DNA of 64,000 nucleotides from Pseudoalteromonas carrageenovora IAM 12662 (lineage in GTDB: Bacteria > Pseudomonadota > Gammaproteobacteria > Enterobacterales > Alteromonadaceae), in NCBI RefSeq assembly GCF_900239935.1, contig NZ_LT965929.1:535001-599000 (forward strand). The letters run 5' to 3'. Positions within the stretch are counted from its first letter, which is position 1, and every line of letters begins with the position of its first letter. The translations under genes and the position numbers were made by a program. The notes beneath the pieces are model-generated. The model had not been told where the DNA came from and did not search any database. It worked only from the letters and a program-made list of their open reading frames with translations. Shown here one piece after another: positions 1 to 64,000 of the stretch.

Positions 1-268
1 AAGGCTTAGTATGTACTACCGTTTTGCTAGACTGAGGTTTATTTTCAATCCGCTGCATTATTTGCACCCATACTTCGTCGTTAGGTATCTTTGGTGTAAT
101 GGCACTGGCTAAATTATTTAAATTTTGCTCCCACATGCTGGTGGCTTCACGTGCTTTATTAGAGGTAAGCAGTAAACGTTGAAAACGTTTACGTGCTAAT
201 CCTCTTAATGTACCTAGTACATACTGCCCTGCAAGTGAGTCAAGTAACTCTGGTTTGTCATAGTTCAT
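1..268 (-). CDS. Anti-sigma factor, RskA/ChrR-like (partial, 3' end outside window)
   Basis: The reverse-strand frame begins MNYDKPELLDSLAGQYVLGT and continues LRGLARKRFQRLLL. This is the N-terminal sigma-binding helix pattern of RskA-type anti-sigma factors (LA.EYVLGTL.G.AR.RF..LL). At least 89 residues are present and the rest lies beyond the left edge, so the usual membrane helix and periplasmic domain cannot be seen. The ATG overlaps the TGA of the upstream ECF sigma gene (ATGA), which suggests translational coupling. The likely role is to hold the neighbouring sigma factor inactive at the membrane. The family call comes from motif memory, with no search done. Confidence 0.75.
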   Translation of the reverse strand, partial: MNYDKPELLDSLAGQYVLGTLRGLARKRFQRLLLTSNKAREATSMWEQNLNNLASAITPKIPNDEVWVQIMQRIENKPQSSKTVVHTKP

Positions 269-789
269 AATGTTAAACACCTTTGTAGCTGTAACAGCCC
301 ACGCCTGATCCAACTTTTAACTGTGCCTAGCGGTGTTTCTATATGATCCACTAATTCACTATGGCTCAGCCCTTTGTAATAGGCTAAATGAATAGCCTGC
401 TTTTGTTGCGGCTCAAGTTGCTCTATACAATTAACGAGTTTTGTTTCTTCATCGTAATTTATATCAATACTTTGCGTATCATATTCATTGTCGCTTAACG
501 ATTGCTCTTTGCGAACTTTGTGATAGCGCAGCGAATCGAGGCTGCGATACCTTACAATGCTTATCATCCAACTTATAACCGTCCCCTTTGAGGCATTATA
601 TTCTGATGCGTTGTGCCAAATTTTAATAAAAGCATCTTGTAATGCCTCTTCTGCATGAGCTCTATTGGTTAACATATTTAAACTAATCGCAAACAGTTTG
701 CCGCTAGTTAGCTGGTATAAACTCGAAAAAGCATTTTTGTCTCCTTGTGCTGTTGCGCACAAAAGAGGGAGTAATTCGTCATTGTCCAT
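265..789 (-). CDS. RNA polymerase ECF sigma factor
   Basis: A 174-residue group-4 sigma factor. Region 2 is visible in AEEALQDAFIKIWHNA and the WMISIVRYRSLDSLR segment. Region 4 is visible in LEPQQKQAIHLAYYKGLSHSEL followed by the helix-turn-helix TPLGTVKSWIRRGLLQL. I chose the start at 789 (MDNDELLP) because AGGA lies 8 bases upstream. An in-frame ATG at 849 has no ribosome site and would add 20 unconserved residues. The anti-sigma gene overlaps the stop codon, the usual sigma/anti-sigma operon order. The pair resembles SigK/RskA systems; the inducing signal is not evident from the sequence. Confidence 0.9.
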   Translation of the reverse strand: MDNDELLPLLCATAQGDKNAFSSLYQLTSGKLFAISLNMLTNRAHAEEALQDAFIKIWHNASEYNASKGTVISWMISIVRYRSLDSLRYHKVRKEQSLSDNEYDTQSIDINYDEETKLVNCIEQLEPQQKQAIHLAYYKGLSHSELVDHIETPLGTVKSWIRRGLLQLQRCLTL

Positions 790-1127
790 AGGGTTCCTGT
801 TTTTCTTATTATCAGTGAGTAAACGATTAAAGGTGGGAATTGGATGCAAAAATTATTATTGCTTTACAGATTAGCTCCTTTATACGTGAGTACAAGGATT
901 AAACGATCATAGTTAAATTATTAACATTTGAGAATAATTTATCTATAACTGTGTAAAAAATGCATAAGCTCGTTGTTCAGGAGAACTGTATTTTATTTAT
1001 ATTCTTATTAATCAGCTTGTTACGATTTAAAAGATGTATATTTCAAAGGGTTTTGATGGCGCGATATTTGCAGGTAGACAAGTAATAACGTTTATAAAAA
1101 CGAATAATATTATAAAAAGGAGAAGTT
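790..1127. other. Intergenic region between divergent sigma factor and phosphatase/kinase genes
   Basis: About 338 AT-rich bases without a convincing gene. It must hold the promoter of the leftward sigma operon and of the rightward fusion gene. AAAAAGGAGAAGTT just before 1128 is the ribosome site of the latter. I see no clear ECF-type promoter, palindrome or terminator here. Confidence 0.6.
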
Positions 1128-2747
1128 ATGTGGGCTGCAATTAGTTATTCACTATTAGCGCTACTACTTATTTTTGTCGGATGGGAAGTGAGCTCTGTTT
1201 ATTTTGCTATTGTTTTTTATTGGACCGCGCTTTCACTTTTGCTTGTAAGCGCTGCTTATATTTTTAATGCCGCTAAAATTTTCAGAAAAAGAGAAAATGG
1301 AGTCATCCCATTTTATATACGCTGGGCATTTGTACCATTTTTATTTGGAGTACAAATTTATAATGCCTGGTCGCGTAAGCACGATAAAGTACCGCCTATT
1401 CAGCAAATTAACGATAACTTATTTTTAGCCTGTCGCTTATTCCCCTCAGATATAGACACGTTAAAAGACAACGGTATTACAGCTATTTTGGATGTAACGT
1501 GTGAGTTTGATGGACTTGAATGGAGTTCAACGCAAGAGAACATTAATTACTTAAACATTCCGGTGCTCGATCATAGTATTCCTACTCATTCACAGTTAAA
1601 TCAGGCCATTAACTGGATACATAACCATATCAAAGAAGACCGTCGGGTAGTTGTGCATTGTGCACTGGGTCGTGGAAGGTCTGTATTTGTTATGGCTGCT
1701 TATTTACTTAGCCAAAACAAAAATGCTGATGTGCATGAAGTACTTGCGCAAATTAAAGAAACGCGTGAAACCGCTAACTTAAATAAACATCAACTACGTC
1801 ATTTAGCCAAACGTCATAAAAAAGGTGAATTGGTAATTAAAAATAAAGCAGTGTTAATTGCTAATCCTGTATCGGGTACGCGCTTGTGGCAGGAAAAAGA
1901 GCATTTAATAGTTGCTCGTTTGTCAGCCTATTACGATTTAAAAATACTTACTACTTCAAAAGACGTAAACGGCGTTGAGCTTGCTAAACAAGCAATAAAA
2001 CATAACCCAGATATTGTGATTGCCTGTGGTGGTGATGGTACCGTTACAGAAGTTGCCAGTGTACTAATAAATACAAAATTTAAACTTGGGATAATACCAC
2101 TAGGTACCGCTAACGCCTTAGCTCATGTATTAATGGGAATAAGCTCTAAATTAATTCCTGTTGAACAGGCCTGCGATTTAATTATTGATGGTCAAACAAG
2201 TTTAATTGATACCGCATACTGTAACAATGAATTAGTACTTTTACTCGCAGGCATTGGTTTTGAGCAGTCAATGATAGAAAAAGCGGATAGAGAGTCTAAA
2301 AATAAATCTGGGCAATTAGCGTATTTAAGTGGTTTTTTTGAGGCTTTTGGCGAAGAAAAGTCTCAGCTATTGAATGTTAAGATTGATGATAATGAGCCTC
2401 AAGAAATATGTACCAACAGCTTTATAGTAGCTAATGCAGCGCCTTTTACAACGTTATTAGCTCAAGGTGGCGGGCAACCAGATCACAGTGATGGCTTACT
2501 TGACGTAAATTGGTTAACGCCAAACAAAGAGGATTCAACAACGGTCCTTAGTATTGCAGAATTAATGTTCAGCAGCTTGACGCAAACTCAGCTTGCTATT
2601 AACTCACATCATACTAACGCAAAAAAAGTAGAAATTACTGGGGAAGGAGATCTCAAGTATGTACTTGATGGTGAAGTTAAAACCGCTAAAAAGCTGGTTA
2701 TAACTATTGAACCTGCTTCATTAAATGTAATTTGCAAAGAGCAATAG
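1128..2747 (+). CDS. Membrane dual-specificity phosphatase / diacylglycerol (lipid) kinase fusion
   Basis: A 539-residue three-part protein. Two hydrophobic helices span about residues 5-50. A dual-specificity phosphatase domain follows, with the P-loop HCALGRGRS (catalytic Cys near 178). The C-terminal half is a DAGK_cat kinase domain: IANPVSGTR near 247, nucleotide motif GGDGT near 301, then IIPLGTANALAHVL. Known families would give lipid or protein dephosphorylation by the first domain and ATP-dependent phosphorylation of a lipid or sphingoid base by the second. Having both on one membrane-anchored chain suggests coupled lipid signalling or turnover. A good ribosome site (AAGGAG) precedes the ATG, and a strong terminator follows. 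Confidence 0.87.
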   Translation: MWAAISYSLLALLLIFVGWEVSSVYFAIVFYWTALSLLLVSAAYIFNAAKIFRKRENGVIPFYIRWAFVPFLFGVQIYNAWSRKHDKVPPIQQINDNLFLACRLFPSDIDTLKDNGITAILDVTCEFDGLEWSSTQENINYLNIPVLDHSIPTHSQLNQAINWIHNHIKEDRRVVVHCALGRGRSVFVMAAYLLSQNKNADVHEVLAQIKETRETANLNKHQLRHLAKRHKKGELVIKNKAVLIANPVSGTRLWQEKEHLIVARLSAYYDLKILTTSKDVNGVELAKQAIKHNPDIVIACGGDGTVTEVASVLINTKFKLGIIPLGTANALAHVLMGISSKLIPVEQACDLIIDGQTSLIDTAYCNNELVLLLAGIGFEQSMIEKADRESKNKSGQLAYLSGFFEAFGEEKSQLLNVKIDDNEPQEICTNSFIVANAAPFTTLLAQGGGQPDHSDGLLDVNWLTPNKEDSTTVLSIAELMFSSLTQTQLAINSHHTNAKKVEITGEGDLKYVLDGEVKTAKKLVITIEPASLNVICKEQ

Positions 2748-2766
2748 GATAGCGCTTGCTACAATC

Positions 2767-2795
2767 AAAAAAGGAGCTAAATCAGCTCCTTTTTT
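2767..2795. terminator. Bidirectional intrinsic terminator
   Basis: Perfect 12-bp stem AAAAAAGGAGCT / AGCTCCTTTTTT with a 5-base loop. It lies between convergent genes and has A- and T-tracts that serve both strands. Confidence 0.9.
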
Positions 2796-2798
2796 ATA

Positions 2799-3107
2799 TT
2801 ATTTTTTAATTGATGGCCAAACAAACCCTGTTGTATCAGGCGCTTTAGAAGAGGTCTCTTTTGGTGCGCTTTTTGGTTTGCGAATAGGCTTATTATTTAT
2901 AGTGTGTATGTAAAGGGCTTCAACTTTATCTCGCGCCCATGGCGTTTTACGCAAAAATTTTAAGCTCGACTTTATACTGGGCGAATCAGTAAAACATTTA
3001 ATTTTTACTTGCTCGCCTAGCGTTCTCCAGCCAAGTCGTTGCTCTAACTCAACAATAATTTGTTCTAACGTTACCCCGTGTAAAGGGTTTTTAGGTTGAT
3101 TATTCAT
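2799..3107 (-). CDS. VF530 family (DUF2132) small DNA-binding protein
   Basis: A 102-residue protein. It contains [21 protein letters not shown], then [20 protein letters not shown] and [11 protein letters not shown], the near-invariant core of the VF530/DUF2132 family, which has a helical fold and reported DNA binding. The C-terminal 30 residues are basic and probably disordered ([13 protein letters not shown]). It stands alone, with its end next to the shared terminator. Its cellular role is unknown. Confidence 0.85.
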
Positions 3108-3161
3108 AGTAATACTACTTATTTAAACTGCGTGCATTGTAGCTTAAATCAGCTTTTAGCG

Positions 3162-3464
3162 CTAATTCACTGTAATGGTTTTAGGCTTTTTAGGATAAAT
3201 AGCATTACCTTGCTTATCAATTTTAAGCCAAATGAGCTGACTGTTATTATGCTCAGGTTTTTTAAGAGCACACAATAAAGTAAAAGAATGAATTTGAATT
3301 AGTGCGCCTTCGCTATATCTCTTATTATCGTACCAACAACTTCGGCCTTGGTTTGAAAGCTCATTTGCATCAATTATGGCGTGTGTTTTAATTGTACTTG
3401 CATGGCTATTAGTTACAATATTTAAGCAAGCAAGGCTGATGATAAGCGCTATTTTATTATACAT
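3162..3464 (-). CDS. DUF1496-like (YnjH-like) exported small protein
   Basis: A 100-residue protein with a Sec signal peptide, MYNKIALIISLACLNIVTNSHA. The mature part has RSCWYDNKRYSEGALIQ followed by a second Cys (LLCALKK), the short Cys-containing pattern I associate with DUF1496. The two cysteines could form a periplasmic disulfide. I start at ATG 3464, which has GAGG about 7 bases upstream, not at the TTG four codons earlier. The function is unknown and the family assignment moderate. Confidence 0.7.
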   Translation of the reverse strand: MYNKIALIISLACLNIVTNSHASTIKTHAIIDANELSNQGRSCWYDNKRYSEGALIQIHSFTLLCALKKPEHNNSQLIWLKIDKQGNAIYPKKPKTITVN

Positions 3465-3584
3465 TTTTGGCCTCAATAGAATGATAGTTTAAAAATAGTA
3501 CACGGTACGAAAAAACATGCTAGGGTAAGTAATAGCTTTATACAACACTGACTTAAACACAGAACAATAAAAAGGTGCACACAC

Positions 3585-3818
3585 ATGCAATTTAACCAAA
3601 CTATGATTGACGAATTTACACTATTAGCTAAATTTCCTCGCGACAGTAAAATGCAGGGGATAAAACTACACTCAGACGCAGAGGCTAACTTACTTAGTGC
3701 TGCGCAGCGTTTATTCGATAAAGGTATTATAGATAGCCCTGATGGCGGTTACTTAACTGATCTGGGCTTAGATTTGATTGAACATGTCACTGTTATTCAC
3801 AGCGCACTGCAAAATTAA
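3585..3818 (+). CDS. TIGR02647 family small conserved protein
   Basis: A 77-residue cytoplasmic protein (MQFNQTMIDEFTLLAKFPRD and so on). It matches, from memory, the TIGR02647 family of short gammaproteobacterial proteins, sometimes labelled DNA-binding. AAAGGTG upstream gives a ribosome site. Its end overlaps the tail of the convergent maiA gene by four bases. No catalytic motif is visible and the function is unknown. Confidence 0.75.
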   Translation: MQFNQTMIDEFTLLAKFPRDSKMQGIKLHSDAEANLLSAAQRLFDKGIIDSPDGGYLTDLGLDLIEHVTVIHSALQN

Positions 3819-4444
3819 ATAGCATCAGGCTGGTTTTGTGGTGCTGCGTCATCAAATGCCGCTAACTTGTTACAGCGTTCATAAATGGCTGCTATTTTAG
3901 GATATGCAGCCATATCTACTTTAAAACGTAAAGCATTAAATACCTGAGGCACTAAACAAATATCAGCAAGAGTAGGCTGATCACCTACACAGTAATCACT
4001 ACTATCGCTGAGCATTAATTCAATTTTTTCAAAGCCGATTTCAATCCAGTGTCTATACCATTTGTTTTTAGCCTCATCATCAACGTTTAATTCGTTCGAT
4101 AAGTACTTTAAAACACGTAGATTATTTACTGGATGAATATCGCAGGCAATGGCATAACTAATATTTCGTATTTTCGCTTTTTGCCACGCTGAGCCTGCAA
4201 TGATTGGCGACTGCGGGTAGGTTTCATCAAGCCACTCAATTATTGCAAGAGACTGTGCTAAATAGCCCTCTTCGGTTTCAAGAGCCGGGAGTAAGCCTTG
4301 AGGGTTAACGGCTAAATAGCCCTCATCTAATTGCTGCGACTTTAATAGGTTAACTATTGCAAGGTCATAATCTATTGCCTTTAAGTTAAGCGCTATACGT
4401 ACTCTATAAGCCGCTGATGACCGAAAATAGCTATATAGTTTCAT
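3815..4444 (-). CDS. maiA: Maleylacetoacetate isomerase (zeta-class glutathione transferase)
   Basis: A 209-residue GST-fold enzyme that isomerises maleylacetoacetate to fumarylacetoacetate in tyrosine/homogentisate breakdown. The N-terminal thioredoxin-like half has the zeta-class motif region SSAAYRVRIALN (residues 9-20, SSC replaced by SSA), then NPQGLLPAL and the glutathione-binding QSLAIIEWL. The helical C-terminal half has VGDQPTLADICLVPQ. The ATG overlaps the hmgA stop (ATGA), so the two are translationally coupled in one operon. The third pathway enzyme, fumarylacetoacetase, is not in this cluster. Confidence 0.93.
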   Translation of the reverse strand: MKLYSYFRSSAAYRVRIALNLKAIDYDLAIVNLLKSQQLDEGYLAVNPQGLLPALETEEGYLAQSLAIIEWLDETYPQSPIIAGSAWQKAKIRNISYAIACDIHPVNNLRVLKYLSNELNVDDEAKNKWYRHWIEIGFEKIELMLSDSSDYCVGDQPTLADICLVPQVFNALRFKVDMAAYPKIAAIYERCNKLAAFDDAAPQNQPDAI

Positions 4445-5748
4445 AATGAGTCCTCTGCACCGTTAAATTGTTTTTTAATAGTACGCCAACAGTCTGTGTA
4501 GTTTGTTTGGCGCTCGTGTCCTTCAAGTGCATATTTAGTTGGTGAAATGATGTAGCGCGATTCGAACATGAAGGCGAGCGTATTTTCATATTTTTGTGGA
4601 ATAAGCTCTGCGTTTGACGCTTTTTCGAATACATCAGCTTCTGGACCGTGTGGCGACATACAATTATGTAAACTAGCGCCTCCTGGTACAAATCCGTGCT
4701 CTTTTGCATCATATACGCCTTCAATCAAGCCCATAAACTCACTCATAATATTACGATGATAGTAAGGTGGGCGAAAGGTATTCTCAGCAACCATCCAGCG
4801 TGGTGGAAATATCACAAAATCAACATTTGCCATTCCCTCTGTCGCTGATGGTGATGTAAGTACAGTAAATATAGAAGGATCTGGGTGGTCAAAGCTCACT
4901 GTATTTATAACATTAAAGCGAGATAAGTCGTATTTATAAGGCGCACTATTACCTGTCCATGCAACCACATCAAAAGGGGAGTGCTTTATTTCACAGCTAA
5001 ATAAATTACCATTAAATTTAGAAACTAACTCAAAGTCGCCTTCCTTATCTTCAAATGCAGCAACAGGATATTGAAAATCTCTGTCGTTGGCATAACCATT
5101 TGCGCCAACCGGTCCGCGCTCAGCAAGCTCTAACGCATGGCCGTAGTTTTCACAAATATAACCACGCGCAGTATCGTTTAGTAAATCAACTGAAAACTTT
5201 ATCCCGCGTGGGATTACTGCAATTTCACCAGGCTTAACAGTCAGCTTTCCGCACTCAGTGTGTAATAGCAATTCGCCTTGCTGAGGTACAAACAGCATTT
5301 CACCATCGGCATTATAAAAATAGCGACCCTGCATTGAGTTGTTAGCTACATAAACATGAATACCAATACCCGATTGACCATTAGCGCTGCCATTTGCAGC
5401 CATTGTTATTAAGCCATCAATAAAATCTGTGGGCTTTGTTGGAATATCAATAGGATTCCACCGTAGCATAGTGGGTGGTGTAACGGCCTCAGTAATAGGG
5501 GCTGTTCTTATAAGGCCGTTATCAATTGCATGGTAATCACCTTGTAATACCGAAGGACGTAGTCGATACATCCACGTTCTACGATTTGCGGCTCTTGGAG
5601 CTGTAAATGCGGTAGAACTAAATTGTTCAGTATAAAGATCATACTTAACTTTCTGTGGAGTAAATTGGCCTATAGGCAGTGCACCGGGTAGCGCTTGTGT
5701 TTCAAATTCATTACCAAAACCGGTCATATAAGTTAGCTGTGTGTTCAT
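4441..5748 (-). CDS. hmgA: Homogentisate 1,2-dioxygenase
   Basis: A 435-residue non-haem iron ring-cleaving enzyme converting homogentisate to maleylacetoacetate. The metal-binding stretch is intact: RPPYYHRNIMSEFMGLIEG (His and Glu ligands near 330-337) and CMSPHGPEAD (third His near 365). The N-terminus, YMTGFGNEFETQALPGALP, is typical. CAGGAG lies about 8 bases before the ATG. It is first gene of the hmgA-maiA operon, divergent from a MarR regulator across a 160-base control region that holds a perfect palindrome. Confidence 0.96.
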   Translation of the reverse strand: MNTQLTYMTGFGNEFETQALPGALPIGQFTPQKVKYDLYTEQFSSTAFTAPRAANRRTWMYRLRPSVLQGDYHAIDNGLIRTAPITEAVTPPTMLRWNPIDIPTKPTDFIDGLITMAANGSANGQSGIGIHVYVANNSMQGRYFYNADGEMLFVPQQGELLLHTECGKLTVKPGEIAVIPRGIKFSVDLLNDTARGYICENYGHALELAERGPVGANGYANDRDFQYPVAAFEDKEGDFELVSKFNGNLFSCEIKHSPFDVVAWTGNSAPYKYDLSRFNVINTVSFDHPDPSIFTVLTSPSATEGMANVDFVIFPPRWMVAENTFRPPYYHRNIMSEFMGLIEGVYDAKEHGFVPGGASLHNCMSPHGPEADVFEKASNAELIPQKYENTLAFMFESRYIISPTKYALEGHERQTNYTDCWRTIKKQFNGAEDSL

Positions 5749-5816
5749 AACAGGCTCCTGTGAGAGTGGGGTAGTGTTGTTATGTTTTGAGTTATTATTT
5801 GTATTTAGCTAAGATA

Positions 5817-5830
5817 CTCTCAAGTGAGAG
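5817..5830. promoter_or_regulatory. Candidate MarR operator in hmgA/marR divergent region
   Basis: Perfect palindrome CTCTCAAGTGAGAG in the intergenic region between hmgA (-) and the MarR gene (+). A lone half-site TGAGAG lies at 5761-5766, next to the hmgA start. Size and position suit a MarR dimer site, but the assignment is inference. Confidence 0.5.
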
Positions 5831-5911
5831 CAATATCAAACAACCACTTAACCAACGCTGTAAATAAAAGTGAACAGCATATTTATCAAATGTTTTTAGG
5901 AGTGTTTAAAA

Positions 5912-6343
5912 GTGAAGTTAAATTTAGAGACATTTTTACCCTACCAACTAACTAATATAGCAACGCGTGTTAGTAATGATTTTGCACAGGTATATCAAGA
6001 TAAATACGACTTAAATATACCGCAGTGGCGCGTGCTTGCTAACTTAGCGCAGTACGGGCAAAGTAATGCAAAGGATTTATGTATTCAAGCAAGTATGGAT
6101 AAATCCACGGTATCTAGAGCTGTGAAAGCACTTGTTAATAAAGATTTAGTCTGCAGCAAGCTTAATGAAAACGATAAACGCGCAGCATTGCTTATGTTAA
6201 GTGAGCAAGGTGAGTCTTTCCATTCTAAAATTGCGATTGAAGCAATTAACTGGGAAAAGCAATTATTGAGTGGGCTGTCTGATGATGAATACCAAGTATT
6301 AAATACTGTAATTGAAAAGCTAAATAATAAATTAAATGCATAA
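5912..6343 (+). CDS. MarR family regulator, probably of the hmg operon
   Basis: A 143-residue winged-helix protein. The recognition region is AKDLCIQASMDKSTVSRAVKALVNKDLV, followed by the wing SKLNENDKRAALLMLSEQG, as in MarR proteins. The start is GTG, with TTTAGGAG nine bases upstream. It is divergently transcribed from hmgA-maiA, an arrangement common for repressors of aromatic-acid catabolism. Control of homogentisate breakdown is therefore inferred from context. The ligand is unknown, possibly homogentisate. Confidence 0.88.
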   Translation: MKLNLETFLPYQLTNIATRVSNDFAQVYQDKYDLNIPQWRVLANLAQYGQSNAKDLCIQASMDKSTVSRAVKALVNKDLVCSKLNENDKRAALLMLSEQGESFHSKIAIEAINWEKQLLSGLSDDEYQVLNTVIEKLNNKLNA

Positions 6344-6366
6344 AAAAGCCCACAAAGTGGGCTTTT
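6344..6366. terminator. Bidirectional intrinsic terminator
   Basis: Stem AAAAGCCCAC / GTGGGCTTTT with loop AAA, between the convergent MarR gene and the TonB receptor. A- and T-tracts allow termination from both sides. Confidence 0.88.
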
Positions 6367-6394
6367 AAAGTATTAACTAATTTAAGTGATTAAA

Positions 6395-9300
6395 TTAGAA
6401 AGTGTAACGAACACCTACACGCATTTGCCAAACCGAGGCGCTATTTTCAGTAGTAGTACCTACGTTATTTGAGTTAAAACCAGAGTAAACGTAGCGCCCT
6501 TCATCATCAATAGACGTTGATACAACACGGTTTCCTACGAAAGTACCTTTTTTAAGTACACCCCAGTCGTCATTAAGTAGATTTGTTAGGTTATCAATTA
6601 CGAAGAATGCTTCACCTTTGTGACCTTCCATAAAGCCAGGAAGCTCTTGTGTTAACTTGAAGTTGAATTTAACAAACCAGTCAGAATTTTGAGAATTACG
6701 ACCAGTAATTTTACCGCGCTCTAATCCTTCTGAAGAAATAAATTCATTGAATTCATTTATTTCGTCTGCGGTCATGTCATAAACAACGTTAGGATCATTT
6801 TCAAGTGGTACATAAAGCAGTTGACGAGAGCCAAAACCATAGTTATTGGTATCACCAAATGTATTATCGCTGTTATTGAATACATAGCTATATGGTAAAC
6901 CTTTATATGCTTCACCGAATAAATTAAAGCGGGTAGCAAAACCATCTACGAATTCATGTGAGTAGCCAAGTGTAAGAGTAAAGCGATGTGGGATTTCATA
7001 ATCTGATGTAGCTACACCAGGATTACTCGGGTCAGTTAGTGCTAAATTACTGTAATTAGAGTCAGCAACAGAACTAGTCATCGGATTAACATCGTTTGAA
7101 TCTGTGTACGCGTAGCCAAAGCTAGCGTTAATGCCATTGTCGTACTGTTTACTAATACCCAATGAAATAACAGACGAGTCACCGCTATTGCCACTTACAT
7201 TTGTAAGTAGGTAATCACGTGAACGAGTTTCACCTGGATTTAGAGTATCTTCTTTACCTGTATATAATGGACGTCCATCAAATGTAGTTTGACCAGAATT
7301 AACTAAACCAAGATCTATTAGAGTAGCAGCATCTTTCTTCTTAGAGAATAAGTAATCAAGTGATATTACGTAGTCATTCTCGGTAGTATAAGTAGCGCCC
7401 AAAGAGTACTTCCACTCTGATGGTAATTCAAAATCAGGGTCTACAGCATTTACATTTGAATCACCTGAACCAATTTCTGTTCCAGCTATGGTATCAAATT
7501 GTGATTGTGGTACTTCGTAGCCTGGTGTTCCGCCGTTTACATTTGGTGTATTGAATAAATCTACACCGCGAATTTGAGAGGCGATTTGCGTAATACCATC
7601 ATTCGAATAAGAATTAGATAACCAAACGTTAGGGTTACCACCAGAGAACAGACCAACACCAGCACGAACTTCAAGTGCATCTGTTGCATACCACTGGAAG
7701 CCAACGCGTGGTTGAATTAAATCGATACCGTCAAAGGTACTTTGATTACTGAAGCCGTATCGGCTAGTATAGTTTTTATTGAGATTTGGTTTGTCATCAC
7801 TAGTATATTTATCATAACGAAGACCAAATGTTATGCTTGCATCAATGTCAGTGAAGCTGTATTCATCTTGAACATACATTGTATGTTGTGCGTATTCAAA
7901 GCTTGCTGCTACATCATTTGGATCATTTGTAGTTGCAGCATTGTTATAGTAGATACGTGCAGCTTGACCGTTTTCAAAGTCCTCAACAGAATCAAAACGC
8001 CACTCACCTTCGGTATGCTGTACGAATAGGTTAAATACTTCGAGATTTTCATACTCATAACCTGCTGTTATTGTATGTTGGTCAAGATAGTATGTAGCTG
8101 CAAATTTAGCTGTAGTTGTGTCATAGTTTAAATCGTTAGATTGACGAGAGTCATCTGGACCAATATAGATTGTACCGCCGTTTTCAGTGCTAATCTGCAT
8201 TTCACCAAAGCTGCTCGCTGCGTCTAAAGATTCAACTCGAGCATCTAGTTCCGATTTACCTATACGAACTTCAGTAGAGAAATCATCTGACCAATCTGAG
8301 TAAACAGAGGCGATGATTGAGGTGAATTCAGCACCTTGCTCATAGAAGTGGTTAGATAATGAAAGCTCATCATTGTCAGCATCTGATTGAGAAATAGTGA
8401 ATGCATCATTGTAGTTATAAATGATGTTAGCACGGTGGTTTTCGTTGATGTTCCAATCTAATTTAACTAAGATTTTTTCATCTTCAATAGGTGAGCTAGA
8501 TGGCATTCCACCTGCATCGTAGTTATATAGAGATTGTGATGCCGCTTGAACTCGAGAAAGGTCATCAGCAGTAACACTACCACTTGTCAGGCCACCGTAG
8601 TTAAATTGTTGTACACCTTCAAGCTTTTCATATGAAGTGAATAAAAATAGTTTATCTTCGATTAATGGTAGGCCAACGTTAAAGCCGTAGCGCTTCTCAG
8701 TGTAATTGCCTGCGTCGTAATCTTCACCTTCAATTGAGTCTCCTTGCATAGAGTCATTTGTATAATCAAAGAATACACCACCGTGAACTTCATTTCCGCC
8801 TGATTTAGTTACAGCATTAATGTTACATGATGTAAAACCACCGTATTGCACATCAAATGGTGCTAGTTCAGCAGATACTTGCTCAATTGAATCGAAAGAG
8901 AAAGGAGCGTTAATAGTTGGGTAACCGTTTGAGCTTAAACCGAAGTTATCGTTCATACGAACGCCATCTAGCGTTAAGCTGTTGTAGCGAGGGTTACCAC
9001 CACCACAGTTGATTGTTCCGCGGCTGTCATCAATTGTAATACGTGGGTCAATACGAATAATGTCTTTTAAATCACGGTTAATTGCAGGCGTGTTTTCAAG
9101 ATCTGTAAGTGTAAATGTAGACGCTGGGCCAGTACCACCAGACATAGAGCTGATTGGCGCACCTGTTACTACAATTTGTTCCATGCTTGATTGTGGCTCA
9201 AGAGACACGTTTACAGGGTAATCGTTACCGATGTTTAATATAATGTTATTGAATTCTTGATCTGCATACACATCAGAATCTACAACTACTTTGTAAGGAC

Positions 9301-9538
9301 CACCAACACGAAGGCCTTTAGCTGTGAAGTAACCAGCGTCATTTACTTCAGTTGTTTTTACTGAGCCAGAAGGTACGTGTAAAATTGTTACCTTAGTACC
9401 TGCAGCAGGGTTGCCGTTAGGACCAGTAACTTGACCTTTAATTGCAGAGGTCGTTTCGTTAGCCATTGCTGCGCCACTTACACCAACACATGCTGCAATA
9501 GCAAGTGAAAGAGCTGTTTTGCGTAATTGAGTTTTCAT
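6395..9538 (-). CDS. Oar-like TonB-dependent outer-membrane receptor
   Basis: A 1047-residue outer-membrane protein. A Sec signal peptide ends at AAMANE. A carboxypeptidase-regulatory-like beta-sandwich follows (about 28-112: SAIKGQVTGPNGNPAAGTKV), then a plug domain with IEQVSAELAPFDVQYGGFTSCNINAVTKSGG. A long beta-barrel closes with VWQMRVGVRYTF and its terminal Phe. The layout matches Oar-type receptors, which are often linked to import of peptides or other polymers. It is paralogous to the next receptor, and both leaders carry an ACACGGGAAA-like ribosome region. The substrate cannot be read from the sequence. Confidence 0.9.
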   Translation of the reverse strand: MKTQLRKTALSLAIAACVGVSGAAMANETTSAIKGQVTGPNGNPAAGTKVTILHVPSGSVKTTEVNDAGYFTAKGLRVGGPYKVVVDSDVYADQEFNNIILNIGNDYPVNVSLEPQSSMEQIVVTGAPISSMSGGTGPASTFTLTDLENTPAINRDLKDIIRIDPRITIDDSRGTINCGGGNPRYNSLTLDGVRMNDNFGLSSNGYPTINAPFSFDSIEQVSAELAPFDVQYGGFTSCNINAVTKSGGNEVHGGVFFDYTNDSMQGDSIEGEDYDAGNYTEKRYGFNVGLPLIEDKLFLFTSYEKLEGVQQFNYGGLTSGSVTADDLSRVQAASQSLYNYDAGGMPSSSPIEDEKILVKLDWNINENHRANIIYNYNDAFTISQSDADNDELSLSNHFYEQGAEFTSIIASVYSDWSDDFSTEVRIGKSELDARVESLDAASSFGEMQISTENGGTIYIGPDDSRQSNDLNYDTTTAKFAATYYLDQHTITAGYEYENLEVFNLFVQHTEGEWRFDSVEDFENGQAARIYYNNAATTNDPNDVAASFEYAQHTMYVQDEYSFTDIDASITFGLRYDKYTSDDKPNLNKNYTSRYGFSNQSTFDGIDLIQPRVGFQWYATDALEVRAGVGLFSGGNPNVWLSNSYSNDGITQIASQIRGVDLFNTPNVNGGTPGYEVPQSQFDTIAGTEIGSGDSNVNAVDPDFELPSEWKYSLGATYTTENDYVISLDYLFSKKKDAATLIDLGLVNSGQTTFDGRPLYTGKEDTLNPGETRSRDYLLTNVSGNSGDSSVISLGISKQYDNGINASFGYAYTDSNDVNPMTSSVADSNYSNLALTDPSNPGVATSDYEIPHRFTLTLGYSHEFVDGFATRFNLFGEAYKGLPYSYVFNNSDNTFGDTNNYGFGSRQLLYVPLENDPNVVYDMTADEINEFNEFISSEGLERGKITGRNSQNSDWFVKFNFKLTQELPGFMEGHKGEAFFVIDNLTNLLNDDWGVLKKGTFVGNRVVSTSIDDEGRYVYSGFNSNNVGTTTENSASVWQMRVGVRYTF

Positions 9539-9884
9539 TTAATTTTCCCGTGTAGTTATTAATTAAATTTTTATATATTTTTATTTTAAAATTTTAATCT
9601 AAATAAGTTTAAAACCTACTTAGTTCAAAATTCTTACATAGTGTACCTTATTTATTCGTTACAAATAAAATACAACTGTAATATTTTTTTAATAAATTGC
9701 TATGTTTATGACTATTTAGACTTTTTTTGAGTAATAACTCTATATCGGGAGATATATTACGGGGCTTTTATGACAAACATGTGAAATTGATGTGCCTTAT
9801 ACAAAAAAACCCACTACAAAGTTGCAATGGGTTTAATTAAGTTTATTTAGCTACGAATGCGCTTAAATTATTAGTTAACTAATA
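9539..9884. other. Intergenic region between tandem TonB receptors
   Basis: About 346 very AT-rich bases. The left part must hold the leftward promoter and leader of the 1047-residue receptor; the right part holds the terminator of the 1068-residue receptor at 9803-9834. I see no gene. Confidence 0.7.
9803..9834 (-). terminator. Intrinsic terminator of the upstream TonB receptor
   Basis: On the minus strand AAACCCATTGCAA pairs with TTGTAGTGGGTTT (13 pairs including two G-U) around a CTT loop, followed by a run of T. It ends the leftward nuclease/receptor transcript. Confidence 0.85.
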
Positions 9885-12800
9885 TTAAAACTTATAGCTA
9901 ATGCCTACTTTAGCTTGCCAAGCAGATGAACTCGTTTGATATTGGCTGTAATTACGAACATCAGCACCATTAAATTTGCCATCAATTATATAACGACCTT
10001 CGTCATCTAAACCGCCAAAGTCGTAAACAGCTTGGTCAGAAAAACCTAAGCGTTTTTCTACGCCCCAATCACTGTTTAATAAGTTTGCGAAGTTATCAAC
10101 CATGAAGTAAACCTCACCACTGTGACCTTCAGCAAAACCTGGGATTTCTTGCTTAATGCTTACATCCATAGTAGTTACCCAAGGTTGAGTTCCTGAGTTG
10201 CGACCTAAGATTTCACCACGTTCTGAGATACCAGCACGATTTAGAAGTGTTTCTAACTCATTCCAAGATAAACCAGATTCATCCCAATTCACATTTGGAT
10301 CATCAGCACCCGTTGGAATGTAAGCTAGGTAAGCTGAGCTTGAGTAAAAGTCGCGTGTGTCACCTAGGTCACTATCTTGATACATACCCATAGTGTAGCT
10401 AAATGGACGACCAGAGCGGCGCTCAAAATACACGTTAAACTTAGTTGCATAGCCACTGAAAAATTCAGTGTTATACGCTAGGTTTACTTTAAAACTGTGC
10501 TCTACTTCGTATGAACCACGATCTGCAAAGTCTTCATTACGGTTACGTGTAATATTGTATTGGTAGTTACTCTGAGCACGAGAAGATGAACCAGATGATG
10601 CCTCAGTTACGTCTTGATGTGCATAACTTGCAGAAACATACAGGCCATTTTCAAACTCTTTTGCAATGCCGGTAGAGATAATGATTGAACGTCCATCGTC
10701 AGATGAATTAGTCATTGCAATATCAAAGTTATCAGCAAGGTCGCCAGTATAAATACTTTCGTTGATTACACGCTCGCCATCAGCAGCAACACCAATTGGG
10801 TTTATAGCCGTGTTATGCCATACAGCTTCGTTTTCTTTTTTATGGTAAGCAATTTCAGCCTGCCATTTGAAGCCTTCGCCAAGTAATTCTGAGTCAAACT
10901 CGTACTCGAAACCAACTTGAGCTCGAATGCTTGATGGAAGCTCAAAATCAGGGTCTACATAGTTTGTGCTACCCGCACCTTGGACTAACGTGTTTTTAAT
11001 AGTGTCAGGTACTTGCGTAATATCGGCTTGGTTGTTGGCGTAATAATCATTAATAGCACTTTGAGGTGCTTCAACAAATGTAATACCGTCATTTTGGAAA
11101 GAGTTATTGTACCAAACGTTTGGAATACCACCTTGGAATCGACCTATACCACCATTAATGGTTAATGCTTCAGTTGCATAATATTTAAAGCCAATACGCG
11201 GTAAAACTATATCTAAGCCATCAAGATTCTCTTGATTGCTAAAGCCGTAAGTACTTAAAAAGTTTTCGTTTAAAGTTGGTTTATCGTCTGATGATAAACG
11301 CTCATAACGAACGCCCGCTGTTACTTCTAAATCATCACCAACATAAAAAGTATCTTCAATATAAAGTGCTAACTGGTTACGTGTTGCATCGTATGCAGTG
11401 TCATTTGGGTTATTTGTGTACGCATTACTGTAAGAAAAGTCGTATGTACCTCTAAAGTTACCCACTTCACGGTTTTGAAAACCTTCGAAGTCATCAAATT
11501 CCCAAGAACCCAATGAGTTAGATGCAAATAAATTATATAAATTTAGCGATTCATACTGCATACCAAAGTTAATTTCGTGCTCATCCATTAAGTAAGTAGC
11601 ATCGAAAGTAAGTGTTAAGTTTTCAGTAGAAGAGCTGTTAGCATGGCGGAATTCGTCTGTACCAAACTCATAAGCTGGGCCGCGGAAGTATTCTTCAACT
11701 TTCACAAAACCAATATCAGAGTTAGTTAAGCTTCTTGATGATACATCTTTGTAAGCAATGCCAATTTCTGTTGAGAAGTTTTCATTCCAGTCTGAATATA
11801 ATTTTGTCGCAAAATTATTGAATTTAGTAGCGTAAGTATAACGGCTTGACGCTAAGCTAACTGTACTGCCGCCAGTGCCGACATTTGTTTCGTCTTTATC
11901 GTCTTGCCATTGGTAAGTGAAATCTAAACGATGATCATCATTAATATTCCAACTTAATTTAACAAGCAATGACTCGTTTGTGTCTTCAGGGTCGCCACCT
12001 AGAGAGTCGGTTAAACCGTATTCATTATTTAAAATATTAATAAATTGGTTGTAGCTTTCTTCTGTTACATCATATTCATTCGTTGCACCAGAGCCTTCAA
12101 AACCGTAATCTAAATCAAGCTCACTTGTCCACTTGTTGTAGTTTACAAAGTAAAACAAAGTATCATCAATTAATGGTCCACCAACATTAAAACCATAACG
12201 CTTTTCAGTTTGAATAGGCTCAACTTGTTCAACAACGTAAGTACGGTGTCCATCTTCATCTAAAACAGGGCTACCATCAGCATATACTTGAGAAATGCTA
12301 TCTACATCACCAGCTATATCTGGTGTAGAGATTTCATAAAAGCCTGAAAATTTAAACTCATTTGTACCAGACTTTGTTACCGCATTAATAGTACCGCCAC
12401 CAAAGTTACCCTTAGAAGCAGAAAACGGAGACACATCAACAGAAATTTGCTCAATTGCATCAAGTGCTACTGGTGGTTGAGAAGTTGGGTAGCCGCCATA
12501 ACTTAAACCAAAGTCATCATTTTGGCCAATGCCATCAACAGTTAAACCGTTTGAACGAGGGTTACTTCCTGCAAACGTTAGCTCGCCATTACCATTAATA
12601 CTTGCAAGTGGGTTTAAACGTGCAATATCTTTAATATCACGATTAAAGCTTGGCATGTTTTCTATAGTATCAGAACCAAAAGTGCTGCTTGAGCCACCAG
12701 ATTGCTGAACAATTTTATAACCAGAAACTTCAATTTTTTCGATATTTAGTGGCGATAGCTGTGAGCTTAAACGATATGTTTCACCAAGGTTTAGAAAAAT

Positions 12801-13091
12801 ATTTTCAACAGTTGTGTCGTTAAACGTATCTGAGTCGATGATCACCATGTATGGACCACCTACACGCAAACCGTTAGCGATAAAAGTACCGCTTTCGTTT
12901 GTAGTTAACTCACTAATAGTGCCCGTTGGTTGGTGAACAACCTTTATTTTAACGTTTGCAGCATTGCCACCTGAAGGCGTTGTAATTTTACCTCGCATTG
13001 CAGATGAGGTATCAGCAGCCATTGCACTTGTAGAAACACCTAGCGCTAAAATTACAGCACCAGTTAATTTCGAAAGTCGAAGCTTAGTCAT
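9885..13091 (-). CDS. Oar-like TonB-dependent outer-membrane receptor (second paralogue)
   Basis: A 1068-residue paralogue of the 6395-9538 receptor. It has a signal peptide ending AMAAD, a carboxypeptidase-regulatory-like domain (SSAMRGKITTPSGGNAANVK), a plug with IEQISVDVSPFSASKGNFGG and GTINAVTKSGTNEF, and a barrel ending AWQAKVGISYKF. Only 47 bases, with no terminator, separate it from the S1/P1 nuclease gene upstream, so the two are probably co-transcribed. That linkage hints at import of nuclease products, but receptors of this type are better known for peptides and the substrate is unproven. Confidence 0.9.
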   Translation of the reverse strand: MTKLRLSKLTGAVILALGVSTSAMAADTSSAMRGKITTPSGGNAANVKIKVVHQPTGTISELTTNESGTFIANGLRVGGPYMVIIDSDTFNDTTVENIFLNLGETYRLSSQLSPLNIEKIEVSGYKIVQQSGGSSSTFGSDTIENMPSFNRDIKDIARLNPLASINGNGELTFAGSNPRSNGLTVDGIGQNDDFGLSYGGYPTSQPPVALDAIEQISVDVSPFSASKGNFGGGTINAVTKSGTNEFKFSGFYEISTPDIAGDVDSISQVYADGSPVLDEDGHRTYVVEQVEPIQTEKRYGFNVGGPLIDDTLFYFVNYNKWTSELDLDYGFEGSGATNEYDVTEESYNQFINILNNEYGLTDSLGGDPEDTNESLLVKLSWNINDDHRLDFTYQWQDDKDETNVGTGGSTVSLASSRYTYATKFNNFATKLYSDWNENFSTEIGIAYKDVSSRSLTNSDIGFVKVEEYFRGPAYEFGTDEFRHANSSSTENLTLTFDATYLMDEHEINFGMQYESLNLYNLFASNSLGSWEFDDFEGFQNREVGNFRGTYDFSYSNAYTNNPNDTAYDATRNQLALYIEDTFYVGDDLEVTAGVRYERLSSDDKPTLNENFLSTYGFSNQENLDGLDIVLPRIGFKYYATEALTINGGIGRFQGGIPNVWYNNSFQNDGITFVEAPQSAINDYYANNQADITQVPDTIKNTLVQGAGSTNYVDPDFELPSSIRAQVGFEYEFDSELLGEGFKWQAEIAYHKKENEAVWHNTAINPIGVAADGERVINESIYTGDLADNFDIAMTNSSDDGRSIIISTGIAKEFENGLYVSASYAHQDVTEASSGSSSRAQSNYQYNITRNRNEDFADRGSYEVEHSFKVNLAYNTEFFSGYATKFNVYFERRSGRPFSYTMGMYQDSDLGDTRDFYSSSAYLAYIPTGADDPNVNWDESGLSWNELETLLNRAGISERGEILGRNSGTQPWVTTMDVSIKQEIPGFAEGHSGEVYFMVDNFANLLNSDWGVEKRLGFSDQAVYDFGGLDDEGRYIIDGKFNGADVRNYSQYQTSSSAWQAKVGISYKF

Positions 13092-13138
13092 ATTGTTGAT
13101 TTCCCGTGTGTAGTGTTTAAGTTAAATTTGCAGTTTAC

Positions 13139-13990
13139 TTATTTGATAGGCATCTTAAGTGCCGTTTCTAGTTCTTTAGCTGAGGGATCAAACAGGGCGT
13201 TTAATACACCAGCTAAGCGAATACCCGCTTGTTGGAGGCGTGTTTTCACAATCGGTGTGTTGTTGTATATGTAGCTATAGCCAACTTCGTCATTAGTATA
13301 TTTATAAATTTTCATTGCTAGGTTATGAGATTCTTCAACCCATGTTTTAGGTGAGCTTTGTAAGTACTGTGCAATGAGTTCACTATTATTTGTATCAATA
13401 AATTGTGCGTATTCAGTAAACGATAAGTTCTCGTTTTCAACTAATTTTGTATCCCAAAGGCTGTGAAGATTTGTTTCTTCATTAAAAAACGAAACTTTAA
13501 TTCGGTTTCCGCCTCTGTCTTCACCTCTGCCAGCATGAAATGGTTGATGGCTATCGCCTACTAAATGCACTAAAAAACGCAAACTAAACTGCTTAGCGTC
13601 TAATGTGCTGTTTGCATCAGTGAGGGTTTGCATTGAGTAATGAATACCTTCGAGAATATTGCTCACAGATTCTTTGTTTTTTGTGTGCTCATGCTTAAAA
13701 CTAAATGATTTTCCAGGAGCTGCATTTATGTAATGCCAGCGAGAAGATTTTTTTTGCCAAAAATCGCCCGGTGCTGAGCGCATTTCGTCAGGCCATGTTG
13801 ATATTTGTGCTAGTGATTCGCCATCTAAAAAAGGTGTGATAGCTCTTTTAGTTACTTGTGTTAAGTGCGACTCGGCAATTTTACCTACCACACGGTGACC
13901 ATTTTGCCCCCATGCATACGAATCACTGCTTGTGAAAATTGCACTAATCAAAAGCGCAGAAGAAATTGAATATTTTATTTTGCTGTGCAT
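13139..13990 (-). CDS. S1/P1-type zinc nuclease, secreted
   Basis: A 283-residue phospholipase C/P1-nuclease-fold enzyme. After a signal peptide the mature protein starts at WGQNGHRVVGKIAESHL, with the family's N-terminal Trp and first His zinc ligands. Further ligand motifs are RWHYINA, FLVHLVGDSHQPFHAG, RGEDRGGN and NLHSLWDTKLVE. The family cleaves single-stranded DNA and RNA and removes 3'-phosphates. Secretion to the periplasm or medium is expected. It sits 47 bases before a TonB receptor gene and near a 5'-nucleotidase, which suggests nucleic-acid scavenging. Confidence 0.93.
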   Translation of the reverse strand: MHSKIKYSISSALLISAIFTSSDSYAWGQNGHRVVGKIAESHLTQVTKRAITPFLDGESLAQISTWPDEMRSAPGDFWQKKSSRWHYINAAPGKSFSFKHEHTKNKESVSNILEGIHYSMQTLTDANSTLDAKQFSLRFLVHLVGDSHQPFHAGRGEDRGGNRIKVSFFNEETNLHSLWDTKLVENENLSFTEYAQFIDTNNSELIAQYLQSSPKTWVEESHNLAMKIYKYTNDEVGYSYIYNNTPIVKTRLQQAGIRLAGVLNALFDPSAKELETALKMPIK

Positions 13991-14228
13991 TAGAGCTTCC
14001 TAAATGTATTTTTCGTATTGTTACAATAAGGTAATGCGGTCAATTGTCCTTATTTATTATGCTAATAGGAAGGACTCAATAACATTCATAATTTCTTATC
14101 TAATACTGTTTAAAATCAAAGGTTTATTTTTAATGGGTAAAATTACTTGTTGTAATAAGTAAATATAATTGTTCAAATACATCAATGGTATATTTTTGAG
14201 TGGATTTACTTTGAATTTTAAAAACATC

Positions 14229-15107
14229 ATGTTGCATAAAACTACAGTTGTTGCATTTTTGTTTCTGCTATTGCTTGTTACATGGATTTGCGGTCAATTA
14301 ACGGTAAATAACGATGATTTACAGTTTCCTGTCATGATAAAAACTTCAACTACATGTCAAACAACGGCAACAAGTAATACAAGTGAACTCATTGTTTTTA
14401 CACCATCAAAAAAAATAGCCAAGTTATTAACAGAAAGTTTGTGTGGCGATAACGTTGTCGCTAAGCAATATGGCTCTGTAATAGGGTATTGGGGATATAG
14501 AACAGCTGACAGTTTAGAGTTTGTGGGCAAAGGTATTGCAGATTTAATATTGGCTAAGAATAATATAATGGCTGCATTTAGAGCAGAATCAACTTACAAC
14601 TATCAACCGGTAGTGGGGTTTTCTAACTACACTGCTTTTTTTATATCTTCTAAAGAAAAACCTCGGCTTACAAAACAGTACTTTTTAGATAAACGCATAG
14701 GTTTGCTTGATTACCCAACCAGTCGTTCTGGACATATTTTACCTAAGCAAACGTTTAAAGAGCTTGATATTAACTTGGCTAATTTAAAAATTACTTATGC
14801 AAGCTCACATAACGAACTACGGGACTTATTGGCCGATGGTAAAGTAGATATTATTGCGTCATTTTGGAAAGAAAGTGATGCAACACGTTTTTCAAAAAAT
14901 TACATCACACCTTTAAGCAATAATATTGCAGGAACGCGCTGGTACTTTAAAATGCAACAAAATAATACTGATTTACTGTGTGCAATACAGTCTCATTTAC
15001 TTAACATGTCAAAAGATCAAACTCTGCATTACTACCAAAACGTTAAACCTTACTGGAGTTGTAACACAAAATCAGTGAGTTTTATTAAAGGTCTAGGCGA
15101 TGAATAA
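14229..15107 (+). CDS. PhnD-like substrate-binding protein with N-terminal membrane anchor
   Basis: About 292 residues. One hydrophobic helix (TTVVAFLFLLLLVTWICG) is followed by a type-2 periplasmic binding fold of the PhnD/SsuA class: SELIVFTPSKKIAKLLTESL, FVGKGIADLILAKNN, IGLLDYPTSRSGHILPKQTF, LLADGKVDIIASFW. No ABC permease or ATPase is nearby. The gene instead overlaps by 8 bases a second gene for a two-helix membrane protein, which suggests a sensor, not a transporter. The start is uncertain: ATG 14229 has no clear ribosome site, and TTG 14211 with GTGGA upstream is an alternative. Confidence 0.7.
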   Translation: MLHKTTVVAFLFLLLLVTWICGQLTVNNDDLQFPVMIKTSTTCQTTATSNTSELIVFTPSKKIAKLLTESLCGDNVVAKQYGSVIGYWGYRTADSLEFVGKGIADLILAKNNIMAAFRAESTYNYQPVVGFSNYTAFFISSKEKPRLTKQYFLDKRIGLLDYPTSRSGHILPKQTFKELDINLANLKITYASSHNELRDLLADGKVDIIASFWKESDATRFSKNYITPLSNNIAGTRWYFKMQQNNTDLLCAIQSHLLNMSKDQTLHYYQNVKPYWSCNTKSVSFIKGLGDE

Positions 15108-16044
15108 ATTTGTGTTTTCAGGCTTAGTAGCTGGCTTATGTTTGGCTTTATCATTGGTGTTTTACGTATCAGTTAGCCAAAAAACGCAGCAAGTAAATAC
15201 ACACAAAATTACGCAGATTGAAAAGCAAATAGCGTTGGATCTGCCATTGCTAGACTTATCTAATGAGTTACTAAAGCACTCAGGAAATAAAGATGCAGTT
15301 TTAACTTACATAAAAACATTAAATACATATATTAATAGTAACGCCTTAAGGGTCGTAGCAATTGAGCCTAAAGGTGAGCTTGAGTTGCCTTTAAAATCAA
15401 GGCAGTTTAGCCGTACTTTAAATAGTAGCAACGGCGCTGTATCAATTGTTTTTAAAATAAACAATACATACTTAACAGCAACAAACGCTTCGTTTCATCT
15501 TGTATTTATAATTATAAGTGTACTTGTAAGCTTTTGGTTAAAGCATATTTTTACACAACAGCTTAGGACTAATTTACTTGAGAGTAACGACGATACTACT
15601 ACAGTGCCATTACCTCTTGTCCTTATAATTGATTTAAACAATAAAACAGTTTCAAATAGTTATAGAGCAGAGCTGAAAGTGTGTTTGGCAAATAAACCAC
15701 TGTGTTTTTATTTAGCGCTAGTTGATTACTGTCGTAATAACTCAGATGTTTCGCTCAATCATAGTAAAAATGTACCTGATGAGCTGATAGAGCTAGCAAA
15801 TAAATATTTTTATAGGTTAGTTGAGCTTGGCCATACAGTAAGAAAAAGACCTAACTTCAACAATAGTCTTGAAAAAACACTGAGCGAAGTTCGTGCAGCC
15901 CTGGATGAAGTACTCATTGAGTACCCTGATCAAAAAGAGCTTTATTATCCGCCTAAGGCATATGGGGAAGGGTCGCGTTCACGATTACATAGTTATGCAC
16001 TAACACATATCGCAAACGGAAATATTGAAGTAATAGGAAAGTGA
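15100..16044 (+). CDS. Two-helix membrane protein, putative signalling partner of the PhnD-like protein
   Basis: 314 residues that I do not recognise as a named family. Helix 1 is at about residues 5-25 and helix 2 at about 128-148 (FHLVFIIISVLVSFWL). They enclose a periplasmic segment of about 100 residues. The cytoplasmic part of about 165 residues includes IIDLNNKTVSNSYRAEL, vaguely like the start of an OmpR-type winged helix, and a basic, conserved-looking VRKRPNFNNSLEKTLSEV. No kinase, GGDEF or EAL motif is present. Its start overlaps the end of the binding-protein gene, so the two are coupled. It may relay ligand binding to gene control. Confidence 0.6.
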   Translation: MNKFVFSGLVAGLCLALSLVFYVSVSQKTQQVNTHKITQIEKQIALDLPLLDLSNELLKHSGNKDAVLTYIKTLNTYINSNALRVVAIEPKGELELPLKSRQFSRTLNSSNGAVSIVFKINNTYLTATNASFHLVFIIISVLVSFWLKHIFTQQLRTNLLESNDDTTTVPLPLVLIIDLNNKTVSNSYRAELKVCLANKPLCFYLALVDYCRNNSDVSLNHSKNVPDELIELANKYFYRLVELGHTVRKRPNFNNSLEKTLSEVRAALDEVLIEYPDQKELYYPPKAYGEGSRSRLHSYALTHIANGNIEVIGK

Positions 16045-16062
16045 TTTTACTTTCCTATTACT
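16029..16062. terminator. Perfect hairpin overlapping the stop codon, shared by convergent genes
   Basis: A 14-bp perfect stem, AGTAATAGGAAAGT / ACTTTCCTATTACT, with loop GATTTT. Its left arm covers the last codons and part of the stop of the 15100-16044 gene. It lies before the convergent nucleotidase end. There is no long T-tract, so efficiency is uncertain. Confidence 0.65.
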
Positions 16063-16071
16063 GTAACTTAT

Positions 16072-17700
16072 TTATTTAGGCGCAAATTCAGACGCTTTAA
16101 TCGGGCTATTTTCAGATATAAAAGTTTTAAGTGCTTGAGCATCGGTAACATCAGTGCTTACAAAACCTTTTAACTTATTAATAGCTGGGTAACCGTCTCC
16201 GCCTGATGCGTTGTAGCTATTTAAGCTCATACGGTATGTTTTATTTTTATCCAGAGCTTTACCATTAATATATACATTCATTAACTCACCATTTTTGCGA
16301 TCGAATGATATTTTATGATATTGCAAATAAGCGCCTGCATCTGCAGGAAAGCTTGTGACAGTCGATAGGTAACTGAATAAATCGCTGCCTTGCCAATCTA
16401 TGTAAGTAATGCGGTTTTTAAAAGGATGTACTTTTAAAACATCTTTATAACTGATTTCCCCAGCTTCAATGCCGCTTCTTATCCCGCCACCACTAATTAA
16501 CCCAAAATCAGCGCCTACTGCGTTCATTTGTGCTTGAATAATTACTCTCGCAAGGTTTGTTTGTTGGTAACGTACTTTGCTTCTATCGCCTTCTAAACGA
16601 GCATCAACACTGCCAATTTTACCTGCTATTTGCTTTGCGCCTTTAGCTTGATAAGTCGCTAAAAAAGCTTCAAGTGTTGGGTCTGGCTTAATATATTCGT
16701 TTGCAAGTACTTCTTGAGTAGAGCCATCAGCTTGTATTTTATCTACATATAAGTTTACTGGCATTAATGTGTAGTCAATAAGTGTTAATTTTTCGCCTTC
16801 AAGTTTAAATTCAGCCTTACCCACATACTTACCCCATTCATGGGCTTGCATAATCCAAGTACCATTTTGCTGATCTGGTTTGCACGCAAGGCCTGGCTTA
16901 AAGTTATCATCGTTAACGTTTGTATCGCTCATACACACAGGCTCTTGAGAGTGCCCGCCTATGATCATATCAAGAGTATTGGCAGGCAGTGAGCGGGCAA
17001 GTGTTACATCACCAGGGGCATTAATACCAAAGTGTGCATCTACATAATGGCCCATGTGTGTAAGTGCAATAGTAACGTCAGGGTTATATTTAGCTTTTAT
17101 TTCTTTTGCTAGTTTGGCTGTAACCTCTATAGGTTCTTTAAATTCTAAATGACCAATATATTGAGGATTACCTATTTTAGCTGTATCAGTCGTAGTTAAA
17201 CCAATGACCGCAATTTTTAAACCATTTTTTTCAAACACTTTATAGCTTTCAAATGCGTGTTCACCCGTGGCTTTTTCAAATATATTAGCAGATAAAAGTG
17301 GGAAAGTAGCCCATTGCTGTTGTTTGTTTAACACCTTAATTGGGTTATCAAATTCGTGGTTACCAAGCGCCATAGCGTCATAACCTAATAAAGACATACC
17401 TTTAAAGTCGGGCTCTGCTTGTTGTAAATCAGACTCAGGAATACCTGTATTTATATCACCACCAGAGAGCAATATTACCGCATGGCCTTGCTTTTTTGCT
17501 TCATTACGTAAAGAGTCAATCAACGTTTTGCGAGCGGCCATGCCATATTCGCCTTTTTCGTTTTGCCAAAAACGACCATGGTTATCATTTGTATGAAGAA
17601 CAGTTAAATATTGTGTAGAAGGACTACTGCTAGATTCTGGGGTAGAAGAGGTACACCCAAGGAGGCTAAAAAAAACCGAAAATAAAATAATTATGCGCAT
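16072..17700 (-). CDS. ushA: Bifunctional UDP-sugar hydrolase / 5'-nucleotidase lipoprotein
   Basis: A 542-residue UshA/NutA-type enzyme that dephosphorylates extracellular nucleotides to nucleosides. The lipobox LLGC near residue 16 makes it a lipoprotein. The metallophosphatase domain has TNDNHGRF, GGDINTG, GNHEFDN, THMGHY and GGHSQ. The C-terminal nucleotide-binding domain has GGGIRSGIEAGEISYKDV and ASGGDGYPA. All expected metal ligands appear present. It is a single gene convergent with the binding-protein pair, and it completes the local set of nucleic-acid degrading enzymes. Confidence 0.93.
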   Translation of the reverse strand: MRIIILFSVFFSLLGCTSSTPESSSSPSTQYLTVLHTNDNHGRFWQNEKGEYGMAARKTLIDSLRNEAKKQGHAVILLSGGDINTGIPESDLQQAEPDFKGMSLLGYDAMALGNHEFDNPIKVLNKQQQWATFPLLSANIFEKATGEHAFESYKVFEKNGLKIAVIGLTTTDTAKIGNPQYIGHLEFKEPIEVTAKLAKEIKAKYNPDVTIALTHMGHYVDAHFGINAPGDVTLARSLPANTLDMIIGGHSQEPVCMSDTNVNDDNFKPGLACKPDQQNGTWIMQAHEWGKYVGKAEFKLEGEKLTLIDYTLMPVNLYVDKIQADGSTQEVLANEYIKPDPTLEAFLATYQAKGAKQIAGKIGSVDARLEGDRSKVRYQQTNLARVIIQAQMNAVGADFGLISGGGIRSGIEAGEISYKDVLKVHPFKNRITYIDWQGSDLFSYLSTVTSFPADAGAYLQYHKISFDRKNGELMNVYINGKALDKNKTYRMSLNSYNASGGDGYPAINKLKGFVSTDVTDAQALKTFISENSPIKASEFAPK

Positions 17701-17789
17701 AAAATACCTGTTGATTAAGCTCTACTTAATTTATCAAGCCGGTAGTTTAAACTAGTTTTGTGCTAAAAAAACGTACTTATTTTACATTT

Positions 17790-17975
17790 CTACTTAGTCT
17801 TTAATGCCAAATTGTTTATAACTGCACGCTCACGTCTTTTTAATTCGGCGTGTGCATATTCAGATTGACGGTGTTTTGTGCTTATCATCCAAGTTAAAAA
17901 GCTTGCAGGTAGCTTTGTGTAAGCCTCGCCTTTGTGTAAACCAAAATCGCAAATTGTGTGTGTGTTATTAAGCAT
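17790..17975 (-). CDS. Small DUF3820-like protein
   Basis: A 61-residue protein, FGLHKGEAYTKLPASFLTWM followed by AHAELKRRER. The FG.hKG..y..lP.sfL.W pattern resembles DUF3820, a short domain seen near exonuclease and phage-related proteins. A perfect AAGGAG with 6-7 bases spacing precedes the ATG, so I believe the gene is real despite its size. The function is unknown. Confidence 0.65.
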   Translation of the reverse strand: MLNNTHTICDFGLHKGEAYTKLPASFLTWMISTKHRQSEYAHAELKRRERAVINNLALKTK

Positions 17976-18221
17976 TGTCAGCTCCTTGGTATTTATTTTT
18001 TTAAGGTAATAAATGTAAGCTCTCTATTTAAGATGATTTAGTTGTACTAACTTTGCTTTATATAACTTAAAAGAATATAACTAGCCTTATATGTAATTAA
18101 AGCGTTACCAATACGGTCTAATTTGTATCTTGATAGATTTAACAATCGATTTTAATACCATGTCGCTTTAATCTGCAAGTAGGTTAATTAATCGTTAAAA
18201 TTATAACAACAGGAATGAAAC

Positions 18222-18965
18222 ATGAAAAAGCTTTTACTTGGCTCTGGGCTTGCGTTGGCAAGCTTTGCAAGCACTGCTACTATTGTCGAAATGAACACAA
18301 GCCAAGGTACAATAGAAATAAATTTATTTGATCAACAGACCCCCAAAACCGTAGAAAACTTTTTAAGCTATGTTCAAGATGAATCATACAACGAAACGGT
18401 GATTCATCGCTCTGTGGCAGATTTTGTAATTCAAGGCGGTGGCTTTACGTATTCTGATTCGTTTGATGCAATTGATACTAAGCCTACTGTAGAAAATGAG
18501 CCTGTTTTTTCAAATGTTAAAGGCACCATTGCTATGGCAAAGCTTTCTGGCGATGAAGACAGCGCAACAAGCCAGTGGTTTTTTAATATTTCAGATAATA
18601 GTGCTGCACTTGATACGCAAAATGGTGGCTTTACGGTGTTTGGACAAATTACTGCGGCGAGTCAATCTACACTCGATAAAATTGCAGCATTGGTTCATTG
18701 CGGTGAAGTACCCGTGGTAGATATTACTGAGCAGCAATGCTCAAGCAGTGATGTAAGTATAAGTAGTGCAAATTTAGTGACTATTCAAAGCGTAGTGGTT
18801 ATGGATGACGATCCAAATTCAGCTGCAGGCCTTAGCGTAACAACAAACACATCACTTGATAGTGGCGATACCTCTACCGATTCAGGTAGCAGTTCAGGTG
18901 GTTCATTGGCGTGGTTACTGGGTGGTGCTCTATTGGTGTTCACACGTTTGCAGCGATTTAAATAA
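18222..18965 (+). CDS. Cyclophilin-type peptidyl-prolyl isomerase with GlyGly-CTERM anchor
   Basis: 247 residues. A signal peptide ends at ASTA. A cyclophilin domain spans about 20-185, with VENFLSYVQD, VIHRSVADFVIQGGGF and SQWFFNISDN. A Ser/Thr/Asp/Gly-rich linker (SLDSGDTSTDSGSSS) leads to the tail SGGSLAWLLGGALLVFTRLQRFK-type signal: a Gly-Gly pair, a hydrophobic helix and a basic end. That tail is the GlyGly-CTERM signal processed by rhombosortase, often on type II secretion cargo. It probably catalyses prolyl isomerisation at the cell surface or outside. Confidence 0.88.
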   Translation: MKKLLLGSGLALASFASTATIVEMNTSQGTIEINLFDQQTPKTVENFLSYVQDESYNETVIHRSVADFVIQGGGFTYSDSFDAIDTKPTVENEPVFSNVKGTIAMAKLSGDEDSATSQWFFNISDNSAALDTQNGGFTVFGQITAASQSTLDKIAALVHCGEVPVVDITEQQCSSSDVSISSANLVTIQSVVVMDDDPNSAAGLSVTTNTSLDSGDTSTDSGSSSGGSLAWLLGGALLVFTRLQRFK

Positions 18966-18981
18966 AAATGTAAAAGTATCC

Positions 18982-19015
18982 ATTATCAGCGGCTTAATTT
19001 TAAACCGCTGATAAT
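18982..19015. terminator. Intrinsic terminator between convergent genes
   Basis: An 11-bp perfect stem, ATTATCAGCGG / CCGCTGATAAT, with a 12-base AT-rich loop. It lies between the cyclophilin gene (+) and the MAPEG gene (-). The T-tract is weak. Confidence 0.65.
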
Positions 19016-19022
19016 ATTTAAA

Positions 19023-19442
19023 CTAAAAAGCTATTATTCGCCAAATCATGGCAAGCCATATCGCAAATACACACCCGCAACCAAATAAAAAGACGTTAAA
19101 GCGAGCTCTTACATTATTTTGCCCTAAGTGGATTACAGTATGCGCAACACGCGACACTACAAATAAGCATGCTAAAGCAGCCACTAAATAACTTGCATTA
19201 TGAAGCTGTAAAGCAAGTAAGCAGCCGGCATAAAATAAAACGGGGATCTCAAACTGATTAGAAAAGTTCCTATCGGCTACACGCACTGTGTCGCCTGCTT
19301 TATCTAATTGCATTGTTTTAAAATCATTCAAATTTAGCTGTTTATTTTTAGCGGCTTGTATACGCCTTTTACCCATAACTATCATCACAAACAGTGAGAG
19401 TGTTACTTGAGCAAACATGGCTAGAATAATAATTTTTTCCAT
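19023..19442 (-). CDS. MAPEG family membrane protein
   Basis: A 139-residue protein with four membrane helices. The family signature region is RVADRNFSNQFEIPVLFYAG, then SRVAHTVIHLGQNNVRARF. MAPEG proteins include microsomal glutathione transferases, but most bacterial members have no known substrate. It is a single gene with no operon partner. Confidence 0.85.
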   Translation of the reverse strand: MEKIIILAMFAQVTLSLFVMIVMGKRRIQAAKNKQLNLNDFKTMQLDKAGDTVRVADRNFSNQFEIPVLFYAGCLLALQLHNASYLVAALACLFVVSRVAHTVIHLGQNNVRARFNVFLFGCGCVFAIWLAMIWRIIAF

Positions 19443-19610
19443 AATGTTCCTTTATTATTGTTTTATAAAGCTTAAGTATGAAGTGCTTTTTCACAATGTG
19501 TTACATATTTTAGCGTTAAATTGTGGCAAATCCTTAATTGTTAATGTTAATTTAGCTCTATTACGATGTTTGAGCGCGTAACTAGCGCAATACTTTACTG
19601 GAAAATCAAA

Positions 19611-22493
19611 ATGAAAAAAATTATTGGCTTTAGCGCCATAGCACTGGCAGTTTTAAGTGGTTGTTCAAATACATTATCTGTTTCAACGTCTCCTCAAGCG
19701 TCTTTATTAGCTGATTCATTAGTTGTAAGTCCAAACGATAGCCGAGAATATAAAACGTTAAAGCTAGCAAACGAAATTGAAGTTATTTTGGTATCAGACC
19801 CAAGCGCCGAAAAATCTGCGGCTTCACTAAGTGTAGGGGTTGGTTTACTGCATGATCCAATGTCACAACAAGGTATGGCGCATTATTTAGAGCATATGTT
19901 GTTTTTAGGAACTGAGCGTTACCCAGACACAAAAGGGTATTCTGATTTCATGACCAAAAATGGTGGCGCCCACAATGCCTACACGTGGCTCGATATTACC
20001 AACTACATGTTTAAAATTAATAACGATGCGTTTGATGAAGGACTAGACCGTTTTTCTGACTTTTTTAAAGCGCCTAAGTTATATCCTGAATATACCGATA
20101 AAGAAAAAAACGCGGTAAACGCAGAGTGGTCAATGCGTCGCGAGATGGACTTTTTTGGTCAATTTAAGCTAGCCCGTAAAATGATGGGCGATCATCCCGC
20201 TAATCGCTTTTTAATAGGAAATTTAGAAACGCTAGGCGATAAAGAAGGCAGCTCGCTGCACAAAGAAACAGTCGATTTTTATAATAAGTACTACTCTTCC
20301 AATATCATGAAAGTGGCGCTTATTTCTAACTTGCCAATTGCTGAAATGGAGCAAAAAGCGCAAAAGTACTTCGCTGATATAAAAAATAAAAATATCGAAA
20401 AGCCAGCTGTTACCGCAAAAGTAGATTTTGATAAAGCAGGCGGTAAGCGTGTATTTTACTCTCCGAATGAAGATGTTAAACAGCTACAATTAGATTTCAC
20501 TATTGCCAATAATGCTGATGAGTTTGCAGTTAAACCAAATCGTTTTGTTGCTTATTTATTAAGTAATGAAATGCCGGGCAGCCCTGCACAAATATTACGT
20601 GATAAAGGTTGGGTGTCGCAGTTATCAGCTTCACCATCGCCAACTCAATACGGTAATTACGGCACACTGAATGTAAATATTGAATTGACCGACGAGGGTA
20701 TGAAAAATCGCGAAACAATTGTCGCGACAATTATGCAATATATCGATTTAATTAAAAAAGAAGGTGTAGATAGTAAGTACTTTAACGAAATTAAAACGTC
20801 GCTTAGCAACCAGTTTAAATTTTTAGAGAAGGGCGATGAGTTTAACTATGTAAGCTCGCTTACCGGCAGCATGCAGGTTTATCCACTCAATCATACTATT
20901 AATGCCCCTTATTATTATGCAAAATTTGATGCTGATGCAGTTAATAATGTGCTGGATCAATTAAATGCTAAAACGCTACGAGTTTGGTATATATCTCAAC
21001 AAGAAGAAACAGATTCGCAACTACATTTTTATGATGGCAAATATCGCATTAACGACATTAGCGATGATGAAATTGCCAGCTGGAAAAAGCCGAGTGAATT
21101 TAAATTAGCACTGCCTAGTGTAAACAACTTACTACCTGAGAGCTTTGCAATTAAAACTAAAGCATTTAAAGAGCAAAAGCACCCAGTACTAGCTTATGAT
21201 AAAAACGGCGTGAAAGTATGGCGTCAAGCAAGCCAAAAGTTTGCAGAGCAACCAAAAGGGCTTGTTGAAGTATATATAAACACTCAACCTGGCTTAACCG
21301 ATATAAATGCTGAAGTGCTTTATTCGGTATGGGCCGACTTATACAATATTCAACAAAGTCAGCTAAGCACTGAAGCTGCCATAGCGGGTATGAGTGTGAG
21401 TCTTGCGCCAAGTAATGGCCTTGTATTATCAATGAGCGGCTTTACAGATAAACAAGACGTATTACTTAAACAAGCGCTTAGCGGTTTAAAAGCTGAGGTT
21501 ACAGCACAAGCATTTAGCCAAGCAATTGATCGTTATAAACGTGATTTATTAAACCAGCAGAAGCAGTTTCCGTATGCGCAAGCATTTGGTGAGTATTCAA
21601 AACTCATTCGCACAGGCAGTTTTGATACAGATGCACTAATAAAAGTGGCTGAATCATTATCTGTTGCTGATTTAAATAATTTAAAAACAGCAACTTTTGC
21701 TAAAAACGATTTACGCGTGTTTAGTTATGGTAACTATAACCAGCAAGATATTGATGCAATAGCTGGCGAATTAAGCGCTACGCTTGAAAGCAACCATACG
21801 CACAGTGAATTTGCACGCAGCAAAGCATGGTTACCGCAAGTAGGCGAAACACTGGTACTTCAAAAAGATATTGATGTTGCTGATGTAGCTGTTGTTGATA
21901 TGACCGTACACCCAATAGCTGGTTATAAACAAAAAGCACAAGCAGCAGTACTACAAAGCCACTTTAGAACCGTTGCGTTTGATAAAATGCGTACCGAGGA
22001 GCAACTAGCTTACGCTGTAGGTGCATTGGCTCGCCCAATAGAAGAATACTCAGCCATTGGCTTGTTTATTCAGACACCAGTTAAAGGCCCTAAAGAGATA
22101 CAAGCACGCTTTGATCAATTTAAAAAAGAGTATGCGGTAGAGCTTGATAACATGAGTAATGATACATTCGAACAGCTTAAAAATGCGACGCTTGTATCAC
22201 TTAAAGAGCAACCTAAAAATTTAAGCGACGAAATGAGCCCGCTTATAAATGACTGGTACCGCGAAAACTTTAAATTTGACTCAAAGCAAAAGCTGATTAA
22301 TGAAGTAGAAAAAGTAACACTTGCAGATATAAAACAGTACTACAAGCAAACCATGTTGAACCCTCAAGCAGCGCGTTTAAATGTGCAGCTGCGTGGTACT
22401 AAGTTTATTGAAAGTGACTTTGCTGATTTACCTAATCAAACAAAAATCACTACGCTTGATGCTTATTACAATGGCATTAAGTTACAAAAATAA
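19611..22493 (+). CDS. M16 family zinc metalloprotease (pitrilysin/insulinase-like) lipoprotein
   Basis: A 960-residue protease. The lipoprotein signal MKKIIGFSAIALAVLSGC sets the start at 19611; the in-frame ATG at 19566 would only add 15 residues ahead of the signal. The inverted zinc motif HYLEH is near residues 91-95, and the downstream Glu lies in NAVNAEWSM. Four M16 domains are expected at this length. The active-site half is N-terminal, and the C-terminal half contains a conserved MRTEEQLAYAVG. It likely degrades peptides in the periplasm. Transcription ends at a very strong hairpin. Confidence 0.92.
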   Translation: MKKIIGFSAIALAVLSGCSNTLSVSTSPQASLLADSLVVSPNDSREYKTLKLANEIEVILVSDPSAEKSAASLSVGVGLLHDPMSQQGMAHYLEHMLFLGTERYPDTKGYSDFMTKNGGAHNAYTWLDITNYMFKINNDAFDEGLDRFSDFFKAPKLYPEYTDKEKNAVNAEWSMRREMDFFGQFKLARKMMGDHPANRFLIGNLETLGDKEGSSLHKETVDFYNKYYSSNIMKVALISNLPIAEMEQKAQKYFADIKNKNIEKPAVTAKVDFDKAGGKRVFYSPNEDVKQLQLDFTIANNADEFAVKPNRFVAYLLSNEMPGSPAQILRDKGWVSQLSASPSPTQYGNYGTLNVNIELTDEGMKNRETIVATIMQYIDLIKKEGVDSKYFNEIKTSLSNQFKFLEKGDEFNYVSSLTGSMQVYPLNHTINAPYYYAKFDADAVNNVLDQLNAKTLRVWYISQQEETDSQLHFYDGKYRINDISDDEIASWKKPSEFKLALPSVNNLLPESFAIKTKAFKEQKHPVLAYDKNGVKVWRQASQKFAEQPKGLVEVYINTQPGLTDINAEVLYSVWADLYNIQQSQLSTEAAIAGMSVSLAPSNGLVLSMSGFTDKQDVLLKQALSGLKAEVTAQAFSQAIDRYKRDLLNQQKQFPYAQAFGEYSKLIRTGSFDTDALIKVAESLSVADLNNLKTATFAKNDLRVFSYGNYNQQDIDAIAGELSATLESNHTHSEFARSKAWLPQVGETLVLQKDIDVADVAVVDMTVHPIAGYKQKAQAAVLQSHFRTVAFDKMRTEEQLAYAVGALARPIEEYSAIGLFIQTPVKGPKEIQARFDQFKKEYAVELDNMSNDTFEQLKNATLVSLKEQPKNLSDEMSPLINDWYRENFKFDSKQKLINEVEKVTLADIKQYYKQTMLNPQAARLNVQLRGTKFIESDFADLPNQTKITTLDAYYNGIKLQK

Positions 22494-22512
22494 ACGTTAT
22501 ACATAAAGTTAG

Positions 22513-22548
22513 AATAAACCCCAGTGTAGCAATACATTGGGGTTTATT
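22513..22548 (+). terminator. Strong intrinsic terminator
   Basis: A 16-pair stem: AATAAACCCCAGTGTA pairs with TACATTGGGGTTTATT (one G-U) around loop GCAA. It follows the M16 protease and lies before the convergent nhaC-like gene, so it can serve both. Confidence 0.9.
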
Positions 22549-22570
22549 TATTTCTATAGCTATATAATAT

Positions 22571-23953
22571 TTATGCCATAACTATAAAGCCTATAACCGC
22601 CATTGATGCCGCTATTAATGTATACGGCAACTGTGTTACTGCATGGCTCATTAAGTTACAACCAGAGCCTTGGGCTGCAAGTACTGTAGAGTCTGAATAA
22701 AAGCACGCTTGGCTACCAAAAGATGATGCCGATAATAACGCGCCAATCACCAGTGGAATATTAGCGTCAACCGCAGTTGCCAGTGGCATAACGATAGGTA
22801 TAGACACTGCAAAAATACCCCAACTAGAGCCTGTAGCAAACGCTAACACCGCCATCGCAATAAACACGACTGCAGGTAAGTATTGCGCCGTCATATAAGG
22901 GCTTAAACTGCCTATAACAAATTGCGGCAAGCCTATTAAATCGCACACATCTTTAAAAATAAACGCGGCGATCACAGTACCAATAGCCGGTATCATACTT
23001 TTAAAGCCATCAAGCATGCGCTCAATCATTTCGCTAAAGCTCATTAATTTTTGTAGTGCATAAAAAGGAAGTGTTACCGCCATACTCGCTAGTAAGCCTT
23101 TATATACATCTATTTCAAAGTAAACGGTAAAGGCTACAAGTAAAATTATTGGCAGTAAAAAGTTATGTAATTTCCCTTTAGGATCGGCATCTTCAAAGTT
23201 TTCTTCTACAGCTTTTACTGCATATTCGTCGGCTGTTTGAATATCACTAAACTGAGCAGGATCTACGCTGGCTTGTTCTATTTTCGCCATTTTTTCTGCT
23301 TTTTTCATGGGTCCAATAGCAGGTATAACACCTAATACCACTAACAAAACCACCAATACTGCAAACCACGCATAAAACATATAAGGAATTGCTTGAATAT
23401 ATACCGCAATGCCTTTACCTTCCACGGCAATGCCGTTATCTACTAATAGTCCGCCAAAAAATACTGCCCAAGTAGATAAAGGTACAAGTACACAAATCGG
23501 TGCCGCTGTTGAGTCAACAACGTAGGCAAGCATTTCTCGGCTAACTTTAAATTTATCAGTAATGCGCTTCATCGTTTCACCTACGGTAAGCGCATTTAAG
23601 TAGTCATCAATAAAAATAACTACGCCTAAACAAAAGGTCATAAATAAAGAAGAGCGTTTACCTTTAGTGTATTTTAACGCTAATTTTCCAAACGCCGACG
23701 CACCGCCAGTCCGCACTAATAAGGCGATTAAAGCGCCAAAGCCACCACATACGAGTATTAACCAACCTATGGTTTCGTCGGTCATTACTTTGAGCGATGT
23801 GCTGGCAAAGTTAGCAAGCACCTGGGCCGGGTCGGCTATTACTAACCCAACTAAAGCACCAATAAGTAAAGATAAAATAGGGCGGCGTAAAACAACAGCC
23901 AAAACAACAACCACCGCTGGTGGCAGTAAACTTAACGCAGAGGGTTCAAGCAT
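22571..23953 (-). CDS. NhaC family Na+/H+ antiporter-like transporter
   Basis: A 460-residue inner-membrane protein with about 11-12 helices. Family features include FGALIALLVRTGGASAFGK, FIDDYLNALTVGETMKRITDKF, LVPLSTWAVFFGGLL and the late SSFGSQACFYSDSTVLA. NhaC members exchange sodium for protons, and some relatives carry amino acids or organic acids. The sequence does not settle ion versus solute. It is monocistronic. Confidence 0.87.
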   Translation of the reverse strand: MLEPSALSLLPPAVVVVLAVVLRRPILSLLIGALVGLVIADPAQVLANFASTSLKVMTDETIGWLILVCGGFGALIALLVRTGGASAFGKLALKYTKGKRSSLFMTFCLGVVIFIDDYLNALTVGETMKRITDKFKVSREMLAYVVDSTAAPICVLVPLSTWAVFFGGLLVDNGIAVEGKGIAVYIQAIPYMFYAWFAVLVVLLVVLGVIPAIGPMKKAEKMAKIEQASVDPAQFSDIQTADEYAVKAVEENFEDADPKGKLHNFLLPIILLVAFTVYFEIDVYKGLLASMAVTLPFYALQKLMSFSEMIERMLDGFKSMIPAIGTVIAAFIFKDVCDLIGLPQFVIGSLSPYMTAQYLPAVVFIAMAVLAFATGSSWGIFAVSIPIVMPLATAVDANIPLVIGALLSASSFGSQACFYSDSTVLAAQGSGCNLMSHAVTQLPYTLIAASMAVIGFIVMA

Positions 23954-24258
23954 TTAAGTGTTCACAAAATTAAAAGCATATTTAAGAATTTAAATTGCTT
24001 ATACAAAAACAAAGAAGATGATAGTTTGTTGTTAAATCATTTTCCAAGTCACTGCTTTTGTACGCGAGAGGAGTATTTAAACTGTTATGTTAAATTAAGG
24101 GTTTAAATAAAAACGCGTTGGCTTTGGCGCCAGACGGAGCAAGGAATGCATACCGCTATTGTTGTGCCTGTAAAAACATCGGCGCAAAAATAATCTGGTT
24201 TTGCATTTCAGTCAATAAAAATTTATGTGCATAAATAACTTTTTTATGGAGACTTTTA
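23954..24258. other. Intergenic region upstream of GNAT gene, with a GC-richer segment
   Basis: About 305 bases. Most is AT-rich promoter-like DNA for the divergent nhaC-like and GNAT genes. Bases 24115-24190 are clearly GC-richer and contain a 15-codon open frame (24146-24193) with GGAG six bases upstream. I cannot show that it is translated. Confidence 0.5.
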
Positions 24259-24759
24259 ATGAACGCCGTATTTAAAACAAAACGTTTATTGCTTCGCTAC
24301 GCAAATGAGCACGATGCAGCCATGTTACTTACTTTGGTTAATCAGTCTAATTTTATCAAGTATATTGGCGATAAAGCCATTTATACGCTTAGTGATGCCA
24401 AAAACTATATTGAGCAGTCGTTTTCGGCATCTCATAAACATCAAGGGTTTGGTCCTTATATTATTACTTTGAGTAGCGGCGAGGTAGTGGGAATAGTTGG
24501 TTTTTATAAACGCTCAGCACTTCAACATCCCGACTTAGGCTTTGCACTTTTATCCGGTTATGAAAAGCATGGCTATATTTTTGAAGCGGCTAAGGCTCTA
24601 TTAATAAATAAGCACACATTGGGTATAAATCAGGTAATTGCCATAACTGCGCCTAGTAATAAAGGTTCACAAAGTGTGCTGTTAAATTTAGGCTTTAAAA
24701 AGGTAGGCAAGGCGGTTATTAATGAGGATAAAACCGCCGTTGATATATATGGTTATTAA
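24259..24759 (+). CDS. GNAT family N-acetyltransferase (RimJ/RimL-like)
   Basis: A 166-residue acetyltransferase of the RimJ/RimL/YdaF type. It opens TKRLLLRYANEHDAAMLLTL, then has GEVVGIVGFYKR, the acetyl-CoA region GFALLSGYEKHGYIFEAAKAL and ITAPSNKGSQSVLLNLGFKKVG. The usual R/Q-x-x-G-x-G/A loop is degenerate (LLSGYEKHG). Its end overlaps pqiC tail to tail by four bases. The acceptor substrate is unknown. Confidence 0.88.
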   Translation: MNAVFKTKRLLLRYANEHDAAMLLTLVNQSNFIKYIGDKAIYTLSDAKNYIEQSFSASHKHQGFGPYIITLSSGEVVGIVGFYKRSALQHPDLGFALLSGYEKHGYIFEAAKALLINKHTLGINQVIAITAPSNKGSQSVLLNLGFKKVGKAVINEDKTAVDIYGY

Positions 24760-25364
24760 AGTCGTGCTTGCTCTATTTCTTTAGCAACATTTAGGTTGAT
24801 ATTAAGCCAGATTTTTTCAAGTGTAGAAACCAAACCATCATAACCGTCGTCTTCTATAGGTACTACGTTTGAAAAGTTATGGATACTAATTAAACGTCGT
24901 CCGGTTTCTGGGTGAGTGTAATATAAGCGCCACAGCCCCGAGATATCCGCATTGCCCTCTAAATCACCATTAAAATGATGAACTTCGTATTCAAGTTCAT
25001 AAAATGTTTGTTGATCAAGCTCTGTAATTACAGGCAACCCTTTTATCACCATCCAATTAGGCATGGCGTTAAACAAGGTTTGCTGTGCACTTGCAGTTAG
25101 CATTGAATCAGGCGATTCGCCCCATAAGTTGTAATTAGCAGCATGAATTTGGTTACTGTCTATTTTCATCGCAATGCCCAAATTATTTAGCGCCCCTCTA
25201 AGTACAACGGTTTGAACTCTAAGCTGTGCATCTGTGGCCACTACATTTCGAGATGATGCACCTATAGGCTGCTCAAATTGATAATACTGCGTTGCAGTTT
25301 GTATTGATGCGCTACATCCCGCCAAGACTAATAAAAAACTTGCAGTTAAAAGTATAGATTTCAT
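24756..25364 (-). CDS. pqiC: PqiC family outer-membrane lipoprotein
   Basis: A 202-residue lipoprotein with lipobox LAGC and the ABC-transport auxiliary (DUF330) fold: TQYYQFEQPIG near the start and VVLRGALNNLGIAMKIDSNQI. In Escherichia coli PqiC forms an outer-membrane ring that docks the PqiB needle for lipid transport between membranes. It is last gene of the pqiABC operon and its ATG directly abuts the pqiB stop. Confidence 0.88.
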   Translation of the reverse strand: MKSILLTASFLLVLAGCSASIQTATQYYQFEQPIGASSRNVVATDAQLRVQTVVLRGALNNLGIAMKIDSNQIHAANYNLWGESPDSMLTASAQQTLFNAMPNWMVIKGLPVITELDQQTFYELEYEVHHFNGDLEGNADISGLWRLYYTHPETGRRLISIHNFSNVVPIEDDGYDGLVSTLEKIWLNINLNVAKEIEQARL

Positions 25365-27019
25365 TATTGCTTCCTTGGTTTTGGATCAGCGGGTAGCGAT
25401 TTGTCAAAAATAAGCATATTAGGTTGCTCGTTTAAGCCGCGCGTAAGTGGCTGCAGCCCCTCACTTAAACGTTTAAACTCTTTTAGTGTCTGTTGTATTT
25501 GATGGTGAAGTTCTGAGCCTGCTTGGTAACTGGCCATCGTTTTATCAAACTGGCGCATGGTTACCTCAAATTGCTCCATGCTTTTAGTCATTTTTTCAAA
25601 GTTACGATTAAAGTCACCCGGTAAGTTTTGGGTATCTTTTTGACTTAGCAGTTCTCGCATTTCATTGGCAAGTGATTGATAGTCGCTAAATGTATCCTGC
25701 ATTTGCGCTAAGCTGTCTTCAATTTTTAAGCTGTTTACTTTGTTTAATACATCAGAGACTTGGTCTGCTAGTACCGTAATTCCGCTAGATATACTTGGAA
25801 ACACATCATATTGTGCAAGTTTATCGAGGTTAGCTTTAGGGGCATCTGGGTAAATATCAAAATCAACATACACGGCACCAGTAAGTAAATTACCAGGTTT
25901 TAAAGAGGCGCGCATACCATTTTTAATCCATCCTGTTAGGCTGCTTTGCCAAAACTCTTTGGCTGCTGCGCTATCGTAATATAAACGACCATATTCTACC
26001 TTTATAAGAACAGGTACCGCCGTATTGTGGTTTTTAAAGTGTGCTGGCTTACCATTAACAATGACGTTAGCAGGCGCCTCTACTACAGTGCCAATACGTG
26101 TACCACGGTACTCAACTGGTGCTCCTGGACGAAGGCCGCGAATCGATTGCTCAAAATCAATTATGTAGTAATCAAAATCATAAAAACGCTCTTCAAGGGC
26201 TTCTTTATAGCTTTGGCTAAGTGAATAACTGTGACCATCTTGCGCTATTTCACCCGGGGTTTGTTGCTCTGGTAAACCTACAGAGATACCGCCTTTTAAC
26301 AACTTACTTAAAGAGCCTGTATTTATATTTATACCATCAGCAGAGAGATCAATCTCTATTCCGGCGTTAACCCAAAAAATAGAATTCATTGTGATTAAGT
26401 TTTGATACGGTTCTTTAATAAAAATACCGTATTTCATTGCTTGGTTTTTCCAATCAAAGGTGGCGGTTTCTACTTGACCAATTTTATAGTTTTTGAAAAA
26501 TATACCCGTGCTAACTTCAAGTACTTCGGCGTTGTAGCTCATTAATTTGAAGCGGCCACCTTTTACATCTTTACCGATTAAAGCGGGTTCGTCTTGAAGT
26601 TCAAATCGCTCTTTTAATTCTTCACTTTCACCAGGCGAAAACTCTAAATACACACCCGAGAGCAGTGTACTCATACCGCTTATTCCCGTTTCATCAATAC
26701 GCGGTTTTACAACCCAAATCTTGGCATCTTCTGTTAATAATGAATCGTAGTTTTTGTCTATTTGTGCACGTGCTATAACGCTGTCTTGTGAGTCAGAAAG
26801 GCGAATATGGTCTATTTGTCCTATTTTTACACTGCGTACTTTTATTTCTGTTTTACCAGCAATTATGCCCTCTGCTTGAGGCATTTTTATGTATATAGTC
26901 GAGCCTTTATTTGCTTGGTATTGATAAAGCATCCACATACCAACAAGTAGCGCAATAACCGGAATGATCCAGATGGCGGAAATTTTCGGTTCTTTTGTTA
27001 CGTTTGCCGTTTCTGTCAT
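25364..27019 (-). CDS. pqiB: Intermembrane lipid-transport MCE protein PqiB
   Basis: A 551-residue protein with one N-terminal inner-membrane helix (AIWIIPVIALLVGMWMLY). Three MCE domains follow, with starts visible in GSTIYIKMPQAEGIIAGKTE, EVLEVSTGIFFKNYKIG and DYYIIDFEQSIRGLRPGAPV. A long C-terminal coiled-coil segment (450-540) would form the hexameric needle across the periplasm. It overlaps pqiA by four bases and touches pqiC, so the three are one operon in the usual order. Confidence 0.93.
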   Translation of the reverse strand: MTETANVTKEPKISAIWIIPVIALLVGMWMLYQYQANKGSTIYIKMPQAEGIIAGKTEIKVRSVKIGQIDHIRLSDSQDSVIARAQIDKNYDSLLTEDAKIWVVKPRIDETGISGMSTLLSGVYLEFSPGESEELKERFELQDEPALIGKDVKGGRFKLMSYNAEVLEVSTGIFFKNYKIGQVETATFDWKNQAMKYGIFIKEPYQNLITMNSIFWVNAGIEIDLSADGININTGSLSKLLKGGISVGLPEQQTPGEIAQDGHSYSLSQSYKEALEERFYDFDYYIIDFEQSIRGLRPGAPVEYRGTRIGTVVEAPANVIVNGKPAHFKNHNTAVPVLIKVEYGRLYYDSAAAKEFWQSSLTGWIKNGMRASLKPGNLLTGAVYVDFDIYPDAPKANLDKLAQYDVFPSISSGITVLADQVSDVLNKVNSLKIEDSLAQMQDTFSDYQSLANEMRELLSQKDTQNLPGDFNRNFEKMTKSMEQFEVTMRQFDKTMASYQAGSELHHQIQQTLKEFKRLSEGLQPLTRGLNEQPNMLIFDKSLPADPKPRKQ

Positions 27020-28245
27020 GCTTTTTTCTCTGAAGTTTTGTTTTTAGGTGAATCCCACAATAAACGAGGATCAAATGCGTGAGCTGCCATCATTTGGCAT
27101 ATTACCATAACTGTAAAAAATACAATGCCAAGCCCTGGGGTTACCGACATTAAGTTACCTAATTGCACTAATGCAACCAGTATAGCAACAACAAATACAT
27201 CTATCATTGACCATTTACCAATAAATTCAGTTAGTTGGTAAATTTTTGTATAGCGTTTTGTATGGCAGTTTACAGGCCTTGCAACCATAAAGCACAAAAA
27301 GCTAAGTACAAATGCTTTAGCCAGTGGTACTACTACGCTTGCCAGAAATATAATGGCAGCAATAGGGTATGAGCCACTTTTCCAAAGCGTAATAACACCA
27401 CCAATTAAAGTAGAAGGTGATTCATCGCCAAGGCTAGTGGTATGCATAATTGGCAAAATATTGGCTGGAATATAACAAACTATTGATGTAACAAGCCAAG
27501 CCGCCGCTTTTTGTACACTGTATGGGTTTCTTACATGTGTTTTTGTGTGGCAACGCTCACACACATCACCAGTACATAGCTGATGACACACATGACACGC
27601 TTTAATGTTTTCATCTATTGCACGTTTAGCATGTTCAGCACCCTCGAGCACTTTCGCGGGTTTTATTTGCGCCCAAAGCCTAGGCCTATTTAAATGGGCA
27701 AGTGCAGCAATATACAAAATTACAAACCCTACATAAGCCCAAAAGCTTGCTCCAAAGCTTATATCGGCCAGCGACATAATTTTAACCATGCTGACAAGCA
27801 CACCAATTAAGAATATTTCACTCATTATCCACGGCTCAAGTGACAGGGTTACTTTTAGTAAACGCCTAGCAACGCCATCAGGAAGGGTTTTTAGTACACC
27901 TAAATGCAAAGGAATTAAAACAACGAGCAGGCTCATTGGTAGCGCAATAATGCTTAAATCGATAAATAAGCCCAGCAGCTCGCTATCGTAATTAAATAAA
28001 ATCCGTGCTGCGTCGGGCAAAGTAATAGTTTGGGTAATGCCGCTACTACTAAATGAGATAAAAGGATAAAACATGCTACTAAGCAGCATGAGCAATGCAC
28101 TAAAGCTTAGTGCAACAATGCGGCTGTCGTGGTTAACGTCAGCTTCGCAAAGTTTATGATGGCAATGAGGGCAAATAGCCATTTGCTTTGCAACTATGCG
28201 AGGTATATCAATAATGAGGTCGCAACAGGGGCATACAGTTTGCAA
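27016..28245 (-). CDS. pqiA: Paraquat-inducible inner-membrane protein PqiA
   Basis: A 409-residue membrane protein with two PqiA repeats. Each begins with a Cys-rich zinc-ribbon-like segment: VCPCCDLIIDIP with CPHCHHKLC, and CHVCHQLCTGDVCERCHTK near 215. Four membrane helices follow each. It is the inner-membrane partner of PqiB in lipid transport and envelope homeostasis. It is first gene of the operon and overlaps pqiB. Confidence 0.92.
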   Translation of the reverse strand: MQTVCPCCDLIIDIPRIVAKQMAICPHCHHKLCEADVNHDSRIVALSFSALLMLLSSMFYPFISFSSSGITQTITLPDAARILFNYDSELLGLFIDLSIIALPMSLLVVLIPLHLGVLKTLPDGVARRLLKVTLSLEPWIMSEIFLIGVLVSMVKIMSLADISFGASFWAYVGFVILYIAALAHLNRPRLWAQIKPAKVLEGAEHAKRAIDENIKACHVCHQLCTGDVCERCHTKTHVRNPYSVQKAAAWLVTSIVCYIPANILPIMHTTSLGDESPSTLIGGVITLWKSGSYPIAAIIFLASVVVPLAKAFVLSFLCFMVARPVNCHTKRYTKIYQLTEFIGKWSMIDVFVVAILVALVQLGNLMSVTPGLGIVFFTVMVICQMMAAHAFDPRLLWDSPKNKTSEKKA

Positions 28246-28330
28246 TTTAATACCAAGCTAGAAGAATATTTCTTCAATTTTGCTATATTTAGTACATTAA
28301 TACAACGCGTTCTGATAATAAGCGCTTTAG

Positions 28331-28366
28331 CGGCCAAACAGTTTAATATTGTTTGGCCGTGTTTTT
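28331..28366 (+). terminator. Hairpin with T-tract on the plus strand, upstream of pqiA
   Basis: A 10-bp perfect stem, CGGCCAAACA / TGTTTGGCCG, with loop GTTTAATAT and then GTTTTT on the plus strand. Both flanking genes are on the minus strand, so the T-tract faces away from them. It may still end the leftward thioesterase message as a bare hairpin. Confidence 0.6.
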
Positions 28367-29177
28367 AATCAAATAAAGCGACCGTTTGGCGTGTAAGGGC
28401 TATTAAATCACCCGATTGCGACCAAATACAGCCATCTTCTAACCCGTAGCCATCTTTAGAGTGATGGGTAATAGCCTCAAAACCTAGCCATTCACCGGGT
28501 TCTAAATTAGGTGATTGAACAAATTCTAAATACCACGACATACTGCTTGCCGGCGCCGGTTGTTTAAACATTTGTAATAAAGTAGGTGGCCATGCATCGG
28601 TAAGAGCAATTACATGAGCTTCAGAAATATGTTTTGGCGTATGTTTAAAGCGCATCCAACCACCCAAATGCGATGTGTGTGCACTACTAAAAGGCATGCC
28701 ACCTTGCTGCGGACATAAATCAACATGCTGAAAAAATTCAGGCATCTGACCTTTTATAAAAGGTAATGTATGTGTCTCGTCAACAGGCTTTAAACTCAAA
28801 GACTTTGATACAGGCACATTAATCCCCGAGTCTCTGTTTTTTGCAAAACATGCTTGTACTATTACACATACCTGTTCGTTTTGAATGGCTTTTGCAAGTA
28901 CTTGTGTACTGTTTTTTCCTTCTCTGAGTATTTCAACAGATAAAGAGAATGGTGTATCGGCTAGTAATGGGCCAACAAAATTAGTGCTTACTGAAAGTAA
29001 TCGACGCTCGTCATTTACTTGTCCTCTGATAGCTTGATACAAAAGTGCGGCTGAAAGTCCGCCAAAAGCTGTACGACCTTGGCACCAATTTGCAGGGAAC
29101 TGCATTGTTTGGTTATTTTCATCTAATTGTGATTTGCCAAGGTGTGTTGCTTGGGTAAGTAATTGCTCAAAATGCAT
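28365..29177 (-). CDS. TesB-like acyl-CoA thioesterase (double hotdog)
   Basis: A 270-residue thioesterase-family protein. The N-terminal hotdog has ANWCQGRTAFGGLSAALLYQAI and SVSTNFVGPLLADTPFSLSVEIL. The C-terminal hotdog has SSMSWYLEFVQSPNLEPGEWLGFEA and GYGLEDGCIWSQSGDLIALTRQ. This is typical of 4HBT_3 enzymes that hydrolyse acyl-CoA. I start at ATG 29177 (MHFEQLL), with AAGGA 7 bases upstream. The longer frame to 29276 adds 33 residues with no homologous look. Confidence 0.87.
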   Translation of the reverse strand: MHFEQLLTQATHLGKSQLDENNQTMQFPANWCQGRTAFGGLSAALLYQAIRGQVNDERRLLSVSTNFVGPLLADTPFSLSVEILREGKNSTQVLAKAIQNEQVCVIVQACFAKNRDSGINVPVSKSLSLKPVDETHTLPFIKGQMPEFFQHVDLCPQQGGMPFSSAHTSHLGGWMRFKHTPKHISEAHVIALTDAWPPTLLQMFKQPAPASSMSWYLEFVQSPNLEPGEWLGFEAITHHSKDGYGLEDGCIWSQSGDLIALTRQTVALFD

Positions 29178-29342
29178 GAAGAAGTCCTTAAAAGTGCGAT
29201 TTAATAAATTTATAACACACTCAAACTTGTCAGACCAGTATTTAAAAGCCACCTCTGGTGGTGCAAAAATCACCATTCCTTATAAAAAATAGGGTTATTT
29301 GTTAAATAAATCACAAAAAATGAAATTAATTTCATTTTTACA

Positions 29343-29371
29343 GTTGAATTAAGTTTGGCGCATCCCTATTT
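29343..29371 (+). promoter_or_regulatory. Candidate sigma-32 heat-shock promoter of dnaK
   Basis: GTTGAA (29343-29348) and CCCTATTT (29364-29371), separated by 15 bases, resemble the sigma-32 elements CTTGAA and CCCCATNT. They sit about 50 bases before the dnaK ATG. Confidence 0.55.
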
Positions 29372-29418
29372 ACTATGTCATCGAACGTATTAATGAATAA
29401 AGAAGTTGGAGAAATTTC

Positions 29419-31338
29419 ATGGGTAAAATTATTGGAATCGATTTAGGTACTACAAACTCTTGTGTTGCAGTACTTGATGGTGACAAAGCACGCGTAATTG
29501 AAAATGCGGAAGGCGATCGCACAACCCCGTCTATTATTGCTTATACGCAAGACGGTGAAACTTTAGTAGGTCAACCTGCTAAACGTCAAGCGGTTACTAA
29601 CCCAACAAATACATTGTTTGCTATTAAGCGCTTAATTGGTCGTCGTTTTGAAGACGAAGAAGTACAGCGCGATATCGGTATCATGCCGTTTAAAATCATC
29701 AAAGCTGATAACGGCGATGCATGGGTAGAAGCGGGCGGCGAAAAACGCGCTGCACCACAAATTTCTGCTGAAGTACTGAAAAAAATGAAAAAAACTGCAG
29801 AAGACTTCTTAGGTGAAGAAGTAACTGAAGCGGTAATCACAGTACCTGCATACTTTAACGATTCACAACGTCAAGCAACGAAAGATGCTGGTCGTATTGC
29901 GGGCCTTGAAGTTAAACGTATCATCAATGAGCCAACTGCTGCTGCCCTTGCTTACGGCATGGACAAAAACAAAGGCGAAAACATTGTTGCAGTATATGAC
30001 TTAGGTGGCGGTACTTTCGATTTATCAATCATTGAAATTGATGAAGTTGAAGGCGAGCACACATTTGAAGTACTTGCTACAAACGGCGACACTCACTTAG
30101 GTGGTGAAGATTTCGATAACCGTGTAATCAACTACTTAGTAGCTGAGTTCAAGAAAGATCAAGGTTTAGACTTAAAAACTGATCCTCTTGCAATGCAACG
30201 TGTTAAAGAAGCTGCTGAAAAAGCAAAAATTGAACTTTCATCTGCACAATCAACAGAAGTTAACCTTCCGTATGTAACTGCTGATGCAACAGGTCCTAAG
30301 CACATGAACGTGAAATTGACACGTGCTAAGCTTGAGTCACTTGTAGAAGATTTAGTTCTTAAGTCAATTGAGCCACTTAAACGTGCGCTAGCTGATGCTG
30401 ATTTATCAGTAAACGATATCAACGATATCATTCTAGTGGGTGGTCAAACACGTATGCCACTAGTACAAAAAACAGTATCTGAATTCTTTGGTAAAGAGCC
30501 ACGTAAAGACGTTAACCCTGATGAAGCAGTTGCAGTAGGCGCGGCAATTCAAGGTGGTGTTTTAGCGGGTGATGTTAAAGACGTACTATTATTAGACGTT
30601 TCTCCATTATCTCTAGGTATCGAGACAATGGGCTCAGTAATGACTGCGCTAATTGAGAAAAACACAACGATTCCTACTAAGAAATCGCAAACTTTCTCAA
30701 CAGCAGAAGATAACCAGTCTGCGGTAACAATTCATGTATTACAAGGTGAGCGTAAACGTTCAAGCGATAACAAATCTCTAGGTCAATTTAACCTAGAAGG
30801 TATTCGTCCTGCACAACGTGGTACACCACAAATCGAAGTAACATTTGATGTTGATGCTGATGGTATCTTACATGTATCTGCTAAAGATAAAGATACAGGT
30901 AAAGAGCAAAAAATCACGATTCAAGCGTCTTCAGGCTTAAGCGATGAAGAAGTTGAAAAAATGGTTCGTGACGCAGAAGCTCATGCTGAAGACGATAAGA
31001 AATTTGAAGAGTTAGTAGCTGCTCGTAACCAAGCTGATGCAATGGTTCACGGCACACGTAAGCAAATTGAAGAAGCGGGTGATGCACTTCCAAGTGAAGA
31101 CAAAGAAGCAATTGAAGCGGCTGTTGTTGACCTTGAAGCTGCAATTAAGAGCGATGACAAAGCTGAAATTGAAGCTAAAACTCAAGCACTTGCTGAAAAG
31201 TCTCAAAAGCTTATGGAAATTGCACAAGCTAAAGCTCAACAAGGCGGCGCAGACGCTGGCGAGCAACAGCAACAATCTACGAAGCAAGATGACGACGTAG
31301 TTGATGCAGAGTTCGAAGAAGTAAAAGACGACAAGTAA
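29419..31338 (+). CDS. dnaK: Chaperone protein DnaK (Hsp70)
   Basis: A 639-residue Hsp70. The ATPase domain opens [20 protein letters not shown] and has [44 protein letters not shown] and [10 protein letters not shown]. The linker is [16 protein letters not shown], followed by the beta substrate domain and helical lid. The acidic tail ends [10 protein letters not shown]. It folds nascent and stress-damaged proteins with DnaJ and GrpE. dnaJ follows after a hairpin; grpE is not in this window. Strong codon bias produces long antisense frames inside the gene that are not genes. Confidence 0.99.
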
Positions 31339-31409
31339 TTGTTTGCCGAGCTTCTAGCTAACTTAAATACCATGACTCAGTTAAGTGTTTAAGTTAGGAT
31401 GAACAATTG

Positions 31410-31441
31410 AGGCGCGCAGGCTAAAGCTTGACGCGCCTTTT
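31410..31441 (+). terminator. Terminator/attenuating hairpin between dnaK and dnaJ
   Basis: Stem AGGCGCG / CGCGCCT with extra inner pairing and TTTT following. It probably lowers dnaJ expression relative to dnaK through partial read-through. Confidence 0.8.
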
Positions 31442-31526
31442 GCATGTAAATTAGATGGTAAATCGATACGATTTATCGGTTTATCAAGCAGCCTAGCTGC
31501 AAACAGAAAAGAGTAGTGTGATAGAT

Positions 31527-32669
31527 ATGTCAAAACGCGATTATTACGAAGTCCTCGGCGTAAGCAAAGATGCGAGTGAGCGAGACATAAAAAAAGCGTA
31601 TAAACGCTTAGCGATGAAATATCATCCAGATCGTACCGCAGGCGATAAAGAACTTGAAACCAAGTTTAAAGAAGTTAAAGAAGCGTACGAAATATTAACT
31701 GACGATCAGAAACGTCAAATGTATGACCAATACGGCCATGCTGCCTTTGAACAAGGCGGTGGCGGCGGTCACGGTGGCTTTGGCGGTGGTGGTCAAGGTG
31801 ATTTTGGTGATATTTTTGGTGATGTGTTTGGTGATATTTTTGGTGGCGGCGGTGGTCGACGTCAATCTCGTCAACAACGTGGATCTGATTTACGTTACAA
31901 CATGGACTTAAGCCTAGAAGAGGCCGTTCGTGGTAAAGAAGTAGAAATTAAAGTACCTACATGGGTTAGTTGTGAACCATGTGATGGCAGCGGTGCAAAG
32001 GCAGGTTCTAAACCAAAAACATGTACTACGTGTCATGGTGCTGGACAAGTACAAATGCGCCAAGGCTTTTTTGCTGTTCAGCAAACATGTCCTACGTGTC
32101 AGGGACAAGGTCAAATTATTTCAGACCCTTGTAACAAATGTCATGGACAAGGGCGTGTTGAGAAAACTAAAACGCTTTCAGTTAAAATTCCAGCTGGCGT
32201 AGATACAGGCGATCGCATTCGATTAACTGGCGAGGGCGAAGCAGGCATGCACGGCGCGCCGGCAGGTGATTTGTATGTTCAAGTATCAGTACGTGAACAC
32301 AAAATATTTGTTCGCGAAGCTAACAACTTATACTGCGAAGTACCCATTAGCTTTACCACGGCTGGTCTTGGCGGCGAAATTGAAGTACCAACGCTTGATG
32401 GCCGAGCTAAGCTTAAAATACCTTCAGAAACACAAACGGGCAAAATGTTCCGTATGCGTGGTAAAGGTGTAAAGTCTGTACGCAGCGGTGCTCAAGGCGA
32501 TTTAATTTGTAAAGTTGTGATTGAAACGCCAGTTAATTTAAACGAGCGTCAACGTGAACTTCTTAAAGAATTAGAAGAAAGTATGGGCAAAGATAGCTCA
32601 AAGAACCGTCCTAAAGAGCAAGGCTTTTTTGATGGCGTTAAAAAGTTCTTTGACGATTTAACTAAGTAA
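31527..32669 (+). CDS. dnaJ: Chaperone protein DnaJ (Hsp40)
   Basis: A 380-residue type-I Hsp40. The J domain (1-70) has KYHPDRT, the HPD tripeptide that stimulates DnaK ATPase. A Gly/Phe-rich linker (75-115) follows. The zinc region has four CxxCxGxG repeats ([32 protein letters not shown]), and the C-terminal substrate domains complete the protein. I use ATG 31527 ([12 protein letters not shown]), the usual family start; a GTG three codons earlier is possible. It lies downstream of dnaK. Confidence 0.98.
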
Positions 32670-32690
32670 TTAGTTATCGTCTAAAATAAT

Positions 32691-32722
32691 AAAAAACGGT
32701 GCTTATTAGCACCGTTTTTTTT
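32691..32722 (+). terminator. Intrinsic terminator of dnaJ
   Basis: A 13-bp perfect stem, AAAAAACGGTGCT / AGCACCGTTTTTT, with a TATT loop and T-tract directly after dnaJ. Confidence 0.92.
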
Positions 32723-32757
32723 GCTTGAAATTATTTAACACTGAATTGGTTAACGCG

Positions 32758-33219
32758 ATGATACCTGCAATAGAGTTACTTAAAAAACGACAAATTACAT
32801 TTAATGTGCTTAGTTATGAGCATGACGGGAATAATAGTAACTATGGGCAAGAGGCGGTCGAAAAGTTGAATCTCAATAGTGCTCAGGTTTTTAAAACCTT
32901 AGTGCTCGAAACAAGCGAAGGGCAGCTTGTAGTAGCAATAACGCCTGTTACGCAGCAGGTGCAATTAAAGCAACTCGCAAAGGTGTGTGGTACTAAAAAG
33001 GTTACAATGGCAGAGGCTTCAAAAGTACAAGCTGCTACTGGGTATATTTTAGGTGGTGTTAGTCCGCTGGCTCAAAAAAAGCGCCTTGCTACATTTATAC
33101 ACCTAAGCGCGCAGAATTTTAATCCCATTTATGTTAGTGCGGGTAAACGAGGGCTAGAAATTTCACTCTCGCCAAACGATTTAGCGTCAACTACTAATGC
33201 TAAATTTGCTGATTTTTAA
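32758..33219 (+). CDS. ybaK: Cys-tRNA(Pro)/Cys-tRNA(Cys) deacylase
   Basis: A 153-residue YbaK/EbsC-type editing enzyme that hydrolyses cysteine mischarged on tRNA-Pro. It shows TPAIELL-like MIPAIELLKKRQITFNVLSY, then SAQVFKTLVLETSEGQLVVAITP, the substrate-site lysine in the QVFKTL segment, and ATGYILGGVSPLAQKK. I start at ATG 32758, which matches family N-termini. The upstream in-frame TTG at 32725 lies right at the dnaJ terminator and is unlikely. Confidence 0.92.
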   Translation: MIPAIELLKKRQITFNVLSYEHDGNNSNYGQEAVEKLNLNSAQVFKTLVLETSEGQLVVAITPVTQQVQLKQLAKVCGTKKVTMAEASKVQAATGYILGGVSPLAQKKRLATFIHLSAQNFNPIYVSAGKRGLEISLSPNDLASTTNAKFADF

Positions 33220-33338
33220 CACTCCCTTCTTTTTCTTCTGTAACTAACAAGCATAAATTTCATGTTCGCAATTTGCTGCTTTAGCTATTTGTAACTACAT
33301 TCAAATTACCCTAAGCACTATGTATTATGGCTGTGTGT

Positions 33339-33743
33339 ATGAATTTTACGGAAGTGAATTATTTTGCAATACTTGTGGCTTCGTTGTCTTCTTTTATGCT
33401 TCGTGGAGTGTGGTATTCAAAGGTGCTTTTTAAAAATGCATGGCTTGAGAGTATTGGGTTAACTGACCTCGATTTACAATCTGCAGATCCTAAACTTATT
33501 TTTGTTGGTAGTTTTTTATTAGCATTTATAGCTGCATTAGTACTGGCGTTATTTTTAGGAAAAGAGGCAGGTATAGGGGAGAGCTTAGGGACTAGTTTTG
33601 CTATTGGTTTGTTTTGGGTGTGTAGCTCCTTAGGGCTAAGTTATATTTTTGAGCAGCGCCCTTTAAAGTTGTTTTTAATTAATGGCAGTTACCACGTATT
33701 ACAATTTTCATTAATGGGGCTTATTCTAGGGCTTTGGCCTTAA
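33339..33743 (+). CDS. DUF1761 family membrane protein
   Basis: About 134 residues with four membrane helices. The family hallmark is at the N-terminus: an opening helix and then MLRGVWYSKVLFKNAWLESIG. A second helix pair (VGSFLLAFIAALVLALFLG) and FLINGSYHVLQFSLMGLILGLWP close it. The function is unknown. Either ATG 33327 or 33339 could start it; I prefer the second (MNFTEVNYFAILVA) because it matches the family, and neither has a clear ribosome site. Confidence 0.8.
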   Translation: MNFTEVNYFAILVASLSSFMLRGVWYSKVLFKNAWLESIGLTDLDLQSADPKLIFVGSFLLAFIAALVLALFLGKEAGIGESLGTSFAIGLFWVCSSLGLSYIFEQRPLKLFLINGSYHVLQFSLMGLILGLWP

Positions 33744-33834
33744 ATTTTAATTTTTGCTGTGCGTTGTATTTGCTCCTTTTTTATAAGTAGGGTAACTTTA
33801 AATTAGTCTAATAATGGAATTGGTAAACATATTG

Positions 33835-34203
33835 ATGAAAATATTAGTTGTTGATGATATGCCACTCATGCGTCATGTATTAATTAATATGTTGAGAAAG
33901 CTCGAGTACAACAATATTGTTGAAGCAACTGATGGCCTTCAAGCATTAGCTTTTTTACATGATCAACACTTTGATTTAGTTATTACTGACCTACATATGC
34001 CAAAAATGAATGGCGTAAATTTACTAGACAACATTCGAAAAGATGAACAGCTAGCAGATATTCCTGTATTAATGGTTACCTGCGAAGACAGTGCAGATAC
34101 AGTAAAACAGGTAATAAAAGCCAAGGTTTCTGGATTTATTGTTAAACCATTTAATATGAACGTGCTTTCATCGCAACTAGGACGATTTTTTTTTAGAGAT
34201 TAA
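33835..34203 (+). CDS. CheY-like single-domain response regulator
   Basis: About 122 residues forming only a receiver domain. It has the acidic pair in ILVVDDMPLMRHVL, the phosphoacceptor Asp in DLVITDLHMPKMNG, a conserved Thr in LMVTCED and the Lys in FIVKPFN. There is no output domain, so it works by protein contact, as CheY does. No kinase or chemotaxis gene adjoins it. I start at ATG 33835 (MKILVVDD); the ATG seven codons earlier has no ribosome site. Confidence 0.88.
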   Translation: MKILVVDDMPLMRHVLINMLRKLEYNNIVEATDGLQALAFLHDQHFDLVITDLHMPKMNGVNLLDNIRKDEQLADIPVLMVTCEDSADTVKQVIKAKVSGFIVKPFNMNVLSSQLGRFFFRD

Positions 34204-34257
34204 CGTATATTTGTTATCCTACCCTCATAAGTTCAACCATCCTCTTTAAAGGAAATA

Positions 34258-34509
34258 ATGGCAAAACCCAACAAAAAAGGCCCCACCAAAACAGTCGATA
34301 TATTTTGCTCTGGCTGTAAAGCCCCTCTATTTAAGTATCGCAAAGGCGGAAAAGGCGCACTGGTTAAATGTTTCAAAGAGCGTATCAGCCAAGACTTTAC
34401 ATCACAGGCGTGTATTTGCCCTAATTGTAGCCGCCCTTTTGCTCGCGAAGCGATTATACGTGGAGCGCCGGCATATAAAATTATTGGTGGAAAAGTTACT
34501 TTTAAATAA
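34258..34509 (+). CDS. Uncharacterised small zinc-ribbon protein
   Basis: An 83-residue basic protein with two CxxC knuckles, IFCSGCKAPLFKYRKG and CICPNCSRPF, about 34 residues apart. That is a likely zinc ribbon. The N-terminal 12 residues are Lys-rich. A strong ribosome site (AAAGGAAATA) precedes the ATG. I do not recognise the family; nucleic-acid or ribosome association would be a guess from its charge. Confidence 0.75.
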   Translation: MAKPNKKGPTKTVDIFCSGCKAPLFKYRKGGKGALVKCFKERISQDFTSQACICPNCSRPFAREAIIRGAPAYKIIGGKVTFK

Positions 34510-34667
34510 ACAGTTTAATTAAGCATTAATCATGCGGACATATGCCCTTGTGAGATTGCGCAATATTGATAAAATCGCCCGGTTTTGCTGTTTCAATGAA
34601 TGAAAAAACACCCACCCCATGGATTGGGCCAGTTTTTTGGGTTTTTTAACGGATAAAGGATCGTTGT

Positions 34668-34931
34668 GTGATAGCACTTTTATTTGACATCATAGGTATG
34701 ACAGGTACTTTTTTAGTAGTTGGGTCATTCTTTTTACTTCAGCTTGGTAAAACATCTCCAACCAGCTTAGTTTACAATATGATGAATTTAACAGGGGCAA
34801 TATTGTTGTTAATTAGCCTATGTTACAACTTTAATTTAGCGAGTTTCGTAATTGAAATATTTTGGATAGCCGCATCATTAATTGGCTTATACAAATACAT
34901 CAAAAATAAACCTGCATTAGCTGTAAATTAA
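34668..34931 (+). CDS. CBU_0592-like small membrane protein
   Basis: An 87-residue protein with three hydrophobic helices (GMTGTFLVVGSFFLLQLG, LTGAILLLISLCYNF, FVIEIFWIAASLIGLYKYI). This is the pattern of the CBU_0592 family of small inner-membrane proteins. The start is GTG, with AAAGGA 7-8 bases upstream. The function is unknown. A terminator hairpin follows. Confidence 0.75.
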   Translation: MIALLFDIIGMTGTFLVVGSFFLLQLGKTSPTSLVYNMMNLTGAILLLISLCYNFNLASFVIEIFWIAASLIGLYKYIKNKPALAVN

Positions 34932-34960
34932 GAACGTATTAATTTTTTAAAGCTAAATAA

Positions 34961-34993
34961 GCGCTGCAAACATCATTGTTTGCGGCGTTTTTT
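34961..34993 (+). terminator. Intrinsic terminator
   Basis: Stem CGCTGCAAACA / TGTTTGCGGCG with one internal mismatch and a TCAT loop, followed by TTTTTT. It ends the 34668-34931 transcript before dctB. Confidence 0.88.
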
Positions 34994-35123
34994 GTTTTCG
35001 AATTTAAACCAAAGTCATAAATAAAGTTAAACACACTTGTTAACAAAAAGTTTATATCCCTGCATCATATAAGTAGGTACACTAGCGCCCTAAAATTTTT
35101 CAGGCTATTTTTACGGGCAGGCC

Positions 35124-36854
35124 ATGTTTTCGTTTTCAAAAAACATAATAACCATATGTTTATTATTAGTTTTAATTTTAGTTGTTACATTTTGGGTTGG
35201 ACGCGCTCACGATGTAGAAAAAGCAACAGTTCAAGCGCAGCGTCAGGTTACTCAATTAAACGATTATATTGATACTGAACTCGCTCGTTTTTCAGCTATT
35301 CCTCAGCTACTTACTTACAATCAGTTAATGATTGAATTTGCAAACGGCGATCAAGCCCACTACAACGCCATAAATAACTATTTAGCTGATATACAACAAG
35401 CCAGTGGTGCATCAGATATATTTGTACTTAATGCGCAAGGTGCAGTGACAGCAAGTAGTAACTGGCAAGCCGATTACACCTTTTTAGGTAGTAACTTTGC
35501 CTTTAGGCCTTACTTTAAACGTGCATTTGCAGGTGAAAAAGTTGCCTACTTTGCACTAGGTATGCGTTCAAAAGAGCGCGGAATTTATTTTTCGCAAGCT
35601 GTTTATCACGACAACAAAGCAGTGGGTGTTGTTGTATTAAAAGTAAATGTAAGCAAATTTGAAAACGACAGAGAGCTTTTAAATACATCTAAAGGTAGCC
35701 ATTTTTATTTAGAGCTGAGTGATAAAGTAATTGCTATGTCTGATATGCAAACATGGCGTTTAAATAGCTTTAGCGAGTTTGATATAGCAAAGCGACGTAA
35801 TATAAAATTACGCCGCGCTTATTTAGATCATCAACCTGTATATATTGAGCAATTTCAGTATACGAGCCAAGGTATTTCGCATTTTAAAATTAATAAAAAG
35901 CTTTATGTGAGTGCAACAAAGCCACTGCGTTATTTTAGCGCACGTATGCACGTACTTGTTGATATTACAAAGGTAAATGCAGCTCAATTAATACGCTTAT
36001 TTTGGGCATTTAGTATTTATGTTTTAGTTATTATTGTTGGTTATAGTTTACTTGCTCGTTTTGCGGGTTATAAAAAGCTAGTTTACTCAAGACATAGCCT
36101 TGAGCAAAAAGTGATAGAGCTCACTCAAGAGCTTGAAAAAACGCAAGTTGCATTAGTTCAATCAGCAAAGCTTGCAACAATAGGGCAATTAAGTGCAGGT
36201 ATTAATCACGAAATAAACCAGCCTCTTAGTGCTATTAATACTTACCTAGCAAGCGCTAAACGTTTACTTGCGAAACAAAATTACACTGCACTTAGCGAAA
36301 GCATTACGGTGGTTGAGGGGCTTGTAGGTCGCGTTCACAAAATAGTGGGACAGTTAAAGCATTTTAGCAAACCATCACAAACTCAGTTAAGGCCTTATCC
36401 GCTAGCGGGCTTATTAAATAACGCTTTAATGATTGCCAGCTCACAACTAAAGCAAGATAACGTACACGTAGAGCAGCCTAATTTAGATGGCGGGTTAATA
36501 GTGTGGGTTGATTCACTTAAATTTGAGCAAGTGTTAGTTAATTTAATAACCAATGCAAGCCAAGCTATGAATGGCGCAATAATACGTAAATTAAGTTTTA
36601 ATGTTGAGTGCTTTGATAACCGAGTAAAACTCTCAATTTTAGATACTGGGCCTGGGATAGAGCAACATGCTTTTGGTAATATTTTCGAACCTTTTTATAG
36701 TACTAAAGAGAGTAACGGCTTAGGCCTTGGGCTATCTATTTCAAAACAAATTATTGATTCGTTTAATGGCTCTTTAAGTGCGCATAATCGACTACAAGGC
36801 GGGGCTGAGTTTATAATCAGTTTATCAAGCATGCAGGATAAAACAGATGATTGA
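35124..36854 (+). CDS. dctB: DctB-like sensor histidine kinase (C4-dicarboxylate)
   Basis: A 576-residue membrane kinase. Helix 1 is at about 8-25. A periplasmic double-Cache sensor spans about 35-285, with the typical ASGASDIFVLNAQGAVTASSNW and FAFRPYFKRAFAGE. Helix 2 is at about 290-313. A coiled coil follows, then HisKA with GINHEINQPLSAINTYL (phospho-His near 361). The ATPase domain has NLITNASQAM, LDTGPGIEQ and GLGLGLSISKQI. It overlaps dctD by 8 bases. Senses succinate-like acids in the known family. Confidence 0.92.
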   Translation: MFSFSKNIITICLLLVLILVVTFWVGRAHDVEKATVQAQRQVTQLNDYIDTELARFSAIPQLLTYNQLMIEFANGDQAHYNAINNYLADIQQASGASDIFVLNAQGAVTASSNWQADYTFLGSNFAFRPYFKRAFAGEKVAYFALGMRSKERGIYFSQAVYHDNKAVGVVVLKVNVSKFENDRELLNTSKGSHFYLELSDKVIAMSDMQTWRLNSFSEFDIAKRRNIKLRRAYLDHQPVYIEQFQYTSQGISHFKINKKLYVSATKPLRYFSARMHVLVDITKVNAAQLIRLFWAFSIYVLVIIVGYSLLARFAGYKKLVYSRHSLEQKVIELTQELEKTQVALVQSAKLATIGQLSAGINHEINQPLSAINTYLASAKRLLAKQNYTALSESITVVEGLVGRVHKIVGQLKHFSKPSQTQLRPYPLAGLLNNALMIASSQLKQDNVHVEQPNLDGGLIVWVDSLKFEQVLVNLITNASQAMNGAIIRKLSFNVECFDNRVKLSILDTGPGIEQHAFGNIFEPFYSTKESNGLGLGLSISKQIIDSFNGSLSAHNRLQGGAEFIISLSSMQDKTDD

Positions 36855-38211
36855 AAACTCACAGTGTAAGCACATTATTGTAGTTGATGATGAAGCGATG
36901 ATCAGAGATTCATTAAAGCAATTGCTTACCCTCGAGGGTTATACAGTTGAATGCTTTAATGATGCAAGTACGGCTCTAACAAAGCTTAATCGTCGTTTCA
37001 TGGGCGTTGTACTGAGTGACATAAACATGCCTGCAATGGACGGCCTAACACTGCTTGAGCAAGTAACGGCGTTCGACAGCGAACTGCCTATCATATTTTT
37101 AACAGGGTACGCAGATGTAACTATTGCTGTTAAAGCTATGCAATTAGGCGCGTATGACTTATTTGAAAAGCCAGTAAATGAAACATTACTTGATTGCATC
37201 GCAAGAGCCTGCGACAAGCGAAGTCTAGTAATACAAAACCGTGCACTTAAGCTCGCTGTTAAAAAAACGTCAGCGCCCGGAGTAAGAATATTAGGCGATA
37301 CGCCTAAAATGCAAGACATGATGCACTTACTTAACACGGTAATTGATACGCCAGCAGATGTAATGATTGAAGGGGAAACAGGCACAGGCAAAGAGCTTGT
37401 CGCTCGTTATTTACATGATCAAAGTATTCGATGTGAAAGTAACTTTGTTGCTATAAATTGCGGCGCAGTACCAGAGCAATTAATTGAGAGCGAATTATTT
37501 GGAGCCGCTAGTGGCGCTTTCACTGGGGCTACGCATGCGCGAAAAGGCAAGTTTGAATATGCCCAGGGTGGAACCGTATTTTTAGATGAAATAGAAAGTA
37601 CACCGTTGTCTTTACAGGTAAAATTATTGCGCGTTTTAGAAGAGCGTATAGTAACCCCGGTAGGTGAAAACACCCCAATTAATTTAGATATACGCATTGT
37701 AGCTGCCACTAAAGTAAATTTACTTTCACTTGTTGAAAAAGGTGAATTTAGAGCCGATTTATATTATCGACTAAGTTTAGTAAAAGTAGACATTCCGCCA
37801 CTTAGAGCTCGAAAAGCTGACATAATATTACTGTTTAAGCATTTTAGCTCTATTGCCGCAACACGCTATCATAAGCCGCCAGCGCCACTCAATAGTGAAA
37901 TACAGCAGCGATTATTAGCATACGATTGGCCGGGCAATGTAAGAGAGCTTAGAAACCAAGCTGAGCGCGCGGTTTTATTAGGAGTAGAGCTTGCTTTTAG
38001 TGTTAGTAAAACGCAGGCTAAAGGTGAGCTTTCACCCGATTTAAGCTTATCTGAAAAAGTAACTTTTTATGAGCAGTCATTAATTGAAGAAGCCCTAGAG
38101 CGTAATCATGGCAGTATTAAAAATACGATGGATACACTGCAAATAGCTCGTAAAACCCTTTACGATAAAATGAGTAAATACAACTTAAACCGCGATATGT
38201 TTATTGACTGA
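36847..38211 (+). CDS. dctD: DctD-like sigma-54-dependent response regulator
   Basis: 454 residues. The receiver domain has Asp near 58 in VVLSDINMPAMDG and FLTGYADVTIAVKAMQLGAYD. The AAA+ domain has Walker A GETGTGKE near 176, the sigma-54 contact loop GAFTGA near 222, and GGTVFLDEIE. A Fis-type helix-turn-helix at the end is IEEALERNHGSIKNTMDTLQIARKTLYDKM. It activates sigma-54 promoters when phosphorylated by DctB. The downstream porin gene has such a promoter and two matching palindromes. Confidence 0.94.
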   Translation: MIENSQCKHIIVVDDEAMIRDSLKQLLTLEGYTVECFNDASTALTKLNRRFMGVVLSDINMPAMDGLTLLEQVTAFDSELPIIFLTGYADVTIAVKAMQLGAYDLFEKPVNETLLDCIARACDKRSLVIQNRALKLAVKKTSAPGVRILGDTPKMQDMMHLLNTVIDTPADVMIEGETGTGKELVARYLHDQSIRCESNFVAINCGAVPEQLIESELFGAASGAFTGATHARKGKFEYAQGGTVFLDEIESTPLSLQVKLLRVLEERIVTPVGENTPINLDIRIVAATKVNLLSLVEKGEFRADLYYRLSLVKVDIPPLRARKADIILLFKHFSSIAATRYHKPPAPLNSEIQQRLLAYDWPGNVRELRNQAERAVLLGVELAFSVSKTQAKGELSPDLSLSEKVTFYEQSLIEEALERNHGSIKNTMDTLQIARKTLYDKMSKYNLNRDMFID

Positions 38212-38212
38212 A

Positions 38213-38230
38213 TGTGTGGTTTACGTGACA
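38213..38230. promoter_or_regulatory. Candidate DctD activator site 1
   Basis: TGTGTGGTTTACGTGACA, an imperfect palindrome starting one base after the dctD stop. It shares TGTGTGG and the ACA end with site 2, and the two starts are 33 bp apart (about three helical turns). Confidence 0.5.
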
Positions 38231-38245
38231 GATTCGTTTTTATGA

Positions 38246-38263
38246 TGTGTGGGAAACCGCACA
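38246..38263. promoter_or_regulatory. Candidate DctD activator site 2
   Basis: TGTGTGGGAAACCGCACA, a palindrome with 7-base arms and one mismatch. It lies about 70-80 bp upstream of the sigma-54 promoter, a suitable distance for an enhancer-binding protein. Confidence 0.55.
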
Positions 38264-38325
38264 TTAGTTGTCTTTTTTATATCTAAAAATAGCTAACCAC
38301 CTAAAATTTAATAACATTTTATCAT

Positions 38326-38341
38326 TGGCAGTAAAGTTGCC
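38326..38341 (+). promoter_or_regulatory. Sigma-54 promoter of the porin/transporter genes
   Basis: TGGCAGTAAAGTTGCC has the -24 GG and -12 GC dinucleotides with exactly 10 bases between. It matches TGGCAC-N5-TTGC well. It lies about 46 bases before the porin ATG and just downstream of the DctBD genes. Confidence 0.85.
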
Positions 38342-38386
38342 TTATTAGACCTGACAACAAGTAGATTCTAATAATTAGGACACATA

Positions 38387-39343
38387 ATGATAAAGTTTAC
38401 ACACTCTACTATTTTACTCACCTCAATAAGTAGCTTGGCTTTTTATTCGCACACGGCTTGCGCTACTGAATATGACGTTTATGGTAAAGCCGAAGTACAA
38501 ATTGCTAATACAGATAAAGGTATTATGCGCTACGCAGATAAAGGGACACAGATTGAAGCGCCATTTTCGAGAATTGGTATTCAAGGGCAGCATAAATTAA
38601 ATGAATATTTAAACGTTGTTTTTAAATACGAAGTGCAAGTTAATGGCTTTGAGCAAGATGACACCGAAGAGCCCTTTAGTGCAAGAAACACCTATCTTGG
38701 TTTAAAAGGGCAATTTGGCGAGCTGGTAGTGGGAAGAAACGATACCCGCTTTAAATACTCTGAGGGAAAAGTCGATAACTTTAACGAAACCCAAGGCGAT
38801 ATAGCTCAAGTTATTGCAGGGCAGGATAGACTTGGCGATACGCTAACATACACTTCTAAGTATTGGCACAATACGCAATTTTCGTTTACTTACGCCCCAA
38901 AAGACGACAATAAAGATAATGAAGCTGGATTTGCAGCGACCGTTATTTATGGTGATCGTAGCTTAAAAAACACTTCATATTACTTTTCAGTAAGCCATGT
39001 TGACTCTCTTAATAATATTAATGCGAGCCGAATAGCAGCTGCCTATAAATTTGAACAATTAAAGCTCGGGGCACTGTACCAGCATTCTGAATCAACAGGT
39101 GGTATAAAGTCGGGTAACGGCTATGTGTTAAGTGCAAGTTATACGCTTGATAAATGGGTACCTAAATTACAGTTCGCTAAAGATGATTCTTTGCTTCGTC
39201 AAGCATCAGATGCAACGCAGTGGACAACAGGTGTAGATTACGTATTTGATAAACAAACCACTGCTTACCTGCTCTATACTGATTTAGATCTACAAGAGAG
39301 CGCCGATAATAGCGTTGCACTTGGCTTAAAATACAAATTTTAG
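38387..39343 (+). CDS. Gram-negative general porin
   Basis: A 318-residue outer-membrane protein. The signal peptide ends near SHTACA. The mature barrel begins TEYDVYGKAEVQIA and contains RNTYLGLKGQFGELVVGRNDTRF, the classic OmpC/PhoE-type constriction-loop region. It ends SVALGLKYKF with a terminal Phe. It lies between a sigma-54 promoter and a dicarboxylate transporter 10 bases downstream, so it probably supplies the outer-membrane step for the same acids. Confidence 0.9.
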   Translation: MIKFTHSTILLTSISSLAFYSHTACATEYDVYGKAEVQIANTDKGIMRYADKGTQIEAPFSRIGIQGQHKLNEYLNVVFKYEVQVNGFEQDDTEEPFSARNTYLGLKGQFGELVVGRNDTRFKYSEGKVDNFNETQGDIAQVIAGQDRLGDTLTYTSKYWHNTQFSFTYAPKDDNKDNEAGFAATVIYGDRSLKNTSYYFSVSHVDSLNNINASRIAAAYKFEQLKLGALYQHSESTGGIKSGNGYVLSASYTLDKWVPKLQFAKDDSLLRQASDATQWTTGVDYVFDKQTTAYLLYTDLDLQESADNSVALGLKYKF

Positions 39344-39352
39344 GAATTAACA

Positions 39353-40828
39353 ATGACTCAATTAACACACAAAAAATCAGATCCTAAAAAGCCTAAAATG
39401 CAATGGTTATGGCTATTACTTGGGCCAAGTATTATGTTGCTTACATGTTTAATAGCACCGCCAATAGGGATGTCTGAAGCCGCTTTTAAAACAGCAGGTT
39501 TAGCGTTTTGGATGGCTTCGTGGTGGGTAAGTGAAGTAGTGCCTATCCCTGCAACGGCTTTATTGCCTATTGTTATTTCCCCCTTGGTTGGTATTGCTGC
39601 CATTAAAAGTGTGACTGCACCGTACGCTCACCCACTCATATTTTTATTTTTAGGGGGATTTTTAATTTCTATAGCTATGGAGCGATGGGGATTACACAAG
39701 CGTATTGCCCTTAGTACGATGCTTTATGCGGGTAAAAAACCAAGTTTACAAATATTAGCAATGATGTTGGTAACAGCGTTTTTATCTATGTGGATGTCAA
39801 ACACAGCCACAGCGGTAATGATGTTGCCTATAGCATTATCTATTACACATTTAGTAAAACAATCAGACCCAAGTAATGAAGGGTTTGGCAAAGCGTTGCT
39901 ACTTAGTATTGCTTATGGTGCAAGCATTGGCGGGATTGCCACTTTGATAGGTACCCCTCCTAATGCACTCATGGCAGCGTACTTATCAGATAGTTACAAA
40001 ATTGAAATTGGCTTTGCACAGTGGATGCTTGTTGGCGTGCCGTTAAGTATTAGCATGTTGATAATAAGCTGGCTGTGGTTAACTAAATTTGCTTACAAAG
40101 TAGATGAAAACGTTAAGAATAATCAAAGTATTGATACAAAAGCGGTATTCACAAAACAGTTAAGTGAATTAGGCACAATGCAGCACGCAGAAAAAGGCGT
40201 TTTATTTGTATTTATATTAGCAGCGTTATGCTGGATTTTTAGACCAATCCTTGCAGATTTAAGCGGTTTATCAATATCAGACACTGCTATCGCCATAGCG
40301 GCAGCACTATTATTATTTGTATTACCGGCCAATAAGGGCAGTAATGAGCGAATACTTGACTGGAAAAGTGCATCAAATGTTCCTTGGGGTGTATTACTTT
40401 TATTTGGAGGTGGTTTAACACTTGCTTCGCAAATAAAGGCATCTGGGTTAGCCGATTACATAGCCCATATGATTGAAGGCGCAAGTGCAATTCCACTTGT
40501 GATGAGTGTGCTGGTGGTGGTTGCATTAATTACATTTTTAACTGAGATAACGAGCAATACAGCCACGGCCGCTGGGTTTTTACCATTACTCGGGCCTGTT
40601 GCAGAGTCAATTACGGGTTCACCTTTAGTGTGGGTAATACCTGCTGCTATTGCATGTAGCTGCGCGTTTATGATGCCTGTAGCCACGCCGCCTAATGCTA
40701 TTGTGTTTGGATCTGGACAGATACAAATGCGCGATATGATCCGCGCAGGTTTTGTACTCAATATTGTCGCTATTGTATTAATTACGCTAGTAACGATGAC
40801 TATTGCAGCGCAAGTATTTGGCTTTTAA
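39353..40828 (+). CDS. DASS family (SLC13) sodium-coupled dicarboxylate transporter
   Basis: A 491-residue inner-membrane transporter with about 11 helices and two re-entrant loops. The paired SNT substrate/sodium motifs are both present, MSNTATAVMMLP near 149 and TSNTATAAGFLP near 400, as is ATLIGTPPNALM. Known homologues import succinate, malate and fumarate with sodium. It starts 10 bases after the porin stop and so shares its sigma-54 control by DctBD. A terminator follows. Confidence 0.93.
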   Translation: MTQLTHKKSDPKKPKMQWLWLLLGPSIMLLTCLIAPPIGMSEAAFKTAGLAFWMASWWVSEVVPIPATALLPIVISPLVGIAAIKSVTAPYAHPLIFLFLGGFLISIAMERWGLHKRIALSTMLYAGKKPSLQILAMMLVTAFLSMWMSNTATAVMMLPIALSITHLVKQSDPSNEGFGKALLLSIAYGASIGGIATLIGTPPNALMAAYLSDSYKIEIGFAQWMLVGVPLSISMLIISWLWLTKFAYKVDENVKNNQSIDTKAVFTKQLSELGTMQHAEKGVLFVFILAALCWIFRPILADLSGLSISDTAIAIAAALLLFVLPANKGSNERILDWKSASNVPWGVLLLFGGGLTLASQIKASGLADYIAHMIEGASAIPLVMSVLVVVALITFLTEITSNTATAAGFLPLLGPVAESITGSPLVWVIPAAIACSCAFMMPVATPPNAIVFGSGQIQMRDMIRAGFVLNIVAIVLITLVTMTIAAQVFGF

Positions 40829-40861
40829 TTATCCTCTAAATTAGTTCCAACCAACCCTATG

Positions 40862-40893
40862 AGCAGCCTAAAATTTAATTTAGGCTGCTATTT
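40862..40893 (+). terminator. Intrinsic terminator of the porin/transporter operon
   Basis: An 11-bp perfect stem, AGCAGCCTAAA / TTTAGGCTGCT, with loop ATTTAA and a short ATTT tract. Confidence 0.82.
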
Positions 40894-40974
40894 AATCACA
40901 TTAGTTAGTGTTATTGCTCGAAAAACAGAACAAGGTTATAGTCCTTTGTAACTTTAAAAATTGAGTAATCTATT

Positions 40975-42393
40975 TTGAGCATCGACACATCTGACACACA
41001 GCCACTCATTTCCCAATTTGATGAATTACAAAAGAGCTTTAAAAACACGCCCTATTTAGCAATTGATAAACGTATTGTTTTATTAAAAAAACTGCGTGTG
41101 CGTATTGTTAGCCTAGAGCAAGAGCTGGTAGATGCAGCCTCAAAAGATTTTGGCTACAGAACCGCGTTCGACACTTTACTTGGCGATATATTACCTACAG
41201 TGCAAACACTTGCGCACATTATAAAAAAGCTGCCTAAATGGGCTAAGCCCAGTAATCGTTCAGTGGGTTTAAGTTTATGGCCTTCAAAAGTAAGTGTTAA
41301 TTATCAGCCAAAAGGTGTGGTTGGTATTATTGCCCCGTGGAATTACCCAATTCAGTTAGCTTTAGTGCCCGTGCTTACAGCTATAGCGGCAGGTAATAAA
41401 GTGATGCTAAAACTTAGTGAGTTTACACCGCACACCAATGCTGTAATCGAACAAATATTTAAAGACGACATGCAAGCGCACTGTAAAATAATACAAGGCG
41501 GTAGTAATGTGGCGGCGCAATTTTCGGCGCTCCCTTTTGCCCATATTTTGTTTACGGGCTCAACAAGTGTCGGCAAGTTAGTTATGGCCTCTGCTAGTCG
41601 TAATTTAACGCCAGTAACACTTGAACTTGGTGGAAAATCACCCGTTATAATTACCCAAAATGCAGATATTAAAAAAGCTGCTCAAGCTTTATTATTTGGA
41701 AAAATGGCTAACGCTGGGCAAATATGTGTAGCCCCTGATTACGTATTTGTACCAAAAGCGCTTGAGCATCAACTTATTCAGCAGCTGTGCGAACTCTACA
41801 AGAAGCATTTTAAAGATGGTGTTGAAGGTAAAAACTTAACCTCAATTATTAGTGATGCACACTATAAACGGTTATCAAGTTATTTAGAGCAAGCACAAGA
41901 GCTTGGTGCAAACATTGTTAAGCCACTTGAGCAAAATCAGCAAGATGAGCAAAAACATCGAATGGGTCTGCATTTAGTGACTCAAGTGACTGACGAAATG
42001 CAGCTTATGCAAGAGGAGTTATTTGGTCCAATACTACCAATAATGAGCTACGAGACGCTTGATAGCGCTATTGATTATATTAAGGCAAATCATCACCCAT
42101 TAGCACTTTATATTTTAGGCCAAGATAAAAACGCTCAAGAGTATATTATGAAACAAACAATTAGCGGCACCGTTGCCGTTAACGATACTTTAGTACAAGT
42201 AACCGCAGACGATGTACCTTTTGGTGGAGTAGGGCATTCAGGAATGGGGCATTATCATGGTATTGAAGGGTTTTTAACGTTTAGCCACGCAAAAAATACA
42301 TTAGTATCGGGCTCATTTAACCCGCGCATTGGTTTATTACTCAAACAAAGCAAGCTCATTATTAAATTATTAAAGTGGCTTTACATAAAATAG
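40975..42393 (+). CDS. Aldehyde dehydrogenase, coniferyl-aldehyde dehydrogenase-like
   Basis: A 472-residue NAD(P)-dependent aldehyde dehydrogenase. It has VVGIIAPWNYPIQLALVP, the cofactor loop LFTGSTSVGK, the general-base Glu in TLELGGKSPVI (near 217), and the nucleophilic Cys in NAGQICVAPDYV (near 251). The APDYV following the Cys and the membrane-prone C-terminus (LLKQSKLIIKLLKWLYIK) point to the CalB/fatty-aldehyde type subgroup. It starts at TTG with a weak GAG about 9 bases upstream. It is a single gene and its substrate is uncertain. Confidence 0.88.
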   Translation: MSIDTSDTQPLISQFDELQKSFKNTPYLAIDKRIVLLKKLRVRIVSLEQELVDAASKDFGYRTAFDTLLGDILPTVQTLAHIIKKLPKWAKPSNRSVGLSLWPSKVSVNYQPKGVVGIIAPWNYPIQLALVPVLTAIAAGNKVMLKLSEFTPHTNAVIEQIFKDDMQAHCKIIQGGSNVAAQFSALPFAHILFTGSTSVGKLVMASASRNLTPVTLELGGKSPVIITQNADIKKAAQALLFGKMANAGQICVAPDYVFVPKALEHQLIQQLCELYKKHFKDGVEGKNLTSIISDAHYKRLSSYLEQAQELGANIVKPLEQNQQDEQKHRMGLHLVTQVTDEMQLMQEELFGPILPIMSYETLDSAIDYIKANHHPLALYILGQDKNAQEYIMKQTISGTVAVNDTLVQVTADDVPFGGVGHSGMGHYHGIEGFLTFSHAKNTLVSGSFNPRIGLLLKQSKLIIKLLKWLYIK

Positions 42394-42401
42394 TTTTAAA
42401 T

Positions 42402-42436
42402 TAAAAGGCTGAATTACATGAGTAACCCAGCCTTTA
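42402..42436. terminator. Intrinsic terminator between convergent genes
   Basis: AAAGGCTG pairs with CAGCCTTT, with a further inner TTAC/GTAA stem. It lies between the aldehyde dehydrogenase (+) and the Sel1 protein (-). Confidence 0.75.
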
Positions 42437-42460
42437 TAATTTTAATTGTTAGATAGTAAA

Positions 42461-43186
42461 CTAAAACAAACGACCTTCACCAGCATAAGTGCCGGCCTGA
42501 ATTTTTGCATAAATTGCGTCGGCTTTTTCTTTAGCTTCTTCTATTTCTTTAGGTAGCATTTTACGTTCATCGAGTTTACGGCTATGGCTTGCTTCCATGT
42601 TACCGTTGTACTCTGCAATGGTGTTCCAAATATAAGATTTTTCTAAATCTTTTGGCATACCTAAGCCTTCAAAATACATTAGTGCCAAGTTAAATTGTGC
42701 TAATGAGTAATTATTAGCGGCGGCTTTTTCGTACCACGTGCGAGCTTGCTTATAATCACGTGTAACGCCTACGCCGTTTGAGTACATTACACCTAAATTA
42801 AACTGAGCAGCAGGCAAGTTCTTTTTAGCGGCCTTTTCAAATAGGCTTACAGCCATTTGATGATCAAGCTTTACGCCTTTACCCTCGTCGTATAAAACAG
42901 CAAGAGCAAACATAGAGTCAGGATGGTTCTTTTTAACACCTTGTTGATAAAACGACGCTGCTTTGTAGTAATCGCGTGTTACACCGTACCCACCTTCGTA
43001 CAGTTTGCCTAGCTCGTAAATCCCTGGAGCAAAGCCTTTATCCGCAAGGTATTCAAATTCTTTTAGGGCGACTGCAAATTCACCTTCGTTAGCGGCTCTA
43101 ATGCCATCCTCTAACGTTGCATTAGCAAAAGGGCTGGCAAGTAAAACGCCTGCAAGAACGAGTGCTTTTAAATTAAACTGTGACAT
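42461..43186 (-). CDS. Exported Sel1-repeat protein
   Basis: 241 residues. A signal peptide ends at PFANA. Four or so Sel1 repeats follow between about 55 and 195: IYELGKLYEGGYGVTRDYYK, FALAVLYDEGKGVKLDHQM, FNLGVMYSNGVGVTRDYKQA and FNLALMYFEGLGMPKDLEK. The charged C-terminus is helical. Sel1 solenoids mediate protein contacts in the periplasm; no partner is visible. GGAG lies upstream of the ATG. Confidence 0.88.
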   Translation of the reverse strand: MSQFNLKALVLAGVLLASPFANATLEDGIRAANEGEFAVALKEFEYLADKGFAPGIYELGKLYEGGYGVTRDYYKAASFYQQGVKKNHPDSMFALAVLYDEGKGVKLDHQMAVSLFEKAAKKNLPAAQFNLGVMYSNGVGVTRDYKQARTWYEKAAANNYSLAQFNLALMYFEGLGMPKDLEKSYIWNTIAEYNGNMEASHSRKLDERKMLPKEIEEAKEKADAIYAKIQAGTYAGEGRLF

Positions 43187-43479
43187 AACAATGTCTCCAA
43201 TTATTAATAGTTACGATAGGTATTAAATTTTTGCGCTATTTACGCATTATAAACGTTTAATACTCAGTACATACAATGATGATTAAATCGTTTACTGTTT
43301 ATAAATGCAAAAATGAGTGCCTAGAATTATGTTTTACGCCTGCTTTGATAAAAACGCAAGGTGAGCGCTTTTAAGGTAACGTGGATAAAACACAGCTCTG
43401 TAAACACTTATATATTAAGTTAAGCATATTGGCTTTAGATGTGTAAGATACAGATTTTACAGAAAATTTAAAGGAATAA

Positions 43480-43501
43480 AAAAAGCCCGTTAGGGCTTTT
43501 T
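43480..43501 (+). terminator. Orphan intrinsic terminator (possible small-RNA end)
   Basis: Perfect stem AAAAAGCCC / GGGCTTTTT with loop GTTA. It is about 290 bases from the Sel1 start and before the DUF6279 gene, so it ends no annotated gene. Confidence 0.8.
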
Positions 43502-43719
43502 GGAGTCATATTAACCGTCACTAATATGAGCAATGTAGCAAGTAGATGTGATTTTTTTATGCTATTACTTCATTTGAGTAAGTAATAACACTAAGCGGCA
43601 CGCTCTTGTTTAATGTGTCAGCATCCTTGCTGAATACTCTTCCATGGGCACTGAGGTCGGTACATTTTGTTTCTGGTAATGATTATTAGTTAGATTAACA
43701 AACAAGTCAATATTTAAAT

Positions 43720-43732
43720 GATAATTATTATC
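43720..43732. promoter_or_regulatory. Fur box upstream of DUF6279 lipoprotein gene
   Basis: GATAATTATTATC is a perfect 6-1-6 palindrome matching the GATAAT-N-ATTATC core of the Fur site. It lies 44 bases before the lipoprotein ATG, overlapping the likely promoter. Confidence 0.75.
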
Positions 43733-43775
43733 AAATAAGATTTTCGCAATTATAAAATTTAAAATAAGGAAAGTG

Positions 43776-44639
43776 ATGCTTAATAATCTTAAAACTAAAA
43801 AAGTAATAAATGCATGCTTTGCTATCAGCATGGTATTTTTGTGTAGTTGTTCAGCTTCATTTACTTACAACAACTTGAGCTGGCTTTCGTCATTTTGGGT
43901 GGATGATTATATTGATTTAAATAAAACTCAAAATAAGCAGCTTAAACAGATCATTAATACGACCCAAGCCTGGCACAGAAGTACGCAGCTGCCTGCCTAC
44001 AAACAAGATATTCAAAACATTAAGTCACTTTTTAACAGCACGCTAAGCACCGAGCAGTTAAAAAAACAGGTGGTTTTTGCCAAAAAGCATTGGCAAAATC
44101 TACTCGAATACGCGCACATGCCTTTAGCTGAACTCGGGGCATCCTTATCAAGTGAGCAACGCGGTGAGCTACTAAGTAATATTCAAAAACAAATAGATGA
44201 AGAGCGCGAAGAGTTCAACGAACAGACACCGCTTGAGCGTAAAAACGATCGTTTAGAAGAGCAAATCGAATATTATGAAAAATGGGTAGATGAACTAACT
44301 AATGATCAAAAAGCACTAATAATTACAGCTAACGAGCAGCACAAAGACTCCAAATCACTGTGGTTAGAGTATAAACAAAACCGTTTAAATGTGGCTATTG
44401 AGATATTTAAAAACAAAAACTTAACGCAAAACGAATTAATAGCTCAGTTAAGTACAGTAATAAAAGAACGCGAGCGCTACATGAGCGAAGCGCTACTTAA
44501 AACAAATGAAGAAAACCTCAATTTATATATTAATTTATTGTACCAATTAAATACCACACTCAGCGATAAGCAACGCCAAAGCGTAAATGATCAATTTGAT
44601 GAGTTAATTGATACGTTAAACGATATAATACAAAGCTAA
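43776..44639 (+). CDS. DUF6279 family lipoprotein
   Basis: A 287-residue predicted lipoprotein. The signal ends LCSC (lipidated Cys near 26). SFTYNNLSWLSSFWVDDYIDL follows, typical of the DUF6279 family. The rest is almost all alpha-helical and very charged (EEREEFNEQTPLERKNDR), like a helical bundle facing the periplasm. I start at ATG 43776 because AAGGA is five bases upstream; the GTG just before is too close. The perfect Fur box suggests iron repression. The function is unknown. Confidence 0.82.
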   Translation: MLNNLKTKKVINACFAISMVFLCSCSASFTYNNLSWLSSFWVDDYIDLNKTQNKQLKQIINTTQAWHRSTQLPAYKQDIQNIKSLFNSTLSTEQLKKQVVFAKKHWQNLLEYAHMPLAELGASLSSEQRGELLSNIQKQIDEEREEFNEQTPLERKNDRLEEQIEYYEKWVDELTNDQKALIITANEQHKDSKSLWLEYKQNRLNVAIEIFKNKNLTQNELIAQLSTVIKERERYMSEALLKTNEENLNLYINLLYQLNTTLSDKQRQSVNDQFDELIDTLNDIIQS

Positions 44640-44713
44640 GTTACTGAATCGGTTATTTATTGACTGTTTTGTTAGTTTGTTAGCCGCAGAAGACGTTTTA
44701 GTAAAGGCAATAT

Positions 44714-45742
44714 ATGGTTACTGATTTAAAAAGCATTCTAAATACTTGGCATGCTCAAAAAGATACTCAGGAATGGGTGTTAGCTACTTTATACAAAATA
44801 GAAGGCTCTAGTTACAGAAAACTAGGCGCTATGATGCTTATATCGAGTTTAGGGCAGCGATTAGGAATGCTCTCAGGTGGTTGCTTAGAGGCAGATATTC
44901 AGCGCCATGCCAAACAAGTAATGGGCACTTTAACCAGTAAAACAATTAGTTATGATGCAACCGATGAGGACGATTTAACATTTCAACTTGGTATAGGTTG
45001 CGGTGGTATTGTACACATATTATTGCAGCCTATTCATAAGAATAATGAATATTTACAATTAGATCATGTATTTAAAGCATTAAGTGACAACAAGCCCGGT
45101 CAATACTCCCAACAAGTTACCCCAGTTTTACCCCAAGGTAGTGGTGTGTTTACACAAAATGATGAGCAACACGACTTATCGATGAACCGAAAAGCTAAAT
45201 TAGTTGAGATCAATCATGCCACTTGGCTTCAAACCTCAATCTATCCGCCACCTCATTTGTTAATAGTAGGAGGCGGTGCAGACGCAATCCCTGTTTATGC
45301 GTTAGCAAAGCAGCTTGGCTGGAGTGTGAGCGTTTGGGATACGCGCGCTGCTAATGCCAAAAGGGAATACTTTAAAAATGCCGATGCTATTTTACGCTGC
45401 TCACCAAGTGAATTAAAAACGTATTGTGAAAAACACAAAGTAGATGCCGTCATTTTAATGGCCCATAGTGTTGAATTAGATGCCAGCGTACTTGCACAGT
45501 TTGTAAGTTTACCGTTTAAATATATTGGTTTACTAGGCCCAGCACACAGGCGAGAGCAAGTGCTACAACATGCAAATACCACTATTAAAAATGTACACGC
45601 ACCAGTATTTGGCCCTGTGGGGTTAAATTTAGGCGGAGATTCGCCCGAGAGCATTGCGCTTTCGTTAATAAGTGAAATACATGCGGTGCTTAGTAATAAA
45701 AATGCGCAATCGTTAAGTAATTGGGGGCAGGAAGTTTGCTAA
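44714..45742 (+). CDS. XdhC-family molybdenum-cofactor insertion protein
   Basis: 342 residues. The N-terminal XdhC/CoxI domain has ATLYKIEGSSYRKLGAMMLI, LSGGCLEADI and IGCGGIVHILLQP. The C-terminal Rossmann domain has LLIVGGGADAIPVYALAKQLGW and ends in GLLGPAHRREQ and GPVGLNLGGDSPESIALSLISEI. Such proteins bind, sulfurate or insert the cofactor into xanthine-oxidase-type hydroxylases. It is first gene of a cluster with a MocA-like transferase and the hydroxylase subunits, and it overlaps the next gene. Confidence 0.92.
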   Translation: MVTDLKSILNTWHAQKDTQEWVLATLYKIEGSSYRKLGAMMLISSLGQRLGMLSGGCLEADIQRHAKQVMGTLTSKTISYDATDEDDLTFQLGIGCGGIVHILLQPIHKNNEYLQLDHVFKALSDNKPGQYSQQVTPVLPQGSGVFTQNDEQHDLSMNRKAKLVEINHATWLQTSIYPPPHLLIVGGGADAIPVYALAKQLGWSVSVWDTRAANAKREYFKNADAILRCSPSELKTYCEKHKVDAVILMAHSVELDASVLAQFVSLPFKYIGLLGPAHRREQVLQHANTTIKNVHAPVFGPVGLNLGGDSPESIALSLISEIHAVLSNKNAQSLSNWGQEVC

Positions 45743-46332
45743 TTGCAAAAGTGATTTTGGCTGCTGGGCAATCATCGCGTTTTAACGGCTGTAAATTAAT
45801 TGCCAATGTGGGGTTTGGGCAAACCATGATTGAGCGAGCGGTTAAAACGCTTCAAGCACTTGATGATTCGGTTGTTTACGTAGTAACAGGCGCTTGGCAT
45901 CAGGAAATTGAACAGGCACTTTATGGTTATACAAATGTTCAGCTTATTGAAAACAAACAATGGGGTAAAGGGCTAGGGGGGAGCATTGCAACGGCAACTG
46001 AGGCTGTCTCTAAGCTAAACACCTACGATGGTTTTTTGTTTATGCTGGGCGATCAGGTGGAATTACAAACGCAGCAAGTACATGAGTTAGTTAAAGGGTT
46101 TACTCATACACCTTCGCGCTGGTGCGCAGATTACGGCGAACGCTTAGGGGTACCTGCTATATTCCCAGCTGTTGATTTATCCAAGCTTGCAAGCTTAACT
46201 TCAGATAAGGGGGCGCAACACTTATTGCGCAGTAAAAACGAAATCGTAAATACAATTAATATAAGTCATGCAAAATTAGACATTGATACGCAAGAGCAGC
46301 TAAGTGATTTTTTAGCTAAGCATGAATTATAA
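45736..46332 (+). CDS. MocA-like molybdenum-cofactor cytidylyltransferase
   Basis: A 198-residue nucleotidyltransferase. It has AKVILAAGQSSRFNGCKL (nucleotide loop), GGSIATATEAV, LFMLGDQVELQ and VPAIFPA. The family joins CMP to molybdopterin for xanthine-oxidase-type enzymes. The start is TTG 45736, with AGGA five bases upstream, and overlaps the xdhC end by 7 bases. It probably makes the MCD cofactor for the hydroxylase encoded just downstream. Confidence 0.88.
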   Translation: MLIAKVILAAGQSSRFNGCKLIANVGFGQTMIERAVKTLQALDDSVVYVVTGAWHQEIEQALYGYTNVQLIENKQWGKGLGGSIATATEAVSKLNTYDGFLFMLGDQVELQTQQVHELVKGFTHTPSRWCADYGERLGVPAIFPAVDLSKLASLTSDKGAQHLLRSKNEIVNTINISHAKLDIDTQEQLSDFLAKHEL

Positions 46333-46409
46333 GTACACGATAAGTAATTAAATTATATAAGTTTTAATCAAGGTTTTTAAAATCTTGGGTATTAATCAAG
46401 GGGCAAGCT

Positions 46410-46898
46410 ATGGTGACGTTTACAATTAATGGCAAGGTGGTTGAATCACACGCAAGTGAAGATACACCATTGTTATGGGTTATTCGTGATGAAATTGGGT
46501 TAAAAGGTACAAAGTTTGGTTGTGGTATTGCAATGTGTGGTGCGTGTACTGTGCACTTAGATGGGCAAGCAACACGGTCATGTGTACTACCAATTGGCGC
46601 AATTGCGGGTAAAAACATTACCACAATTGAAGGGCTTAATAACGAACACCCTCTTCAAAAAACATGGGTTGAAGAGCAAGTACCACAGTGTGGATATTGT
46701 CAGTCTGGGCAAATAATGCAAGCTGCTACATTACTTGCTGCTAACCCAAACCCATCTGAAGAAGAAATAGTTAATCATATGAATGGCAACTACTGTCGCT
46801 GCATGGCATACAAACGCATTAAAACGGCTATTAAACGCGCTGCCGATGAGTCACAAAATGTTGTTAACATTTTTGATCCAAATGCCCAAGACGCTTAA
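46410..46898 (+). CDS. 2Fe-2S subunit of IorAB-type molybdenum hydroxylase
   Basis: A 162-residue iron-sulfur subunit. The plant-type ferredoxin domain has [17 protein letters not shown] and a later Cys (RSCVLP). The helical domain binds the second cluster through [10 protein letters not shown] and [10 protein letters not shown]. This matches the small subunit of isoquinoline 1-oxidoreductase and related aldehyde oxidases. It has no signal peptide and would be exported in complex with the Tat-bearing large subunit 12 bases downstream. Confidence 0.93.
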
Positions 46899-46910
46899 CT
46901 GGAGCCTGTA

Positions 46911-49202
46911 ATGAAAAAATTATTTCAAAAAAATAGCGAAACCGTTAATTTAAATCGTCGCTCGTTTATGATTGGTACTGCCAGCGCAGGTTTGGTGATG
47001 GCATTTGCACCCGCTCTATTTTCAGGCTCGTTAAGTGCAAAAGAGTCAATTACACAGCAAGCTTTTTCACCAACAATTTGGTGGACTATGAGCAGCGATG
47101 GCGCAGTAGAAGTCAGTATTGCTAAAGCGGAAATGGGTCAACATATTGGTACTGCATTGGCGCGTATTGTAGCTGATGAGCTAGAGTGCGATTGGGATAA
47201 AGTATCAATTACTTATGTAGACACTCACGAAAAATGGGGTTACATGGTAACGGGTGGTTCATGGTCGGTATTTCAAAGCTTTAAGCCGTTATCGCAAGCG
47301 GGCGCTGCGGGCAGAATTGCATTAATAGATGCAGGGGCTGCTATGCTGGGTGTACCGCCGGGTAAATGCCATGCTGAAAAAGGTCACATTATTTGTGGTG
47401 ATAAATCTCTAAGTTACGCTGACATTGTTAAAAAAGGCGAGTTTAACCGTACTTTTAGTAGTGAAGAAGTGGCAAAGCTACCATTAAAACCTGCTAATAA
47501 ACGTCATTTAACTGGGCTAAAGCAAGACTTTAGAGCGCTTGATATACCTGCTAAAACAAATGGTACAGCTGTTTACGGCATTGACGTAGAAGTAGAGGGT
47601 ATGCTGTACGCTCGACCTGTTATTCCACCAACGCGTTATGGCAGCACAGTAACTAATGTTGATGATACGACAGCTAAAGCGATTAAAGGCTATAAAGGCT
47701 TTGAAATTTTAAACGATCCTAGCGAAACCGTTCAAGGCTGGGTTGTTGTATTAGCTGATAACTACCCAAGTGCAATAAAAGCGGTAGATGCACTAAAAGT
47801 GACCTATAAAAAGGGTAAAACCGCGAATGTAACCGAAGCCGATATTCAAAATGAAGGCAAACGATTATGTGAGCAAAGTGACTCAGGCACATTATTTGTT
47901 GATGAAGGCGATATTAAAAACACGCAAGCCAATGCCAATGAATCATTAGAGTCGATGTACACCACGGCTACGGCAAGTCATTATCAGCTAGAGCCACTCA
48001 ATGCGCTGGTTGAATTTAAAGACGGTCAGTGGATAATTCATACGGGTAACCAGTGGCAATCACTTACATTACCAGCCATTGCAAAAGCGCTTGAAGTAGC
48101 CCAAGAGAAAGTCATAATTCGCCCTTATTATTTAGGCGGAGGCTTTGGACGTCGTTTATTTGGTGATTGGACCGTACCTGCAGCCCTCACTGCAAAAGCT
48201 GTTGGTAAGCCCGTTAAACTTGTATTTACACGAGCGGACGATAGCTTATTCGATCAGTCTCGCTCTGCATCAGCTGCAAAAATGACGGCGTCTTTTGATA
48301 AAAGTGGCGCTTTTACTGGTTTAGAACATGCATTTGCTGCAGGCTGGCCTACTAAAGCAATGGCATCTGGATTTTTATCTCCAGGGGTTGATGGTAATGG
48401 TAAATTTGATGCATTTTCAGCATCGGGTGCAGATCATTGGTATAGCATGAGTAGTCACCGAGCACGTGCCATTAATAACGAAATAGCACAAACTACATTT
48501 ACCCCTGGTTGGCTGCGCTCAGTTGGTCCTGGTTGGATTGCATGGAGCCTTGAATCGTTTATTGACGAAATTTCCCATAAGCAAGGCAAAGATCCGGTTC
48601 AATTTAGAATCGAAATGCTAGACGGGAAAGGTAAGCAAGCGGGTAAAGCGCCCGAAAGTGTGGGCGGTGCACTGCGTTTACGTAATGTGCTTAAAAAGGT
48701 GTCAGATAAAGTGGCCTCTGTTAAGCTTGGCCAAGATGAGGGTATCGGTTTTTCAGTGAGTTCTGGGCAAGAGCGTACAATGCCAGCATGGCTTGCAACC
48801 GCAGCACATGTCCATGTTAATCGAGATAGCGGTAAAATAACGCTTAAAAAATTATATGTAGTTGTAGATGCAGGGCTAATTGTTCACCCAGATGGTGCAT
48901 TAGCACAAATTGAAGGCTCTTTATTGTGGGGCAGTAGCCTTGCATTACATGAGTCAAATACGTATAAAGATGGGCAGGTATCGGCAACTAACTTTAATAC
49001 TTATTTACCACTAAGAATGCAAGATGTTCCAGATATGGACATTGAATTTTTACAAAGTGATGAGTTTCCAGTTGGTTTAGGTGAGCCTGGAGTTATAGGT
49101 GTTGCGCCAGCCATAGGTAATGCAATATTTAACGCAGTAGGCGTGCGTTTACGTGATTTACCTATGAAGCCAAGTGAAGTTATAAAAGGGCTAAAAGCCT
49201 AA
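46911..49202 (+). CDS. Molybdopterin-binding large subunit, IorB-like, Tat-exported
   Basis: 763 residues. The N-terminus has a twin-arginine signal, NRRSFMIGTASAGLVMAF (Arg pair near 15-16), so the complex is probably periplasmic. Domain motifs include AKAEMGQHIGTALARIVADEL, LGGGFGRRLFGDWTVPAA and the late GEPGVIGVAPAIGNAIFNAVG, with the active-site Glu of the family in GEPG. It oxidises an N-heterocycle or aldehyde using water; the electron acceptor is not encoded nearby. Substrate unknown. Confidence 0.93.
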   Translation: MKKLFQKNSETVNLNRRSFMIGTASAGLVMAFAPALFSGSLSAKESITQQAFSPTIWWTMSSDGAVEVSIAKAEMGQHIGTALARIVADELECDWDKVSITYVDTHEKWGYMVTGGSWSVFQSFKPLSQAGAAGRIALIDAGAAMLGVPPGKCHAEKGHIICGDKSLSYADIVKKGEFNRTFSSEEVAKLPLKPANKRHLTGLKQDFRALDIPAKTNGTAVYGIDVEVEGMLYARPVIPPTRYGSTVTNVDDTTAKAIKGYKGFEILNDPSETVQGWVVVLADNYPSAIKAVDALKVTYKKGKTANVTEADIQNEGKRLCEQSDSGTLFVDEGDIKNTQANANESLESMYTTATASHYQLEPLNALVEFKDGQWIIHTGNQWQSLTLPAIAKALEVAQEKVIIRPYYLGGGFGRRLFGDWTVPAALTAKAVGKPVKLVFTRADDSLFDQSRSASAAKMTASFDKSGAFTGLEHAFAAGWPTKAMASGFLSPGVDGNGKFDAFSASGADHWYSMSSHRARAINNEIAQTTFTPGWLRSVGPGWIAWSLESFIDEISHKQGKDPVQFRIEMLDGKGKQAGKAPESVGGALRLRNVLKKVSDKVASVKLGQDEGIGFSVSSGQERTMPAWLATAAHVHVNRDSGKITLKKLYVVVDAGLIVHPDGALAQIEGSLLWGSSLALHESNTYKDGQVSATNFNTYLPLRMQDVPDMDIEFLQSDEFPVGLGEPGVIGVAPAIGNAIFNAVGVRLRDLPMKPSEVIKGLKA

Positions 49203-49228
49203 AACAAATATAATTAAAGGGACTACTT

Positions 49229-49292
49229 ATGTAGCACCTTAGTTATTATACCAATGCGCGTAATTATGTATTACTGCGCACTGGTACTACAT
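49229..49292. repeat. Long imperfect palindrome upstream of moaA
   Basis: Nested inverted repeats: outer ATGTAG / CTACAT and inner ACCA-TGCGC-TAAT / ATTA-TGCGCA-TGGT around TATGT. It could fold as one hairpin. It may be a REP-like intergenic repeat or a leader structure. Confidence 0.6.
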
Positions 49293-49374
49293 CATATTGT
49301 TTTGCAATTATTATGTATTAATAGGTAAACGGCTTAGGTATGTGTTATCTGTTGATATGAGTTAAGGTTTATTT

Positions 49375-50346
49375 ATGCTAATCGACCCTACAGGGCGAGA
49401 ATTTAGTTATTTACGTTTATCTATTACCGATGTATGTAATTTTAAATGTGTTTATTGTTTACCCGATGGTTATCAAGGCGGCCAAGAGCGCGGTTTTTTA
49501 AGTGTTAATGAAATTAGCAATACGCTTAAAGCCTTTGCCCATCACGGTATAGAAAAAGTACGGATCACAGGCGGTGAGCCAACTTTGCGCAAAGATTTTA
49601 TAGATGTTATTCGCGTTGCAAAAGATACCAGCGGCATAAAAAAAATAGCTGCGACAACGAATGGTTTCTCTCTTCATAAAAATATTCATAACTGGGTCGA
49701 TGCAGGCCTAAATGCAATTAATGTCAGTATTGATACCTTAGACCCGCGTATGTTTAATACGATTACCGGGCACGATAAATTTGCATCTGTAATGAGCGGT
49801 ATAGATACCGCACTTGAAACCGGTATTGAGTCGGTAAAAATAAACAGCGTGCTGATGAAGCAATACAATGGACAAGAGTTTGAAACATTTTTAAATTGGA
49901 TTAAACATCGTCCGGTAACCATTCGCTTTATAGAGCTTATGCAAACAAGCGATAATAAAACATTTTTTGATGCGAACCATGTCTCGGGTCAGTCTTTAAA
50001 AGTGAAGCTATTACAAAGCGGTTGGCAGCAAGTTGCGCGAAGCGCTTCTGCTGGGCCTGCTCAAGAATTTGCTCACCCCGATTACCAAGGTAAAATTGGG
50101 TTGATCATGCCCTACAGTAATGATTTTTGTAGTACATGTAACAGATTAAGGGTAACCGCTAAAGGCAATTTGCATCTGTGTTTGTTCTCTGAAGAAGGTA
50201 TTTCATTAAGAGAGTATATGGGCGATAACGCAAACACCGCGCTAATGGATTTACTTTCACGGTATATTAAAACTAAAAAGCCCACCCACCTGTTACACCA
50301 AGGCAACACAGGTATAACCACAAACTTGTCTATGTTAGGTGGTTAG
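49375..50346 (+). CDS. moaA: GTP 3',8-cyclase MoaA
   Basis: A 323-residue radical SAM enzyme for the first step of molybdopterin synthesis. The N-terminal cluster motif is CNFKCVYC. VRITGGEPTLRKDF follows, and the C-terminal cluster motif is CSTCNRLRVTAKGNLHLCLF. It ends in the conserved Gly-Gly. AAGG lies 8 bases before the ATG. It sits just after the molybdenum hydroxylase genes, separated by a palindrome, so its supply of cofactor to that enzyme is likely though the transcripts may be separate. Confidence 0.95.
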   Translation: MLIDPTGREFSYLRLSITDVCNFKCVYCLPDGYQGGQERGFLSVNEISNTLKAFAHHGIEKVRITGGEPTLRKDFIDVIRVAKDTSGIKKIAATTNGFSLHKNIHNWVDAGLNAINVSIDTLDPRMFNTITGHDKFASVMSGIDTALETGIESVKINSVLMKQYNGQEFETFLNWIKHRPVTIRFIELMQTSDNKTFFDANHVSGQSLKVKLLQSGWQQVARSASAGPAQEFAHPDYQGKIGLIMPYSNDFCSTCNRLRVTAKGNLHLCLFSEEGISLREYMGDNANTALMDLLSRYIKTKKPTHLLHQGNTGITTNLSMLGG

Positions 50347-50501
50347 TATTTAGCTAAAAAGCGGCAGTTGTGTACCTAAAGTAGTTAAGCTGTCCCGGTA
50401 ATGTGAATAATGCTTGTATTAACAAGGTTTTATTTCTTCAAAGCTTGTTAATTTGTTTTTTCAGGTTACAATTATTTTTTGTTTGTTATTAAGTTAATTG
50501 A

Positions 50502-51539
50502 ATGGATATCGCAGCTCTTAATAGTACTAAATCATTAAGAAAGAGCGTTCTTAGTTGGATGTGTCTTTGCTTTGGTTTTTTGTCGTTTGCATTTGCGGTC
50601 TTTAACTTAACAGTAAACAATTTTGCGCTACTGGGTTATATCGAAGTCTTCTTTTCAATTTATTGTTTTTTCACCTACATATCACTCTTACGTCGCCCAT
50701 TAAGATTTTGGCAGTCTATAGTTATGTGCGCACTTATAACACTCATTGTTATTTTAGCTACTGCGCTTGCTACACCACATAATGGGGTATTTGTATGGTC
50801 GTTCGCATTACCTATTTTGTTTTACTTATTGTTAGGTAAGCAATACGGGGTTGTCTTATCTGCTAGCTTGCTCGTTATACAATCTTATATTTTAGGGACT
50901 AAATCGAGCCTTAGCCCGTTTACCACTTTCAATTTATCTTTGAATTTAATGTGTGCTTATTTAAGTATTTGGGCTATCTCGCATGTTTTTGAAGGCAGTA
51001 GAGCTCATTTTTCTAAACGGCTTAAAAATTTAGCGTTACTTGACCCATTAACTGGAGCTGGTAATCGGCTCTCTATGAATCACTATTTTGAAGTGGAACT
51101 ACAAGATAAGTCGCAACTATATGTATTTTTACTCGACTTAGACTTTTTTAAACAAGTAAATGATAAACACGGACATGCTGTGGGTGATAAGGTATTGGTT
51201 GAGGTAGCTACTTTACTAAGAGTGACGCTGGGTAAGGGGTATGTATTTAGAGTTGGCGGTGAAGAGTTTGCTTTATTTTGCTCTTTCCCACATGAAGACG
51301 AAGCACTTAATGCGGCTGAAAAAATAAGAGCTGATATTGAAAATACTCATTTTAAAATTGATGGTTTAGTGATTAACATTACTACCAGTATTGGTGTGGC
51401 TAAATTTAGAAGCAGTAACACGCTTGAGGGGCTAATAAGCCAAGCAGATAAACAGTTGTATAAAGCAAAACGTTTTGGCCGCAATAAAGTATATTGTAAG
51501 TTTAAAAAAGAGCCTAAATTAGAAAAGGTAATTGCTTAG
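50502..51539 (+). CDS. Membrane diguanylate cyclase (GGDEF)
   Basis: 345 residues. Five or six membrane helices fill residues 18-165 as an uncharacterised MASE-like sensor. The GGDEF domain follows: LDPLTGAGNRLSMNHYF, FLLDLDFFKQVNDKHGHAVGD and active site RVGGEEFALF near 251. It makes cyclic di-GMP from GTP. The RxxD inhibitory site expected upstream of GGEEF is absent (LGKG instead), so product inhibition may be missing. The stop codon TAG is formed by the TA target of the adjoining 264-bp MITE plus its first base. Confidence 0.92.
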   Translation: MDIAALNSTKSLRKSVLSWMCLCFGFLSFAFAVFNLTVNNFALLGYIEVFFSIYCFFTYISLLRRPLRFWQSIVMCALITLIVILATALATPHNGVFVWSFALPILFYLLLGKQYGVVLSASLLVIQSYILGTKSSLSPFTTFNLSLNLMCAYLSIWAISHVFEGSRAHFSKRLKNLALLDPLTGAGNRLSMNHYFEVELQDKSQLYVFLLDLDFFKQVNDKHGHAVGDKVLVEVATLLRVTLGKGYVFRVGGEEFALFCSFPHEDEALNAAEKIRADIENTHFKIDGLVINITTSIGVAKFRSSNTLEGLISQADKQLYKAKRFGRNKVYCKFKKEPKLEKVIA

Positions 51540-51802
51540 GGCGTGTTGATCTTTGATGGTTGAATTTGCAGCAGTGTGTTTGGTTTTTAGGCAAGGCGAA
51601 GCCTATGAAGTGTGGTTACTCCCCATAAATAGGCGATAACGCAGCATAAATGCCAAACATGCGCTGCCCTTCGGGTTCTGCCTAGGGGCGATAAACTCTT
51701 TGTTACTCGGTTTTTACTTAGCCCACTAGGTTACAAACCTCGCGCCGCGATTTAATCGCCCCTAGATTGAACAAATTTCAATCCGCAAAGAACAACACGC
51801 CC
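51539..51802. mobile_element. 264-bp MITE-like element, copy 1
   Basis: A non-coding element flanked by TA at 51537-51538 and 51803-51804. The terminal inverted repeats start GGGCGTGTTGATCTTTG and, read inward from the other end, GGGCGTGTTGTTCTTTG; similarity continues for about 30 bases. A second internal inverted repeat is TAGGGGCGAT / ATCGCCCCTA. It aligns end to end with copy 2 at 62676-62939, also exactly 264 bp. TA duplication suggests mobilisation by an IS630/Tc1-type transposase elsewhere. Confidence 0.85.
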
Positions 51803-51825
51803 TAGTAACCTGTAACCCTAAAGCC

Positions 51826-52764
51826 TTAGTACATTTGTTCAAAGTTCGGAATACCATTTTCCCAAATTGGTTTGTCTTTTCCTAAGTGCTCACGCACTGC
51901 ATCAAAAAATAAACGTGTTCTTACCGGTAAATCACGGTGTGGGTACACCGCATACATAGCGCTAAACTCCATAAGCTTTACATCGGTGAGTAATGGAACG
52001 AGCTTCCCTTGTGTTATTTCGTCACCAATAATAAATGCAGGCGCTACAAAGTAAGTGGTACCCGATAGGGTCTTCATTAGTAATGCTTCGGCATCGTTTG
52101 CCCTAAACACACTTTTTATTTTTTGCTCGCACTACTCACCTTTACTATTAAAGTAATCTATCCCTTCAACCCTAATAGAGTTACTGGCATAACTTGCAGC
52201 AGGTAATTGGGCTAAATCTTCCATGGTTTTAGGCATGCCGTAAGTTTCTATAAACTCTGGTGCGGCTAATATTAGCAAGCGGTTACGTGCAATTTTACGG
52301 GCAATAAGGGAGGAATCTTTTGGCTCACCCACTCTAAAGGCTAAATCAAACCCTTCAGAAACAATATCAACTAACCTGTCGTCTAAACGAAGTTCAACTT
52401 CAACTTGCGGAAAGCGCTTTTGAAAATCGTTAAGCACAGGCTGTAAATAACGTCTGCCAATAAGCGTTGATGAGGTGATTTTTAACACCCCACGTGGCTC
52501 TAAATGGTAGTTTTCGGCCATACGTACGGTTTCACCAAGTAACTCTCTTAGTTCGCCGGCTTTTTTGATCATTTCGGCGCCTGCCGCGGTTAACGAAAAC
52601 GAGCGGGTGGTGCGGTTTAACAGCCTTACCCCTAACTCATCTTCTAAGCGACTAATTTGCTTAGATATAACAGAGCGGTCAATGTTGCGAATTTCTGCTG
52701 CTTTTGCAAAAGAGCCTTGTTCAACGACTTCAAGTAACATTAAAAGCCGGCTTGTTGTATCCAT
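51826..52764 (-). pseudogene. LysR family regulator interrupted by an in-frame amber codon
   Basis: The frame from 52764 codes for a normal LysR protein: helix-turn-helix GSFAKAAEIRNIDRSVISKQ, then the effector domain from LEPRGVLKITSSTLIGRRYL. It stops at TAG (52132-52134) after DYFNSKGE. The same frame then reads on through CEQKIKSVFRANDAEALLMK to the natural end at 51826, total 313 codons. One base change thus removes about 100 residues of the effector domain. Its divergent position implies a MexT-like control of the RND operon. A sequencing error remains possible. Confidence 0.85.
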
Positions 52765-52784
52765 TGTTACACCTTGAATATTCT

Positions 52785-52807
52785 ATTGATGCCATTTTGG
52801 CATTAAT
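52785..52807. promoter_or_regulatory. Candidate LysR operator between lysR remnant and RND operon
   Basis: ATTGATGCC, five bases (ATTTT), then GGCATTAAT: 9-base arms with one mismatch. It lies 20 bases from the lysR start and about 75 bases before the efflux adaptor start, the expected place for a LysR dimer site. Confidence 0.6.
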
Positions 52808-52883
52808 GAATTTAAAAATCTATGGTTTTTACACACGGGTTTAATCCGTATTATGCAAGGCTAATCAACAATGGAGCGTCTTC

Positions 52884-54053
52884 ATGAACAAACATCTAAT
52901 TGCTGCTGCACTTACTGCGGCATCATTAACACTTGCAGGTTGTGCTGATGAGAGCACAGCTCAATCAGCACCTGCACAGCAACTTCAACCAATTGATGTA
53001 GCACAGGTGCTTGTTAAGCCGGTACAGAGCTGGCACACATATACAACTCGTTTAGAGTCTCCACAAGAAGTTGCTTTAATGCCGCGTGTATCAGGAATCA
53101 TCGATAGCATTGAATTTAAAGAAGGCGACGTGGTTAAAGAAGGCGATGTTTTATTTCAATTAGATGCTCGCCCATTTGCAGCGGTTGTTGCAAGCTTAAA
53201 AGCACAAATTAAAAGTGCAGAAGCCGCACTTGAACAAGCTAAAAGTGAAGACAAACGTGCGGTACGCTTATTAGACCGTAAGGCAATCTCAACTGAGCAA
53301 GCACAAGCGCGTACTTCAACACTGCGCCAACGCGAAGCACAGCTTTCTGCACTTCAAGCACAACTTACCTCAGCAGAACTTGATTTAGAATTTACGTCAG
53401 TAGTATCACCAATTGATGGCATTATTTCTCGCGCAAATATTACCAAAGGTAATAACGTACTTGCGGGTCAAAGCGTATTAACATCGATTGTTTCAAACCA
53501 AGCTATGTACGCTTATTTTGATGTTGATGAGCGCACATGGAATAGCTCTTTTAATGATGTTACTGCTGCGAGCCACCAAACTGTTGTAATGCAAAAAGTC
53601 GGTCAAAGTGATTTTGCATACAAAGGCTACATTAACTTTATTGATAACCAAATTAATTCATCAACAGGTACATTACGTGTACGTGCGGTATTTAATGAAG
53701 ACAACAACCAATTACGCGCAGGCTCGTTTGCACGTATCAAGCTTGCAGCCAATTCTATTAGCGACGCTATTATTATCCCAGAACGTGCAATTGGTACTGA
53801 CTTAAAAAATCGCTTTGTACTAACCGTTGGCGAAAACAACGTACTTGAATACAAACTAATTACTATTGGTGAACGTTACGGTGCATTACGTGCGGTTACT
53901 TCAGGCCTTAATGAAGGTGATGTAATTGCTGTAAATGGTCCTGCTCGCGTAGGTCCTGGTATGCCAATCTCTCCTCAAACAGTAACAATTGATACAAGCG
54001 GTGTGGCATTTACATTGTCAAACGACAACGCACAACTTGTGGCTAAGCAATAA
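52884..54053 (+). CDS. RND efflux periplasmic adaptor (membrane fusion protein)
   Basis: A 389-residue AcrA/MexE-type adaptor. Lipoprotein signal ends LAGC. The barrel-sandwich hybrid is in PRVSGIIDSIEFKEGDVVKE and GDVLFQLDARPF. A helical hairpin spans about 105-165, with LKAQIKSAEAALEQAKSEDK. The returning half has DLEFTSVVSPIDGIISRANI, followed by the beta-barrel and membrane-proximal domains. It links the inner-membrane pump to the outer-membrane channel. It is first gene of the operon, divergent from the broken lysR. Confidence 0.94.
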   Translation: MNKHLIAAALTAASLTLAGCADESTAQSAPAQQLQPIDVAQVLVKPVQSWHTYTTRLESPQEVALMPRVSGIIDSIEFKEGDVVKEGDVLFQLDARPFAAVVASLKAQIKSAEAALEQAKSEDKRAVRLLDRKAISTEQAQARTSTLRQREAQLSALQAQLTSAELDLEFTSVVSPIDGIISRANITKGNNVLAGQSVLTSIVSNQAMYAYFDVDERTWNSSFNDVTAASHQTVVMQKVGQSDFAYKGYINFIDNQINSSTGTLRVRAVFNEDNNQLRAGSFARIKLAANSISDAIIIPERAIGTDLKNRFVLTVGENNVLEYKLITIGERYGALRAVTSGLNEGDVIAVNGPARVGPGMPISPQTVTIDTSGVAFTLSNDNAQLVAKQ

Positions 54054-54062
54054 GGTTTATTG

Positions 54063-57000
54063 ATGAAATTTTCGCATTTCTTTATACAGCGCCCAATATT
54101 TGCGGCTATGCTGTCGTTGGTTATTTTAATTGCTGGTGGCATATCACTATTCCAATTACCAGTAAGTGAATACCCAGAAGTAGTTCCTCCAACAGTTGTT
54201 GTTACCGCCAACTACCCAGGTGCTAACCCTACCGTTATTGCGCAAACAGTGGCAACACCGCTGGAGCAAGAAATTAACGGTACTGAAAACATGTTGTATA
54301 TGTTTTCGCAAGGTACTAGCGATGGCCGTATGACTCTAACGGTAACATTTGCGTTAGGTACCGATTTAGACCGTGCTCAAGTACAAGTACAAAACCGTGT
54401 AAACAGTGCACTTCCGCGTTTGCCAGAAGAAGTACAACGTTTAGGTGTTGTGGCTGAAAAGTCATCACCCGATTTAACCATGGTAGTGCATTTATACTCA
54501 CCTGAAAAAACGCACGACACAGCGTACTTATCTAACTATGCTGATTTAAACATTAAAGATGAAATTGCGCGCTTACCAGGCGTAGGTGATATTCGCATGT
54601 TTGGTGCTGGCAAATACTCAATGCGAGTATGGCTAAACCCAGATGCACTTGCTGCACGCGAATTAACAGCAACAGATGTAGTAACAGCACTTCGCTCGCA
54701 AAACCAGCAAGTTGCTGCAGGTAGCTTAGGTGCGCAACCAATTTCAAACGACAGTCAATTTCAAATACTGTTAAACGTTAAAGGTCGTTTAAACAGTATT
54801 GAAGAATTTGAACAAGTTATTATTAAAGTAGGCGACGAAGGTCAGTTAACGCGCTTATCTGATATAGCCCGTGTTGATTTAGGTCAAGACACTTACGCAC
54901 TGCGTGCAGAGCTTGACAACCAACCAGCTCTTGCAATGCCAATATTTCAACGCCCAGGTTCAAACGCTATTGAGCTTTCTGATCAAGTACGCGAAACAAT
55001 GGCGCGCTTATCAAAAGATTTCCCTACTGGTGTTGAATACGACATTGTGTACGACCCTACGGTATTCGTTCGCGGCTCAATTGACGCGGTAATTGCCACG
55101 TTGCTTGAAGCAATTGTACTGGTAGTTATTGTTGTTATTGTATTTTTACAAACGTGGCGAGCATCTATTATTCCGCTAATTGCTGTGCCTATTTCACTTA
55201 TTGGTACATTTGCAGTAATGCAATGGTTGGGCGTGTCAATTAATACCTTGTCGTTGTTTGGTTTAGTTTTGGCCATAGGTATTGTTGTAGATGATGCGAT
55301 AGTAGTTGTTGAAAACGTAGAGCGTAATATTGAAAACGGCTTATCGCCACTTGAAGCAACACGTGTTGCAATGAGTGAAGTTACAGGCCCAATTATTGCT
55401 ATTGCTTTAGTATTAAGTGCGGTGTTTATTCCTACGGCATTTATTACCGGGTTGTCTGGTCAGTTTTATAAGCAATTTGCGCTTACAATCACAATTTCGA
55501 CTATTATCTCTGCGTTTAACTCACTCACGTTATCGCCAGCGCTTGCTGCATTGTTATTAAAGTCGCACGATGCAAAGCCAGATGCGTTTACTCGTTTACT
55601 TAATAAATTGTTTGGCCGTTGGTTGTTTGAACCATTTAACCGCGTATTTAATCGTGGTGCTAAAGGGTACGAAAAACTAGTACAAAAGCTTATTCGTATG
55701 ACTGTTATTGTGATGGTTGCTTATATCGCACTGGTTGGCGGCACAATTAAATTATTTGATACGGTACCAGGTGGCTTTATTCCACAGCAAGATAAGCAAT
55801 ATCTAGTTGCAATTGCACAGCTACCAGATGCGGCAAGCCTTGATCGTACTGAAGATGTATTAGCCCAAATGCAACAAATTGCATTAGAGGTACCAGGCGT
55901 TGCACATACTGTTGCGTTCCCAGGCTTATCGGTTAATGGTTTTACAAATAGCCCTAACAGCGGTATTGTATTTACGCCACTTGAGAGCTTTGATGAACGT
56001 ACCGACCCAAGTAAGTCTGCAATGGCAATTGCTGCACAGCTAAACCAGCGTTTTGCTGCCATTGATGAAGCCTTTGTAGCTGTATTTCCGCCACCGCCAA
56101 TTCAAGGCCTAGGCACAACAGGTGGTTTTAAACTGCAACTTGAAGACAGAGCAAATAAAGGGTTTGAAGCCTTATTTAATAGCTTGCAAGCCGTAATCGG
56201 TAAGGCGCAGCAAGACCCTGCATTAATGGGGCTTTACTCAAGCTTTAGAATTCAAGTGCCACAAATGGATATAGACATTGACCGCGAACAAGCACTTATT
56301 CAAGGTATTCCACTTGATGAAGTATTTGACGCACTGCAAGTTTACTTAGGCTCTGTGTATGTAAACGACTTTAATATGTTTGGCCGTACGTACCAAGTAA
56401 ATGCGCAAGCTGATGCTGATTACCGTAAAGACCCTGAGCAAATACTTAACTTAAAAGTACGTAACCGTGCAGGCCATATGGTGCCATTAGGTTCTGTATT
56501 AACGGTAACACCAACCATTGGCCCTGACCGTGTTATGCATTACAACGGTTACCCAAGTGCCGAGCTTAATGGTAGCCCAGCACCAGGTTATAGCTCTGAC
56601 CAAGCACAGTTAGCTATTGAAAAAGTACTCGCAGACACACTGCCATCAGGTATTGAGTATGAATGGACTGAAGTAACGTACCAACAAGTACTTGCTGGTA
56701 ATACAATGGTTTATGTATTCCCGTTAGTTGTATTGCTTGTATTTATGGTACTTGCAGCACAGTACGAGAGCTTACGTTTACCACTTGCGATTATATTAAT
56801 TGTACCGATGACTATATTCTCTGCTTTATTAGGTGTGTGGTTTGTTGGCTCTGACAACAACATATTCACCCAAATAGCGTTAATAGTACTGGTGGCCTTA
56901 GCTTCTAAAAACGCGATATTAATGGTTGAGTTTGCAAAAGACAGACACGACTCAGGATTAACGCATCTAGAGGCAATACTTGAAGCATGTCGTATGCGTT

Positions 57001-57215
57001 TGCGCCCTATATTAATGACCTCAATTGCATTTACAGCAGGTGTTGTACCGTTAGTGCTTGCTACAGGTGCAGGCGCTGAAATGCGTCACGCTATGGGTAA
57101 CGCAGTATTCTCAGGCATGATAGGTGTAACCGTATTTGGTTTATTATTTACGCCGGTGTTTTACATGCTAGTAACGAGCAAAAAAGATAAAGCGCAGGAG
57201 AATGCTCATGACTAA
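54063..57215 (+). CDS. RND multidrug efflux transporter (HAE1 family)
   Basis: 1050 residues with 12 helices and two large periplasmic loops, as in AcrB/MexF. It opens MKFSHFFIQRPIFAAMLSLV. The proton-relay Asp pair is in AIGIVVDDAIVVVENVERN (helix 4). GQFYKQFALTITISTIISAFNSLTLSPALAA and the late MTSIAFTAGVVPLVLATGAGAE are typical. I start at ATG 54063 because AAGG precedes it. Six bases separate its neighbourhood from the adaptor stop, and the channel gene overlaps its end. Substrates are unknown, probably drugs, dyes or solvents. Confidence 0.95.
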   Translation: MKFSHFFIQRPIFAAMLSLVILIAGGISLFQLPVSEYPEVVPPTVVVTANYPGANPTVIAQTVATPLEQEINGTENMLYMFSQGTSDGRMTLTVTFALGTDLDRAQVQVQNRVNSALPRLPEEVQRLGVVAEKSSPDLTMVVHLYSPEKTHDTAYLSNYADLNIKDEIARLPGVGDIRMFGAGKYSMRVWLNPDALAARELTATDVVTALRSQNQQVAAGSLGAQPISNDSQFQILLNVKGRLNSIEEFEQVIIKVGDEGQLTRLSDIARVDLGQDTYALRAELDNQPALAMPIFQRPGSNAIELSDQVRETMARLSKDFPTGVEYDIVYDPTVFVRGSIDAVIATLLEAIVLVVIVVIVFLQTWRASIIPLIAVPISLIGTFAVMQWLGVSINTLSLFGLVLAIGIVVDDAIVVVENVERNIENGLSPLEATRVAMSEVTGPIIAIALVLSAVFIPTAFITGLSGQFYKQFALTITISTIISAFNSLTLSPALAALLLKSHDAKPDAFTRLLNKLFGRWLFEPFNRVFNRGAKGYEKLVQKLIRMTVIVMVAYIALVGGTIKLFDTVPGGFIPQQDKQYLVAIAQLPDAASLDRTEDVLAQMQQIALEVPGVAHTVAFPGLSVNGFTNSPNSGIVFTPLESFDERTDPSKSAMAIAAQLNQRFAAIDEAFVAVFPPPPIQGLGTTGGFKLQLEDRANKGFEALFNSLQAVIGKAQQDPALMGLYSSFRIQVPQMDIDIDREQALIQGIPLDEVFDALQVYLGSVYVNDFNMFGRTYQVNAQADADYRKDPEQILNLKVRNRAGHMVPLGSVLTVTPTIGPDRVMHYNGYPSAELNGSPAPGYSSDQAQLAIEKVLADTLPSGIEYEWTEVTYQQVLAGNTMVYVFPLVVLLVFMVLAAQYESLRLPLAIILIVPMTIFSALLGVWFVGSDNNIFTQIALIVLVALASKNAILMVEFAKDRHDSGLTHLEAILEACRMRLRPILMTSIAFTAGVVPLVLATGAGAEMRHAMGNAVFSGMIGVTVFGLLFTPVFYMLVTSKKDKAQENAHD

Positions 57216-58620
57216 ATTGATGCAAAAAAGGTTTAAAACTAGCCTAACAGTCAGTGCGGTTTTAATGGCTTCGTTTTTAGCAGGGTGTGCGAGTAAAATA
57301 GACACTATTAGCGAGCAAAAAGCGGTTAACGATTTTGTTGCTAAAGCTAATATTGCTAGCAACGTGATTGTTGCTGATGAAACAAGCTGGTGGACAAAAC
57401 TTAATTCTGATCAGTTAAATGAACTTGTTATAGGTGCGCTTGCAAATAACTATAATTTGCAAATAAGCCAGTTAACGCTTAAAAGCGCATTAGCACGGTT
57501 AGGTGAGCAAAAAGCCCAGTACCTGCCGCAAGGTGGTGTAGATGTAGGCGCAGCTCGAAGCGATGCACCAAGCGTTTATGACCGTCAATCAAGTGCAAAC
57601 GTTGCACTTGATTGGCAGCTAGATTTGTTTGGTCGAATCACAGCCTTGGTTGATGCAGCAAATGCATCGGCCATGAGCCAAGCAGAGCAAGTACGCTTGC
57701 TGCAAATTGAAGTTGTATCGTCGGTTGTTAAAGGCTTTGTAAGCTACCAAGGCAATGTTGAAAAGCAGCAAATCATCGCAATGCAAATAGAAGCCCTTGA
57801 GCAAAGTATTGATGTACTTCAAGCACGTGTTGACGAAGGTGTAGCAAACGAGCTTGATTTAAATCGAACTATGGCGCAGCTAAGGCAGCAACAAGCACTT
57901 ATGCCTGCCATTGAGTATGCAAAATACAGCGATTTATCTGCTCTTGCAGTACTAAGTGGTAAGTTAGCGCAAGACATTGCTATTGAAAACGAGCAAGGTG
58001 TGCTTGAACGTGACTTTAGCGTAGCACTAAAAAATGCTAATAATGCCATTGCCTTACGTCCAGATATTAGCCGTGCATTATTTGATTTTAGCCAAGCAAA
58101 TAGTTTAAGTGTTGCAGCTAGCAAAGCGCTATTACCCGATATTAGCTTATCTGCATTTGCAGGTGTTGTGAGTATAGATAGCACAGGCTTAAAAAATACC
58201 GACCAGCAGTGGCAAGTAGCACCACAGTTGCAATGGTCGCTATTAAGTTACCCAGCTTTATTAGCACAGCGCGACGCACAGCAATTTTTAAGTGAAGCGG
58301 CTTACAGTGATTACCAGCAGGTAGTACTAAATGCGTTAAGTGAAAGTGAACTATCGCTACAAATGTTGGTTAATCAGGCGCAGCAAAAACGTTTTGCAGA
58401 TGAGCGCTATGACTTTGCTAATAAAGCATTTTTACAAGCACAAGCAATGTACGAAGAAGGTCAAATTCCTTATCTTGAGTTGTTAGATGCGCGTCAGGAT
58501 GTTTTAATAGCGCAAGAAAATGCTGTTGAAACAACAATTACTTCACTGCTTGCTAAAGTAAATGCCTACCAGTCATTTAATGGCCAATGGAGTTATGCGT
58601 TAAACGACACTAATAAGTAG
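57208..58620 (+). CDS. Outer-membrane efflux channel lipoprotein (OprM/NodT family)
   Basis: About 470 residues. Lipobox LAGC follows a signal peptide. Typical segments are SWWTKLNSDQLNELVIGALANNYNLQISQL, VALDWQLDLFGRITALVDAA and, in the second repeat, YEEGQIPYLELLDARQDVL. The two repeated halves form the trimeric TolC-like tunnel. I start at ATG 57208, with GGAG seven bases upstream; ATG 57202 is too close to it. The gene overlaps the pump stop and completes the tripartite system. Confidence 0.93.
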   Translation: MTKLMQKRFKTSLTVSAVLMASFLAGCASKIDTISEQKAVNDFVAKANIASNVIVADETSWWTKLNSDQLNELVIGALANNYNLQISQLTLKSALARLGEQKAQYLPQGGVDVGAARSDAPSVYDRQSSANVALDWQLDLFGRITALVDAANASAMSQAEQVRLLQIEVVSSVVKGFVSYQGNVEKQQIIAMQIEALEQSIDVLQARVDEGVANELDLNRTMAQLRQQQALMPAIEYAKYSDLSALAVLSGKLAQDIAIENEQGVLERDFSVALKNANNAIALRPDISRALFDFSQANSLSVAASKALLPDISLSAFAGVVSIDSTGLKNTDQQWQVAPQLQWSLLSYPALLAQRDAQQFLSEAAYSDYQQVVLNALSESELSLQMLVNQAQQKRFADERYDFANKAFLQAQAMYEEGQIPYLELLDARQDVLIAQENAVETTITSLLAKVNAYQSFNGQWSYALNDTNK

Positions 58621-58630
58621 AGTTATATTG

Positions 58631-59659
58631 ATGCCAAAAACTGATAATTTAAATAACTACGATATCCCGCAAACTATGCGCGCTATTGTACTGCCAGAGC
58701 CAAATGAAGCAATTAACTTAGCTGATGTTGAGATGCCTGTTCCAGACTGTGCAGACAACGAGCTACTAGTAAAAGTAGAGTACGTTGGTTTAAACCCAGT
58801 TGACGGTTATTTTGCTAAAACCGGCTTTTGTAAATGGCAATACCCACATGTTTTAGGTCTAGACGCTGTAGGTGTTGTAGTTAAAGCTAAAAAAGGTGTA
58901 TTTCCTAATGTTGGCGAACGCGTAATGTGGCACGCTAATATTGGAGAGCAAGGTGCGTTAAGTGAATACACTAAAGTAGCTAACTTTGCAGTGTCGGTTG
59001 TGCCAGATGCTTTAAATCCAGCTATTGCAGCGACTTTACCGTGTGCGGGTATGGCTGCACTAATAAGTTTGGATAAAATTAATATTAGTGAAGGTGATAC
59101 TGTTTTAATTGAAGGTGGCTCAGGGGCCGTAGGCCAATTTGCGATTCAATACGCTAAGCAGCGCGGGGCAGATGTGTTTGTAACCGCATCAAAGCGTAAT
59201 CATAAAATGGTTAAGCAACTAGGGGCTGACGCTGTTTTTGATTACAACGACAAGAAGTTGTGTGAAAAAATACGCCGCGAACTCGGTCCACAAGGCTTTG
59301 ACGCTGTTATTGATACTATTGGTGGGGACACAACTCTTCGTAACATAGAGCTTATGCGCTTTTGTGGACGAATTGCTTGTTTAAATCCGCTACCGAGTTT
59401 TGATCAAGACTTAATGTATCATCGAGCGCCTAATATCAGCGTGGTATCAATTGGTGGAGCATGGCTTGCAAACAGTTTGTGTGCGCAGCAACGCTTAAGT
59501 TTTATGGGCAATTTGTTACTCGAAGGGGCGGTTAATAGCGATATTAAACACCCAGACATAACACCTGTAGATTTTAGCGCCGAATCTGTTTCGCAAGCGC
59601 TTAATAAACAGCTGGCTGGTGGATTTACTGGCAAGCAAATTGTTAAAGTTGCCCGATAA
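58631..59659 (+). CDS. Zinc-type MDR alcohol dehydrogenase / quinone oxidoreductase-like
   Basis: A 342-residue medium-chain dehydrogenase/reductase. The GroES-like half has MRAIVLPEPNE, EYVGLNPVDGYFAKTGFCKWQ and YPHVLGLDAVGVVV. The cofactor loop is LIEGGSGAVGQFAIQYAKQRGADV, suited to NADPH. Catalytic zinc ligands are not evident, so a quinone or enone reductase is more likely. It starts 10 bases after the efflux channel and probably shares its transcript, which suggests handling of a reactive compound along with efflux. Confidence 0.85.
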   Translation: MPKTDNLNNYDIPQTMRAIVLPEPNEAINLADVEMPVPDCADNELLVKVEYVGLNPVDGYFAKTGFCKWQYPHVLGLDAVGVVVKAKKGVFPNVGERVMWHANIGEQGALSEYTKVANFAVSVVPDALNPAIAATLPCAGMAALISLDKINISEGDTVLIEGGSGAVGQFAIQYAKQRGADVFVTASKRNHKMVKQLGADAVFDYNDKKLCEKIRRELGPQGFDAVIDTIGGDTTLRNIELMRFCGRIACLNPLPSFDQDLMYHRAPNISVVSIGGAWLANSLCAQQRLSFMGNLLLEGAVNSDIKHPDITPVDFSAESVSQALNKQLAGGFTGKQIVKVAR

Positions 59660-59680
59660 CAAACCTAAAAAGTTAACGAC

Positions 59681-59710
59681 AAACGCAGCCATAATTGGCT
59701 GCGTTTTTTT
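59681..59710 (+). terminator. Intrinsic terminator of the efflux operon
   Basis: A 10-bp perfect stem, AAACGCAGCC / GGCTGCGTTT, with loop ATAATT and T-tract directly after the oxidoreductase gene. Confidence 0.92.
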
Positions 59711-59933
59711 ATGCCTTTAATTTTATGCCTTTAAAAAGTTTAGGCACCTTTCCCCTTATTTCGTGTTTTTATTCACCAATCGCGCAAAAAAAATATATTT
59801 CAGAGTACAAGTGTAAGCCTTTTTGTTTCAACAGTTTACGTCTTCGTAAAGAAAATAAATTGAAAAAACTGTTAATTAATTGAATAGAGTAATTGATCTA
59901 AACGAATTTTTATGACGTAATGTAGGTATTATT

Positions 59934-59950
59934 ATCTGGTCGGATGAGTT
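59934..59950. promoter_or_regulatory. Candidate FadR operator at the fadE start
   Basis: ATCTGGTCGGATGAGTT matches most of the palindromic FadR consensus AACTGGTCNGACCAGTT, including the whole CTGGTCNGA core. It covers the upstream possible ATG of fadE, so FadR binding could block transcription or initiation. Confidence 0.55.
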
Positions 59951-59955
59951 CAATC

Positions 59956-62211
59956 ATGAGTTTACGTACAAAATTAAAAAAAGTTTTACCAAGTATTTCA
60001 ATCACTGAACAAGAAGCGCTAGACGCAGGCGATGTGTGGCTAGAAGGGTCTATCTATCAAGGTAAGCCAGATTTCAGTGCGCTACGCGATGTACCTGCAG
60101 CTACTTTAAGTGCAGATGAGCAAGCATTCCTAGACGGCCCTGTGCAAGAGCTACTTGGCATGATTGACGATTCAGTTATTCAAAACGGTATTCACTTACC
60201 TGACGATATTTTAGAATTTTTGAAAAAAGAGCGTTTTTTCTCCCTTATCATTCCTAAGTCGTTTGGTGGCTTAGAGTTTAGTCCTTATGCAAACTCTACA
60301 ATTGTGGCAACTATTGCAACTAAAAGCTCTGCAGTTGCGGTAACTGTTATGGTTCCTAATTCATTAGGCCCAGGCGAGTTATTACTTCATTTTGGTACAC
60401 AAGAGCAACAAGCTCATTACTTACCTCGCTTAGCTAACGGTACAGACATTCCATGTTTCGCGCTTACAAGCCCAGAAGCGGGTTCTGATGCAGGCGGCAT
60501 TCCAGATGTGGGTACTGTTACCAAAGGTTTATACAACGGTGAAGAAGTACTTGGCCTTGAAATTACATGGGATAAGCGTTACATCACACTAGCACCAATC
60601 GCTACGGTACTCGGTTTAGCCTTTAAAGTAGTTGATCCAGATGGCCTACTTGGCGGTAAAGAAAACCTAGGCATTACTTGTGCACTTATTCCAAAAGAGC
60701 ACCCAGGTGTAGAGCTTGGTAACCGACACGACCCAATGGGTATTCGTTTTTACAACGGTACTACACGTGGTAACAAAGTATTTGTACCAATGGACTTCAT
60801 TATTGGCGGCCAGAAAAACATCGGCCGTGGTTGGCAAATGCTGGTTAGCTGTTTAGGCGCTGGCCGTGGTATTTCTTTACCTGCGCTAGGTGTAAGTACT
60901 GCACAAGTTGCATTTAAATCAGCATCTGAATACGCAGCAGTGCGTGAGCAGTTTGGTTTAGCCATTGGCCAGTTTGAAGGTATTCAAGAAAAGCTAGCCG
61001 ACATTGCAGGAAAAACGTACCTACAAGAAGCAATGCGCGTGCTTACAACTGAAGGCTTAGGCATGGGCTTGAAACCATCAGTAGTAACCGCAATCGCTAA
61101 ATACCACATGACAGAGCTTGGCCGCGACGTGCTCGATTCTGCTATGGATATTCAAGCAGGTAAAGCAATTCAAAATGGTCCGCAAAATACACTTGCGAGC
61201 GGTTATGTTGCACAGCCAATTGCTATAACGGTAGAAGGCGCGAACATTCTTACTCGTAACCTGATGATCTTTGGTCAAGGTGTAATGCGCTGTCATCCAT
61301 ATTTACAATCTATGGTTGAATCTATACATAGTGAAGACAAAGGTGCAGATAAAGAGTTTAACGGCATTTTACGTAAAACAATAGGTTACAGCACAGCAAA
61401 CAGCTTACGTGCGTTCCGTTTAGGTGTTTTACCATTTACTGCAAGCGCTAACTCTGATTTACCAGAAGTCCGTGAATACGAAAAAGCAGTTCATAAGTTA
61501 TCAGCTAAATTAGCGGTATATGCAGACTTCTCGTTACTTGTACTTGGCGGTAAATTAAAGCAAGCTGAAATGCTTTCTGCACGTTTAGGCGACGTTATGA
61601 GCTTTTTATATGCAGCTATGGCATCAATCAAATACTACGAGCAAAAAGTAGCAAGTAGCGAGCGTGAGCAAGCAGCGCCGTATTTCCATTACGCAACGCG
61701 TTTTGCACTACAAAGCGCTGAAGAAGCCCTGCATAAGTTTTTAGATAACTTCCCTGCAAGTGGTACTCGTAAATTTATTCGTTTTGTAACAATGAACTAC
61801 TCAACTAAAATGCCAAAAATTAGCGACGACTTAATTCGCGAACTAGCTAAGCAAGCCCAGCTTGATACTGCATTTAAAGCGCAAATTACACATTTAGTTA
61901 AACCAGTAGAAGGCGATGGTCATTACATTAATGAGCAAGCTTACAAAGCTAAAATGGCATCACTTGGTGAGCTGGCTAAAGTTAAAAAAGCACTGCGCGC
62001 TAAAACAATTAAGCCAGGCATTCGCTTTAACATCACGCTTGATAACGCACTAGCGGCAAACGTGATTACCGATGCTGAGCACGCTCAGTTAATTGATTAC
62101 AACATAAAACGTGAAAAAGCGATTCGTGTAGATGAGTTCGACTTTGACATGAACTTACTAGATGACAACGCACAACCAGTTAATCCACTTAAAAGTGTAG
62201 TTAACCAATAA
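59956..62211 (+). CDS. fadE: Acyl-CoA dehydrogenase FadE
   Basis: About 751 residues; Escherichia coli FadE has 814. The acyl-CoA dehydrogenase core spans about 75-460: VPNSLGPGELLLHFGTQEQQAHYLPRLA-type helix, CFALTSPEAGSDAGG (flavin region), ITWDKRYITLAPIATVLG and AVREQFGLAIGQFEGIQEKLA. The C-terminal 270 residues are the FadE-specific DUF1974 part. It performs the first step of fatty-acid beta-oxidation. Start: ATG 59956 has GAG seven bases upstream; ATG 59944 lies inside the FadR-like box and lacks a ribosome site. Confidence 0.94.
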   Translation: MSLRTKLKKVLPSISITEQEALDAGDVWLEGSIYQGKPDFSALRDVPAATLSADEQAFLDGPVQELLGMIDDSVIQNGIHLPDDILEFLKKERFFSLIIPKSFGGLEFSPYANSTIVATIATKSSAVAVTVMVPNSLGPGELLLHFGTQEQQAHYLPRLANGTDIPCFALTSPEAGSDAGGIPDVGTVTKGLYNGEEVLGLEITWDKRYITLAPIATVLGLAFKVVDPDGLLGGKENLGITCALIPKEHPGVELGNRHDPMGIRFYNGTTRGNKVFVPMDFIIGGQKNIGRGWQMLVSCLGAGRGISLPALGVSTAQVAFKSASEYAAVREQFGLAIGQFEGIQEKLADIAGKTYLQEAMRVLTTEGLGMGLKPSVVTAIAKYHMTELGRDVLDSAMDIQAGKAIQNGPQNTLASGYVAQPIAITVEGANILTRNLMIFGQGVMRCHPYLQSMVESIHSEDKGADKEFNGILRKTIGYSTANSLRAFRLGVLPFTASANSDLPEVREYEKAVHKLSAKLAVYADFSLLVLGGKLKQAEMLSARLGDVMSFLYAAMASIKYYEQKVASSEREQAAPYFHYATRFALQSAEEALHKFLDNFPASGTRKFIRFVTMNYSTKMPKISDDLIRELAKQAQLDTAFKAQITHLVKPVEGDGHYINEQAYKAKMASLGELAKVKKALRAKTIKPGIRFNITLDNALAANVITDAEHAQLIDYNIKREKAIRVDEFDFDMNLLDDNAQPVNPLKSVVNQ

Positions 62212-62229
62212 AATTAAATTCAATGATGC

Positions 62230-62255
62230 AAAGCGCCCGCAGTATCGGCGCTTTT
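62230..62255 (+). terminator. Intrinsic terminator of fadE
   Basis: Stem AAAGCGCC / GGCGCTTT with a 9-base loop and a T-run, 19 bases after the fadE stop. Confidence 0.85.
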
Positions 62256-62278
62256 ATTCTTGGAAAGTATTAGTGTGG

Positions 62279-62313
62279 AGCCCCGCTTGTGTAAAAACAA
62301 GCGGGGCTTTTTT
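62279..62313 (+). terminator. Second strong intrinsic terminator downstream of fadE
   Basis: A 12-bp perfect stem, AGCCCCGCTTGT / ACAAGCGGGGCT, with loop GTAAAA, then TTTTTT. It faces rightward only and insulates the integron integrase remnant from fadE. Confidence 0.93.
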
Positions 62314-62393
62314 ATGTGTTTTTTAAAGTAGAGATAGATAGCGGTGTTGGTCTTAAAGCGAATATGTATGTGTAGAGGATTAAAAAGAGACGC

Positions 62394-63623
62394 TTATAAT
62401 CTTGAAAAAGGGCTAACAACCCCGTTAGCACCTTGTTGTAAAACATGAGTATATATTTGTGTAGTACGCACATCGCTGTGACCTAGTTGTGTTTGTACTG
62501 TACGTATATCAGCGCCGCTTTGCAGCAAATGCGTAGCGAAAGAGTGGCGCAAAGTATGTGGGGTAACGTGTTTATTAATATGTGCATCAAAAGCGGCTGT
62601 TTTTAACAGCGCGTTGTAATTGCTTTTCATCGATATGATGGCGTCTCAATTGCTTACTCTCAGGATCAAGACTTAGGGCCTGTTTATCTTTCGAGGTTAA
62701 ATTTGCAGCAGTGTGTTTGGTATTTAGGCAAGGCAGAGCCTATGTAGTGTGGTTATTCCCCATAAATGGGCAATAACGTAGCATTAATGCCAAACAGGCG
62801 CTGCCCAAAGGGTTCTTCCTAGGGGCTATTTACTCTTTGTTGCTCAATTTTTACTTAGCCCACTAGGTTACAAACCTCACGCCGCGATTAAATAGCCCCT
62901 AGATTGAACAAATTTTAATCCTGAAAGGTCAACAGGCCCTGATTTATGTGATGAAAATAAATATTGCCAACCTAACTGTTTGTTATGGTTTGGATATTTT
63001 TTACGTAACAAATGCGGCATATAAGCGCCGCTATATAAGGGGTTTTTCAGATCTAATTGCAGGTAACTATCAACTAATTGTATTTGAGAACGTAATTGCG
63101 GTATGAGCTCTACTGCAAGCGTTACAACACGATTTTTACCTCCTTTGCCATCCCAAATTCGAATGCAGCTATAGTCAAAGTCAATATCGTGAACTCGTAA
63201 ACGCAGTACCTCCATTAATCGCATACCACTGCCATAAAGTAATCCACAGGGTAAATAATGCTTAGCTACACAGTGTTTAAATAGCGCTGAAACTTCTGTT
63301 TGAGTAAGCACAACGGGTAGTTTTCTTGGGCGTTCACTTTTTACAAAGTCTAATGATAATGAAAGGGGGCTCTTAATTATTTCTTTATATAGGAAACTTA
63401 GCGCATTTAGTGCCTGCGCTTTTGTGCCTTGCGCTACGTTTTGCGAGTTTACTAAATGGTTCAAATACGATTCCACTTGAGTGTCTCCCATAGAGCTTGG
63501 GTGCTGCATATTATTAAAGCGGATATAGCTAGCTATCCAAAAAAGATAAGCTTCAATAGTGCTCTTTGCATACCGTTTGCTATACATATGGTCTTTAATC
63601 ATGGTTAGAAAGAGAGATTTCAT
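62394..63623 (-). pseudogene. intI: Integron integrase (IntI) broken by a MITE and a frameshift
   Basis: A tyrosine recombinase of the IntI type. The N-terminal domain and first catalytic Arg (GSGMRLMEVLRLRVHDID) are intact from 63623. The IntI-specific segment NPLYSGAYMPHLLRKKYPNH is present. After LFSSHK the frame enters a 264-bp MITE (62676-62939) and stops. Beyond it [12 protein letters not shown] and LQRAVK follow, then five A instead of four (62600-62604) shift the frame before [20 protein letters not shown]. The catalytic box II and [14 protein letters not shown] remain readable to 62394. No active enzyme can be made. Confidence 0.93.
62676..62939. mobile_element. 264-bp MITE-like element, copy 2, inside intI
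   Basis: Same length and layout as the copy at 51539. The termini are GGGCCTGTTTATCTTTC and, from the other end, GGGCCTGTTGACCTTTC. The flanks are TA (62674-62675) and TG (62940-62941), the latter a decayed TA. Removing the element and one TA restores SHK-LSL-DPES in the integrase frame, which fixes its ends to the base. It contains no gene. Confidence 0.88.
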
Positions 63624-63650
63624 AAATGATATTCAACTTTTAAAAGCGTA

Positions 63651-63666
63651 CTGTATATATAGACAG
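63651..63666. promoter_or_regulatory. LexA (SOS) box upstream of intI
   Basis: CTGTATATATAGACAG has the CTGT and ACAG ends and differs by one base from CTGTATATATATACAG. It lies 28 bases before the intI start, overlapping its likely promoter, as in SOS-controlled integron integrases. Confidence 0.87.
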
Positions 63667-63803
63667 TTGTTCGTGTTTTGTCCAATAACATTATTAAAAG
63701 TCGTTTTGGTGTATTTTAACAACAATAACTTTACAAAATATGTAATTACTTGTTTACATGGAAGTTGTTTAGTGGAATTATTAAGCAATGTAATATACGC
63801 CGT

Positions 63804-63827
63804 TTTGGGGTGTTATAAACCCCCAAA
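63804..63827. repeat. Stem-loop, possible terminator or recombination-site arm
   Basis: Perfect 7-bp stem TTTGGGG / CCCCAAA with loop TGTTATAAAC, in the region upstream of intI. There is no T-tract on either side. Confidence 0.45.
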
Positions 63828-63929
63828 GTGGTGTTCAATAAGCTGTTATGAGTTTTATCTAATTGGATTGTTTGTTGTAGCTAAAAGGATTTTTGCTAAA
63901 AGTATAGTCCTCTTTTCGCTTCATACGAG

Positions 63930-63961
63930 TTGAGCTAGGCTAATTTTATTTAGTAGCTCAA
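63930..63961. repeat. Inverted repeat near the right edge, candidate att-like structure
   Basis: TTGAGCTA / TAGCTCAA, perfect 8-base arms with 16 bases between. GTTGAGC at 63929-63935 fits the GTTRRRY core, but the arm order is opposite to a standard attC, so this is only a candidate. Confidence 0.3.
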
Positions 63962-64000
63962 GTTAACCTTTATTTACAAATTGGGTGTTTACTATTAGTG

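Follow-up and report, generated by a model that had tools for sequence, protein, structure and literature searches.

A Pseudoalteromonas integron integrase gene broken by a MITE and a frameshift beside a short attC array

Can an integron integrase gene that reads as two separate open frames still serve the cassettes beside it, and how far would its loss be felt in the rest of the genome? The question is raised by intI at 62394-63623, minus strand, of the window, the 64,000-nucleotide stretch of Pseudoalteromonas DNA analysed here (C2:535001-599000). The window lies on the 0.82-Mb contig (C2) of a 4.58-Mb genome assembled in three contigs, the other two being C1 (3.62 Mb) and C3 (0.14 Mb), with a completeness of 100. 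We are highly confident that this intI is broken by a MITE and a frameshift, and that its LexA-like box, the probable attI and a short array persist beside it.

The integrase gene and the inserted MITE

A profile search matched the open reading frame at 62877-63623 (minus strand) to positions 1-223 of TIGR02249, the integron integrase family (318 bits), and the frame at 62394-62630 (minus strand) to positions 243-315 (132 bits). In the genome-wide search the pieces, combined as neighbouring matches, scored 441 bits against a cut-off of 265, and the match includes the integron-specific segment. Judged by these matches, the two frames are parts of one integron integrase. Codons 1-227 occupy 62943-63623 and share 98.6% amino acid identity over residues 1-227 with the open protein of G016, a relative presumed to be P. 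fuliginea KMM 216; the 5′ frame itself continues to 62877, inside the MITE. A short segment between the MITE and the frameshift (62600-62675) was recovered by tblastn with the G016 protein as residues 228-256 in a frame of its own, and the 3′ part (62394-62630) follows in the shifted frame. The motif positions lie at 63192-63233, 62523-62558 and 62445-62483, all on the minus strand, and are taken by us to be box I, box II and the tyrosine region, respectively. Upstream of intI, the pattern CTGT-N8-ACAG has its sole match in the window at 63651-63666 (no strand assigned), presumably a LexA site; each of the 13 loci scanned, our own included, has one such match.

The preliminary description held that a 264-bp MITE interrupts intI, and it does. 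The element, whose extent was read from the sequence, spans 62676-62939 (no strand assigned) and is bounded by 30-nt terminal inverted repeats that are 80% complementary (62675-62704 and 62911-62940). It is short, holds no transposase gene and is present in many copies: searching its DNA against its own genome gave 44 match rows (40 of 86 candidates scored), a figure that differs from the exact copy number because some copies are split over two rows. Flanks were compared for 30 copies, and TA stands on both sides in 20 of the 28 full-length ones, a count that leaves out two partial copies and includes one read with a one-base offset. The copy in intI has TA on one side (62674-62675) and TG on the other (62940-62941), so its target duplication is imperfect. 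G016 has no insert: its two gene parts adjoin directly and are 98.2% and 92.9% identical to those of the window; this open intI at the same locus is the intact homologue in a related strain for which the preliminary description had advised looking.

The same description had allowed that relatives might share the interrupted structure, which none did among the listed matches in 108 genus genomes. With a 91-bp query across the intI-MITE junction and our own genome among the 108, the only full-length match listed is the window's own genome; the longest other among the matches listed (best first) covers 66 of 91 bases. The 5′ part of intI is matched by 83 of 229 loci examined, seven of which are the window's own place. 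Apart from those seven, four intI loci carry this MITE, at least 3.7 kb away from intI, and in none of the 83 loci does the 264-bp element adjoin intI outside the own genome's place.

The locus across the genus

To compare the same place among relatives, the locus was anchored on the neighbouring acyl-CoA dehydrogenase gene (identity of at least 85%) in 24 genomes, our own (G000) included. The gene is open in seven (G016, G001, G090, G084, G068, G095 and G091), broken in five (G000, G005, G014, G089 and G086), absent or a small remnant in ten (G015, G063, G097, G036, G101, G034, G064, G100, G067 and G105) and out of view at a contig end in two (G008 and G059). Decay and loss of intI are thus common at this locus. 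In G015 (L127, 3483-8475), intI is down to about 41 bp of its end and five attC are still in place. An Aliivibrio salmonicida plasmid (L039, 12139-13101) carries an annotated, uninterrupted intI about 87 to 89% identical to the parts in the window, which suggests transfer between families.

Three of the broken genes (G005, G014 and G089) have frames of 313, 326 and 307 aa, in which a different MITE, of 160 bp, replaces the last codons together with the catalytic tyrosine, residue 302 of the G016 protein. This element, with ATACCCGCTG ends, sits in the last intI codons at L040 13043-13200, L075 7408-7565 and L076 6880-7037, and likewise at L121 9754-9911 and L080 6848-7005; the window's intI lacks it. 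In a genus search, copies of at least 81% identity (12 of the first 13 rows) adjoin intI when compared by eye, and many copies of 78% identity or less lie elsewhere in the genomes. We had considered an attachment system specific to intI and set it aside once the search revealed a MITE family with many copies elsewhere; one old insertion that spread with intI is the more likely account of the copies beside it.

Comparison at fourfold sites indicates that the intI genes of the genus are mosaic. The gene of G097 C1 agrees with that of G016 at 11 of 45 sites in codons 1-226 and at 15 of 22 in codons 262-305; for G059 the corresponding figures are 12 of 45 and 18 of 23. At four of the 12 intI loci with the 160-bp MITE, the complete end of intI is succeeded by a remnant of the MITE and, after it, a second copy of the intI end (about 58 bp; L126 1450-1813, L131 1591-1946, L118 2907-3270 and L078 8581-8922). 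In two of these four, G097 C1 and G059, the frame is open and includes the tyrosine, and the other two, G086 and G001 C24, carry a stop. This arrangement suggests that some truncated alleles have been re-completed.

The freeze at our locus could on these grounds be temporary, with intI alleles of the genus dying and then being completed by recombination with other alleles. Both the mosaic genes, near G016 in codons 262-305 only, and the loci with a doubled end speak for such a course; nothing of the kind is seen in the window's own intI, however, and the stops in G086 and G001 C24 count against it as well. We regard it as possible but rather unlikely. Given exchange of gene parts among relatives, the broken state of the window's gene may be reversible. 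A wider version, in which Pseudoalteromonas intI would time and again be killed by a MITE and then re-completed through recombination among mosaic alleles, and the window would show the temporary off stage of a control over cassette shuffling genome-wide, including scattered attC clusters, is more doubtful still and is offered as speculation.

The relatives also bear on the second lesion. At 62599-62604 (minus strand) the window shows five A followed by C and A; in most relatives the run of A is continuous. Of 20 loci given to the alignment 18 were aligned, and in 16 of these 18 the window is one base longer at exactly 62599-62604: ten of the 16 have six A, four have seven A, where a different codon ahead of the run keeps the frame, and two lack such a run, reading AAACAGG. 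As to the other two, G015 C1 equals the window in length by way of its own seven-A run, and L056 was aligned with other gaps. In none of the 18 would one added A convert the run to the window's sequence. The frameshift before box II that had been described therefore stands, as a +1 shift at the coordinates given for it, and its proposed cause, one extra A, finds no support in the relatives' runs.

Runs of A are error-prone, and a sequencing or assembly error would leave the MITE as the one real lesion, in a gene dead even so. Against an error, what sets the window apart is a base interrupting the run and not simply the length of the run, and the assembly consists of three contigs with a completeness of 100; we consider an error very unlikely. 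Separate production of the two fragments, which would then join to form a working split integrase, is scarcely credible: both catalytic halves are present as open frames and the 3′ fragment, with an open frame of 78 aa, starts from an ATG of its own, but residues about 228-245 lie outside both frames, the junction is absent from the other listed matches in the 108 genus genomes, and the split point falls, as we understand the protein, within the catalytic domain.

We therefore return to a gene inactivated by both lesions. By its sequence, with MITE and frameshift inside the gene, it is not expected to encode a functional integrase: the first fragment stops inside the MITE and reaches neither box II nor the tyrosine, and the second includes these two without the N-terminal half. 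The frameshift by itself would likewise cut off box II and the tyrosine; from general knowledge of tyrosine recombinases each lesion alone would be expected to inactivate the enzyme. Codon changes relative to G016 are silent in 7 of 10 cases in the 5′ part and in 10 of 11 over the final 68 codons; three codons of the 5′ part occur in the window alone, two of them replacements, too few to judge. The decay is probably recent, because most changes relative to the nearest open alleles are silent and the LexA-like box has stayed as it was.

A probable attI, the cassette array and the remaining attC sites

A probable attI crossover point lies at 63844-63850 (plus strand), where alignments to 10 homologous loci break. 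They end at 63848-63850 in seven and at 63856-63862 in three, and beyond the break the sequence differs in each, as expected of an attI with different first cassettes. The sequence beside intI thus probably includes an attI. The part of the first cassette inside the window (63846-64000, plus strand) has no open reading frame of 25 aa or more.

The preliminary description proposed that attC sites be sought to the right of the window, and four attC-like sites were found there, two strong, one weak and one by folding only. A covariance model derived from 24 attC in other genomes places the attC of the first cassette at C2:599027-599125 (64027-64125 in window numbering; E 3.3e-18), the second strong site at C2:601090-601189 (E 8.4e-15) and the weak one at C2:599352-599454 (E 0.0022), all on the plus strand. 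The fourth, a short attC-like hairpin at C2:600634-600704, is missed by the model and was found by folding, with a z of -4.34 that beats all 200 shuffles; the three sites found by the model fold with z of -2.4, -3.3 and -3.6. The array, three sites by model on the plus strand and one by folding, thus runs in cassette orientation. The model also matches the opposite strand at 599027-599125 (E 0.18) and 601090-601189 (E 0.00028); its three hits within the window, at E 0.23-0.26, are put down to chance. Scans for attC core motifs to the right of the window missed all four sites, which surfaced through the attC of a related genome, reading of the sequence and, for three of the four, the covariance model. 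Once the four sites had been found, we gave up an earlier view that the genes on this side of intI were something other than cassettes. Cassettes 1 and 2 hold no open reading frame above 34 aa; cassettes 3 and 4 encode proteins of 366 and 137 aa, neither of which has a Pfam or NCBIfam match.

The array is followed, at its last attC, by an IS110-family transposase gene. One and the same 14-base junction at an attC end is found in five places in four genomes (our own and four places in three others), and after each of the five comes a gene related to this transposase gene, with 78 to 94% identity. Elements of the family following this shared junction were noted at L071 4181, L126 5465 and 9658, L119 13007 and L143 1584. 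Past the IS110-family element, the genes stand in an order common to several relatives. A 2008 paper reportedly named an IS1111-attC group. By their position at attC-end junctions, the elements here resemble the attC-targeting IS1111 group; targeting of attC by IS1111-type elements is described in PMC11187229.

Whether another enzyme could act on these sites was judged from the 13 TIGR02249 matches in the genome. Most of the integron-specific part (about positions 178-236) is covered by the window's intI only, the other matches ending at or before 187 or starting at or after 237. The best other protein, a tyrosine recombinase of 277 aa on C3 that adjoins an IS91-family transposase, scores 170 bits, below the cut-off of 265, and matches positions 1-177 and 237-302 with 178-236 unmatched. 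It was rejected as a second integron integrase acting in trans, being under the cut-off and without the integron-specific segment. C1 carries an intI-like fragment of 50 residues. The search for a second integrase that had been recommended thus found none in the genome with TIGR02249.

At E up to 1e-3 the attC model finds at least 18 sites in the genome, a lower bound with 150 of 3,152 candidates scored: two belong to this locus, and the other 16 lie away from it, spread over C1, C2 and C3. These 16 fall at C2:166387-168920, C2:342289-345534, C3:121395-122313 and C1:1884893-1887849, plus four single sites, and among the 13 TIGR02249 matches there is no other integron integrase match near these 16. 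The effect of a dead intI reaches beyond this array to those 16 sites, and if the integrase is dead the attC sites of the genome are without a resident enzyme.

Consequences and relation to known integrons

Taken together, the intI of a resident, sedentary-type integron has become a pseudogene through insertion of the MITE and a separate +1 frameshift. Neither fragment should be able to recombine DNA, because the first has neither box II nor the tyrosine and the second lacks the N-terminal half including box I, so that cassette integration and excision would be off here and at the genome's other attC sites, unless an integrase comes from outside. With no other integron-specific integrase in the genome, yet at least 16 attC elsewhere, the genome as a whole probably no longer captures or excises cassettes. 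The preliminary description called the integron frozen unless helped in trans, which the attC array and the lack of a second integron integrase in the genome support well. It went too far in taking the cassette content as fixed: deletion, homologous recombination and insertion sequences can still alter it, and an IS110-family element is already at the last attC.

Decay of intI of this kind is common and already described in other bacteria. Nearly one third of intI genes are given as pseudogenes in one survey (PMC2426708) and 43 to 46% as inactive in another (PMC3108266), and a frameshift or insertion in intI is what such genes share with ours (PMC2426708, PMC3108266). Frameshifts in intI1 arose during serial transfer, with fitness regained (PMC3510236). 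The Xanthomonas sedentary integron linked to ilvD has an intI broken at a fixed locus, often through frameshifts, stops or deletions, and scattered attC clusters (PMC12444791). Our case resembles it in having intI at a fixed locus by a housekeeping gene and integrase-less attC clusters elsewhere (PMC12444791), and differs in that one lesion is a MITE and the locus adjoins an acyl-CoA dehydrogenase gene on a 0.82-Mb contig. It is also like the class 2 integron with its non-functional intI2 in that an array is carried with a dead integrase (PMC2426708), although intI2 is broken by an internal stop codon and the window's intI by a MITE and a frameshift. Inactivation of intI correlates with loss of LexA control in PMC3108266; here, unlike that trend, the LexA-like box is kept beside the broken gene. 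Literature on MITEs within intI, Pseudoalteromonas integrons and mosaic intI, searched by title and the start of the abstract, yielded no report of this locus among the papers listed.

On its own, the window's intI adds one case to a well-documented trend, one in which a MITE is among the lesions and the LexA-like box is retained. The genome as a whole offers a clear example of integrase loss, with one dead integrase and at least 18 attC on three contigs without a resident enzyme, and so a natural case in which to follow the fate of cassettes once shuffling stops.
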